Shown here one piece after another: positions 1 to 64,000 of a DNA stretch of 64,000 nucleotides; the first letter of the stretch is position 1, and each line of letters opens with the position of its first letter. Source of the stretch: Polytrichum commune (lineage: Eukaryota; Streptophyta; Polytrichopsida; Polytrichales; Polytrichaceae). The position numbers and the translations under genes are program-made. The stretch covers positions 16,678,001 through 16,742,000 of the forward strand of contig OX485809.1 in the NCBI GenBank assembly GCA_950295325.1, given 5' to 3'. Below the pieces are notes generated by a model. The model was not told the origin of the DNA and did not search any database. It was given only the letters and a program-made list of their open reading frames with translations.

Positions 1-3000
1 CTTTGATAATCAAAAAAATTATTCATGTGAGCTTCTAAAGTTATGAGGAATGCGTGGGAATGTGGCTACCGCCTCGATGTGCATTTGCTAACTATCTTGC
101 ACTAATTGTGTGTTTTATATCCTAGGAGAAGTAGACTAGACAGAAAAGTAACATTGAGACACGTTTGCCTTATACAACTCAATTGCGCCAATTTTGCAAG
201 CACGTGTCTAGGAGTAAAATCAAAATCAAAACTAAAAATTGCAAGCATGGTGTTTGGAACCGTGTGGTTTGGGACCATGTTTTCTATGAACTTGACAAGT
301 GGTGTTTCACGTATTAGACTTTGTCTCCCAACCAAGCTTCTCATAACATTGTTCTATGGGGCTGCCAATATCACACAAAATAGTCTTGAATATTCCCCAT
401 ACTCAATTTGAATGTGGGGTTTATTCTGTGAAATATCATCAATCAATCCCACGTAACATTGTTATGGATTTGAAGAATGTCACGTTATTGGCTCATATGG
501 CAACTTCTTAATCCGCTCTCCATTCCTCAATGTTGTAGTCAAAATTGGTCTCAACATGCCCACAAGCCTAATGTAACTTTTTTGTTTCACTACAATGGAA
601 TATTCTCCACTTGTTCCAAGGAAGCGACTCAACACCGAATGGCATATGAGTCCGTGCATGAAAGTGCATAAAGGTTACGGAAATTTTGGTAGAAGTATCT
701 TGTGCAAAAACGAGGTCTCTCAAGTCTAGACTGGTACTACATTTTCTTTTTCCTTTTAAATAATATTGTTTGCTACTACTCGGGTATACGTAATGATATT
801 TTACTAGTTTTCCTTACCAATGCCAAGATTCATTTGAACCGGAAATGAGGAAGTCTTCTTTCAAATGGAATGTGTCGCATCTAAAAAGGAGAGGTTGGAG
901 CATTTCATGAAGGAGTTATCAAAGGTCTAGTTAGTCTTATCCCCGATACCAAGTTCTTAACTACTAGAGACCTATCGTACTTCTCACCGTTATCTACAAG
1001 ATCTTTGCTTAGACTTCAGTTAATCCTAAGTAATGTCATTAGCCCATCATAAACTGCTTTTCCCCCTCTTGAATTCATTTTTGATAATATTTTTTTAAGA
1101 TTTTTTTTAAAAATCCATTGGGCTAAGGCATCTGCATGACGAGGTTTAACATGTAGTGGCAACTTGTGAGCAATGAGGTTGGCAAACTATTTGGCCATAC
1201 ACTCACTAGTATCCTATAACCGTGGTATTTTGGTATAAATGTTAACATTTGTGTTCATAATAGTATGAGTGGAAAGTTCACACGAAGTGCAATCAACCTA
1301 ATGAATGCCTTACTTTACTCTTAAAATCAAGAACCACAAGCTTGGCATGAGAGTTTGAGATGATGTTTAACATTGTCATTAGATTCAACATTCACTTCTT
1401 ACTATTGAGCATGCTCTAGACTACGTTTCTAGAATTCATGTACATTTCAAAAATAAATTGATGAAGGCAGTGCAAAAAAATCAAAAACTAAAAATTGTGG
1501 ACATAAAGGGAAGTACAAGAGGAAATTACTCACACATATCAATGCCCACAAAGTAATGAGCACATTCAATGTAGCCAATGTGGAACTATGCATATAAGCT
1601 TGGTAACTACCCACTCCATCAATATTTTGTGAAAACTTTCCGAATAAGTTCCTCATCAACATTGAGGGTGATCATCTTTGCCATTTAGCCAACACTATGA
1701 GGTGAGGATAGAGTATTGTATGTTGATGCTAAGATAACATTCAATATGGCAAAGTCTCTCAAATGTCATGAAGTAGAGCTACTACACCTACAAACATGAA
1801 CAAATGCATGTGCAATGCACATAGATATAGAGATTATATTCAAGGTTTGAAATTCACATGTAGATACACAAGCATCGATAAATGATCCTAGTTTAGTCAC
1901 CACCTCTATCAAGAATTGTGCAAACTTTTTTCTTTTAAAAAAGAAACTTGTCCACCTCTCCATGACACATTTACTTTCATAATTTGCATTCATAAAATAA
2001 TACGAATGGGGTTGGTAGCTCTAATGGAATTCTCTTTACTACTCATGCTAGCTACCCCTTCTAGTCTACATTACATTAAGACCTAGACCTCATTACTATC
2101 ATATTACTGGTGATATGATTCTTGAAGGTTGTACTAGTACTGCCCACCCCCGATGTTGGTCAAAGCTCATAGATGTACTACCTTATAAATTGATCTACTT
2201 ACAACCATATCTTTGTGCTAGTTATATGATATATCTTATGATTTACTCACTCTTATACTAATAGTGTTATAACTAGTGTTGACAAGTATCATTTTTAGTA
2301 AATATCATTCGAGTTTCCATAATGAGGATGTCACAATTTTTTGAAAACAATAGGGTACATGTATTTGACAATATTCTTATTTTTTGAAAACATGCGGTTA
2401 TATATACCATGCAAGGACCTTCATACCTAGGTATAATTGTACTAATATCAATATGGTTAAGTAGGTATGACCCAAATAATAACTCGGGTATACAATGATT
2501 CTCTCACCTTGACATACCCATCAAATATCAATATTTGGTTGGTATTACAGTTTTGATACCCACATGTAGATTCTTTAATACCATTATTAATGTTGATTAT
2601 TGATACCATGCATTCACCTATATACCAGTCCAACGTTGGTTATAACCCTCCAATTTGTGAATATGCACTTATGCCCTTATTGATCTACCACATTTACTTA
2701 TAGCTTCCTAACTTAGTCTGTAATGACCAAGATCACCACACTATACTATTAGAGGTTGGGTCCCTAGCCGATACTGATATTGAGGCGTTGATCGACTTGG
2801 TCCTCTTAACTCTCTAATATAAATGCAATAGATACTTCTTGTTATTCGAGAAACTGACGGTAAGACATACACAAGTCGCGTCTCTCCAAGATGTGGAAGT
2901 AATTGATTACACAATGACAAGCCATACTACAACCACAAACAAGTTAGGAATCCCTTCTAACCCAAAATTTAATATCCCAAGGATCAACACTATTACATTC

Positions 3001-3270
3001 ATTAGCAAGGTCATACATTGCAAAACTTCACCACTCCCTTGTATGGCTCACCCACTTTTACACGTTCTAAGTAAGTACTAGGATTTATGGCCTAAGAAAC
3101 CCTTAGTTTAATATCCTAACGACCACTTCTTCTGCAATCATCCTAAGGGTTACAAACACCGATCTTATATTATCCTTCATTTTCCTTTGCTGATAGTTGT
3201 GGTTACCTCCTAAAAAACAACCTGATTCTACCTTTGGCTAAACACTTAGTAAAGCACAACCCCTTGCCAT
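1..3270. other. AT-rich intergenic DNA, no gene recognised
   Basis: Only short open frames (up to about 100 codons) occur here, on both strands and without similarity to a family I recognise. Base composition is strongly AT-rich with many homopolymer runs. I see no splice-linked coding series, RNA gene or clear terminal repeats. It is most likely decayed transposon and intergenic sequence. Confidence 0.6.
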
Positions 3271-3279
3271 AGGAGCTCA

Positions 3280-4020
3280 TACGGAAGTTTTGACACAACC
3301 ATTTACAAAGAATTGGAGATTTTGTGCTATCCTCAAAGTTACCCAAATGTTCATATTTGTATCCTTCGCACCAAGCACAAAAATTTCAATATTTTGGAGA
3401 TTTTTCAAGCTCACTTTGAGTACCATTTGTAAACCATTTGAGACAAAATAAATTAAACAAATAAAAAATTGTGAGAGAAATTTAAAGGCACCCAAATGTT
3501 GATATTAGTCACCTGAACACTAAGATGACTGATTTTGTTTTTTTGGAGATTTGTCAGAATTGGTGTAAAAGCCATGAGAAGCATTGCGAGGGCCATTTAC
3601 AAACAATTTGAGGACAAAATTTAATAAATGAAGGGAAACTAGAGGTACCTAACTGTTGATATTAGTCATCTTGGAACTGAGATGACTAATTTCAAAGTTT
3701 TGGATATTTTTTAAACTCGGTGTAAAAACCCCCACAAGCGTTGCGAGGGCCATTTATAAACCAATTGAGAGAAATTGTGAGAGTAACTTAAAGGTACCCA
3801 TATGTTGATATTAGTCATCCTGGCACCAATATGACCAATGTCAAGATTTTGGAGATTTCTCTGAACCGTTCGAGAAAATATACAAAATTGTGAGAGAAAC
3901 TCAAAGGTACCCAAATGTTGATAAAATTCATCTTGGCATTGAGATGACTACTTTCAAAACTTTGGAAAATTTTCAAAATCGATGTAAAGGCCATGTTGCC
4001 ATGGGAAGCGTTGCACATGC
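3280..4020. repeat. Diverged tandem repeat, about five units of 110-155 bp
   Basis: A block with the core 'ACCCAAATGTTGATATTAGT' followed by a 'CATCTTGGCACTGAGATGACT'-like stretch recurs starting near 3,336, 3,485, 3,638, 3,790 and 3,902. Each unit also has a 'GTGAGAGAAA' stretch and a 'GCGTTGCGAGGGCCATTTA'-like stretch. The first three steps are about 150 bp and the last about 112 bp, so the last unit is shortened. Units are clearly diverged, which indicates an old array. A related fragment lies near 4,536-4,580. Confidence 0.65.
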
Positions 4021-7000
4021 ATAAGAAGAAAAATTCCGGTCTCCGGAGGAGACCGGAGTGAATAAAGTGTATGTTCGTAGAACATCCTAGGCCATGCCTT
4101 ACGGCACTGGCGTTAGACTTGCACATGCATAACATTTAGCTATATGGTTGTGTATCATTATGTATTTAGCATCTCACATGGGCCTCCACTATTTTCCTTT
4201 CTTGGGAAGAAACTTAGAAAATAGGAAGAAACTGACACATGGCATGAATAATGAATAATGCCAGTTTGAATATTAAGAATATTGGGAATAGTGTGAATGA
4301 TAATATTTCTATTAATAATTTGTTTATAGAATAATATTGGGATGAACAATGTATCATGCAAATATTTTGGGATTAAGAGTATTTTATGTGCATAGTGTTG
4401 GGAGTATAACTCCACCCAAATCCCCAAATTTAGCTTAAATATATGAATAGTAAACGAGTATTCTTAGTTTATCCTAGGGACCAATGGAATACATACCAAG
4501 GTCATGGAACCGACCCACATGGTTGAATAATGTTACGGGCCATTGTAAACCATTTGAGAAAAATAAACAAAATTGTGACCAAAATTAATTTCCATCTTGT
4601 TTCATTCCAAGCCATTTCTTCAATGTTATATCTTGTTTGAAGTTTGAGCATTTGAAAGATATGACCATGGCGACATTTGAAGGATAAACCACAATTTCTT
4701 GCCATGGTTGGATAGCAAATAATGTACCACATGGATAGTTGATTGTTATAATACGCAATCCGAAGATGTCACTACCCAATCATGATTTGGATAACTCTCT
4801 ATGATCAAGATCACCCAAGAACACATGTAATTGTTGTTGCAGTTTTAACACAAGAACCCCTAAATTTGGATCTTCATTGGAAACCTTGATGACATGCCTA
4901 GGTGACCATGAAATAAAACCCCCTATACATAGAATATTTATGGAGAAAAACAAATCTATATGTACTAACAATTTTATACTAAGGTAATACACAATAGTAT
5001 AGGAAATATATTTATACTAAGCTTTTCATTTTAATGTCATTATTTCTAACAAAAATATAAATCATGAAATAAACGGGCTTTCACTACATATATAATCCAC
5101 TTTCACTTTCCAATGAGAAAGTCATTGAAGATTTTTTATTTATTTTGATTCATAGGATATAACTCGTAATAATATGTCCCTAAAACATACGTCATTTCGA
5201 TGAATTAAGGTAAATTGGGTGAAACTAGCACATATATCAATTGTCAATTTTCCTCTACACCCTAGGGGGGCATCTTGTACATCTACGATCATTTCTAAAT
5301 TGTTAATAGCCTTTTAAAACGTACACACTAGAGAAAGGTAATATCTCTCCCTTATATACTATGTACACTAATGCATCAAATTATACCCCTTCCTCCACTC
5401 ACATTAGTTCAAACATGGTATGAAGAGTCCACCACCATGACAAAAATCTTGCAAGAATAAGATGTACACAATACAATGAAGGATGTTGAAACATAATAAT
5501 GTGTTGGTGGTTGTATTCTAGTGATGTCACAAAGGAAGGTTTTCACAGTCTTTCAAAATAGTTGAGATTGCAGCCTTCCTATTACAAACAATGAATTGGT
5601 CACATGCTCATGGTAGGTTCTAAAGGAGGTTATTTTATATGTATGTGGTATACATATGTGTGAAGAGGGTATTTTTTTTTTTGGGGGGGGGGGGGCGGGT
5701 ATAAAGCACATGATCTTGATTATACTGCACCCAATTGTTATACATAACACCATTGTTTTCGCCAATTTCATTGAGACTATTGTTACTTAGACGGTGTAGG
5801 AGACATAAATGTTTAGCACGCTCTAGTTGTTGCATATTTCAATTTTTGACTAATAAAATTTGTTGTTCTCTAGAGAACATATGTGCTTGCATCCAACAAC
5901 CCAACATAAAATACACAAAGTACATTTACTACAAGTCTATGATCTAGTAGGTAAGGCTCCAATTGCAAATTTGGCTTACAAAGTTTACATATGGGAGGGA
6001 TATTGTTCCACCTAGTTTTGTACAAATCAATAAGGTGCTATGATTTTATTTTGCACAGGTAAGCATGTGCTTTGGACACTATAAATTAGAAAACATGAGT
6101 GTAGAAAGATGACTTCAGAGAGATTGATGTTTACAAGGGGAGTTATTGCTAACTATATTTTATTTTTGTCTACAAATAAAAGGGCTATTGAGAATTCTAA
6201 AGTAGAGGTAAATGTATAAATGAACATTCTAAAGTTTTTAAGAAACATCATAATATTTGTGGCTACTTTATGACTTAAACGATTATTTGATGGTAAATTT
6301 AGACTCTATAATTTCCTTAGCTTTAATGATGCATGTTGCAAGGTCAAATTCTCATGTGCTACGTCATATGAATGAGAATGAATCTTTAAAATCTTTCTCA
6401 AACTTGAAAGCAAAAGTGAATTGGGGATGAGGTATTTAGTTCGTAAGCAAACATTGGGATGAGATATTTGATCTAGAAAATGTTGGTTTCCAACTCGAGA
6501 AACTTGGCACAATGCAAATGCACATATTGCAAAGCACATGAACAAATGGGGAGGGGGGTAGAACACTTACAACGTATGCCACAGTGGGGAAGAAATGCCA
6601 ACGGGTTTTACTACAAACACATGTGTATCATGTATTCATGTACCTATATACAAGGTTGACAACAAGATGATGAATGCCTTTATGTAGGGGGTTGTAACTT
6701 TGAACTACAACAAGGTCATACACATCATACCCAAATTATATAGGGTTGCAATTATTGTTATGCACTAATTGTCAATAATATTTAATTACCATGTGATGTT
6801 AATATATTGTGGATATATAAATTTTATGAACTTTCATTATATGTAGGTAACTATAGTTATTATTTAGTTCCATTTACTAACAACCAACCTACAATAAAAT
6901 ATTAAGGCTTATTTCTAGATCTACAATTATCAAGTAGATTACATGGTAATAGACCACTTGACAAAATGTAGAATGTGAATTCCATAGTAATAGGGTTTTT

Positions 7001-7102
7001 TTTAATTTGTTTAAAAAGTGTCAAATGGTCCCTAGCATTATGTTTAAAGCAAAATTGCTCAAATTTTATGGAATATATTTTAGAAATCAAAACTTATATC
7101 TC

Positions 7103-7155
7103 GTGTTATTGCTCACTACTCACATGTTATTGCTCATTGTTTGCCACTCGCATGC
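7103..7155. repeat. Solo fragment resembling the terminal repeat of the 11.6-kb transposon
   Basis: The motif series TTATTGCTCACTACTCACAT followed by TTATTGCTCATTG matches the spacing and wording of the left terminus of the transposon at 15,475 (on its complement: alternating TGCTCA and GTTACTGCTCA units). No second end or target duplication is visible nearby, so it is either a degraded relic or a chance match to a low-complexity motif. Confidence 0.3.
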
Positions 7156-7767
7156 TAGATTCCCCCTCTAGACATATAGTCTTCCTAAAGCTTGACATCT
7201 TAAAGTATATTAAAGATTCTTATTTTGCGCCATGTTGAAGTTGGGGATTAGTGAGCAATTCATTAAGTGAGCAAACTCATTTTTTAAATGCAATTGTTGT
7301 AGTCTACCTTGATGGCAACATGAGGAGAATTTAAAGATTGAAAGAGGGGTATGCTAGGATTGTCCATTGGCGCCATACTTGGTTTTAATGGTTGGAGAGG
7401 TACTTATTTACATTAGTAATAAAACAATTATGGAAGGTAGGTTGAAGGGGATCCCCCCTCCCCATCCTTAGGGGGTGGGGGATTCTCAATACCTAGACAA
7501 TTCTTCATTTATATATTAGAGGGAACAAACAATATGTCAATGAATTAGTGCGACTTCTCACAATATTTAGTGAGGCCTCGTGAATGGACATTAACTGGAA
7601 CAAATCGTGTGCATGTTGGTTTGACAAATTCACACACGAACTAGAGTGGCTTGCATGATACAAGTGAAAATGTGTGGTAGAGGGAGACCATTCAAAATTC
7701 CTTGGCACCCCCTTTGGAAAAAAATTGAATGTCTTGGACGTGGACATACTCCTCTACACTACATTCT

Positions 7768-7798
7768 TATATATATATATATATATATACGTATATAT
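7768..7798. repeat. (AT)n microsatellite
   Basis: A run of alternating T and A broken by one CG step. Confidence 0.9.
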
Positions 7799-7989
7799 AA
7801 ACTAGCTATTAGAGTACCCTTACATGTAGAGTTATCGTTTGCAATCATGTCCTCCTCTCCATCATGCGGTTCTTTATTACGGCTTGGGAAGGCTTTAATA
7901 AAATTCTTAAGAAAATCAAATGGCAAATTTAGAATTACCTATGGTAAGACAAGGAACAACTCACACACCTGTAGTTAGTCACCAAAAAT

Positions 7990-9545
7990 GTTGCATGAAG
8001 AAAAAGGTGGGGGGGGTTTGGGCTTGTGGATCTGAAACTGACCAAAACTAGTATCCTTTGCAAATGGATTAATAAGGCAATGGAACCATGCAAATCCAAC
8101 CTTCACTCATGCTTACATATAGATTGGCAACATTCAATCCACAAAGAGGCCGTAGCTAGTGGGTTAGCTTTGAGTGGTTTACTTACCAACAACATCAAGG
8201 ATTTTTTGGATCTAGGGTGTGGGGTTGCATTAACATAGTTTGGAAGGTTATTATGAAAGGCACTTATCAACTTCCCCCATGCAACTGGATGAACTCCTCC
8301 ACTATGATATTTGGTGGTCCGGTGGTCTTGAACTTATCAATAATAGTTTTCTTATGATATGGCCCATAAACTTTACCACAAAGGTATTAAATGCATTCAT
8401 GAAATATATGGAATATTGAGAACCTCACTTTCATTGCATGGGATGAACACACATTATAAGGTCAATCTTACATTGCCACATGATGAAGATTGGATCACGC
8501 TCACGACCAAAATCCTTAGTCAATTCCGCCATTTTTTGGAGGAAGACCTAGAAATCACACATCTTGGACAATGGCTTGGGTTGGTTATTATTTATTATAG
8601 TGATGGGGTGGTGATCCGGTTTTGGTATTACAATGCTCAGCATAGTTTACCATCTTGCATGTACCCAATATTACATCTCTATGCCTCTTCCAATTAAAAG
8701 CTACACAATAGGTACCCACTCATGTTGTCTTAGTGAACGGGGATAACCCACCGGGGATGTGTCTAGTGTTTTCCACAAGGTTAAAATAATCCTTACTAAC
8801 TAAATAATAATCACTTATTTAGTTATTTAGTTATTTAGTTAAAAAATAAGTAAAAATCACTTTCTATTACAATTTGGCGGAGACACTATCATCAACATGA
8901 TTCCCAATACAAATCATGCGGCATACAAATGATAGCCTGATAGGGCATATGGCTTGCTCTGGTAAAGAAACCGCTTTCATGTGATCCATCTAGAACAAGG
9001 CAATCGTAATCAATGAATGGAGGCACCAATTCCTCCAACTTATATCTCTAAGCAACATATTTGTTTTGCCTCCCAAATACAAGTAAGTCAGTTAAACATA
9101 AATTTTGGGACTACACTCAAGCTTGGAAAGCTTGGCGGTGGGCAATCTTTATCATGCACATATTATGTGGGTTCATAACCAACAACTACGATAGTTCTCC
9201 TTAGAAAACGAACTCTCTTTGGGTAAAGGATTCCTAAAAAAAACATCAAAAAGATAAAAGTTTGGCACCTCTTTTGCAACATTACTCTTCGGCTGATATG
9301 GATTGAATGTAATCATATGATGAATCTAAGGTTAAATAACTCATTCGGGATGACCTTGTTATGTACGCCAAGGTGGCATGGGACGGGATGGTTTAAATTG
9401 TCAAGATTAGAGCCTACTTGGCCAAAGCCCTCCTCGAAGGTTTCAACCAAACTTGGGGTGCTAGGAATGTCCTTTGCAAGAAAGACAATGTGAAAATCAC
9501 TTGGAATCGGAAACGACAATGTAGGTAGGGAGTTAAGCAGTTAGG
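7990..9545 (+). mobile_element. Decayed L1-type LINE, 3' part of the reverse transcriptase ORF
   Basis: Translated with frameshifts, the stretch begins with a GGLGLVDLKLTKTSILCKWI segment, typical of the region just after the reverse transcriptase domain of plant L1-type LINEs. It continues at 8,359-8,600 (an LPHDEDWITLTTKILSQFRH-type segment). Near 9,257-9,330 it ends with a KVWHLFCNITLRLIWIECN segment, the usual tryptophan-rich zf-RVT tail of such elements. Many stops and shifts break the frame. The catalytic reverse transcriptase core and endonuclease are not present, so this is a 5'-truncated, dead copy. It is followed by a G/T-rich stretch (9,545-9,640) that may be its 3' untranslated tail. 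No poly(A) or target duplication could be set. Confidence 0.6.
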
Positions 9546-12500
9546 TTGGTCACTTGGAGTCTTGGGGGTTGTCCTTGTTTGGTGGGGTGGGGGTGGTCCT
9601 TGGTTGGGTGGTTTGGTGGGTTGTCCATGGTGGGGTCTAGGTCTCTTTATTACTTTTTACGCAGCCGTGTGACGCATCCAAGAGCTTCGCTTCCCCTCTC
9701 AGTGGGCACATTTTACTTGGTTCATAATGCATTTTGCCGTTTTTTTTTTGGCCTTCTATCTCCGCATAGAGAGAGAGCTGACTTTTCAAAACTTTTTGCA
9801 AAGCTTGAACTTCCTCTTTTCAGAGGCCAAATCCTTCAAAATCTTCCTTATTGCCATACAAGGGTGGGTGGGTGGGAACTTTGACATAACTCTTTCTACC
9901 ACTAATGCATTTCCTTACTGATTTACACAATATCGTTTTTGCATGATGAAGTTGTTTGTCCTCAAGTCTAACACAATATGTTGTATAGTATAGACTTGTT
10001 GTACCACAACTTATTTTTCTTTGCAAGAGTATATGCCATACTTAGGGTTTCTATCATCTAATTGTATCCTATACCAAACCATTGTTCTTGACTAACCCAT
10101 ACCTTGCAAGTTTAACCTACTATCCTCATGCTTTTACCCTAGGGTATGTATACCTCATCTGCTCTATATATGGAGTGCTTACAAGGGAAACATTCCTAGT
10201 AACATCAACCACAAGATATGCATAAAATGTCATAATCCCAATACACCATCGTATTGTAAGTGTGAAGGGCCTGCCTCACCTGTGCCCATGCAACCAACCA
10301 ACAAACATTTGAGGATTAGTTACGTACACGAGGTAAATAACAGCATGACCCAGTTGTTATCCATGTCACACACCTTTATGTTTCATCAAATGCATAGCAG
10401 TTTTTCAAAATGTAACACTCATTGCAAAATGACAAATGGGTATTCAAACATGTTCCTTAGCCATGATTGAGTCACCCCAAGTAGAATACTCCTCTTGGTG
10501 ATTAGCCCAAGTTTCCTTCACCTTCCTCACATATCTACCCCTTTGGTGAGTACTCCAAGAGTTACCTCACCTTGCGTTTGTATGAATGGTAGAAGAGAGG
10601 CTCATTTTAGGGTTAAGGGTTTATATTGGAGTTCTTACCTGCGGTAAATTCTTCTAAACCCTATTTTAACCATGAGTTAAAGATGTGAGTTACATCAGTA
10701 ATTGTGGTTACATTACCCTATTCCTTCATAACCTTATTACCTTTTTAGTATGATAAGCATGATCACTTTCCATACATGTATATCAAGGATATCATGTGCT
10801 TATAGTCGTCTTTTTGTAAAGATGACTTTTGCTAAGTGAATATTTTGAAGGTCCATATTTATAAAACTTAAAATCATGGTATTGAACAATAACAAGAAAG
10901 GGAGGGAGGGAGGGAGAGAGAGAGAGAGAGAGTCAATAAGTGGAGTGTTTTTTTCCCTTTGGTTAGGATACAAGATTAGGATGGCATCAACCCAAAAAGA
11001 AATTACAGCTACAAAGATCTTCTCATCTTGTGATAGTCATCAAGTATCACGATTTCACTGGTATAACATTTAACAAATATTTAAGTATAATTGGACTAAG
11101 TCAAAGTCCATAATTATAGCGTGCCCTCCCATAGGATTATATGGTAGGATCTACAATAGAATATGTGATGTTGGTCATAATAATATTATTTGTCGTGATT
11201 ATATTTGCACTATCATCATCCGATTATAAAATTTATCACAAGCATGCAAGCATGGTAAAGTGGACCAAAAAAGTGCTCTAGTATACTAAAACCATAATTT
11301 TTTTGGGTCAAAGGCCTAAAAGTAGTAGCAAAGCCTTGTTTGAATTGGCTTTCTTCTCATGATGACATTTGTTGTTGTGTTGAATACTCAAATGTAAAAA
11401 AATTAAGTTGAGATCTTTAATACTTATAATTAAAAGTGATGCTCAAAAGCACATGATTGAGCCTTGTTTTGGACGTATATTTCATGACCTTCACCATTTT
11501 GAAATTCAAATTTCTCTCATATTCCTTGAATTTGTTATTTACTTGAGGGCATCATCACAAGACTTTGTGGAAAACCATCAATTTAGTTTAATATTGTCAA
11601 ACATTAAACAACATTTAGAGTCACTTGTTCAATATCACTTACTTGTACACCATATGTACTGTCTTCTAAAATATGTACACTTTTCTTGGAATCTTTTAGT
11701 CGTCATGGGTTTGATTGGCTTTGTAGATCAACATGTTTTTAAAATGTTTATGATATTTTTTCTTCACAAAATCCAAAGTTAGTGTATAGATTGGAATCAC
11801 TTTCATTGAACACTAGGCAGGGAGATGTCCACTTTACCGTGCTTGCACTCGAAAAGAAATAGATTTTTTTCTCATTATGTTTGAAAAAACATAACATTCA
11901 AGTATTCACTAAAAATTCACATATCTCCTTAGGAAATTAGGTACACAAGAAGTGTATCAACATATCCACTCATAGATTTGTCGCAAGCAAAAAGAAATAT
12001 GTCCACATTTGCTTACATGTGAGATATTTTCATATTGGTCATGTATTTGTAGAAGGCAAAGCATTAGATTGCTCATAGTCAATAAAAATGTAATGAAAGA
12101 GGCATGAGAAACAATAAGGTTAGAATAAGGGCACAACGCTGATCCAAGGAAAAGAAGAAAAGCAATAAAAGGCAAAGCAAGAAGAGCATCGGATCATCTC
12201 ACTCCAGGCATTGTTCAAATGCCATTGTGTATGTGTTTTTGCTTGTGCGATCTCATCTCTAGTCTTATTAACTTCAATAATATTTTTGTAATACCATTTT
12301 TGATATCGTGCATTTCCACGTAAACTTGTTAAATATTGACATCTTCGCTATGAGGATAGGCATCAAAATTACACAGAGAAATAAATGATTGTGTTGTTGG
12401 AACAAAATCTCTTTCCATAATAACAAAAACTAAACAACACAACACTTATTGTGTCTTTCTTCTTCAACATTTTTTTTAAATAACTTTTTATCTCCCCCTT

Positions 12501-13168
12501 TTTCTTAGGGCCACTTTACATTATGGCCAAGTACCTTCACCATGATATTGTGGGGTCCTTGAAACTTGCTTGAAGGCCATACCATGAAAATTGAAATTTG
12601 AATGCGGTTAGCAACTTTCAGGTGTAGTTTAAACATATACGTGGCTAACTCCTCACATCTCATGACAAATATGCCCTTAGTGACCATTACAATGTCAACC
12701 CTCGTTTAATGTTTTTCTAGAGCTATAACCATATATCCTTATTTAAATGATGTTGTTGTTGTACTTTATTCTTTCATTTACAAAAATGATTAGGTATATT
12801 ATGTCTCATAGAAATATAATTTGCCCCATCCGAGAGCATCTATGTCACATATAACATGTTCTATTGCACCATATAAACCATCTACAAAAATAAATAGGTT
12901 CATAATTTTCATCTCTAAAGAAGTTTGGATATTTTAACGATGATGAGTTTATACCATGAACACACATTGCTCATGAGGGCTCATTGTCTCAACGAACAAT
13001 TTCTTCATGTATGTTTAGTTGTTCAAGGGACATGCATTGCAAGAAAAATATCATGCAATTAACATGGTGAAGGTTGATTACATAAGATTTTTGGAGGAGA
13101 CAAGTTTACATATGAGCTCATGGCTATGATCAAGGTGTGAAGGGTCCCTCATTCACGCCAACACAAGT

Positions 13169-13221
<53 letters not shown>

Positions 13222-15463
13222 AAATCAGAAAGCATGGCCAAAAGAACCTCAAGGGGACTTTAAGAAGGCTCGTGCATAATTTAAAACAATTGGCATGCAC
13301 TCTTTGGATGGACAAGAAACTCATCCTAATGCTACCCACACATGCATCTTGGTGCCAAAAATCGGGCCCACCTGTTGTGGCCAAGAGGCGAGGTGTAGAG
13401 TGGGTGGACATCAATGCATAACAAATCCACTTTGAGTATATGACCCACATGCATGGGGTAAATGTGGTTGATCACACCCGTAGCCTATACTCATGTTAAG
13501 TCCAAACACACAAATGATGGCACAAGATAATATATGTAATGTTGGATGTCATCATGATGTACTTGTGGATTTTAAATTGTAAAGAACATCAAGTTGTCAT
13601 CAAAGGTTGGCTAGTGAATAGGCCCTTACCGATTTGGGTTTCCAATTGCAAATGGCAAATCATTGGCACTGAAATGGATTAGGACTCCACATGTGTTTCC
13701 CCTTGAGAGCCACCACGGGTTGGTGAGGTAGCCAGCGAAGAAACAGTGGAAGGTGTACAAAATTGGGTGCACACCCAAGCCACCATATGACTCAAATTGG
13801 GTCATTGTTCGCATAGGTGTCACCATTAAATTCTAAACCATAGTGGTTGACACCTATGCCAACAATTGTGTGCATGTTTTTAATTCTCATTGAAACTATG
13901 TTGCATTATTTTCCAATATTGTTGTAATATTTCAATCGTTGATGAACCCCTTGGAGAAATGTCAAAATTTATAATGACCATTCTAAACCATATTCTAGTT
14001 TTCACAATACAAGATTTTTGTAATATTTTAAGACATAGACTTTTTTTTAAATTTCACCATCATAGGAATGTTTTGAAATATCACTATTGAATGTTATCAC
14101 TATTGAATGTATTTTAGGATGAATTTTTATTAGCATAATAAGCAACAAAAAATATGCTATTGATCTAATATGCATTGCACATACAGTGCATGCATTGGGC
14201 CATAGTCATGGGACTATCTTATTTTCCAATGCTAGTACTATTAGTTTTCTAATTGATTCACAATTATCATTATTGATTAGTTTCTCAAAACTAATAATCT
14301 AGGATTTACCTTATTAGTTCAACCCCACAAGCCAATGTCACTAAAGGGGCATCCTTGATAAATACTTCAACTTTGCTTCACACCTAGAATTCAAAATTAT
14401 TGATAAAAAAATAGATTGAAATCCAAATGTTTGGCACCACATCACATGGATGTTGTTGTTGAAATTTTATAAACCACGCAAGAAACAAATATAGAGTATT
14501 TTTAATTCAAGCGACAAAAAAATTATACAAATTATACAAATTACTATAAATTGGATAAAATGATCCATACAATATTCTATCTAAAATAAGGTAGGTGACA
14601 ACTATAGGTTTTATCTTATTTATATTTGCAAAGTTGGGATTTTCATATTTGGAAGAACAAAGAATTTATGTGAGGTTCAATAAATGTCTTTTATTAGGAT
14701 GAGTAGTAAAATCAATTGACTAAAAATTGTCAAATTTAAATGTTGGCAAGCTTGGGGTGGTCAATGAGAGTTTCAAAATGATGTTGGATGTTTTCAAGAT
14801 AGTGCTACAGTACAACCATGTACCGTTCAATTTTATTTGCATGATTTGTTAATGTATTTTTATTATTTTATGAATTTAGAATATTATGATAAATGATGCA
14901 GTTTGCAAACAAAATAGAGTCTATAAAATAAATTCATAGTGTAAATTACATTTACATATAGGATCTTGAAAATAACCTCAAAGTACCAATCATTTATAAT
15001 ATTTTACTAATAGGGTGCCAATTATTATAAATATCTAGATAAGAAGCCCATCTTTAATTAGCCCCCAATTGCATGTGGTTTACAAAAGTATATAGCTTGT
15101 GATCTCCCTAGGCAGCACACTCCTCGCAAGATGCTAGTTGTCTCCACAAATAATATTCGGGAACAACTTCAATGTCATGCACTTGGTGTCGTTTTTGGAA
15201 GATCCTCCTAACAGGGGGCATATTTGTTGCCCAAACTAACTCCACACATTCCAACAAACATGCCACTTGACTCTGTGATTTCACAACATCATACATTCTA
15301 AAGGAGGCCATGTCTTTCATTGTAGTGATAATACTTAAAATCACTACAAGCAACTTAATCAAGAGACTTAGTTGACCACACCATGTCATCTCTTCGTCAA
15401 CATTCTCTGCTTCAACTCATATTGCAACATAGCTATGAACAACCAATGAAACTATGGGTGGTC
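9546..15463. other. AT-rich intergenic DNA, no gene recognised
   Basis: No coherent coding series. Contains a (GGGA)n/(GA)n purine run at 10,899-10,932, a CT microsatellite at 13,172-13,219, and scattered open frames of 60-124 codons with no recognisable domain. One AT-rich open frame of 124 codons at 11,408-11,782 (plus) and one of 93 codons at 15,108-15,389 (minus) were inspected and show no family signature. Confidence 0.55.
13172..13219. repeat. (CT)n microsatellite
   Basis: About 23 uninterrupted CT dinucleotides. Confidence 0.95.
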
Positions 15464-15474
15464 CTAAGATACAT
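15464..15474. repeat. Left target-site duplication of the 11.6-kb transposon
   Basis: CTAAGATACAT lies directly outside the left terminus and is repeated exactly at 27,099-27,109 directly outside the right terminus. Nine to eleven base duplications are usual for Mutator-like elements. Confidence 0.8.
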
Positions 15475-15562
15475 GAGGGAAGCTATCTTATGAACGATGA
15501 GCAGTGAGCGGTGAGCGGTGAGCAGTAACACATGAGCAATGAGCAGTAACATATGAGCAATG
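15475..15562 (+). repeat. Left terminal inverted repeat
   Basis: Starts GAGGGAAGCTATCTTATGA and continues as a chain of GAGCAGTGA, GAGCGGTGA and GAGCAATGA-type motifs, with two GAGCAGTAACA units. These short repeated motifs could be transposase binding sites (inference). Confidence 0.75.
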
Positions 15563-15693
15563 ATTCCAAATTTAGTAAAGACACACGGGTTTAGGGTACA
15601 CAACCAAAATTTTGACAAATTAATTGCATATTTTCAATTGTAAATTGCCAATATTTTAAATGAAGCACAAGTGAAAGGGCCCTATTTCCATAG

Positions 15694-15900
15694 ATCATTT
15701 AAAACACTTTCAATTCATTGCTGATTTTTATTATAATAATCCAAACCAATACATGTCATTTATTGACATCCTTATACATGTAGTTACAACCAACACTTGC
15801 ACAACTACTCACATTCCACAACACCATCAAGCTCAAGTAGGTGCATAACCTCATTATACGTACATGTAGGTGCCATAATTGTGAGCCACTCAAACTGCTC
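15694..15900 (-). repeat. Duplicated 3' end of the transposase gene
   Basis: This stretch repeats 16,270-16,470, the last coding codons of the transposase plus its 3' flank, at about 75-80 percent identity by eye. Both share the GCTGATTTTTATTATAA and CATGTCAT stretches, then coding sequence ending in the complement of a LLEL..(I/V)VECE-stop tail. It is a tandem copy of the gene end and not needed for the upstream open frame, which has its own stop at 16,381. It is either an alternative terminal exon or a relic of unequal exchange. Confidence 0.6.
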
Positions 15901-15981
15901 ATGGGTTGAATTAAGGCCCAGAATCTACAAATGAAAGGAAATTAGATATTAGAAATAGTCAATATGTAGGTAACTACTAGG

Positions 15982-16195
15982 TTTTGAGACATCCGCCTGT
16001 GGATGCGAGTTGTGTAAGAGACTGGTATTAGGTCTGTATCAACCCGGGTTCGAATCCGGTTGGTTACATTGACTGGTGCTATCCCAAATTGAGCTAGTGA
16101 TAAAGCAGGAATAATTTATAGGCGGATACCAAGAAGACGTTACTACGCGGATGTGCGTAGAATCTTCTCAATTATTTTTAATTTTTAGAAACTTG
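15982..16195 (+). mobile_element. Candidate tRNA-derived SINE
   Basis: A perfect RNA polymerase III B box, GGTTCGAATCC, lies at 16,047-16,057. A weak A-box-like TGGATGCGAGTTG lies about 37 bases upstream, the spacing of a tRNA head. Downstream is an unrelated body with GGCGGATACC and GCGGATGTGCGTAG and a T/A-rich tail. The unit separates the two copies of the transposase 3' end. It does not fold into a full tRNA by eye, and I could not define a clean target duplication, so the ends are approximate. Confidence 0.45.
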
Positions 16196-17806
16196 TTCTT
16201 ATTTATCCATGTCAATCAATCAAACCGCTCACGGTTGGGTCGTAGTCTAAATAGAAATGAAGTTACTGAATCATTTGAAATACTTCGAGCCCATTGCTGA
16301 TTTTTATTATAAAAATCCAAACAAAAACATGTCATATTTTGACATTCAAATATATGGTACTTAATAGACCATTTGCAATACTACTCACACTCTACAATAC
16401 CAGCAAGTTCAAGTAGTCGCATGACCTCGTTATAGGTATATGTAGGTGCATGAATGAACTTGTCACTCTCGTAATCCACCTTGCACAAAAATCTAAACAC
16501 ATAATAAAGATGTTTACAATACACCCATTTTCCTGTCTTTCCCAATGCATAAGAGGACATTTTCGTGAAATCCGGGCATGTGCAATGCGGGATGTCGCCA
16601 ATTGTAACATGGTAGGTGATATCCTGCTTGGAGACAATGTTGATTATCACTCCAAAGCCCGGATATGGAATGGCAGTGACCCCAACCACATAGTAACCCT
16701 CCATGAGCCCGGCGCTCTCCCATTTGTTTTTGTAATCCGCAAGCGGTGCTGTTGGATTACGACGCACTGTCTTTCCAAACCTTAATGTAGGGTGGGCGTC
16801 CGGGTTTGGTGGCATAGAAAAATGCGAGCGAGGGATGGGGAGAGTTGCGATTGTTGAAAGCCTACGACGAGGGGACAATGCCTCCCTCTGCTGTAGTTGA
16901 AATCCAGCATCTTCAAGTGCCAAAACCTCCTCTCGCGATAGATTGGTACCTATCTTCACCGGCCATGTGTTGGGTACTATAGGCCAGTCCAACACATATT
17001 TCTTCTTACTGCCACTCACACAACGTTTGGTGTCGTCAGGACAAAACCAAAATTCATACTCCACATTGTTGGGAGAGCGAAATTCCTTCCTGAGCCCTTT
17101 GTATGTTGGAGTAGGTGTGCCATGTTTCCCAGTCCCGACTTTGGCATTGCACATAGTCCCTGTGATGGCCTGCAGTGCCCAACATCGTTTGGCTGAGTTG
17201 GGTGGTAATCTTGCAATGTGCCACTTGGAAGCAAGACAGTCTGTCTCTAACACGGATGTAGTATGAGCCACACCATGAATTGTAGAACTCAACGATTCCT
17301 CTATGCGTTGACGAGTTGCTCGGGCGTTCAGACGAGGAATGGAATAGTTCACTTTGTCGGGTCGATGAGAGTCACAATTAACACCCGGTGGTAGGTTGAG
17401 TTTGCGTTTGGTGGAACCAAAGAGCTCTGACCCTTCCAATGCACAATATCTAGTGTTGACGTCTTCTGCCCCTGGATAAGACTTCATGGCATCGGCCAAC
17501 ATTTTTGGATCTCCACACCTGGCAGCCGCTTTGAGTTTCAAGGATGCCGAATCAAGACCTTTACCATCAGACCCCCCTTTCAACCATGTCCGGTAATTTA
17601 CAATTTGCATGAAGGTACGGATCATGTCGTCCACTGTAGCTTCATATAAACAAGTCATCTTGTTGCCGGACTGTTGGAGCCATTTGTTGTGTACAGTCTC
17701 TGCAAGGTTGCATGTTGGCATTTCCGCACGCTCTTCTATTGTCATATCCTATGAACAACACACAAATACAAGGATAAGACAAACATAAGATAGATTATAT
17801 ATCTAG

Positions 17807-17932
17807 GTTTGGGTCGTTCAACCCAAAATGGCTGTGCAGTTTGGGTCGAACGACCCAAACTGCCTACAAGGTTTGGATCGAACAATCCAAACTGCCTACA
17901 AGGTTTGGGTTGAACGACCCAAACTGTTTGTT
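17807..17932. repeat. Palindrome array, GTTTGGGTCG-NN-CGACCCAAAC type (4 copies)
   Basis: Four copies of a 22-bp near-perfect palindrome with half-site GTTTGGGTCG and a variable central dinucleotide, separated by TGCCTACAAG-like spacers. They lie in intron 1 of the transposase gene. The same palindrome occurs six times in intron 1 of the divergent gene at 22,625-22,828. Confidence 0.9.
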
Positions 17933-17934
17933 GT

Positions 17935-18010
17935 TTGTTATGTACAGTCTCTGCAAGATTGCATATTGGCATTTCCGCACGCTCTTTTATTGTCATATCC
18001 TATGAACAAC
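17935..18010 (-). repeat. Duplicated start of transposase exon 2 (decoy exon)
   Basis: About 75 bases repeat 17,686-17,760, including the intron end, the acceptor AG and the codons for DMTI(K/E)ERAEMP. The palindrome array sits between the two copies. Splicing to this first acceptor would read into the palindromes and stop near the start of the array, so it would give a truncated protein. Confidence 0.75.
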
Positions 18011-20213
18011 ACAGAAAAACAAAAATAAGAAAACATAGGATATATTACATTGAATAATGAAGTTTGATATGTACTTACAAGTAGCATATGTTCACCCCAT
18101 TATCTGTAACGAAAGTGCCAAAATCCCAACCACTCTGAAAGGCCAAGGATGCCTTCTTCGGAGGCAGCTCCAGATGACAACCACCAAGAACGAATCACAT
18201 GGTACTTGGTCTCAGCGTCGTCCATTGTTTTCGCGTCTTTGTAATCCTTGCATATTTGTTTGTGTTGAAATTGCAAGGATGGTTTGATATATTTTTGGGT
18301 CACCTTATCCAAGCTTGCGGACCAATGGAAAAGACATGTACGCTCACGTGCAACCATGGGTAGACTTGGATCACCATCCCCGTAAATCGCCCTCACCGCA
18401 TTCCAATTTGCTTGAGCACTATCAGCCATAAACCCTTTGAAGTTTACGTTTGGTACATCATTATCTGCCATGACAACATTCAAATTTTCCCAAAAGAGAA
18501 TTTGCGCTACACCATCTTCAGATTGCATGTCACAACACGCAATAGTCAACACTTTACAGTATCGACTGTCGTACACATGGCAAGCCATGGTCGTCCAGTC
18601 CTTTAAACGTTTGACATGGTCAAACATAATCCATGAATTCTCCATATCCCCACCGACTTGCATCATCTTCACAAGCTCCACACCACTACCTGGAAGGTCT
18701 ACAGACATCTTGAAAACAAACACTTTGTCCTTTGACTGCCCTGGGAACCGACTACCATGGACGAATTTGAAAGCAGAGTGGTCTTTGAGCGCCATAATAC
18801 TATCCATAGTTCCCATTCCACTACGCAAAAAACGTTTTGATCCAGATACAAAGTTACGACAATTTGGAGAGGCAAGAGTGCTGAATTTGTCCATGACGAC
18901 CTCTAGGGATGAACCAACCAAGTGATGGCCTTCGACATTTGCGGGAGATTTGAGAAGATAATCGGCCAAGAATTGTTTGCTCGCCGCCATAACTATGGCT
19001 AAATTTTTTGCTATGGGTGTTTTCAATACTTCATTTGCAACGCATTGGTATGCCATGTCCAATGATTCACGGCATGTGCCATTGGCCACATGGTGATCAT
19101 GTACACCAAGATAAATGCAAGCCTTGGACATTCCAACGGATGTGGAGTGAATGTATATGATTCGAGCATTACACAAAGCAATGCACACAGGTGTGGAACG
19201 ACATACCTTACACTCGACAGTGGACTTAGTAGGGGGAACAACACCCACAGCAAATGGAATAGGAGTTGAACCGGCCCATTCAGTGTTGTTCCGGAGGCCC
19301 CATTGCGATTCATGTAATCACAGTAGTCATTATGACATTGGAGATGACCAGCACAAGTAGAGCGCCGGAAGGACAGTTCAAAGTCATTTTGGATATTCGT
19401 GGTTTTGGTGGTGCACCAAGGGTGACCGTCGCACATCTTGTCCATGCCGTCCATTGAGCGACCATACGTACTTGGAACTTTGAATGCCACAGGAGGCAAG
19501 AGAAACAAAACATCACCATTAAAAGAAGATGGTAAGTACTTGACTTCACGAACATCTATATTGTCAAAATCAATGGATGCAAGATCGGACTTTGATCTTT
19601 TTCTTGACTTTGTCAGCTTCAAGGCATCAACCATAGTCAACCATGTAGATGAAGGTGAAGGGTGTAGTGGAGGACGTTGAGAAGGTAAGATTTGGAGAAC
19701 CACCTTCTTGTACATAAGACCGCAAGGGGATTTGGCTACATGTATAGGAAGTTGGGAAGGAGTAGAATGAACACTTCTAAATGGAAATGGCGATGTGTTT
19801 GAAAGATCAACAGATACACAAATGTCATCTTTTGAATCTGATAGCACAAACACACTATCATCAAGGGGTTCCACCTTAACAGGTGCGATAGAGGGAATTT
19901 GAACTGTGAATGTACCGGATTCGTTTGTCAAAATGACAGTTGAAGCTTGCATTTGAGACTCAGAAAGTCCTATCACCCTAAATGAACCAGGTCCTAAGAT
20001 CCACATAAAACCAACATCAGTTCTATTTTTTGGAACCAAAATCATTTCATACACCTCTCCATCTGCAGAGTACATCTCATGCTCTAAATACACGGTTCCT
20101 ATCTGGAGGTTGAATCTCAAACTAAGTAAATCCTCTGAAACACTCACATGACCATCATCTTGGAGTGGCAAGATGAAGGGAACAAAAGATCCATGAGCTC
20201 TAATGGTAGCCAT

Positions 20214-20718
20214 AGAAAATCAAAAGAACATATGAACAATACATCACAAAAATATGCGGTGAATGTTGCTTTTGTATAGAGTTATATGACGAAATGAATG
20301 GAAATGAAAACGTGTGATACAATAATGGATGGAGATAAAAGCGTGTGATACATAGCATCTAATAATACAGAAGTGGACATAATATAATAATAGTCAAAGA
20401 CTATTTACGAGCAAGATATACACAAAACGGGGTCAAATACTAAAAGGATTGGTAGAAATTTAAAATATATATGTGTGGACTGACGCAGATTGGTTGGAAA
20501 AATAAATTATTGATCATTATGAATAAAACAAAGTAGGTGTTAGAAAATTTTGGCGGATATAACAAAAATAAACACATAATGACAAACGCGTTGAAATATC
20601 TCGTTCATTAAACGCCAATTACAACATGTGATCGTAATATACGCCGGATTTTGTGAGATAGATACATTGGAAGAATAAATGATAGTACCTAATAGAAAAC
20701 ATATCATAGATACCAACG
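20214..20718. promoter_or_regulatory. Shared divergent promoter region of the transposon
   Basis: 505 bases separate the start codons of the two divergent genes. The stretch is AT-rich and contains TATA-like runs (for example TAAAATATATATG near 20,460), but I cannot assign transcription starts. A head-to-head arrangement implies joint regulation. Confidence 0.5.
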
Positions 20719-21119
20719 ATGGTAGACGATGTAGAGAGAACACCCGTGAGGCCGAAGAGAAGACGTATGAAAGCTTTGTATTTCACTTCCGAGAAAAAGA
20801 GGTTCAGACTCAGTGTGGGAAAGAATGATGCAAAAAAGGAAGGGAAAACAAACTTGTTGAGTACGGTAGAAGAAACTGTGAAGACACTGGATTTTGATGC
20901 GATGGAGGATGATGAAGGTGCAAAGAGCAAAGAAGATGTAGACGATTGTATATCAGAGTCCGAATTGAAGACGGGTTCAAAGAAGACGACAAACAAAAAG
21001 GTAAGTCAGTTCAACATTCACATAATTTGATAGTGCATAAGTTGTAAGTTAGGACGGAGAACCTTATACGTTCACTCACATGTCATGTAGTAGCAATTTA
21101 TAGAGGTTATAAATTGGAG

Positions 21120-21770
21120 AAAAGAAACCCTATACGTTAATGCACATGGTATATAACAGAATCTTAGGAAGGCTAGAAGTCAAGAGAAGAACGCACAGGG
21201 TTTATAAGAGCAACTAAAGAGACGAGAGGTTGGCCGGCGAAACCATGTGCGTTAACGCACAGGGTTTATAAGAGCAACTTAAGAGGCGCGAAGTTGGGAG
21301 GCGAAACCCTGTACGTTAACGCACAGGGTTTATAAGCGCAACTTAGGAAGGCCAAAGTTGGGAGGCGAAACCCTGTGCGTTAACGCACAGGGTTTGTAAG
21401 CGCAACTTAGGAAGCCCAAAGTTGGGAGGCGAAACCCTGTGCGTTAACGCACAAGGTTTGTAAGCGCAACTTAGGAAGCCCAAAGTTGGGAGGCGAAACC
21501 CTGTGCGTTAACGCACAGGGTTTGTAAGCGCAACTTAAGAAGCCCAAAGTTGGGAGAAGAAACCCTCTGCGTTAACGCACAGGGTTTATAAGCGCAATTT
21601 AGGAAGCCCAAAGTTCGGATGCGAAACCCTGTGTGTTAACGCACAGGGTTTGTAAGCGCAACTTAGGAAGGCCAAAGTTGGGAGGTAAAACCCTGTGCGT
21701 TAACGCACAGGGTTTGTAAGAGCAATTTAGGAAGGCCAAAAGTTGGGAGGTAAAACGACTAGGAGAGCCT
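21120..21770. repeat. 64-bp tandem array centred on a 28-bp perfect palindrome
   Basis: About nine to ten units of 64 bases. Each contains AAACCCTGTGCGTT followed by its exact reverse complement, giving a 28-bp palindrome with GTTAAC at the centre, then a GTAAGCGCAACTTAGGAAG and CCCAAAGTTGGGAGGC spacer. The inner units (about 21,300-21,710) are nearly identical and the outer ones diverged, as expected for unequal exchange. The array lies in the 2,080-bp intron 1 of the ParB/methyltransferase-like gene. Confidence 0.95.
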
Positions 21771-22189
21771 AAAATTAAAACAAATATCTATTGTATGAAT
21801 TTAAATTGATGTTCAGAACATAGGAGCAAAAAAACTATTCAAAACGAGGTTAGAATGCAAGAAATGACAAATATGACTACTCAAGTACTCATGCAATACG
21901 TTATAGGAGCTAGAAAATGATACAAAATAGCATAAATTTTTTTTTGCCCCGAAACCCAAAATCTACGAGGTGGCCCAAAACAAGGAAATAGATAGAAGAA
22001 TGAGAAGAGAAAATCATTTGAAACCAAAACAAAATATGAGAAGAATTTGTAGCTACGGAGATTTAGATAATATAGCATGTTTTTGTTTTTTTTTTTGGAT
22101 CCCATTAGCATTTTTTCCAGATTTTACAAGTTTTGGCAAATCTACGAATTCTACAAAAAAAAAAAAAAACGTTTATTTTCAAATTCACG

Positions 22190-22420
22190 TCTCGGCCCTG
22201 TGCATTAACGCACAGGGTCTATGTGCTAACGCACAGGCCTTATGTGCTAACGCACAAGGTGTATGCGGTAACGCATAGTGGCTAGAAAGTTGCCAGCGCA
22301 GACCCTGTGCGTTAACGCACAGGGTCTACTTGCTTAGCTAGAGGCTTCACAAAGTTGGGCAAGTAGAACCTGTGCGTTAACGCACAGGATCTGCACTGGC
22401 AACTTTCTAGCGGCTATGCG
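22190..22420. repeat. Second cluster of GTTAAC-centred palindromes with a large nested foldback
   Basis: Six variants of the CTGTGCGTTAACGCACAG palindrome occur here. The last two lie in the arms of a longer inverted repeat (about 22,274-22,327 against 22,367-22,418, sharing GCTAGAAAGTTGCCAG). The spacer itself contains TACTTGC...GCAAGTA. The DNA could form a nested cruciform. Confidence 0.85.
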
Positions 22421-22624
22421 GGGCCACGAAGAACCATGCTAAATATGGCTGCAGGGACAAGTAGTATAAATTGCCACAACCCCAAAGCATTCAGTCTTTT
22501 TTCTCTCATCCATCGGACCTGAGCTCATCGCTGCAAGCTCTCTCATCTACAGCTGCAGTACAAGGTTTGTTTGCACTTTCGTGGTGACTGGGTAATTGTG
22601 CATAATCAGGCGTAAATTGCGGAC

Positions 22625-22828
22625 AGTTTGGGTCGATCGACCCAAACTGTCTGCCTAGTTTGGGTCGAACGACCCAAACTGTGAGCCTAGTTTGGGTCGA
22701 TCGACCCAAACTGTCTGCCTAGTTTAACTGTGAGCCTAGTTTGGGTCGTTCGACCCATACTGTCTGCCTAGTTTGGGTCGAACGACCCAAACTGTGAGCA
22801 TGGTTTGGGTCGTTCGACCCAAACCTCG
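22625..22828. repeat. Palindrome array, GTTTGGGTCG-NN-CGACCCAAAC type (6 copies)
   Basis: Six copies of the 22-bp palindrome with centres AT, AA, AT, TT, AA and TT. The linkers are mainly TGTCTGCCTA and TGTGAGCCTA, so there is a higher-order unit of about 65 bp. One copy has a single mismatch. The array lies in intron 1 of the ParB/methyltransferase-like gene. The same motif is in the intron of the transposase gene. Confidence 0.95.
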
Positions 22829-25800
22829 CGTCCAACTTTGTTAGACCTGTAGTTGGACGCACAGGGTCTGGCCTTGTAGTTTTGGGGTGAGCGGCCACCC
22901 TAATCGTATAATATTTAAAGGTGCAAATGACTGTGTCTAGAATAATTTTTGTCATTCTTCCCTGTGTTCGTGGTATTCTGTTGTTATTGTTGTTGTTATT
23001 GCTGTTGTTTTTGTAATGTTATTGCTAATGTGTTGATACTTGTTTTGAAATATTTATAAAACTTATTTCATTTGTTTTAGGACCAATCAATGGATTTGGA
23101 AAGAACGACTCTTATTTCTACTGATGATGATTCCACAATGCATTCAACTCAAGATCGTCCATCTCAACGAGTTCATCATCATCAGGACATATCGTCAAAT
23201 CTTCATATTAAGAAAAGAAAAAATGAATCCCTCGATGATTTTGACTCGGATGAAGATAATGATGGTAATAATAAAATTTATCAAGAGAAAGTGTGGGAGC
23301 TTACGAACAAACGAAAGGTCAATTCCACTTCCACAATTTCTTCAATCCGTGTTGGACCTAATGCTCGCTTGCGTATACCCTTATGTCGCATGGTTCCTAT
23401 GCCGATTGTGCGTCCTGCTTTGAAGGGTGACATTACTAAATTGGAGGCGGATTTTTTCAATGGTTATCGTGATGGTGACCGTGTGTTTTATATATCGGCC
23501 ACCGATTCTAAGGGAAACTTTCAATTCGTGGATGATGAGGTTCGCGCATCTTGGAGCCCAAATTGGGCTCAAGCCAATGCCCTGTTTGAATCTCAATTGG
23601 ATACAGATTTGTCATTGACGTCATACAAGAACAAGATGTTTTTTATATGGGATGGAAATCACAGATTTCTTGCTTGGAAAAATTATATTGACCGCGTATA
23701 CACCAAAAATTATGAACGTCATGTCTTTGTGGATTCTATCATTTTGGCGCCCGAGCCTGACGACATTCCAAGTTTGTTGACTGCTATGCATGACATCAAC
23801 AAGTAATGTTCTTGCCTATTCTTTTATACTTATTTCTAGTTTATATTTTATTTTCCAAATTATATCATCATGAATCTAATCAATTTAATGTTTCTTTTAG
23901 GTGAACCGAAAATTCTCACGTATCCACCAATTTGGTGCATACTTTATATCGGATGCAAAGTATTGGCACCATGCCTTTGACTTCCTTCAGAAAGCAAATG
24001 GATCCAAAAAGTTATAAACGATGTGAGGAAAAGTCCGTCGAAACTTGGTATTCTTTGACACGACCAATTTTTTTGGATTACATGTATAGTGTAAGTTCTT
24101 CTACCATTGCTAATATGTGCCTTATGTTTATTCACCTTCATTTTACATTACATCTATATGAACTTATAAATATTGACTTTTGTTTGATTTTTCAGCAAGA
24201 ACTTGTTGAGGCTAGCGATATTGCTCTCAACCAGTACAATGAAACTCATCCTCTTGAACGGACATCAGACGGAGTTTCAAAAGCAATGTCCGCAGCTGTC
24301 AACAAAAAACGTGCAATGTTATCTTCTAGTTTTACGAAACAACTAGCGATTGCCAATATCAACCTTACCTCTGCTTTCCTTGAAGAAGTTAAGCACCATT
24401 GGGGTTCATTTTCGGTGCCTGAAATGCTACAAGAGAAACTTCATCGTGTTGCTGTCAGTGTTGTGGATGCAGAAGTCAAAGTTGGATGGCTCAAGCTTTG
24501 GAATGGCAATAGATTTGACAAAGATGCATTGCATTTCCCGAAATCGCCCCTCTCTGATTCTGCACTTGATGATTGGTTATCAAAGTCTACATATTGGGCA
24601 CAGTTGGAAAAAAAGGCTATCGAAGAGCTTCAAAGTATTCTTTCATCTCCTCTTCAGTTGCCTGCAGATGTGCCTACTCTCTCCGAGTATATCCAAAGCT
24701 GGAAGTTTGCGGCTTTTAATTCAATATTCTATCGTGAATTCCAAAGCGGAAAAGTTAAAAAACACAACGGTTGGGATGAGCAACCTAATATTGATCTTAC
24801 TATGAAACGTGTATTATACAGGTACAACCTAATCTTATTATTTTTTTGATTTTTTTTATTCCATTTGTCAAATTGTCATGAAATATTTGACTTACAATAT
24901 TTTGTGTGTAGGTATTTTCGATATGTTTTGATTCCACATAAATGCGTTATAGGGGAACCTCGTTTTTTCCCAAATTGGCGTGACACTGGTGCAGGAGATT
25001 CATGCATGTTCACTACTGATATTTGTTTGGATTGGTCGCTCCCACACTATGAGGATTGTGGTTGGTATCTTGATTGTCCTAAGGATGCATGTCCGTCAAG
25101 TGAGAAGACAATCCGTCAGATAAATGATGCTAAAAATGTGGATCCTCGTGATACTGCAATTTTGCAAGCACAAATTGTGCAGCTTAAACTTAGAGAGCCA
25201 GAACCAAAAGAGACAAAACGTCGTAAGAGGAAACATGTTCCTAAAACCAAAATACAAGATCAATCGGATATTTCACAACATGAAGAATTGCTTGTTCTTT
25301 CCAATGATTTGGATAAGAATCCACTTGGAGGGGAAAGTTCAAAGTATACGTGCGATGTATTGGAATTCCATTACTCGAGCACCTATGACGCTATTCATCG
25401 TGCGCCAACGAATATTTTGAGAAAAGAGTTATTCATACTGAAGAACTTTCTCACGCTCTCTTTTGCTCGATCTACTGCTGTCAAGAACAAGTCTGAAGGG
25501 GTTGAAGTAGGCCCTCCTGAGTGGATCCAATGGCGGACATTTCTTGAAAACGTAAGTATTATTGTTTTGGTATTTTCTGTAATGTTCTTACTTTCATTTG
25601 GATTTTATTTTGTGTCTTATATTGTGATATATTGTGGTATTTCAGTTCAAAGACAATCGCGAATTTCATGTCATGGGAAGTCCGACTCCATTTGCCGTTG
25701 ACTTGGTTTTTCTGCAATTTCCCGACGGTCTTGACTTCAACCTCTCCAATAGACCTGCTGAAATTCCTCTTTGGAATAAATATTACAAGAACTGGATGGT

Positions 25801-27029
25801 TGCAACAATGTCCTTGTGCAAGTCCATCTTGTCTGATGATGGCGTCCTCATAGTATTTTCTGCTATCGATATGCAAACCAAGAAGGTTTTGAATTCAACC
25901 TTACACAACGGCAACATGAAAGTTCTTAGGACTTTTATTTGCCTCAATTCGTACATGGTGTTCAAGGATCCGGAGTCTCCAACCTACACCGTAAGTATAA
26001 CATATCACAATTGTTTCTATTTAATTATTTTGGTGTTATTTGCATTGTATATAGTTTTAACACAATTTATATTTTTTTGTAGACTCCGGCATTTATGGCT
26101 CATGTCTTGGTAAGGGATTTTACTACCACAAAATCCACGAGACAACCAAACTCCACTTTTTTTGGCACTGGATTGAAAAGCAAAAACTTGCTTTTCAATT
26201 TTGTGGATGAAAAAAACATGTTTCTTCAAAAATCGGGAAGACCTTGGAGGGGGCCATATCAAAAATCGCCGCGTTTTTTTTCAAGATCTTATTGAATTGT
26301 TTACACCATCGAATGGACGCGTTGTTGATTTGACATGTTCCACTGGAGCTTCTATCCTAGCAACACGCGCATGTGGCAGACATCTGCTTGCATTTGAGGG
26401 TGATAATGACATGTTTGAGCACATATTGAAACCGCTTTTGGAAAACGTTTTGAAAGAGGGGTCATCTAAGGAGAATATACAAGATCTCACAAAAGAAGAT
26501 GATAACCTCTCAGATGAGGAGATGCTTGAATTTGAGTGTGAGTAAGTTTTAATACAATAAATTTTTATTCAATTCATTTGTTTCATTCAATTCATTGGTT
26601 CATTTTTATTTCTTCACATTATTTACATGTTTCATCGATTTGATTTCAGGAATACGATTGGAAAGAGGACATGTCTCCCGTTTTGGGCACATAGACAATT
26701 CCTACGAAGTCCAAGCCGTAGCCCGCGTCTCCCATCATATGCCGAGAATGTTGCAATTGCAATGTTGAATCTCGAAGATTCGGATCCAAATGAAGAATCT
26801 TGCTATAGTTCCAAAATCAATTCGCAATGCAAAGGTGCTCGAATATATATAGATGACGAGGCAAAAGATAGTTTCATGTCTAGTGCTACTACTGATGAAT
26901 AAATTTTTGGACTTCATGTTGTTTATCCTTCTCAACCCTCTTATTACTAAACCCTAAAATCATCATTTTTAAGGCCACAATTCCACGGTTATAGGATATT
27001 GGTGGCCCTATTACCAAAATTTTCATCTT

Positions 27030-27098
27030 CCTCACTGCTCATAAGTTACCGCTCATCCCTCACCGCTCATTGCTCACCGCTCATAAGATAGCACTCCC
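27030..27098 (-). repeat. Right terminal inverted repeat
   Basis: Read on the complement it starts GGGAGTGCTATCTTATGA and continues with GAGCGGTGA/GAGCAATGA-type motifs, matching the left end at 15,475. Confidence 0.75.
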
Positions 27099-27109
27099 CT
27101 AAGATACAT
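27099..27109. repeat. Right target-site duplication of the 11.6-kb transposon
   Basis: Exact second copy of CTAAGATACAT. Confidence 0.8.
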
Positions 27110-27117
27110 ATGCCAAT

Positions 27118-27212
27118 CAACACAATGCTCATATGTCCCAACTGTTGGACAAACATTTTGGGACATAAAACTCCAGGGGGTAGGACAATCGTTTTGGGAC
27201 GAAGGGAGTGGA
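27118..27212. repeat. Stowaway-like MITE remnant
   Basis: GTTTTGGGACGAAGGGAG is the complement of the CTCCCTYCGTCCCAAAA end typical of plant Stowaway MITEs; an opposing TTTTGGGACATAAA end lies about 40 bases upstream. Very short, so only a fragment. Confidence 0.35.
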
Positions 27213-27628
27213 TCTTTGTATTGTCATTGTTATTGCTACATTTTTTCTCAGTGCTTCCATAATATACGTGTCACTATTATGCTCTAAATTGCAAGTCGAG
27301 TGTGAGCTTTTAGCATTGCCTTCAAATTGAAAAATGGATGCACAATATGAAAGGCGACATGGAGTTTGAGCTCTTTAAGCAACACTCCAAGGATATCGCA
27401 GACAAGTGGACTTGATAGCATATAGAAGTGAAAGACCAATCTAGGAATGACGACATCCTTTGGAATCACCTTCACTACATGTTTGAAGCGGAAGTTGAAG
27501 AACCATTAAAAAAATGTAAGAAAATGTTCAAGAGATGCAAGAAACACCTAAAAAGTCTCCGATTGAAAGCATATTACTTGAGTAAAATGACCGTTGCTCA
27601 AATGAAAACTATCAAGGTTATGACCGAC
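27213..27628. other. Intergenic, no gene recognised
   Basis: One 67-codon lysine-rich open frame on the plus strand (27,428-27,631) has no recognisable family and no flanking splice structure. Confidence 0.4.
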
Positions 27629-27631
27629 TAA

Positions 27632-28129
27632 GGGCCACTTCACACACGAGACTGAGAGCCCGTGACCATACACTTCAAGCACTCTCATTGGTGGAAAAGG
27701 TGGAGCCGGTCCAAGTTCGCTTCACACTACGCTCGAGGGGCCAACGGAGTATGTGACTACAAGATGGATGTAAAGTCCACATGGATTCGTACATGGCATC
27801 AAATGGATCATGTTTCATGGTCACTTGGACTATTCTCAAAAACCACCTCTTGGAGGTAGGCCTAACACAAAACCGAGAGACCATGACACTCTGAGCGTTC
27901 ACGACCGTTGATTTATTATATGTTATCATATGTGAGGACCCACATAAATAAAAATCCATTGAAAGAGCATTTGGTTGAGGGTCCGGTCACATATGACTTC
28001 ACACTACACTTGAGGGTATGTGACTGCACTACATGATTTTGGAGGTGCCTTGGGATGGCCTTTGGACACTTTCATTTGGGCTGTCACAATTTCATGGTCA
28101 TGGCTCTTGGCTCGTGTGTGAAGTGGCCC
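27632..28129. mobile_element. 498-bp MITE, PIF/Harbinger-like, copy A
   Basis: Terminal inverted repeats GGGCCACTTCACACACGAG / CTCGTGTGTGAAGTGGCCC with a TAA duplication on both sides (27,629-27,631 and 28,130-28,132). The TAA target site is typical of PIF/Harbinger elements. No coding capacity. Two further copies are at 41,439 and 43,049. Confidence 0.85.
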
Positions 28130-28132
28130 TAA

Positions 28133-31100
28133 TTGTGTCGTGCACAAGAGTCAAGCAGAGACAAGCCTCGTTGCTAAGTATGTGAAGGTATGCCATTTTG
28201 CTTATCTCTTGTAATTTGCAAATATAGAAACAATGTGAGTAGTTCACAGTGCTTCAAGATGGAAATTGGAGGACTGCTTAGCCCGGGGGGTGCACTCCAT
28301 TGTCAAGTTGAACACCATGTGCGATTAAAAATATATATACACTTTACATAAAGCATCACCAAAATGGGTCAAAATTTTATCAAATTTTTTTTCCATGAGT
28401 AGATATATAGGGTATCTATTACATAGTAAAAAATGGTAACCAAATTTGATAAAGTTTATTTTTATAAAACATATTGTTTCGAACTAGAGTGACACATAAT
28501 TGAACTAAAAAAATTACTACAAAAATGAAGAAACCTAAAAATTTCAAAAATATATATACAAAAGATATTATCAATGGTTATGCATGTGTGAGGAAAAAAC
28601 ATCATAATCTTTAAAATTATCTATGGCATATAATATAGGGTAGCCAACTTTTATCGCACATGGTTATGAAACATAAAGGGGGTGTGATCGCCCCGAGCTA
28701 CTTAGTTGTAATTCATGAAGATATTGCAAAATTGCAATTTGCTTCACATCATTATGACCATCAATACATGCTTCTATCTAAGTCAACCTCAAGTTTTCTC
28801 ACTACATTGGTCGAGATAGAGCAATCTAAGCTCTAGATCAACACAACTTCGTTGCCACTAACTTATATTACACTTATTGAGAATATGTTGCTACTAATGT
28901 AAAATATGCTCAAGTGACAATTGCATATTTTTTGCTATGTCCATGGAATAGTCAATGTAGTGCTCATTATTGGAATGAAATTATCCCAAATTCTTATGGT
29001 TTAAGATCTCAACATTTAAATACACGTGCATTGTGTCATATCTACCTCATGTCTATGTACGTGTGAGGCAACTCTTGAAGGTGTTAGTATGATTTCTTAC
29101 TCTATGGCTCTTGAGGCAAGTTTCTCAATATCCTTGTTACGAGAGCTTAATTTTTTGGATTAAGTTGTCCACTATGATGGACTTCTCGAGTTACATTTTA
29201 CATCATTTGTATTTCCGATGGTCTACTCAATCAAAAGATTTATGGCCCTCATTTTTTTGTTCTCGAGGATCATGTTAAGTATCATGTGATTTTGGATGCG
29301 TATGTGATGTGGATATGGAGAAATTGATGTTAGAGGTGGTGGCTAAGCTTTTCCTTTGGCATTTCGCCTTTTCATCTTTCCATCCAATGAGAAGGTTGTT
29401 ATTGGATGCATTATAGAGGAGGACTTAGAGACTTGAACTTGCTTCTTTACTAAGTGGGAGCTTCATGAAGAAGGGGTTGTAAATTTGTAGACATTGGTCT
29501 TCAATGAGCTTCGCAAACGACATGATGCCATCACCACCAATATCATGTGGACCTTCTTATCATTGCTTGGGGTTCCCAATTTTAGACCATGAGCAAGTGA
29601 AGATGAGAATGTGGTATGGCATATTGTCATAGAGGAGCTACACATTGGTAATTTTTTTGCTTTGTTTTTTTATTTGGTATTTTATTTTCCTAATTTATTG
29701 ATTAGTAGGAGTGTATTTGATGGTTATTTGTCAATTATACTTGTTAACATCCATGGTTTGGTATATTTCACACTTGTGATGTCTCTATGAAGGGATTACG
29801 AGGTTGTCATGAGTTTTTGTAGTTTGTCATGCAAGGGACTAATGGCAGATTACCACCCACGATGATGGAGCACGAGATCCATTTGGGACTATTGTTCTTC
29901 ATGGGGGAAATCGCGAAGGTGTTACTTGGTGCTTGTTACGTTAAAGAAGAGCATGTGGTAGTCACCATCAAGCAATACGTTCTTTTTTCATGTGGTAACA
30001 AGTGGTAAAGCCCTCCAACCTAAAAGTGAAGATGCTAAGTTATGAGAATATTCCTTTATTTTAAAGATTGTACCAACATATGAATTGTATATAAATAACT
30101 AACATTTCTTTGTGTTATGTAGATAGACTTGTGGATGCAGGGGAAGACCGTGTCCAATGCCATAGATTGAAGCATTGGGAAGTGTAGGTCTTAATGAATG
30201 TTCTTCAAATTAAGCGTTTCAAGATTGTGAGCTTAGGGGAGGTTGAGTAGGTTGGTGATAATGACGATAGTCTTGATGATGTAGATAACATTATCTCTAC
30301 TTCTAGAGATTGGGAACGCCTTGGACAAATTTTGGAGAGACATAGTTGGGAATCTTGGACTATCAAAAACTTACACATGTATGCATTTTGATTATATAAA
30401 ATTATGTAGTTGATTGCATTTTGAAAACCTTGCACGTGTTTGGACTTCACTTTTAGTGGTTACCTGTGTGGAAAACAGAGTTGAGATATTGAAATTTGTT
30501 AACTTTGACAAACTTCCAAAACTATAACTTCAATGGCTGATTTTGAAATTTGTGAATGGAGTGTGCTAAATTGTGCACAAATGCTAGCAAAGAAACAACT
30601 TGTAAGGAACATGTTAGGTATAAGGTCAACATGAATCTGACAATATAATTCATTTGCAACACTTATGTATGGTACTTATCTCAATTAGTTATATTGTTAG
30701 TGTGACAATGAAATGTACTTTAATATTTTTTAGTTTAGTTGTTATTGTGATTAAATAAATGATGTCATAAATTTGCATGATTCATAATTGTGAATTTTAT
30801 GTCAGAATATCTATGGTTAAAATCGTGATTTTTGCTCACTAGTTGAGAATTTTGTGCTCATTATATCATATAAAAGTTATATGAGGGCTCAATACATGAA
30901 ACTAATATTACAATTTAATTCAATGTGAATATGTTGGTCTACCTAGCCCAATGATCATGCATGTTTGTAAGAGATTAGAATTGTATTTTTCCAACGCACA
31001 TTTAATGTTGTGTATTTTTCAAAACCATCACATGTACTGATGAACAACATTTATTAGAAATTTGAATCAATTGTTTCTTACATGACTTGTATGAAGCTTA

Positions 31101-33879
31101 TATCATTATCATATTATACACCACAAAAGGATACTTAATGTAATTATAAGACCTTTGAAAGTTGTGATAATGAGAGAGAACGTAATAAAATCAGGAGGGA
31201 GGAGGGAGAGAGAAAGGGGTGCTTCACCTTGATTACATGCACAAGTAAGTGAAGACTAGGTTATGGTGGTTTGGTAAATGTCACTCCAAGAGTCTAGGCC
31301 CAAGCATCAACATGCGCACAAATGCAAATATTGTAGGCCTCTAGCAAAGAGAGTCCACATGAGAACACATGGTATATTGAAGACATAGGCAATCCTATCG
31401 GCCGAGGAGGATCTTACATGCAGGGAGGGGGGCAATGCGTGACTCAATGGCAATGCAAGGCTTCACATTGTATGTCAACCTTCTGCAAGAAACCTTCCAA
31501 ATGCTTGACAACCACCTTGCATGATTTGCAAGTACACCATAGTACCTTCATCACTTTGACTATTTATAGGTAAAAGCTTATTCTATTTTGTATTCTAGAT
31601 TCGGCAATCCTAGATTCAAAAAGGGGAAAACATATTTTCCCATATTATTTTTTGATAGTTTTAAAATTAAAATTAAAAAAGTAATTCCTTTAAAGTTTAA
31701 TAAGTGCCTAAGTGGTAAAGGTACTATGTTACATCCATTTTCTTTAATCTTTTTATACTTATAAAACTTGCAATGCAATAACAAGAGTGTGTAATACATT
31801 TGGAACATTAATGTGGTTGTTCCCCCCCCCCCTCTTATATAATAAATTTACATCTTAAGTTTCACTTTCAATCATGTTCGATTGACCATTCAATACAAGG
31901 GCTCTTTGCGATCTTTTAAAGTAGGGCCAACTAATTATACATTCTTCACACTAGGACTCAATGTGATGGCTCCATAAAATCATATGAAAATGAGGCCAAT
32001 ATTTTATCTGCAAGTAGGATTCCACTCCATCTTGGCTTGGAAGATGCATTATGTGGTTATTAGCCAAGTACATTGAGAGGGGCATGGGGGCCTTTAGATT
32101 TATGTTCAAGGAGGTCACTCTTTGTGAGATATTATTATCAGGCCTAAGTTATTCATGCCCTTGCACTAATGCATATTATCACATCATTCTAATGTAGTTT
32201 CCCCCACACCTTCTTGGTTCATCTACCTTTCTAAAACAGTGGGGACCAGTAGTGACCACCAGTAGTGACCACCAGTAGTGACCACCAGCATCACCACCCA
32301 TGTTGTATGGTGCATAAAGATTAGAAAATCACATGCAGAAGAATACATGGCGGAATAAAATTCAAAGAAATTTATTTTAAAAATATTATAGGGCACCAAG
32401 TTGTAGGAAAAAAATTTCTTCAAAGAATCATGAATGTAGTTCAGATTTATTTTCATTTCATATGAATTGTTAATAATTTATCTATAAGAGATAGGAAACC
32501 CTAAGTTCATTTTTTTTGGACTTCGAAAGAACAAGAGAAGAGGAGAGGATGAAGAGGAAAATAAATGAGGGATGAGGGGAGAAAAAGAGCTTGGTAGGAG
32601 GGGTGCTACTGCAGAAACATTGCCAAGTTGTGGAAGTTCAAATAATTGATTATTCAATGTGAACGTGTTCATGAATTTTTTGAAGTGTGTATTGCTATAC
32701 AACATGTTTATGAGGGTATTGGCGGTGCTCCTCGTACCTTACAAATAAAATGCCTTAGATTTTAGTAAGGTTTATTTTCATTGCAAAATTTGAATTCATT
32801 AGTAAATTCGTAGTATAAGGGTATTGGCAATGCCGCCCATACCTGTGAAAATATGAATAATGTAATTAGACAAATAATAGAAATGCGGTGAAGTAGTTTA
32901 TAGGATATGTCCCATGCTATTGGCAATGTTGCCAATGCCCAGGCTTCAATCGTCTACAGAGTACAAGACTATAAATTGCTCTTTGTAATTCAAATAAAGA
33001 ATCATTTTGGCATATTCATGTTGATAAGTATAATTGAAAAAGCTAATGATGAAGAACTTTTTTTTGTAAGTCCGAGATTGATACATTTGCTCCATTCTAA
33101 TCAATTTGTAAAAACTACCACATCATCTTTGTGTACATTTGGAGATACATTCAAAGTTATTTATATAATGGAATTTTGGAGAAATTTAGGGATTAATATC
33201 AAAAAATTGTAAATCTCAATCTATATTGTTTTTATAGGTAATCCAATTATTCTTCTGTTATGTCTTTCCCAATCATGCAACCTTATGTTTCCACAAATAT
33301 TGAAAGTTCATTAAAGACATTGGATCATTTTAATTTTTTTTTAATTCTACAACTCGTTTTGATAATGTGTGCACATTTGATTTCATATTCTATGATGAAA
33401 CAATTGTTAATGTTATGTTTATTTTTCTTGCATTCAATTATACTTATTACTTTATTATGATTATTTTGTTATAGTTGAATACTAATGATTCTAGTGATCA
33501 CTAAACTTTTGGTTTTAAATTACTTAATGATTCATTCAAATTTAACGTTGATTCCATTTATTCTCCCCTAAAAGTGCATGCAATTTTAAGTGATCATAAG
33601 TTTGATTCAAAATTAATCATTGAGAAACTTCACTTTCAACCGTCTTCAAAATCAAGTTTTTGTATATATTTATATTATTTATTATTTATGCATTTGGTTT
33701 GGCCCACTTTGATATTAAATGTCGTGCAATTCAAACAAAATTTCATTCATTAAAATAGACTTCGAGGTGCAATATATATATATATATGGAGAAATTATAA
33801 TATGGAAACCCAAGTGACATCTCATAATTAATAATTTTTGGAATATTCATCATAGAAAAAATTTGAAGAATTTCATTAA
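28133..33879. other. AT-rich intergenic DNA, no intact gene
   Basis: Fragments between 29,370 and 30,370 look like decayed coding sequence with in-frame stops (for example a VFNELRKRHDAITTNIMWTF-like stretch), but I cannot assign a family. A 15-bp minisatellite (CAGTAGTGACCACC-type, about 32,244-32,290) and purine-rich runs near 31,190 are present. Nothing else supported. Confidence 0.5.
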
Positions 33880-36800
33880 TTCTTAAACAAGACAATAATC
33901 TTAAAATCTTTGTGGATAAGATGTTTTGGATTTGGGATGGAAATCATCATTTGCAAACATGTTGATTGGTTATCGACAAGGTTCATCCTTAGAAGGCAAT
34001 ATGGCATATTTCAATTAACTCCATATTTTTGAAATCATCCTCCAATATTGTTGTGTTATTCATTGCAATGCATGATTTCAACATGTAATTTTTTAAAATA
34101 ATTAAAAAATATATTAAATTTCATCTTTAATTAAATTTTAATTTTATATGGTATCTATTCAAAAACAACTTAGCGTATATTGGTTGCTTGAGTCATATTG
34201 AAAATTTATAATTTTCTTCATCATTTGTAAATGCAAGCTAATAGAATGTTAACTATTGATAGTTTTAAAATTTTAGAGATACATGACTATTACAAAAAAT
34301 GTGTCACCAATACAATTGCAATGTGATGCACGCTTAACCAAGACCTCTTTTTAGATTAATTGTATAATGTAAGTTTCATTATGTACTTTTATTCTTTAAA
34401 ACCTTCGTATGTTATATCATATCATTGTACTTCGATGTTTTTTTTTTTATGGAATTTTATTGAGGCCGGAGATTTGGTCCAAATGAAATACTTTTAGCTC
34501 AGTCCAAAGCATGACCAGTCCTTTGAAGGTGGCATTGAATTTATGAATGTGCGAATGGATGCTAAACGTATCAAATTAGATTCTAACGTTACAAAGCATT
34601 TGTTCATTGACATATTTTTTTAATCCGGAATTCTTGGCTCAAATTTAACATTATTGTGATTTATATTATAATAATCCTCAAACAAATAAAGAAGAACTTC
34701 AACAAAACATCGGTTGGTTCAAACAATGAAATTTTAATTATGCATTTTGTATGGCATTGAAGTTTCCAAAGATGTTTATTTTTTACAAGGCATTTGATAT
34801 TTGATTATAAAAAATATTATTTCAGAATTAAATATACGTTTTAATTGCACATATGTTTTTTAATTTTTATTTCATTTTTAATCCAACAATAAGGTTTTTA
34901 TATTTTGTCTTTATGATTCTATAATTTTTGAAATGAATATTAACATCAAGATAACGCAACTGAGCATTTGCCAACTTTTGTTAATTATATTGAATTTCAG
35001 AAGTGACTTGTTGGAAAACAATGTTTTTGAACATGTTAATTTTAAATTGTAGATTATAGATTATTAAAATTAATTTAATAAGAAACATGGTGGAGTTCAA
35101 GTTCTAAGCCAGGTTGTTTATAGATACCCAATTTATATTGTATTTTTCATTTTTAATACTCATGTTTTTTGTTCATTTTTTACAACTCTTCTAATTTGGT
35201 TTTAATTGATTCTAAAATTTATTTTAAGTGTGTATTACTTGTTTTTAATACTTTAGACAAGCTATCATCATTCTTTTATGGTTTTAAAGATGTTCAATGG
35301 GAGAATTTCACGTTCACTCCTGAAATATGCAATTATTGCGATAAGGTTCATATAATATGAATGTAGATAATGTTTGAATTGTCCAAATAGTAAAACTTAG
35401 TGATTCGAATTGGAATTGCGTATTTGTCTTGAATCCATATTTGTTCCACTCACAATGAAAGAAGAATTACCATGTACAGAGCCCATGAAAAGAAAGATAA
35501 AAAATGCAAGTTCCTAAACAATCCAAAGACAACGATATCATAAGTGGTAAACCTTCTGGCAAAAAACATAAGCTCCTTCAACCTGCCACTCCATCATATA
35601 TTAATAATATGATTCCTATCATTTTGGAGAGTTTTCTATCTTTGATCATCAACACTAAATATTACACAGTGTAATTCTCATAATGATTTATTTGAACTCA
35701 TTTTGAATAACTTATATTTTAATATTTTGAATGTCAAACAAAAAACCAAACATGGCCTCAATTTTTTCACGGCATCAATGTATTTTCACAAAGGTATTTT
35801 CCTTACTGATAATTTCAAACCATATATTGAATAATCAATGATACTTTGTTTTCACCTTTGTTGCTCAACAATATTTTGGCTTTACTTTGATTATATTTTA
35901 TGTTGCATAGATCTATGCAAATGCACATTCTACTTTCATTTTAAAAAAAAGCAACTCCGGCAATTGTTTTGGTTATGCAAATATCATGGAGGGGCTTCTT
36001 CTACTTAGAGTTTCAATACCACTTTCTTCAATATATTTTTAAGATGCAAGGTTTATTAAATTTCTTCTTATTTTATTTTTATTTTGCAAGCAATATCTTC
36101 ACGATGGCGGGCTTTGTTGTTATTTTATCTTGAAGATGTAAAATGGACCAAAAATTTGTTTTCTTATTTTTCCAATTGCAATTTCAAGGTTAGTCGTGAA
36201 CCTTGGACTTGTGTAAACCCACTCCGTATGGCCAGTCCTCATAATGTAAACAAAATGTTTAGTCTCCCCAATCTTTTACTTCACATTGTTGCTCATTTTT
36301 TACGATTCATGTTGATTTGATTACATTATATTTTGATTGGTTTGTAATCTCCTTATATTATTATTATTATTATTTGCAAATTCGTAGTGCTCTTGCATGT
36401 TCGCTCTTTTAGTGATACTTATGGATTGAAATGCATGCCTTTGCATTTTTTAATGAATACGAACAAAGATCTTTCAAAGACATGTATGGATTAGGATAAT
36501 GATGTTTTATACAACTTCACGGATGCTACTTCTCAACTTATGAAATATGACGGTGTCACACCTTGTAGGGGCCCACGAAAAAAAAACCATTGTTTTTTCA
36601 AGTTTTGATTGATGCTTTGTCAAAACATGAAGGCATTGTTGCATACCTCACTGCATCCACATTTTAGAATCAAAATGTTTTTTATTCTAATATTATTTTT
36701 AAATATATTTTGAATACCAATTAACATGCTCTAATTGATTTTTTTCTTCAAATTTTTGTATTGTCTCTTTGATAGAACCCTTCATACATGCTTACCACAC

Positions 36801-37150
36801 TTTGAAACGTCACCTCATGGTACTGGAAGGTGATAAAGATGTTTTGATTCCATCTTGAAGCCTTTGGTTATACAATCCCCTTTAGCTATTGCCAAAGACA
36901 CCAATTTTGAAGAGTCGGTTGATTTTCCAAATCATATTAATCATGAGGCCATCAATCTATTTTGTGAGTAAGTTTCAAGATACCATAGGGCATGCAATAC
37001 AACTATGAAAATTTGTATATATAATCATGTACATTTTGTTATTTTCTCGTTATCCACTACTCAATGCTCATTTCCCACTACGCATAATTTAGAATTCATG
37101 TTGTTTATCCTCCCCACCTTTCCTTTTAATAGACCCTGGAATTGATATTC
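33880..37150 (+). pseudogene. Old relic of the ParB/methyltransferase-like gene, introns retained
   Basis: Several separated blocks match the gene at 23,081-26,960 in the same order. 33,900-34,090 gives a DKMFWIWDGNHH-type translation and ends with an AMHDFN tail, like exon 2. 34,300-34,380 matches the end of exon 3 and its GTAAGTT donor. 35,460-35,560 matches the lysine/arginine-rich part of exon 5. 36,790-36,860 gives RHLMVLEGDKDVF, like exon 7, and 36,950-36,976 ends FCE with a GTAAGTTT donor. 37,097-37,140 matches the 3' untranslated stretch (TTCATGTTGTTTATCCT). Stops and shifts are everywhere. Retained introns show it spread as DNA and not by retrotransposition. No matching transposase or clean termini were found. 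Confidence 0.65.
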
Positions 37151-40100
37151 TTCATGCCAAAATGCCATGATTACAAGATACGAGATACGTTGGAAACAAT
37201 GGCTACCATTCCACTTAATCATTACATGATTGTTGATAATATATTTGATGAAACTTGAAGGTATATGTATCATCCCAATTAGTAGACGGTGGGGTCAAAC
37301 TCATGATTGGACTTGGCCCGGCCTATGATCCCTCAAATTTTTTTAAAAAATAACAAAATGCATTTATTTTTCACTTCCAATCATTAGCCAACCCATGACA
37401 AATATATTCCTTCTATGCGCATTTCCATGCATTCTTCCTTTTCTTTATTTTTAACGGCGACAATGTGTAATCTATTATATTTGAGTTTGGTAAGTAGCCC
37501 GAGGGCAAAGAGGCTCTTCATTTATGCTTGTCCTATCAAAAGTCGATCTATCTATCTATCTAAGGTTCCTTTGCAAATAAGAACAATCGTATCACCAAGT
37601 AATTCAATTTTCGAGAAATATATTGTATGAAACCTAAAAGTTAGTTATGCCAAGCCACTTGTTCTTGAAGATTGTAGTATCTAATATGTATATCATAAGC
37701 AACTTCACATCCAACAACATAAGCATTATAAATGTTTGTCACTTTTATATTCATAGAGGGCATGATATTATCCATAATTCCCGAATTATGTTCATGAACT
37801 GATTGGTTATAATTGATAACCAACTTGAGTAGATTGATGATTGACAACTTTTTTTTGGCTTGTCATTCACCCTCTTCTCATTGGTCATCTAGCCCATATG
37901 CGAAATTTTGTTAGCGACAATAGTTTTTTTCATGTCGCTCGATTATATCACTACTTTGTACTAGTACAATATTTAAAATTTGATGGCATATCATGGCAAA
38001 CTACAAGACGAGACAACAAAACTGTGTTGACTTTAATATTAGTTAGGGACTCATACCTTTACCTCATATCACATATGCTTCAATAAGAAATGCACCAATG
38101 TCTTTTGAGCATGAGGCAAACGATGATGAAATAACCAAAAAATACATGAAAATATGACTTTGCATAAATGAATCAGGTTCCAATGCAGGTTGAGGACTCA
38201 CAACATCTACATAGGCTCCTATAATAACAAATTCCAAATGAGTTTCATTAGGTGTGTGGGATGGGGTTGTTTTGAATGATGGGTTGTAATCTGGCGGTTA
38301 GGCCCTCTTTGCTTCCTCTTTATTATATTCAAAATAAATAAATAAGTACGTGATAGATTATGAGCATGCATTTACATTCTCCAAAATAATTCAATTGGAA
38401 TGGAAGACATTGTATGCGTGATGTGCCTTTGTGTCCTTCCTGAGCAATCCATTACAATTGGATTGCTAATAGATATTTAATGATATAGATAAATAATCCA
38501 TCTTGATTGTTAGATTCATCATATCTTCATGATTCTATTGATTATTTTATTTACTATAAATTTTCAAATCACAAACATAATTCGTGGCACCAACTTAGAA
38601 TATTTACTGTCATTTTATTGTAGCAATCAAAACACTTCAAAAATAAATATAAAAATATAAAAATTTCATGTCAAGTCTATTATACGGGATTGTTAAATCA
38701 CATTCCACTTCTTAAGTGGGTTCAAATGCTTTGGTTGGGGTTTCACATGGACATAAGTCTAAATAAATTTCCTCAACATTCACCTTCAAATAGAGGCAAC
38801 AGTTGTTGAAGCCCTCTAATCTCACAATGTGAAATTTGTAAATCAAAATGGATTTAGATCAACTCAAAAATTGAGTAACACACCAATGTTACCATCAAAA
38901 TCATTATTTGTTTTTTTGAAATGGTCTCATTCTTCAAACATGTTAGAATGATCTAAAATATTATAGAATATAGATTTAAGGGTAATTCTTAATTTGGATG
39001 TAACTATGAATTAATATTTTAAGCATAAATCAAACATGAATTATGTGTTGTAAGAAAGTTTTAGTTTTCACAAATAATTGTATATGCCCCAACATAAATC
39101 CCAATGGGAAATACACCTTTATATTATGAGATATTAAAAATCATTAAATTTGGTTGACTCCAATTATTATTAATATATATATTATTGTTCTCAATGAACT
39201 TTGTAACACTTAATATATTTGTCGTTGTTCTTCATTTGTATTATGGATTCAATCCATTTGGACATCAAACTTGTTTTGATAATATTTATTAAATCTATAA
39301 TATAATTGCATATTCTAGGTGAAATGACAAACTCAATGGTTATCCAAACATCTATGGTGAGACTGCTTCACCATGAATTATTTGTGTGGCTCATTTCAAA
39401 AATTTGGTTGAGTTCTAAATTAAAGAAAAATATTGGAGATGAGATAAAGAAAAAATGTAGAATTTATGAAAAAAATGTTTATATCTAATGTGAAGTGCAC
39501 TCTTTTGAACAATTCACCGCAATAAAAAGATTATTGAATGACTAATCTCCTTGTTTGTTTGACATTAATCATGGAATTCTAAATAATTAACATTGGGATG
39601 AGGGTATCGACCGATAGTATGTGTTACAATGAATACCCTCATCATTAGGGTATTCTATATTGTCGATAGGGTATTGACTGTGACACATTGTTTTTTTGTT
39701 GATACCCCACAATCCAAAATATCCATCATGACTAGTTAGAGTTTGTGTTTAAATTTGTATGATTTTTAACTTCAATGCCAATGATTGAAGTTGCCAAGTA
39801 ATGCAATGTTGAGTTGTTGGGCAATATTACTTTTAAGTTAAAATTTTCTTTATTATGTTGTGTTCAATGTCTAATTGCACTAATAGAGGTTGCAAAATGT
39901 GCCCATGTAATAGCATCTGCAAAGTCATATTTTGAAAACACTAATAGGTATTTGAAACTAAGAGAGGTTTAACATAAATAGAAATATTTGTTAGTATGTG
40001 ATATAAGTGGAGATGATAAGAGAGATCCAATATTGATTTAAAGTGATCAAACTAAAAGATATTTCATATTACATCGAAGTTATAAAACATAGAGACTACC

Positions 40101-40560
40101 AATAATGCTTCAAAATCAAGAAACTAAGAGAGTTTCGTTCATGTTTAAAGTAAAGACACTAAAAATGAGACCTCATATTTAAAGAAATTCTTTTAAAAAA
40201 ACCGAGAAAGCCAAAAGACTATGAGGGATCCAATAGTGATTCAAAATGAAGAAATTTGAAAGCGACATCTTAAATTTAAGAGAGAATAAATAGACATGAA
40301 AGACTAAAAGAAATCCAACAATAATTCAAAATTGGGAGACTATGACAAATTTAAGAATGATTCCAACCTAACAAATTAAGATAGATCACTAAGATGCTTA
40401 AACACAAAAGCTTTGAGAGTACAAATGAAGGAACACAACCACCAAGAACATAAACCAAAAGCTCCTCAAAGCATAGCCTCACACAAGCCAACGATTACAA
40501 CACACAAATTCTACAAGCCAAGAGCCACGACCGCTAAGAGCCTCAAGAAGACAAACAAAT
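37151..40560. other. AT-rich intergenic DNA, no gene recognised
   Basis: No coding series, splice-linked frames or terminal repeats recognised. Short open frames on both strands have no family signature. Confidence 0.5.

Positions 40561-40562
<2 letters not shown>

Positions 40563-40630
<68 letters not shown>
40563..40630. repeat. (GA)n microsatellite
   Basis: About 34 GA dinucleotides without interruption. Confidence 0.95.
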
Positions 40631-40633
<3 letters not shown>

Positions 40634-41435
40634 CAAAGGCCCTTTATGAAGTCCCTTGTGTGGGTGGGTGGTACCGATCATGAGCGTAACAATGTTAATG
40701 TTAATTGTGAGTAGCTGAACATGTAGATACAAAGTCAACGACCTATCAATCTCGATTTCAGTCATAATGAAATAAAAACCCTCAGACCACATAAATAAAC
40801 TCCGTTTCACAAAGATGAAACTCCACTGCCTTGGGCTTTGAGACGAGTATGTATAGACGTTGGGGAACCAAAGCCTACTTGTTGGGGTATGTACGAATGA
40901 TCACGTAGCTCTTAGAGCGCATACGATACCAACTCCTTTTAACGGTGGGGCATGCTTGCTTGCTTGCCCCCGACGATGCAACTACAAAGCAAAAAACCAA
41001 AGGTGGTGCATAGGCCAACAAACGCAAACATGGGGAAAAAGCACACACATCCGGAGAACACCTACTAAAGCTACAATTCCTCCGTGTACAAGCTTCATGT
41101 AAAATATCGTTTTTCTAGTCTTGTAGACTAAGCAAGACTTGACATCAATACTTGTCGGGGGCTCGTACAAATGATCCCATAATAGGCCTTCCAATGCATA
41201 CGGGTGCCTTTAACTTAAGGGTGGGGCATTTCAACACTTTCCCCCCCACGATACACTATCTTACTAACCGAAATCTTAGGTGGTGAAGATGCCAATAGAC
41301 TCGACAACAATTAAAGAAAAGAAAAGCTCATGGGTCCCCCCTCCCCCCCCCCCCCCACCAAATATCGTAACTTATGACCCACCTGGCTGGTGACAACGCC
41401 AATGCCAATGTAGTCACCTTGGAGGCTCCTCCTTC
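40631..41435. other. Intergenic, no gene recognised
   Basis: Slightly more GC than its surroundings. Contains a near-repeated segment (GGGGTATGTACGAATGATC near 40,880 and GGGGGCTCGTACAAATGATC near 41,157, both followed by an AACTCC/TAACTTAAGGGTGGGGCAT-like stretch) that suggests a duplicated old repeat. A poly(C) run lies at 41,338-41,357. Confidence 0.4.
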
Positions 41436-41438
41436 TAA

Positions 41439-41935
41439 GGGCCACTTCACACACGAGATTGAGAGCCCATGACCATTACACTTGAAGCACTCTCATTGGT
41501 GGAAAAGGCGGAGCCGGTCCAAGTTCGTTTCACACTACGCTTGAGGGACCAATGGAGTATGTGAACGCAAGATGGATGTAAAGTCTACATGGTTTCCTAC
41601 TTGGCACTGAATGGATCATGTTTCATGGTCACTTGGACTATTTTCAAAAACCACCTCTTGGAGGTAGGTCTAACACGAAACCAAGAGACCATGGCACTCC
41701 GAACGCTCACAACCGTTGGTTTATTCTATTTTATCATGTGTGAGGATTTACATGAATGAACATTTGAAATAGCATTTAGTTGAGGGCCCGGTCACGTGTG
41801 ACTTCACACTACACTTGAGGGTCCGTGGCCACACTACATGAGATTGGAGGTGTGTTGGGACGGCCCTTTGGACACTTTCGTTTGGGCTCTCACAATTTCA
41901 TGGTCACGGCTCTTGGCTCGTGTGTGACATGGCCC
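41439..41935. mobile_element. MITE of the 498-bp family, copy B
   Basis: Same termini and body as copies A and C. The left flank is TAA and the right flank TGA, so the target duplication has one change. The right end has one altered base (GACATGGCCC). Confidence 0.85.
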
Positions 41936-43045
41936 TGAGTTAATTCTTATTTGTTCCCTTTGCGTGATGCGAAGTATGTGCCACGAAACACTTTGGTAGG
42001 TTAGACATGTCTTAATTCAAGCATCTACTCTTGGGTGGAAAAGGGTTTAGCACTAAACATTCCGTCCAAAAAAACATATTTTTGTATTATTGTAAGGATT
42101 AATACGGTGTCTCATTGGTTGATGGCCAAAAAGCAAACGATAGCCCAACACCTTCTTAGAACTAACCTCTTTAGGCACTTATGGTGACCACATAACCAGT
42201 CACTCATCCAAGTGGAGATGACCTCCAATAACTTCCTCGGGGTTTTTTCTAAGGTGGCAGAGGATCTTTCATCCATTATGGAAGTGAAGATTCTTGTGTT
42301 CGTTAAATGGTCAAAGAGGTCCCCTCAATCATGTTGACCTTTGAGCTTAGAATGATTACCATATTCTGAGCATATAGTCCAATCCCTTTTGAACACATGT
42401 CTTTTTGGTATCCATTATGAAAGCCATAACTAACTAGAAACCGCTCAACACATAAATGTCCGAATAATATAAATAACTTAATTAGGCACGTTTATATTTA
42501 GTCAGTTAAGTACTTGAGCGTTCCCATAGTGGAGATAGATGTGCCCAATTCGGTGTTTTTATTTATCCCAAACAAACACTTACATTTGAGTGGTGTATAT
42601 TCCAATGTGAACCTAAGAACGGACATCTTAAATACATGTGTTGAAAAGAGATTGGACTACATGCTCAAATTTTATTAAGCACTCTAGACACAAAATAATC
42701 AACATAATGGGTAGGGGGTGGGGGGAGGACCTATATAGTCATCCAACAACTCACATAATCTTCACTTGCACAATGAATTGGATATTCACACAACTCCAAA
42801 AATTACGAGGAAAATGGCTACGGGCATGATTTAAATATTGCTATTCATCTCATGCTAATCACGTGTTCCACATCCTACAAGAAGTGGGTGCAAAGAGAAA
42901 AGTTTCCGTTTACGTTACTTATCAAGCTCTCGCAATCCCATTTGAACTTTTCGTTGCCATTGTCCCGTCATGGGATAGAGACGTTAATGGGGATTGCCTT
43001 GGAGTGGTAATGAGACCCCGGTAATGCATGTCAATACTTAATGAA
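41936..43045. other. Intergenic repeat DNA, no gene recognised
   Basis: No gene seen. The part from about 42,600 to 42,900 belongs to a dispersed repeat family with other copies near 54,770-54,930 and 59,850-60,750 and contains the empty site for MITE copy D. Confidence 0.45.
42600..42900. repeat. Dispersed repeat, copy 1 (uninterrupted)
   Basis: Aligns by eye with 59,930-60,167 plus 60,711-60,755: AAGAACGGA, GAGATTGGACTA, TGGATATTC, ATGGCTAC and AGAAGTGGGTGC occur in the same order and spacing. At 42,860 the repeat reads GCTAATCACGTG with a single TAA where the other copy has a 543-bp MITE. Confidence 0.6.
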
Positions 43046-43048
43046 TAA

Positions 43049-43546
43049 GGGCCACTTCACACGCGAGACTGAGAGCCCGTGCCCATTACACTTCAAGTAG
43101 TCTCATTGGTGGAAAAGGCGGAGCTGGCCGAAGTTCGCTTCACACTACGCTTGAGGGACCAACGGAGTATGTGAATGCAAGACGGATGTAAAGTCTACAT
43201 GGAATCCTACATGGCATTGAATGGATCATGTTTCATGGTCACTTGGACTATTTTCAAAAACCACCTCTTGGAGGTAGGCCTAACACAAAACTGGGAGACC
43301 ATGGCACTCCAAACGCTCACAACCGTTGATTTATTCTACTTTATCATGTGTGAGGACCTACATGAATAGACATTTGATGAAACCGCATTTGGTTGAGGGC
43401 CCGTCACAAATGACTTCACACTACACTCGAGGATCCGTGACCACGCTACATGAGATTGGAGGTGTGTTGGGACGGCCTTTGGACACTTTCTTTTGGGCCC
43501 TCACAATTTCATGGTCACGGCTCTTGGCTCGTGTGTGAAGTGGCCC
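43049..43546. mobile_element. MITE of the 498-bp family, copy C
   Basis: GGGCCACTTCACACGCGAG at the left and its complement at the right, flanked by TAA at 43,046-43,048 and 43,547-43,549. It lies about 950 bp upstream of the amine oxidase start codon. Confidence 0.85.
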
Positions 43547-43549
43547 TAA

Positions 43550-44492
43550 GGTTTGGTGAGGTGTAGGCGAATGTGAGCTCTCGGGTCGGATTTAATGACT
43601 ATTCCAAACATTCGAGATGTCAATTTAATAAGGAAGGACAAAGCCCACCCTCTTGTGGTGGGGAGGCACATACATTCCCTTGTTTACCGGGGCGGCCGGT
43701 GAGGGAGGCGGGCCGAGCCAGTCATCCGCCTGCGGGCAGGATCCTCTTTCTACTTTTGCCCTTTTCCCACTTAAGTTACCTTACAACAAGTGCGCTGTGA
43801 TACACTGGGAATGGAAGTTAAGTACTTGAGCAGTCCTCCCAGCCTCCTGGGTACTCTCTTTGCTCTGCTCTGCTCTGCTCGGTTCGGCTCGGCTCGGCTC
43901 TGTTCTGCTCGACTCCATCCGACTCGATTGCGCGCATCTCATCATTGGTTGCCATCTCGTCTGCCACTCTTTTGTAGCGTAATCGTCACCTCCCTTGCCT
44001 TGTTGTCTGGCTGTGTACTACTCAGGCGTGCGGAGAGAGAGCGAGAGCGAGAGAGGGGCTGAATCCAAGAGAATCGGAGTCGCAAGGATAGGGGGAGAGA
44101 CAGAGACAAAGACAAAGGGGCGTTGAATGATTGGGAACTGCTAACTGGGAAGGGAGTTTGTTCTGGGCCATTGCCGTAGCCATCGCCATCATCGTTGGAC
44201 TCATCGTCAGCCACTGCTTGCTGAGGAGGAGAGGGGAGGAAGGGATCGTAGAGTTGGTTTGTCGCTTGCGGCGAGGAGGAGGAGGAGGAAGGGGGAGGAA
44301 GGGAGAGTGAGAGTCGAATTGGAAGGTGGGGGAGGAGTGAATTGGTAGGTGTGTTGGGGTGTAGTAAAGGGAGATCGAGGTGGCGGAGGGGAGGAGGTTG
44401 AGGAGGGGTTGCTGTATGTCGGATAGAAGAGCAGGAGGACTGGGGAAGGAGGAGAAGATTGGAGGCGGGGCGCTGCTAGCAAATCCCTGTCA
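43550..44492 (+). promoter_or_regulatory. Promoter and leader region of the amine oxidase gene
   Basis: GC content rises sharply. A pentanucleotide repeat (TCTGC, drifting to TCGGC) spans 43,859-43,925, a GAGA-rich purine stretch lies at 44,034-44,125 and GGAGGA runs follow to 44,460. This is typical of a plant gene promoter and 5' leader. I cannot place a TATA box or the transcription start. Confidence 0.55.
43859..43925. repeat. Pentanucleotide microsatellite (CTCTG / CTCGG)
   Basis: About twelve diverging five-base units upstream of the amine oxidase gene. Confidence 0.8.
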
Positions 44493-47400
44493 ATGGCCTC
44501 ACGTAAGGGCCCGCCGACGCTTTGCTGCCACGCGCCCGCCTCTAATCTGGATACCACATCCGCAGCAGCAACAACTAAAACAACAAGGCACTCGTCCTCC
44601 TCCTCAGCGATGGCAGCCACCTCGCGAGCAGCAGCAGCAGCAACATCAGGAGGAGGAGGAGGAGGAGCAGCAGCAGCAGCAACAACATCAGGAGGAGATC
44701 ATCCCGAGCAGCAGCAGCAGCAGCAGCAGCAACGGGGGCCGGGCTCTCTGGAGCCGGCGCCCGCGTCAGGTGAGGTAGAGGAGCTCCTCGGCGACGATCA
44801 CCTCCACCTCGGTCAGCAGCAGCCCGAGATTCACCGCCACAACAACAACAACATTCAGGCGCCTGCCTTCGGGGGCTCGCTAGATTCCGCCTCCGCCGTC
44901 GCCACCGCCGCAGCTGCTGTCAAAGGTCGTACCGGGAAGCCACCACTATCTCATCTCATCTCCCTTCCCTTTGTACCTCTGGAGTGGATAGATTCACGTA
45001 GGTCCCATTACATCCCATCCGCCGGCTGCATTAGATAGATAGAATGCGGTGGGACGGGCATCAGGGCGGAGCTCCCGAGGTCTCCCCTCCTGCGCCACAG
45101 ATTCCTGGAAATCATATCCATTCTTAGGGGGACAGGCTTAGGGATCTCTCTCGTTCGCTACCCCGAGATTGTTTCGCTAGAGGATTGTTACAGAATGACT
45201 TCTACGTCGGCGTCCAATTCCTCTATCTGTCTTTCTGTGAGACTGTGAGACCGAGACTTGTGTGTGTCTTGTTTGAAATCTCGGTGAGACCAATTCAGTG
45301 TTAGAAATTCGCCTCTGGACTGCGTGTTGTGAAATTTTCGTCCGACATTGAAGAAGAAACTAATGAATGCGTCGACAACATGTGTCCTGGTGTGGTGTAT
45401 TTGCAGGAGCGGGAATTTCGGTGCCTCTAGTGCAGTCAGCCCATCCGCTGGACCCGTTGAGCCCAACCGAGATTGCTGTGGCCATATCCACAGTCCGCAC
45501 TGCTGGCTCTACTCCCGAAGTATATTCCTTTTCGCCCCCTTTTATATCTCTCTCCCTGCAAGTACATCATCATCATCCCTCTTCCTGTGCACGAATTTGA
45601 TTCGTCTGCTCACCTCTTTCCTGCTCTTTGTTCCTTAGTAACCACATTGAGGATTCCGGAGCTGTATACCGCTGTGATAGTACTGGATGCAAGTGCCCGT
45701 TCAACTACATACGTTTTAAGCTTGAATAAAAAAGCTCCCAGTTCTGAAGCATCATTGTCAAAGCTGGGAATTCCCGTTGATTCGTTGGAGTGGTTATGTG
45801 TTGCTCTATTGTAAAGCATAAAAATCCTCAATTTGAGAAATGTGGTGATGGCAGGTGCGAGATGGAATGCGCTTTGTGGAGGTTGTACTGAATGAGCCAG
45901 ACAAGATGGTTGTTGCTCTCGCAGATGCTTATTTTTTCCCTCCTTACCAACCCACGTTGTATCGTCCGAAGGCGAAAGGAGGTGTCAAATTGAACTTGAA
46001 GCTGCCACCTCGGCAAGCGAGGCTGGTGGTTTACAACAAGAGGACAAATGAGACGAGTATTTGGATGGTGGAGCTCAGTGAGGTTCATGCTGTTGCACGC
46101 GGTGGCCACACTCGCGGGAAAGTTCTCTCATCAGAAGTCGTTCCTGATGTTCAGCCACCTATGGTATGTGGCTGTAAAAACAACCGAAAAGGTTTGGTTA
46201 AATCTACGAGGGAATAATGGAACACATCAGACAATCATACTTCCTGTGTTTTCTGGTAACAAAAAAGACAGTGGATTGTGCATACGGTGTGTATTAGGAA
46301 TTCTCTACCAGGGCTTCAGAATTTCTTCCATAGGTTTCTGCATTCTTATGTCGTTTTTTATGATCTTATCCTTCAGCTCAATGGGACTTTTTCTTTGGGA
46401 GTTTGTCCACTATAATTTTCCAACGGTTGTTTTGCATACAAAATTAATAGTTTCTTCCCACTTGTGGTGTATACTCGGAGGTAGCGCTTGAATTTGAATG
46501 AAGGAGAGGGCAACCCATTTCGGTTCATTGAGGGCCAAACTCATATTAGCACCTCTTGATGGCATGCCAAAATGAGTTTGACCCTTAATTAACCGATGTA
46601 GAATATTGGTCTTTGTTTGAACCTCTCACACTGCCTCCAAGCATGCCCCAGGAACTTACCAAACATGGAAGGTCTTGTATTGCAAACAACCAATTCCCAA
46701 CCAAAAGTCATATGGAGTTAGAGGATCAAAACCTCTACTGGACTTATTTATTGGTTCCTGAGGTTTGTGTGTCGTTCTTAATACTTGCATTGAGTTGCCA
46801 GAAAATGCACCATATCCTGATGACAGAGATCTGTACAATGGCAGGATGCCATGGAGTATGCACAGTGTGAGGCTGTTGTGAAGGAGTATGGCCCTTTTGT
46901 GGAGGCCATGAAAAAGCGTGGCATTGATGATATGGATCTCGTCATGGTGGACCCATGGTATTGGCCTTCCACCTTGTGGCAAGTAGATGTCTAGTTCTCC
47001 TGTTGATTTGAAGTTGTGAAGAGTACCCATGCTTGTTTGCTCTTCCTGGACATTTATGTTTGATTGAGCTGGGTCTTTCTTCAAGCCGGAAATGTACCAT
47101 GGCCATGTTTTTGAGCTTACTTTAATCTTTACCGACTTTTTCTTGAACAATTGAATCACAATAAAATCTACTCTCTGGTAATTGTGATGGACCACACTTA
47201 GTCAGTTGCAACTTATTGGATCTGTGCATCACTTGGCTTAGTAAATCTAAGTAAAGTAGAATTGAGACTTAAAAATGATCCCCTCTTGTGATTGTCATAC
47301 TACTCAAGTTCACTCTCAAGTCCACTCACATTGTTATACCCAATTCTAATGGAGGAATGGCTGGCTTTCACAGGTGTGTAGGTTATTACAGCGAAGAGGA

Positions 47401-50400
47401 TTCTCCAAGCCGCAGACTTGGCAGGCCATTGGTTTTTTGCCGAACTGAAAGTGATTGTCCATTGGAAAATGGTTATGCACGGCCTGTGGAGGGCATCCAT
47501 GTCCTGGTGGATATGCGACAGATGCAGGTCTAGCTTGCTATAACCCGCTGCTCTTGCACAACAGAATGCTCTAAAGGCAATGCAGTATTCTATTGGCCAC
47601 CCTTAGCTAGAGTGCAATATAGCATCCGTGAGTGGTGTAGTGGGTATTCTCCCTGGACATTTAAGTTGAAAATTGGTAGATGGGAAAAAAGCTTTGTCGA
47701 TGAGGTGTTGACTAATGAGCTTGCCACTCACCTATGCTTCGCATTCATGCGTGTATCCAAGGACCTTGTTTCTTTGATATATTCTTTAAGTTAGAATAGA
47801 AAGAGAACGTCCTTGCACATGCTGAAGAATGCTACAAACCGGTTTGTTGCTGGACTGGGCTCCCTGCCCACCAGGGTCCTGTGTTGTCCTTGTGACCAGT
47901 GGGGTTAGGAAGAGCATTCCAATATGGATAATTGGATTGCCAAGCTTGTGCTTCGTCTCTTGTGGAAGCAACTAAACAAGGATGAAAGGCTGGGACATTG
48001 CGAACCCTGCACTTGCTTCCAACCCAATTCCACAATTTAAATTCTACTTGCAGCCCTCCTTCCCTTAACAATAACACTTATTTTGATTTAGGTGCTGAGC
48101 CTAGACAATCTCTTGGAATTCTGTCTCTGCAAAGGGCCATTTAAAAGGGCAGTAAAGTGGGAGCATATGTGGAATGGAAGAGGCTCCTTCAGAGAATATT
48201 ATTTGGGTTAATATCATAGCATCCTTGAAGAACTTGTCAATGTGCAAATTGGAGTTTACAAATTATCTTCTGGATGAATGCAGGTCATAGAGTTTGAAGA
48301 TCGGTTTGTTGTTCCTCTGCCGCCTCCGGACCCATTGCGCAACTATACTGCTGCAGCTTCCCGTGGAGGAGTAGATCGCACAGATATCAAGCCCTTGCTT
48401 ATTACCCAGCCCGAAGGTCCTAGCTTTCGGGTCAATGGATATGCAGTGGAGTGGCAGAAGGTACATGATAGAGAAGATGAATATCATAATTGCATGCTGC
48501 TATGCTGTTAGATGGATCATGAGACTAAACTTAGGTCAGATCAGGACACTTAGAATTTACAGTCGTAATTATTTGGAGGGCTGTAAATAATATTCCATAA
48601 GGTTATACTACTCGAACTGATGAGGAAATTTGTGATTGGGCAGTGGAACTTTCGTGTGGGATTTACTCCTCGAGAGGGCTTGGTTATCCATTCAGTTGCG
48701 TATGATGATGGCAGCCGGGGCAGGCGTTCAGTTGCACATCGCCTCAGCTTTGTGGAAATGGTTGTACCTTATGGAGACCCGCATGACCCACATTATCGGA
48801 AGAATGCTTTTGATGCAGGAGAAGATGGGCTTGGCAAGAATGCACATTCTTTAAAGCGTGTAAGTTGGAATGTAGAGTTTTAGGCAAACAGGATGTTTAT
48901 GTAGTTTTCAGTCAAACATTGCAATTGAAGCCCAAATTAGGTTTCATCAAGTAAAGTTCATGGCTTTAAGGTTATTGACTTGTTAGGTTCCACTCTGGAG
49001 AACACTCGTTTTTTTATCTTGGTCTACAGCATACATATTTCATGTGAGCCTGTGCATGCCCTGGATTGGCCTGCCAGGGTATATGCTGAAGGGTGTCGAT
49101 TTGTTTCCAGTTATGAAGATAATAGTCTTGACGAACATGAGTGCACGGAAGGACACCACTTTTGTAAGTTAGTTTGTTAGAGTTCTTGCTCTTGGCTGAG
49201 TGGGCTCCTTTAAAATTGTGCAGGGCTGTGATTGTCTTGGTTACATCAAGTACTTTGATGCTCATTTCACCAATTTCCTTGGAGGAGTGGAGACACTGGA
49301 GAACTGTGTTTGCATGCACGAGGAAGACAATGGTATTTTGTGGAAACATCAGGATTGGCGGACTGGTATGACTGAAGTCCGGCGGTCGCGGCGACTCACT
49401 GTCTCCTTTTTTTGCACTGTTGCCAACTATGAATATGGATTTTTCTGGCACTTCTATCAGGTTCATTGCCTACTCCTTTACATCCTTTGTATGCTGAAGA
49501 AGGATGTCATGGTAGTTTGCCAAGTTGTAGCCAGCTGCTGCAGAGGTTCAGGGTTCCAAAGTAAAAACCATGGTCAATCACCTGCTTAACTTGAAAAGTA
49601 TCAGGAAATCTATTCATTCACATAGTGCTTCATGCTAGCACTGAATATGAAGAGGTTTCTTCACGAGATATAAGCAATCAGGGTAGTGAAACTCTGGTAA
49701 ACCTTTATGATGTCCAATGATGATAAATCTAGACACATTACACCAAACATCTGATTTAGTTTGGCATTAAAATCGATGTGCCATGTTGATTCGAGGGGTT
49801 TCTATGACTTGTGTGCACCAAGTGTCCTATGACAGCCTCTCTAGTTGCCACCCAATAATTACAAGACAATTAGTGCGCGTTGATGATGAATGGTGTGGGC
49901 CACACTAAATCAGATGTTTAGTGTGGTGAGTACAAGTTACTGTACAATTATCCACTCTATTGCGTGAGTGAGGCTCTTGGTGTAGTGGACAGTTGGCATG
50001 ATGTTTGGTAATTGTTTGCAGGATGGGCACATTGAGGCAGAGGTAAAGCTGACAGGTATTCTTAGTCTTGGAGCATTGAAAGCAGATGAGAATCGTAGAC
50101 AAGGGACTGTTATAGCACCTGGATTATATGCCCCGGTGCATCAGCACTTTTTTGTTGCACGACTTGATATGGCTGTTGACTGCAATCCTGGCGAAGGTTT
50201 AAATCAGGTGTGTAGTCAGAGTTGAATAATTTCAAAATCTTAAAGTGCACATTCCAGCAAGTCTTGGCAAGGTTGCTGGAATAGTTCACCATAGGAAGTC
50301 ACAAATTTATTATTGCCACATGTTATTCTCACCTCAGAGTCTTGGACTGTCTTGCATGGTAGTTAGCATATGATTTAAACTTTGTGGAAATTGGAAACAT

Positions 50401-53240
50401 GTGTAATGGTTTTGACAAATGTGATTAAACTGGCTTTTATTGCGTGTTCTGATGGAGCTTATACAGGTTGTCGAAGTAAATATGAAGGTTGAAGAACCGG
50501 GACCGGATAACCCTCATAATAATGCGTTCTATGCTGAGGAGACTTTATTGAGGACAGAGTTGCAGGCGCAACGCGACTGTAATGCACTTTCTCATCGCCA
50601 TTGGATTGTAAGCTCCTTTCAAAGATCTGGTTGTTTTAGTTTTCCTTAATAGCTTTCTCTCCCTGATCAATACTGTAGTGCAAATGTGCACACATGCATA
50701 TTATTGTCTCTGCTGTAGAGATACTTCTGTTTGAATGATGAAACTACACAATCATGGGGGCGGACATCACTTTATGGATGGGGGTAAAATGGGTATGTAA
50801 ATAACTAAGGGTGGGTTTACATCAGGGTTTTGGGCCCTAGAAACTTGGGGTTCAATACACCCTCAATGGACCTTACTTTCTAACTCAATATTGGACCCAA
50901 GCTTTAAGAGTCATTTCTTAAACTATGAGGGCTATTTTCTTGAGTGGGGACCAACGAGATTTAGCAGGAAAGTGATGCCACATTAGTACTGCTTCAATTT
51001 TTGATACCTTGGAGCTGGATTCTAGTGTAAACTCACTGGGTCTTCACTTTTGCTCTTGACCAACACCATCACTTGATTTTTGAGTTTCTTTGGTCTGTAG
51101 TCGATATATTTAGATGGATTGGGTTTTATGGGTTGTGTGGTGCAGGTACGAAATACAAGGCAATTCAACCGAACTGGCCATTTAACTGGCTACAAGCTTA
51201 TGCCTGGCCGCAACTGTCTCCCTCTAGCAGGGCCAGATGCAAAGTTCTTAAGGCGAGCGGCTTTTCTAAACCACAACCTTTGGGTCACACAATATAAGCG
51301 CGATGAGTGCTTTCCAGGTGGAGAATTCCCGAACCAAAACCCTCGAGTAGGTGAAGGACTTCCAACATGGGTGAAGCAGGACCGCAAGCTGGAGGAGACA
51401 GACATAGTGCTCTGGTAAGTAGACGCTTCCTCACAAACTTCCAGAAGCAAAATCTGTGTAAAAATAATAATGAAATGTTGTGTAAATTATTGTGACATTT
51501 TAATAATTATGATGTTACATCACTCGGTATTAAAGTTATCTTTTAATTCAGCCAGAGTGTTGGTTGTTTTGCATACAATGCTTTCCATGTCCAGTAAGTG
51601 TTCAGTGCATGCTTGGAGTTGGTGTGGAGTTTTGAACAAAGACCTTTATATATTGGTTCAAGAGGTGCTAAAATGAGTTTGGCCTCCAATGAGCTAATAT
51701 GTAATGTTCTTCGTTTAAACCTCCACACCAACTCCAAGCATGCACTGAACATGGAAATTTTTGTATGCAAAACAACCCACTCCTGACCAAAATTGTGGAT
51801 GAATTACAGGGTAACTCTTGTTATTGTGTACCATACTATTAAGAGGCAAATTCCTTCATATAATCAAGACACATATGACATTATACACCACCCCCTTTGG
51901 AAGTTTTTGTTTTTAGCCTCAACACCAAATGTTGTACTCTAGGATGTCTACTCCTTTTTTTTGAAGACATCTTTCACTGGCGATTTGGCTAAATCTGTTC
52001 TAATGTCTTTTGGAGAGTCATTTCAGATTTTGGAAGGGATGGATATCTCTAGCAAGTTGAGAACCTTGTTTTTAAATTTCTGATGCCCTTGAATTGCAAA
52101 TCAACACAGTGAGGATCAAAAGGATTCTTATCTAGGTTGGGAACCTTATGTGTTTAGATACATCTAATGGCATTCATGTGCTTGGTGCCTGTAGGTATGT
52201 CTTTGGTGTAACTCATGTGCCACGACTAGAGGATTGGCCTGTAATGCCTGTGGAGCATGTTGGCTTCACCCTTGTGGTAAGTGCCCCCTTTCAACCCATA
52301 TTTTATTTAATGTGTCAATTGGGCTTGGAACTACATCTGTCACACTCATTACTGTAGCCCACTATAATTTTGACAATCTATCACTGTCTCTTACAGAACA
52401 TGAAATGTAGTGGGTTGAAAGATATAATTAATATGTATCATTAAATTATTAGATCATTTTATATCAGAATATGAGTGATTCAATAGTTTATACGCCACGC
52501 TAATTTTTACACCACATATAAATTACAATGAGCCACAGTACTTTCTACCCATGCTAACTTTCAGCCCACAGTAGTAGGTGTGCAAGGTGCACAGTTGCAA
52601 CTTTTGCCAGTGAAACTTATACCGCACTTTGGTTTTTGTACCTAGGTTCATCAGATCTGGCCCTTGGGAAAAAGATCTAACTTCCTATTCACTTTTTAGA
52701 AGACATTTTGTTTGAGAATTTGAAGTTTAAGAGGGATCTTTAATGTTTGGCATGCCAAAATGAGTCGATACTGAAAGTTCTTCGTTCAAACCTCCACACT
52801 GACTCCATGCATGCACCTGAGAACTTAGTGAACATGGAAAGTTTTGTATGCAAAACAATTGACTCCTGATTAAAACTCGGGTTGAATTAAAGGATTACTC
52901 TAATGGATTGATCAGATTTAGGGACAAATATCTTGCAATCAAGCCGAATGTTAGTATTACAGAGGGCTAGTTAATGTGATCACTTTCTGGAATACGAAGC
53001 TGACAACTGTCCTTGCATATAGCCAGTTCAAAACCTAACCTTTAGGTCGAGTATTGTGTTTTTTTGTGAAAAGAGAAACTGATGAGTTGGAAGTGGCTCC
53101 TTGTGCAGCCACATGGGTTCTTTAATTGCTCGCCAGCTGTGGATATTCCGCCAAGCGAGTTAGCGGTTGATGATGTGGGAGTCAAGGAAGCCCCTGTAAA
53201 AAGAGATTCTATGCAACCCAATATTATGTCAAAACTTTAG
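44493..53240 (+). CDS. CuAO: Peroxisomal copper-containing primary amine oxidase (13 exons)
   Basis: Exons: 44,493-44,925; 45,407-45,519; 45,855-46,163; 46,845-46,957; 47,374-47,527; 48,284-48,460; 48,644-48,859; 49,224-49,460; 50,022-50,207; 50,467-50,607; 51,146-51,414; 52,195-52,276; 53,109-53,240. All junctions are GT-AG and in phase, giving 853 residues. The enzyme oxidises polyamines such as putrescine to aminoaldehydes, releasing ammonia and hydrogen peroxide. Visible hallmarks: TVANYEY, whose first Tyr (about 574) becomes topaquinone; catalytic Asp about 490 in NAFDAGE; copper ligands His 624 and 626 in VHQHFF and His 790 in [13 protein letters not shown]. The C-terminus is SKL, a peroxisomal type 1 signal. 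The first ~145 residues are low-complexity (Ala, Gly and Gln runs from CAG repeats) and poorly conserved in the family, so the start codon is the least certain part. The gene is intact. Confidence 0.95.
44622..44735 (+). repeat. CAG/GGA trinucleotide repeats in coding exon 1
   Basis: Interrupted (GCA/CAG) and (GGA) runs encode poly-Ala, poly-Gly and poly-Gln tracts in the amine oxidase N-terminus. Length variation between alleles is likely. Confidence 0.85.
46425..46691. mobile_element. Foldback MITE in amine oxidase intron 3, copy 1
   Basis: Ends GGTTGTTTTGCATAC and GTATTGCAAACAACC are inverted. The interior shares GGCATGCCAAAATGAGT and a CCTCCAAGCATGC stretch with copies in introns 11 and 12 of the same gene. 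Confidence 0.65.
49740..49930. mobile_element. Foldback element in amine oxidase intron 8
   Basis: CACCAAACATCTGATTTAGT at the left is the inverse of ACTAAATCAGATGTTTAGTG at the right, with about 190 bases between the outer ends. The interior is unrelated to the intron 3/11/12 family. Likely a MITE. Confidence 0.6.
51553..51786. mobile_element. Foldback MITE in amine oxidase intron 11, copy 2
   Basis: Left arm GGTTGTTTTGCATAC and a GTTCAGTGCATGCTTGGAG stretch; right arm the inverse, CTCCAAGCATGCACTGAAC and GTATGCAAAACAACC. It is the most complete copy, about 235 bp with arms of roughly 80 bp. Confidence 0.75.
52741..52870. mobile_element. Half copy of the foldback MITE in amine oxidase intron 12, copy 3
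   Basis: Contains GGCATGCCAAAATGAGT, TTCAAACCTCCACACTGAC and GTATGCAAAACAATT as in the right halves of copies 1 and 2. No left arm found. Confidence 0.6.
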
Positions 53241-53769
53241 AAACCACCAAACCATTTGTACTATGGGTATAATACCTACCTTGTAGGCTCCCGACTCTTC
53301 TTCTTATGCACCCTTACCAATAGAGATGTTCCATACTTTTTTTTTTTATTGCTGGACACAGAAGGGATATGTGCTTACTGTCCTTTCTACTAAAAGGAGA
53401 ATGTAAGTTGCAATAGTTAAAATATATTGTTGGAGCGATCCCAAAACCAAAGCCCAGAGGAGCTGGTGGATTGGGATGAGAGCTCCAGCTTCTCTATGCA
53501 GCAACATGCTCACCTGCAATTATAATGGGTGCATGACACTGTACAAAGTGACTCATCAAGAGAGTAAATCAGAATCCACTTACCATTGTGTACTTCTTTG
53601 TGTCTGTGGCACCGCCAGATTGTGCAAACCGGTGTCGGATCGTGTTGAATTTTGGTGTGTTTTATATGCCTTGAGTTGCCCTTCTGTAGTTCATGACCCA
53701 AACTCTGGTTTTTGTTGTCCGCCCTTGCTTTGAATCCTTGCTTTGTCATGCTGTTTCTTTCCCGTTTAT
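53241..53769. other. 3' flank of the amine oxidase gene
   Basis: Holds the 3' untranslated region and terminator, which I cannot delimit. An 85-codon open frame at 53,476-53,733 has no recognisable family. Confidence 0.4.
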
Positions 53770-54145
53770 GATAAGAAGCTTTCACATGCAAGTAAGTTAC
53801 CAAATTATGTTACCTCTCCTGCTCATCGAATTCACATACTGCCATGACAGATCCCCCAAACAAGTCCTCACACATTAACATACCAAATATGATCCACTAA
53901 TTAACACCATACAAAACAATGGTTGGAAAACGAACGCCCTCATTACTATCGCAGCAAGGGTAAGAGGGGTTATACACAAACATTTAATTAACAAACTTGC
54001 CAACCTAAAAATCCCAAAATCAAACATTAAAACATTCACAAAAAATACACACCAGAATGCCATCAAGTGCCTTACATATCTTGTCCTAAACAAAAGAAAA
54101 CTCAACAATAAACAAGAAAACATTAGAACCGTGAGGCTTTGTCCT
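53770..54145 (+). pseudogene. Fragment of a transposon-type ORF
   Basis: Reading through one stop, the plus strand gives IEFTYCHDRSPKQ, then NNGWKTNALITIAARVRGVI, HKHLINKLANLKIPKSNI and NAIKCLTYLVLNKRKLNN. This is a hydrophilic, clearly protein-like series of about 110 codons. The style is that of a repetitive transposon-encoded protein, but I cannot name the family. It is truncated at both ends and has at least one stop. Confidence 0.4.
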
Positions 54146-54365
54146 TTACTATGAAAGACTACAATTATAGTTGCCCACTTTGCGCATGCCAATTCATGGC
54201 TATTTACTATACCAAACCTTTCTTGGATTTTGTGCACCTTCTTCTCAAATGCAGGTCAAGGATTTTGATATCACCCGAAATTTTTAGAATAAATAATCAA
54301 GAATTGCCGAAATAACTATAGTTAACTAGATTTCTTTCAATGCATTTTAGGGAGCAATTATAGTT

Positions 54366-54432
54366 CTATATATACATATACATACATACACACATATACA
54401 TATACATACATACACACATATACATATATAAT
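54366..54432. repeat. TA/CA-rich microsatellite
   Basis: Two near-identical 28-base blocks of (ATACAT)/(ACAC) units. Confidence 0.85.
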
Positions 54433-54769
54433 TATAGTTAACATCCACATTAAATAAAGTGGACCAAAAATAACAAGAACAAGTAACGTCCAAGTGTGAA
54501 CGCAAAGTGGTTAGGAAATTTGCTCTTGAAACGAAGAAGTTGATGGATAGCCTCTGTCTTATAGACAGAGCCAACAAACACTTGTCCCCCCACTTCAATG
54601 ACTTTGGGATAACTAGTACACCACCAAAGCCTACCACCTAAAGGAGGCAAAACACCTTAAGTTGCATCACAAACAATTAAAATCAACATTAGGCCAAGGG
54701 GCTCACATTCACGCCGGTACCCAGATACGGGAGTTAATTTTCTTTTCTTTTTATTTTTTCTTTTGTGTT

Positions 54770-54930
54770 CTTGTAAGTAAGGTATGTGGGCCTTATTTGG
54801 TTACTTTTCTTATATCGGGCCTATCTTCGAGTAACTTGTGGCTAACCTGTGCATCTGAGAACGGACTTGAGGAAGACATCCTTGAATATTACTAACTACT
54901 CTAGACTCGGTAGTCTACACAATTGGATGA
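54770..54930. repeat. Dispersed repeat, fragment copy 3
   Basis: GGGCCTTATTTGGTTACTTTTC and GAGAACGGACTTGAGGAAGACAT-type stretches match 59,868-59,960. Confidence 0.45.
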
Positions 54931-57900
54931 CATGGGAATAGGCATGTGCACTTTTATCATAGATTTGCTAATGACAATAAATTCACTATCATAAATCTTG
55001 TATTAGAAGATGGAGAACATGAAAAACTAACTAAATACAATCTGCCCTCCATAAGTGTTCACGTTTCTTATTAATAATTGGTCTATTTTATGTCCTATAT
55101 ACAAACATCATTTTTTTTTGAGAAAATGAACATTTGGATTAATTTGTTAATGGTTATTTTATTCTATTTCTATTTACAGTAATTTATATTCAAATAGGAA
55201 CACGATTTTATTTTTACGCATCAGTTTGTTCCTTTTATAAAATTTTATTAGAATAAACAACTAACATTTTGGATGGGTTTGTTTGATAATGTTTTAACAC
55301 ATCTTATTTTATGATGGCACAAAATATGTAATTACTAAAATTACAAATTTGAAATATTGACTTTTCTTTTGAAACAATAATGAAAACAAACATAAAGTTA
55401 AAAGTTAAAATGCTCTTCCATCTTTCATTGCATGCTCTATTTCCTAAAGCAATTTGGTTTTGTTATGATCAAATCACAAGACAAATCGATTCATGATCGA
55501 GTTGTACAAACGAAAATGAGAATATGTAGTCATGACCTTGGGGTATATCAAAATTGTGATTGTGCAAAAAGTTATATGTGAATATTGCATTTGGTTATTG
55601 TTGGATACTCCTTTTGTGTGTGGAAAGTTTGTACTTACCATGATCAAGCTTGTAATAGCTTGGCTTGCCTTATTGACTTAAAAGTTTTGTTCCCAACAAA
55701 GTTCAGTTGATTCTAATTTCTTCAAATATGGAAGATTATAGACTCGTTACAGATCCAATATCCGTAACTTAAACAACGGCGAAAATAACATTATGATGCA
55801 TACATGCGTCATGAACATTGTCATCACATGTGATGCATTTAGGCCTGAAATTTGGCATAGCCTCACCTCACACAAGTAGCAAGGCCCACACCATCCTTTT
55901 CCACAATATGATGTTTTTCAGAATCCATTGGATAAGAGGTTTAAGCATGGTTTATGTTGATTCCTATCACATCCGCTTCAAATTGGTTCAAGAATTGAAT
56001 GCAACTTGCATAGAATTTTCTCCCACTCTTTGTGATTGTATCACTTAGATTAAGACGAGGGGAATATAAGTGATGCCTCAAAATATATTCTCTTCCAATG
56101 TAACACATGCTAACCTATCCCAAAATGAGTTTGTGTAGTTTGACACCGTAGTTGGGTAGCTGGTTGGGCACAAGACATTTGACAAAATAGAATCATGATT
56201 ATTTTGGATAATAAACACATTTTGCAAGATGTACTTTTATTTGCTTTACACGATTACCAAAACATGGTAGTTTCTCACTCTACCATGTTTGCGTAGTGTT
56301 AATGATGCATTGCAAGATGCCAAATAAAGAAGGAATTCACATTGTATACTAAGTCATCCTCAAAGAATAGGGGTTAACATGAAATTGCAAGATCATGTAC
56401 TAAGAACTTGATCTACATCCCCAATAAAATTCTAGAATCTCAATATATACCATGTAAAAAATGCACTTACTTGAAATTGTGTACGATAAAGAATAGTCGG
56501 TGTATAAACAAAGCACCGACTCCCAAAAAAAACTTCATGATATACAATTTTTACACAAGAGACATGAACAAATTTTAGCAAAAAAATTTGAAGAAGCAAG
56601 TAGGTTTGGAGAGAAAATGTCTCATGAACAAATATTTGAACTTTGATTGTCTAGAGAAGAAATTTTTCTCTAAAGTGATGTTTTATTATAAATAAATCAA
56701 TAAATCAATAAATAAATTGCAGAATCATACATAATACCGTCTCAAACAACAATCTTGTGATTTGAGGTTCCTATGCATTTAACATGATAATTGCTCGTAA
56801 ACTTTTCATAGAAGAAGGGTTAAAAGAGAAAATGTGTTATGAACATATTTTTGGAGCTTGATTGTGTAAAGAAAATGTTTTTTTTTAATATAAATTTGAG
56901 AAACTAAGAAAGCTTAGACAATCAAACATAATACCACCTTCAAAAAAAATTGCGATTTGAAGTTGTTATACAAAAAAATACAAAAAAACATACAAGAGGA
57001 CTATCGGGAGTTCATCTTTCAAGTTTGCACATCCCACATGGATTGCAAAAACTACTCCCACTCTACTTTGGACCTCACCACACGGGTGATAGTCACTCAC
57101 AACTTTGTGTCGTGATTGGTTTAGCGTTATTGACAACCACCACACAACTGGAAGTTGAGGTCGTTGTTGAATGAATTATCTTCCAAAGTGCCACCTGCAA
57201 CTCTTGAGGAAGCTTTAAGGAAAATGCTTGGAAGAGAAGGTTGCAATTTCAAAAGTGCAGCCATATAAGTGAAATTCCATTAGGTTTTGTGGTGTTGGGC
57301 ACGCGAAAAGATAAGGGTCTTCACAAATTCATAGCCCAATTTCTAGCTAGAAGCTAGTGACTCAGTGCATGTCATTTGATTAAGCCCTTACATGATGATT
57401 TGTATCTCATATCTAGTTATAATTCACTGTGAATCGTGAACATGTACTACCTATTTCTTGAGTATTGTTGAACAAATTGTATTTGACAAAACGTATATAC
57501 AAAAGATGTTGGAATTTTCTAAATCTATATTCTAAAGTGTTCAACCAATTTTTTGCACTTTAAATAATTATTCAGGACAATTATGTTGGATTGGCTATCA
57601 TAATACATTTACCACTTCGGCACTAGTTACATTATTTTTAGGAAAACCATTTTTGGTAATTATATTTTCAAAATATCAAAAATTAATATGGAAAGTTTGA
57701 TTCTTCTTTTCAATATGGGATTGCCGAATCCAAAGTAAATATCTTTTTGCTTGTAAATATCTAAAATGGTAAAGGCACTACAACATTTGCCTATGGTATA
57801 AGTGTTGCTTTGCCGTCTCCACTCTTTGTATTGATATCATATTAATTCATGATTAAGCTTACTACAACTTGCTAGAATTGAACAAGAAGTTGTGATGGTG

Positions 57901-59302
57901 TTATGATATTATGATGATGAAGCTTGATTAATTATGAATTGTTATCACAAAATATAACAAATTTGAAATGTTGACGTTTGTTTCAAAGGAAACATAGTAT
58001 TTGTGAAATCATCACATTCACATGTGGCCTTTTTTTCAACGTTGACTCAGTTTTTAGTCTTGTGGAGTGCACTTGAATTTTGAAAAAAATTATAGTTGAC
58101 AAAAACTTGTGTGGTTTGCAATAGTTGTCTTCAAAGACCAATTCAAGGTGTCCGTCCTTGTATTCGAGAAAATGGCATATGTGATATTTTTGCGTGCCAT
58201 GTGACATTTAATCGAATACCATGTCAAGTACAAATTTGATGGGACCAAACTAGGCAAACAAGTGAGCCTATTTGAAATAGAGTTATTCATAAATAAAAAG
58301 GATGTGTAGATTCAACACTTTGATTCAATTTTGTATGAGACTAAATTGTCGCATGTGTTTTTTGCATGCTTGATTGTTAAAAAAACCAAGTTTTATGTAA
58401 ATGAGAAGCCCATTTGGTAAATGGAATGCCTTTAATATTTGAAAATGTCTATTCAAAAACAAAAAATACAAAATTTTAGAATATGAATGTCTAAAAATGT
58501 ATGCAATGCACTTTGTTATTGTATAGTATGTATACGACTACAATACATGCTCTATATACATGTACTTCATTTTTTTGAAAAACATTTGAGTTCTCTTATA
58601 AATGAAATGTTGGTGGAGTTTATATTCAAATATCATTTATAATATTATGTTTACAAACACTATATAACCAAGCTATGATGTAGTTACAAATATAGACTGG
58701 CCATTTTGTTACGTGATGATTCACTATATATGTATATATATATATTCACGAACTCTGCTTACTTATGTGCAATTAAGTCTCCCATGCTACTTTACCAACT
58801 TCTATATTATTTTACATAGTTACTAGGATTGCCCGTGGATGGAATAATTAACTTTGTCATTGACTATCTCATCCAATTTAATAGGATGGAACGGGTGGCC
58901 ATCCCGTGTCATGACAAAAATTATAGTTTTTTTAAAACCGACTAGTCAACCTGAAATTCAAGTCGTCCTCACTAGGCAACTACTCAATATGATCAATTAG
59001 CTTAAAAATCCAAGTCGACCGATTGATTTTTTTAGAACTTTTTTGTTTGAAGAATTGATTTTGATTTTGATTTTGATTTTTTATTTCTTTTGGGAGGGGG
59101 GTTGACTTGGGATAACGGAGCTAACATGGTGTACTATGATTTGTAGATTAGATCAGTTGACCAAAGTAGTCAATCGTTTTGCTTGGTCAATTTCAACCCT
59201 TTACAATTTTTATTTCCCTCTTGTCTAGACATACGGGACATGACATACCAGACGGGGAAAGTCTTGGTGTCTACTGTCACATGAACAAAAAAGAGATGTT
59301 TG

Positions 59303-59327
59303 TATGTGTGTGTGTGTGTGTGTGTGG
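59303..59327. repeat. (TG)n microsatellite
   Basis: About twelve TG units. Confidence 0.85.
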
Positions 59328-59849
59328 TGCTATACACACGAATAACAAAGTTACATGCTATGTGATATGGGTAATCTGCATGGTAAAGAGGCAACCTCTT
59401 TGCGAAGATAACTCGATTGCATATATGAAACAATTATAAATTAAAACAATTAAAACCTAGTCGCAATTGAGATTGTAGATGAGAGCATTATGATCTACCA
59501 AGCAATCAATTATCTATGTACTTGGAAGAGATCAATATAGGGCCACATACATGGTTTTGCTTTCAATGTTGGTTTGTTTCAAGAGAGTCGGTTGTGAAAA
59601 AACACTAATGAAAGCAACAATACCCTTGTGGCTCACTCATCATGTGGGGGGACGCATTAGAAATCGTATGTGGGTCATTAAATAGTTTTTATAAGGCAAT
59701 GTCTTATGCTTTGACAATCAAGCATGAAGTGTTATGAGGAAAGCACATTCTAGCAATAAAAGAGGATCAATCAAAATAGAGAAATCACTGTATTATTACA
59801 AGATAATAGAGCCCCTTCTTCATTTAGGTGCCTCTAAATCTACGTTGAT

Positions 59850-60755
59850 CGGTATAAGATATTTGGGCCTTACTTTTGTTTACTTTTCTTATCATACATG
59901 TCTATTTATGTGGTGTGGGGTTAGGTGTGTATCCAAGAACGGAAACCAAGAAGACATGTGGTTATAAGAGATTGGACTATGTGTTCAAATTTTGTTAATT
60001 GTCCTAAGCTCAACAATCAACATCTTAATTGGATGGGACCTATATGACCATTTAATAAGCTCAAGAATCTTCACTTTCATAACAAATTGGATATTCGTAT
60101 GAGCTTTGAGAACTATTATGAAGATGGCTACAATCACGATTTGGATTCGTCAATTATCTCACACTAAGGGCCGCTTTACACCTAGAGGTCGGGCCAATTC
60201 CCCTGAGGCCAATTGCATGAAATTTCAGCCCTTTTTGGGTTGGAGGTCGGCCCCAACTACACATTATAATAAGATTGTAATAGAGGCCAATTTTCCCATA
60301 TGTAAAGGCCTTAGGGCCAAGAAGCTAGGCTGATTCAATAAATATAGCACAATCCAACGGATCTAGCATAATCTAGCATAGAGCCGTTCAAGTTTCCACA
60401 TAATCCAATGGATATGGTTCGCTACAAAAATAAATATTATATATATTTTTAAAAAGTTTTTTTTTATTGAGATTTGACATCGGCCCCAAGGCCAAGAATT
60501 GGCCTTCCATTTTGGGTGCACCCAATTCAATGAGCTCGGGCCGTGTCATACCATGCATTTTTTGATTAAAAAAAATTCATACCACCAAATCGGCCCGTCT
60601 TCTAGGTGTAAAGGGGTTGGGGCCGATTTCAGCCTTTTGGCCAATCACAAGTAAGGATTTCGAGCCTCTTACACAACGAATTGGCCCGGCCTCTAGGTGT
60701 AAAGCGGCCCTAATTATATGTTTCAAATCCTATGAGAAGTGGGTGCCTATCTAAT
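59850..60755. repeat. Dispersed repeat, copy 2, interrupted by MITE D
   Basis: The left part (to 60,167) and the right part (from 60,711) join to match the uninterrupted copy at 42,600-42,900. Confidence 0.55.
60168..60710. mobile_element. 543-bp MITE, PIF/Harbinger-like, copy D (second family)
   Basis: Termini GGGCCGCTTTACACCTAGAG and its complement CTCTAGGTGTAAAGCGGCCC, arms about 28 bp, flanked by TAA at 60,165-60,167 and 60,711-60,713. The tips resemble copies A-C (GGGCC.CTT.ACAC) but the body differs. It also has an internal TCTAGGTGTAAA subterminal copy near 60,603. The empty site is seen in the paralogous repeat at 42,860. Confidence 0.85.
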
Positions 60756-61100
60756 CACTTTTGAAACATGATTTGGGGCCTCTCATACATACAATTTATT
60801 GAAAATATACTATGTGAATATATATATATATATATATCGAAATGTGGATTTGTAGTAGACAGTGATAGCGTATTGTCTTACAATATTCTTCTTCTTAATA
60901 TTTGCAGAAAATAAGAAGTTGAAAAGAGTTTGATGAAGATTTCACATCATCCGGTTTAAAGAGAGAATACACAATTAATATGAACATGCTAAAAGCGTTT
61001 TGGGGGTTAAAGGCCTGCTTAGCTTACAGTGTGTCCGCTGGGGTTGCTCTTTAGTCACAGGCGATGAAGAAATGTAAGCCAAGAGTGTCAAAATCGAAGT
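60756..61100. other. Intergenic, no gene recognised
   Basis: AT-rich with an (AT)n run at 60,814-60,835. Composition becomes more balanced toward the CAND1 promoter. Confidence 0.45.
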
Positions 61101-62956
61101 GTCGTGTACTTACAACTTACTTGGCCATGTAAACCAAAGGGCCCGATCCTCGTTGAGCTCCAAACCCTAATTTCTTGCGAGCTCGCAATTAGAACGTTGC
61201 GGCAGCAGAAGCAGGGGGAGCGAGAGCAGGGTATCTGCTGTCTCGCGCAATTTTACAATTCGATCCTCGCCGCATGCGGTCACTCCCGCTACACATCCCC
61301 AATTACTTCTGATTTGATGTTGCACCGTTTCTGGGTCATATTGGAGCTTCCAGAATTCGATTCTGCATGTGAGGTGATGATTGGCGGAACACAAACCCTC
61401 GTTGCTGGAACCCTCAGCTAGCAAATGGTCAGGAGACAGTTAGATCGAGTTGTTCTTTGATGGATGGATGGATGGATTGATTTAGCATGTCAGTTAGAAT
61501 GAGTTTGTTTCTGGGGAGCCCCTGTAAACAGAATTTGAGATCCTCTGTATTGAGTAGCCGCTTCAGGGTGTGACCTAGTCTTTCGGTATGTGTATTGGGA
61601 ATATTACGAATGGTGTGGTGACAGCTGGAAGGCTTACTGAAAGAGCTGTAGCTGGAGATTGGTATATGGATTGAGATAATTGGCTGTTAGCAAGCGAGGA
61701 ATAATACCATGTGGAAGGCGGCATTGATGTTGATGAAGCTCAGTAGTTGCTTAACTCCTGGATACACTGTAGGTTCTGAACAATGAGAAGCTGTCCAAGT
61801 CCATTAGTACCAATTTGAAAGGTTCAAATGCGGTGCAGTTTCAGTCTGAGTAATACATGCGTAGGGCTGTAAAGAGAAGATCAACAGAATGTGTAGGCAG
61901 CACGATGGCATAATTTGTCCGAGTGGAATAGAATGAGTTAGTCTGATACCCTTCTTTAGGCATTTCTTTATATCAAGCAGCTCAATGTTTTTAACTGCAT
62001 AGACTCTTTGGTCCAGCTATGTTCTCTTTCTATTCAACCCGATTGTTACCGAATGAACTATACTTCGTTTAGATGGCAAATGTGTAACTCAGCTTCTTAA
62101 GCGATCTCTCAATCATACGAGTGTCATCTATGCCGTCTGAAGTCAATACACCAGCACTCATTGAGTGTATGTCTGGAATTCTTACATTTGCAATTAAGCG
62201 CATGACACCCATTGCAATTTGAGGGGCAAGGGTGATCTTGCAAGTGTATGAGTTCTAGTTTTATTCCAGGCATCCATTGAGTGTATGCTTGGAACGCTTA
62301 CATTTGCAATTGAGTGTACCCATTGCAATCTTTGAAAGGTAAGGGCGGTCCTGCAACTGTAAGAGTTCTAGTTTTATACATGGCACCCATTGAGTGTAAG
62401 CCTAGAATTCTTACATTTGCAAATGAGTGTATGGTACCCATTCAATTTGAAGAGTGAAGATAATCCTGCAAAGTGTAAGAGTTCTAGTTTTATAAGCGGC
62501 ACCCATTGAGTGTAAGCCTAGAATTCTTACATTTGCAAAGGAGTGTATGGTACCCATTGCAATCTGAAGGGTAAAGATAATCCTGCAAGTGTAAGAGTTC
62601 TAGTTCTATAAGCGGCACCCATTGAGTGTATGCTATCTATGCTGTCCAGTCACAACCACGCTATGGGGCATTACTCTTGCAGAGGCCTCTTAGCTTGAGG
62701 AAAAATGTAGTGGGGAGCAGGTCAGGAGAGCTTGTTTCATATGGTCCAATGAGGTCCTTACACTCTGCAGATTCGAGGATTTCTTGTTGTCATGACCATA
62801 TTGTGTATGTACCAGCAGATCGCATTGTTGGACCAGACCTTTCTTGAGATGCAACCACGAGGGTTACTGGTGATGCATTGACATTATAGATTACTGGAGA
62901 ATCTGACAGAGGCACTACTAAGTGGCTTAAGAAAAGGATCAGACAGACTTTTCAAC
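61101..62956 (+). promoter_or_regulatory. CAND1 promoter and 5' leader region
   Basis: A GC-richer stretch at 61,130-61,430 with CGAGCTCGC and a GCAGCAGAAGCAGGGGGAGCG run is the likely transcription start area. The 1.5 kb to the first coding ATG at 62,957 probably includes a leader intron, since upstream ATGs and short open frames (for example 62,626-62,847) would otherwise precede the start. A 116-bp tandem repeat lies in this stretch. Exact leader splice sites are not resolved. Confidence 0.5.
62155..62635. repeat. 116-bp tandem repeat in the CAND1 leader region (about 4 copies)
   Basis: Units start near 62,155, 62,271, 62,384, 62,500 and 62,616 (last one partial). Each begins CA(C/T)YCATTGAGTGTA and contains GAATTCTTACATTTGCAA, ACCCATTGCAAT and GTAAGAGTTCTAGTTTTAT. 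Units 3 and 4 are nearly identical. A stray 3' part of the unit lies in CAND1 intron 2. Confidence 0.9.
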
Positions 62957-64000
62957 ATGGCAAGTCTTGCAGTAGGCCTGATTTTGGAGAAGGTATGTGT
63001 TTATGCTCCCTTGGGCACTCTGTCAAGGTCTGTAGTCTAAGGATCTTGTGATGAACAGCATGTAAATTTACAACAGTGAATTACATGGGGTTGTTCGAGT
63101 ATTTGCTGGTTTACCTATTCCACAAGCCTCTTCCAATTAGAAGACAACAGACAAAAATGTATTTCTTCCACTTCTCCTCTTTTGCCATTGGCATTTGAAT
63201 GCTACAGCTGTATGAAGGAGTTGTAATTGTCTGGTGCAGATTGCATCAAAGGACAAGGACTTTCGATATATGGCCACATCTGATCTTCTGAACGAGCTCC
63301 AGAAAGATAATTTTAAATTAGACACAGACACAGAACGCAAGGTTTCACAGATAGTTCTACAGCAACTTGATGATGCATCTGGAGACATTTCAGGGCTTGC
63401 AGTCAAATGGTAAGTGGAGTGCTGTTTCTTACTTAAGATCCACTTGCACACAAAGTCTTGATCCCATTGGAAGTACTAGAGTGATCTAGGGGGATGAAGG
63501 GTTGCAGGGTAAGGGTAATCTTGCAAGTGTAGCAGTTCTAGTTTTATACCATGAATTATTCCTACCCTCCTTACGAATGTTGGGGGCCAATCACAAGACA
63601 CATGCTTTTGAAAAGATTTGGGAGAAGAAGGCGTGATCAATGTGTTTTTTACTGGATGCCTAATGGGGTGAGACAGTTCTTTCAGTAGGGATTATCATAG
63701 AAAGCACTGCCTCCAGAATTTTTTTTCTTCTCATTGTTACCTTTCAGGATTTGGAGGATACACATCTGATGGATGGTAATTCTGAATGCAGCTTAGCGCC
63801 ATTGGTGAAAAAGGTTCAGGAGGGTAGAGTTGTTGAGATAGTAGAATCATTGTGCCAAAAGCTGCTAACTGGAAAAGAACAGCAACGTGACATAGCGAGT
63901 ATAGCCCTCAAGACAGTAGTGGCAGAGATTTCCAGTGGGAGTGTAGCACAATGTGTAGTTGTTTCCCTTACTCCAGAGCTGATCAAGGGCATCACTTCAT
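62957..64000 (+). CDS. CAND1: Cullin-associated NEDD8-dissociated protein 1, N-terminal part (runs off the window)
   Basis: Exons 62,957-62,992 (MASLAVGLILEK), 63,240-63,409 and 63,792 to the window end; GT-AG junctions in phase, 138 residues visible. The translated RYMATSDLLNEL, VLQQLDDASGDISGLAVKC, LAPLVKKV, RDIASIALKTVV and SLTPELIKGI segments match the N-terminal HEAT repeats of plant CAND1. CAND1 binds unneddylated cullin-RBX1 and exchanges substrate receptors, so controlling SCF-type ubiquitin ligases in nucleus and cytosol. The second exon start is fixed by the split Cys codon (TG|C) and by homology at the 63,791 acceptor. The very short first exon is inferred from its match to the conserved N-terminus of the family. 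The complete protein should be about 1,220 residues; the rest lies beyond the window. Confidence 0.9.
63495..63552. repeat. Partial unit of the 116-bp repeat in CAND1 intron 2
   Basis: GAAGGGTTGCAGGGTAAGGG followed by a TAATCTTGCAAGTGTAGCAG and TTCTAGTTTTATACCATG stretch matches the 3' half of the leader repeat units. Confidence 0.65.

Follow-up and report, generated by a model that had tools for sequence, protein, structure and literature searches.

The locus described here raises the question of what a transposable element of Polytrichum commune gains from carrying, opposite its putative transposase gene, a second gene whose product resembles both ParB proteins and DNA methyltransferases. 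An earlier note on this DNA regarded the element as a MULE-like transposon, the partner of which modifies the element's own DNA or counteracts host silencing in the way VANC proteins act on VANDAL elements. In the present study, the observation behind that note was confirmed and its interpretation was partly supported.

Structure and copies of the element

Within the window, that is, the whole stretch of 64,000 nucleotides that was analyzed, positions 15475-27098 form one element, both coordinates of which are exact; it begins with GAGGGAAGCTATC and finishes with GATAGCACTCCC. As previously described, it is a single 11.6-kb element with matching inverted termini, an exact 11-bp target-site duplication, and two divergent multi-exon genes. 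The inverted termini are 62 nt long and 85% complementary; gene1 has two exons on the reverse strand and gene2 eight exons on the forward strand. The features in positional order are as follows.

15464..15474, left target-site duplication CTAAGATACAT, exact 11-bp twin at 27099-27109
15475..15543, + strand, left terminal inverted repeat (arm 15482-15543)
16381..17748, - strand, gene1 exon 2, SWIM-like CxCx(n)CxH motif
17807..17924, W1 palindrome array in the gene1 intron, 4 sites at ≤3 mismatches
18079..20213, - strand, gene1 exon 1, frameshifted in the window copy
20214..20718, intergenic region from the gene models, ~500 bp between the divergent genes
20719..21000, + strand, gene2 exon 1, predicted, N-terminal tail; open in 7/7 copies and in phase with exon 2
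21190..21750, W2 palindrome array in gene2 intron 1, 64-bp period (AAACCCTGTGCGTTAACGCACAGGGTTT)
22196..22389, three further W2 sites in gene2 intron 1
22626..22824, W1 palindrome array in gene2 intron 1, 32-bp period (GTTTGGGTCGNNCGACCCAAAC), 6 sites
23081..23802, + strand, gene2 exon 2, predicted ParB/Srx-like fold (modelled part 23315-23800), box II-like DGNHRxxAW
23901..24090, + strand, gene2 exon 3, with the window copy's stop codon at the exon start
24196..24821, + strand, gene2 exon 4, middle region, from the gene model
24912..25551, + strand, gene2 exon 5, from the gene model
25646..25990, + strand, gene2 exon 6, methyltransferase-like motif IV position, VFLQFPDG, no DPPY
26083..26541, + strand, gene2 exon 7, motif X (PWRG...KSP) and motif I (DLTCSTGAS), one-base shift in the window copy
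26650..26902, + strand, gene2 exon 8, C-terminal tail, from the gene model
27031..27098, - strand, right terminal inverted repeat (arm 27031-27092)
27099..27109, right target-site duplication CTAAGATACAT, exact 11 bp

The intergenic region probably serves as a promoter shared by gene1 and gene2. The modelled introns run from GT to AG throughout seven copies, with the exception of gene2 intron 6 of copy C3, which ends in GG. Both reading frames are complete in three of these seven copies (C1a, C5, and C3, the last with its bad splice acceptor), and the window copy is damaged in both genes: a frameshift in gene1 makes codon 397 the first stop, and gene2 has a stop at codon 336 together with a frame shift in exon 7. 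Exon 1 of gene1 is a single open frame of 741-742 codons in all six other copies. In gene2 exon 3, frame A (VNRKF..) was discarded in favor of frame B, which is open and shows conservation from one subfamily to another.

The element is one member of a large family, the copies of which are near-identical. The same left end occurs in all six other copies, and the same right end in all five for which a right end was fetched; the right end of C5 lies beyond the retrieved piece, and the pieces retrieved for C1a and C1b start inside or at the left duplication. Target duplications of 10-11 bp, differing in sequence from copy to copy, were found in five of the six further copies, or in six of seven with the window copy included, these being the copies with both ends available. 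The earlier note had proposed a search for other copies with the same termini and linked genes. Among the 103 gene1 matches listed, 73 have a gene2 match within 15 kb, head to head in every case, and gene2 lies within 13 kb of 38 of the 40 right ends among the matches listed. Ten of the 30 listed gene1 matches without a listed gene2 were read, and each of the ten loci contains a diverged gene2, likewise head to head and on the same side, by which the idea of unlinked gene1 copies lacking gene2 was rejected.

Products of gene1 and gene2

The product of gene1 had been assigned to the DDE/SWIM transposases of MULEs. The target duplications of the element fall within the 8-11 bp given for MULEs (PMC6446971), and its termini are inverted repeats, which are not diagnostic of MULEs because some MULEs lack them; this much of the assignment stands, but membership itself is unsupported because no MULE model matches. 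PF10551, the MULE DDE transposase domain, gave no match in the element's proteins in a Pfam search, and none of its 142 matches in the genome lies within 5 kb of the 103 gene1 matches listed. An hhalign comparison of gene1 with four canonical MULE fragments from the same genome, a weak test in which the L044 fragment is without the DDE core, was not significant, and a three-sequence alignment of gene1 found no relevant match in the PDB or Pfam. The Pfam scores for SWIM (E 0.062, best 0.036) did not reach the cut-off. Read by eye only, gene1 shows the residue order D..SED..D..CxxH..E.

Exon 2 of gene2 is predicted to adopt a ParB/Srx-like fold. The AlphaFold model from a 16-row alignment had a pLDDT of 72.7 and a pTM of 0.72 and took the place of a single-sequence model, which was discarded at a pLDDT of 33; 16 of 19 contiguous exon stretches entered the alignment, the rows of C1b, C5, and C6b being omitted as near-copies. 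In a Foldseek search with this model, 41 of the 43 best rows were Srx, ParB, Noc, KorB, PadC, or SbnI entries, with a best E of 0.021, query TM-scores of at most 0.43, and a low probability for some of those rows. Structural alignment with VIA-align reached Z scores of up to 8.4 (ParB 7bm8), with four chains at 8 or above. Searches of Pfam, PHROGs, and NCBIfam detected no ParB domain in gene2 by sequence. Boxes I-III of gene2 resemble those of ParB when read by eye. A comparison of gene2 with the DGQH protein of a second element was not significant in hhalign, and any kinship between the two therefore rests on motifs read by eye.

The domain order IV-X-I in the C-terminal part of gene2 is that of a permuted N4/N6-type (beta-class) methyltransferase-like domain, which matches DpnA (E 8e-5) and CcrM (0.006, motifs IV to I) in the PDB, PHROG_67 (1.7e-7), and Pfam (best 1.4e-6, five of seven members). 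A phage tblastn search with gene2 gave a best E of 0.1, with matches confined to the final tenth of the query, which is the methyltransferase motif I region. The partner architecture that had been proposed, ParB/Srx joined to a permuted methyltransferase-like domain, is thus upheld by the predicted fold and by domain homology, but the catalytic motif has been lost: (D/N/S)PP(Y/F/W) is absent in all six groups read, with D-x-P-[D/E] in its place, or Q-F-P-D in the window family. SAM-binding motif I (STG/GTG) is retained in all five groups in which it was read. Judged from these motifs, the methyltransferase-derived domain is probably non-catalytic, and modification of the element's own DNA, as previously proposed, is unsupported because of this replacement.

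Palindromic arrays and exchange of the gene2 cassette

The introns of the element contain arrays of 22-bp palindromes, a feature absent from the earlier note. All 21 W1 and W2 sites of the window are intronic. Eleven palindromes were observed in the element against a mean of 0 over 20 shuffles, by which a chance origin was rejected, and all 11 palindromes of the 64-kb window fall within the element. Across 19 loci, seven gene2 groups correspond nearly exclusively to different palindrome types, such that the motif-by-locus matrix is near block-diagonal, and CpG steps are located at +/-3 relative to the dyad in seven of nine motif types, with at least one such type in each of the seven groups. 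Genome-wide, O2-type palindromes are present no more than 9 kb away from nine of the 30 listed gene1 copies without a window-type gene2 and from none of the 73 with one.

Two palindrome types occur at O1 and O7, one of them in common with O6, and half-sites are common to O8 and D; at O4 and D1, perfect palindromes number 0 and 1, which is not above shuffles, and the sites there are imperfect or shorter. Exact W1 sites number 9231 in the genome. Many of them belong to another element that resembles neither gene1 nor gene2, and the motif is therefore not specific to the window-type gene2. Imperfect O2-type sites are kept in all six derivatives with a truncated gene1, two of which were traced to decayed gene2. 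The palindromes look like candidate binding sites of the gene2 protein.

Gene2 and its arrays have been exchanged as a cassette between elements with similar transposases. Between C1a, which is of the window type, and O2, the dS of gene1 is 0.184, and the transposases are accordingly similar, while the synonymous sites of gene2 have reached saturation (ps 0.79 for C1a and O10 of the O2 group), as in all seven between-group pairs tested, which were drawn from groups other than D. Nucleotide similarity between the window element and O2 ceases between 21009 and 26913, a 5.9-kb cassette comprising gene2 and the arrays, and left ends, like transposases, are similar between elements with differing palindromes. 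Within the window family, gene2 is under purifying selection (dN/dS 0.14 for C1a-C3); the within-group values of 0.5-0.99 in the O groups were not taken as relaxed selection because the underlying models were built automatically and broken copies are among them.

Known systems and possible functions of gene2

In Arabidopsis, VANC21 is described as binding short tandem-repeat motifs in the introns of VANC and VANB and upstream of VANA, and VANA as more conserved than VANC (PMC5735166). By the descriptions in PMC5735166 and PMC10398659, VANDAL elements have in common with the present element an extra gene far more diverged than the transposase and intronic tandem-repeat motif arrays that differ between lineages. 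The palindromes found here are symmetric, mostly with a CpG core, whereas the VANC21 motif, as published, is not symmetric. Furthermore, VANC is described as carrying DUF1985 and DUF287, neither of which was listed for gene2 in a Pfam-A scan with E up to 5, and so nothing suggests a VANC homologue. The comparison with VANC that had been drawn is therefore apt for the gene-specific arrays but not for these domains; in gene2 and its arrays, the VANC/VANDAL pattern recurs although the protein is unrelated, and anti-silencing is proposed by analogy.

The ParB-methyltransferase partner class is itself in print for algal transposons, to which the present element adds a variant. Sola1-1_Ec32 of Ectocarpus has an accessory protein with ParB-like and DNA methyltransferase parts, and green and red algal cases are cited there (PMC12477816). 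As described in that article, the class comprises large DNA transposons with a protein of ~1100 aa, ParB-like and N4/N6 methyltransferase, opposite the transposase strand; likewise, the two domains are united in the gene2 product, and gene2 and the transposase gene lie on opposite strands. Compared with this description, the element is from a plant, its transposase is SWIM-like and differs from that of the algal case, its catalytic motif is degenerate, and its palindromic arrays are specific to the gene2 group; the main text of PMC12477816 contains no word beginning with "palindrom". The earlier statement that such a partner is undescribed in plant MULEs may yet be correct, although the class is not new to print. 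The fusion of a phage ParB-CTPase fold with an N6_N4 methyltransferase described in PMC12704722 has the same two domains as gene2, which differs in its long middle region and the loss of DPPY. In that survey, sulfiredoxin is given as the commonest eukaryotic form, and its main text contains no word beginning with "transpos". With ParB/parS, Noc/NBS, and KorB, gene2 has in common the predicted ParB-like fold, the box order read by eye, and palindromic sites, but the likeness lies in the fold, and no sequence match reached significance.

We consider the chances about even (a probability of roughly 0.5) that a sequence-specific gene2 protein acts on the intronic palindromes to shield the element from silencing in a VANC-like manner, protein and sites forming a matched and exchangeable cassette. 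The element would be a DNA transposon of the cut-and-paste type with two divergent genes, gene1 encoding the transposase. The gene2 protein, which combines a predicted ParB/Srx-type fold with a domain derived from methyltransferases and probably without catalytic activity, would recognize specific sequences, bind as a symmetric complex to the palindrome arrays in the element's own introns, and, possibly by spreading from these, keep host silencing from closing the chromatin of the element; protein and sites would evolve as a matched cassette, swapped between elements with similar transposases. A more specific proposal, which is tentative and on balance doubtful, is that gene2 encodes a eukaryotic, transposon-borne, nucleotide-gated ParB-type DNA clamp that loads at parS-like palindromic arrays and slides over the entire 12-kb element, thereby fending off host methylation. 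Clamp and loading sites would then be exchanged as an orthogonal, lineage-limited pair, and each lineage would protect its own copies only.

Other functions may be considered for gene2. An active N4-cytosine or N6-adenine methyltransferase marking the palindromes of its own element would account for the homology to DpnA, CcrM, and N6_N4_Mtase and for the retention of motif I, and binding and modification of their own elements were suggested for the algal proteins by the authors of PMC12477816; the replacement of DPPY by D-x-P-[D/E] or QFPD in every group read makes this unlikely. We also regard it as unlikely that the gene2 protein, in a manner similar to plasmid KorB, a ParB-fold clamp, regulates both divergent promoters from the intronic palindromes. 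The short distance between the genes, the arrays in both first introns, and the presence of KorB among the structural matches are consistent with such autoregulation, but the arrays are long, and the persistence of imperfect O2-type sites in the truncated-gene1 derivatives argues against it, although plain inheritance may explain this too.

A role as a transposition cofactor, in which the gene2 protein and arrays assist synapsis or target choice, appears improbable: the palindromes are intronic, not terminal, and differ between elements with a similar transposase and left end. In its favor, gene1 and gene2 are closely linked, and mudrB, a second gene found in the first complete Mutator element, is described as apparently needed for integration (PMC6446971). 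The arrays may also be mere unstable, hairpin-prone intron DNA, their match to gene2 groups reflecting the shared descent of one cassette, since copies within a group are related and arrays and gene2 adjoin and are thus inherited together. We find this improbable because the same dyad-CpG distance is found in a palindrome type of each group even though the group pairs tested are saturated at synonymous sites, and W1 also occurs in the separate intron of gene1.

Taken together, the matched arrays, the exchange of the cassette, and the degenerate active site make the VANC-like anti-silencing model directly testable. Related elements provide seven natural candidate protein-site pairs, and the elements that carry two of these pairs have similar transposases, so that what gene2 binds and does can be addressed by straightforward assays of binding and chromatin. 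If anti-silencing proves true, the orthogonal protein-site pairs would be usable as tools, and plants and algae would employ an unrelated, bacterial-type protein for the role that VANC plays in Arabidopsis, which would represent convergence.

Copies, frames and age of the element

The inverted termini, the 11-bp target duplication and the coordinates claimed for the transposon in the earlier note are all exact in the sequence. The following features of the window are referred to below:

15475-27098: the element
15979-16182: stretch with a tRNA box-B-like sequence, with a counterpart (78-80%) at O6 and O7, two related loci; probably an inserted SINE
17807-17924: W1 palindrome array in the gene1 intron
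20719-21000, + strand: predicted exon 1 of gene2
about 45850-49590: reading frames resembling, by eye, a copper amine oxidase gene

In the genome (408 Mb, 64 contigs), at least 40 matches at 98-100% identity were scored for the left 100 bp (570 first-look candidates) and at least 40 at 98-100% for the right end (576 candidates). The element matches located lie on contigs C1-C7; contig C8 (146,561 bp) carries an intact rbcL and is therefore a plastid. Its rbcL product, and a frame further downstream taken to be accD, may point to a land plant outside the flowering plants. Pairwise identity over the element is 94.3-99.4% among seven copies (the window copy, C1a, C1b, C5, C3, C6a and C6b), and many near-identical copies exist; the element is real and, as read from these identities, apparently lately active. 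Its CpG observed/expected ratio is 0.76, versus 0.46 elsewhere in the window, which may reflect young age or low methylation.

The putative transposase gene, gene1 (- strand), has two exons, which give an uninterrupted frame of 1166-1167 aa in C1a, C1b, C5 (one residue shorter) and C3; in C6b the frame is open without a start ATG, and in C6a it has a stop at 999. For the divergent gene2 (+ strand; eight exons, 1173 aa), C1a, C5 and C3 have an open frame, and both genes are dead in the window copy. The predicted exon 1 of gene2 is open in all seven copies, in a phase matching exon 2. All introns modelled in these copies are GT..AG, with the sole exception of gene2 intron 6 of C3, which ends in GG; C3 may thus be spliced improperly, leaving C1a and C5 as two copies without visible fault. 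Between C1a and C3, dN/dS was 0.19 for gene1 and 0.14 for gene2, which argues that both genes are maintained by selection. In the same comparison, dS along gene2 was 0.42 in the ParB-like codons 181-400 and 0.046 in the methyltransferase codons 851-1100, a sign of recombination within the gene.

The two predicted proteins

Regarding gene1, which the earlier note described as a DDE/SWIM transposase, the residue order D (FDHV), SED, D (MADS), CxxH, E (LAET) is similar by eye to that of MULE transposases, but no MULE model matched the protein, no relevant match was obtained among PDB chains, and a SWIM-like motif was below threshold in the profile scan. No gene1 match among the 103 listed has any of the genome's 142 PF10551 matches within 5 kb, and a gene1 profile compared with four canonical MULE fragments was not significant, in a test that was weak with such shallow profiles. 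We accordingly term gene1 MULE-like rather than an established MULE.

The ParB-like part of gene2 was modelled from an alignment of 16 rows from seven groups, two rows being fragments of one locus, with three near-copies of the 19 stretches omitted. AlphaFold gave a pLDDT of 72.7 and a pTM of 0.72 with this alignment (33 with a single sequence). Among the best 43 Foldseek rows, 41 were sulfiredoxin, ParB, Noc, KorB, PadC or SbnI entries, the remaining two being an uncharacterised protein (2hwj) and dynamin; the scores were modest (best E 0.021, none below 0.001, query TM-score at most 0.43, several lower rows of low probability). VIA-align gave a Z of 8.4 against ParB (7bm8) over 95 residues at 2.5 A, with four chains at 8 or more, values below 8 being common by the tool's own warning. 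Because nearly all Foldseek rows belong to one superfamily, the predicted model supports a ParB/Srx-like fold. Boxes resembling what we take to be ParB boxes I, II and III occur in the correct order in all seven aligned group representatives, with the variants DGNHC in that of O6 and EGNHR in O8 and O7.

The methyltransferase-like domain proposed earlier stands as far as profile homology is concerned. A PDB profile search matched DpnA (8e-5) and CcrM (0.006, the alignment spanning motif IV to motif I), PHROG_67 matched the window-family member at 1.7e-7, and NCBIfam CcrM matched two members (best 3.8e-4). Five of seven members match Pfam N6_N4_Mtase (best 1.4e-6; the window-family member alone 0.0067, below the cut-off), the two others being presumably O7 and D2, in whose models the domain is wholly or largely missing. 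All five rows extending as far as motif I retain STG or GTG there, but at motif IV six groups have QFPDG, DYPDG, DIPEG, DLPEG, DLPEG and DIPDG, without DPPY in any, and amino-methyltransferase activity of gene2 is therefore unlikely.

Palindromic arrays and gene2 groups

The introns of the window copy carry arrays of two palindromes, W1 and W2. Allowing up to 3 mismatches, there are 10 and 11 sites, respectively, every one of these 21 intronic and none elsewhere in the 64 kb. All 11 perfect palindromes of the window (arms of at least 9, GC at least 40%) are inside the element; 20 shuffles of it gave 0 on average. Genome-wide, W1 has 9231 exact sites (reversed control 0) and W2 has 444 (control 0), and 45 of the 50 first-listed W2 sites have a listed gene2 no more than 6 kb away. 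Numerous W1 sites fall in a second element of high copy number (C1:613000-629000, with 36 exact sites), so that W2 is the likelier of the two to be the cognate site of gene2; W1 may have been borrowed from, or lent to, that element. The latter is apparently unrelated, neither gene1 nor gene2 giving a tblastn match to it at 1e-3. One of its strands has a 562-aa frame; the opposite strand encodes a second protein in which a DGQH motif and, further, a stretch resembling a methyltransferase were seen by eye, with no support in Pfam or hhalign. The DGQH region has at least 150 copies, 21 of those listed being identical over 191 aa, which suggests that the element is very recent.

The earlier note had regarded copies without the second gene as contrary evidence; at all ten loci fetched (O1-O10, from the 30 gene1 matches without a listed gene2), a diverged gene2 lies head to head with gene1. 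Of two distant loci, D1 has both genes and D2 lacks gene1 in the stretch read; the methyltransferase part is absent from both gene2 models.

Palindromes by gene2 group
W1 (window family): GTTTGGGTCGNNCGACCCAAAC
W2 (window family), core: CCCTGTGCGTTAACGCACAGGG
O2/O3/O10: GGGTGGCCGTTAACGGCCACCC
O1/O7: GGCATCTCGGATCCGAGATGCC
O6: GTATTGGCGGNNCCGCCAATAC
O8: GGGTTTCGGTACCGAAACCC
O4/O5/O9: TTTGTGCGCNNGCGCACAAA
D (two types): GGTTTCGGNNCCGAAACC and TTGAAGCCNNGGCTTCAA

In a 19-locus matrix at 2 mismatches, the types were limited to their own groups with two exceptions: the O8 and D types have a common half-site and match each other's loci, and the O6 type also occurs in O1 and O7. We ascribe the latter to recombination, since O7 and O6 have about 1.24 kb (gene1 start, spacer and exon 1) in common at 88.7%, after which similarity dissolves into repeats. 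At 17 of 19 loci there are more perfect palindromes than in any shuffle; O4 (0) and D1 (1) are the exceptions, the sites there being imperfect or built on arms of 8. CpG steps lie at +/-3 from the dyad in seven of nine types, at +/-2 in W1 and at neither in the second D type, a post hoc count on motifs found by looking.

Over 15475-17795 the window element is 94.1% identical to O2; beyond the break at the gene1 intron array, identity is 88.6% over 17934-20415 and then 71-86% in two pieces up to 21009. No blastn similarity was found from there to 26913, after which the right end is 72% identical. Between C1a and O2 the gene1 dS was 0.184, and gene2 synonymous sites were saturated (ps 0.79) between C1a and O10, of the O2 group. 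On the simplest interpretation, exons 2-8 of gene2 and the arrays of intron 1 were transferred together, in one block of about 5.9 kb. When exons 2-8 are swapped, exon 1 remains on the transposase side (window 20904-21009, O2 5908-6013); O6 and O7 likewise have exon 1, and not the remaining gene2, in common. The exact O2-type sites listed (50 of 52) form 21 clusters, nine of them near a listed gene1: 9 of the 30 listed without window-type gene2 versus 0 of 73 with it. Because the gene1 matches listed are a lower bound, the 12 other clusters, two of them near listed left ends, carry little weight.

Neither gene was listed within 13 kb of 13 of the 40 listed left ends. In each of the six that were fetched, gene1 is truncated and between one and nine O2-type sites, at up to 2 mismatches, lie within 4 kb. 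In two of them, read further but short of the right ends, gene2 could be modelled in part, with 4 and 5 stops, and exact O2-type sites were lacking. Degenerate arrays persisting in decayed copies fit use in trans, and also plain inheritance.

Comparison with VANC-type systems

A ParB-like and methyltransferase protein opposite a transposase is described in the brown alga Ectocarpus, with green and red algal cases cited (PMC12477816). Papers on VANC, the anti-silencing protein of VANDAL elements (PMC5735166, PMC10398659), and surveys of ParB folds (PMC12704722) and MULEs (PMC6446971) provided further background. Neither proteins of this class in a land plant nor palindromic arrays matched to them came up in the literature searched, a weak negative because subscription literature was mostly outside the search. 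The partner protein is of a known kind, the host group is new as far as seen, and the putative palindromic target system is co-inherited. This system, matched to gene2, shows the hallmarks of VANC-type co-evolution, and anti-silencing is the best explanation, to which we give a probability of about one half.
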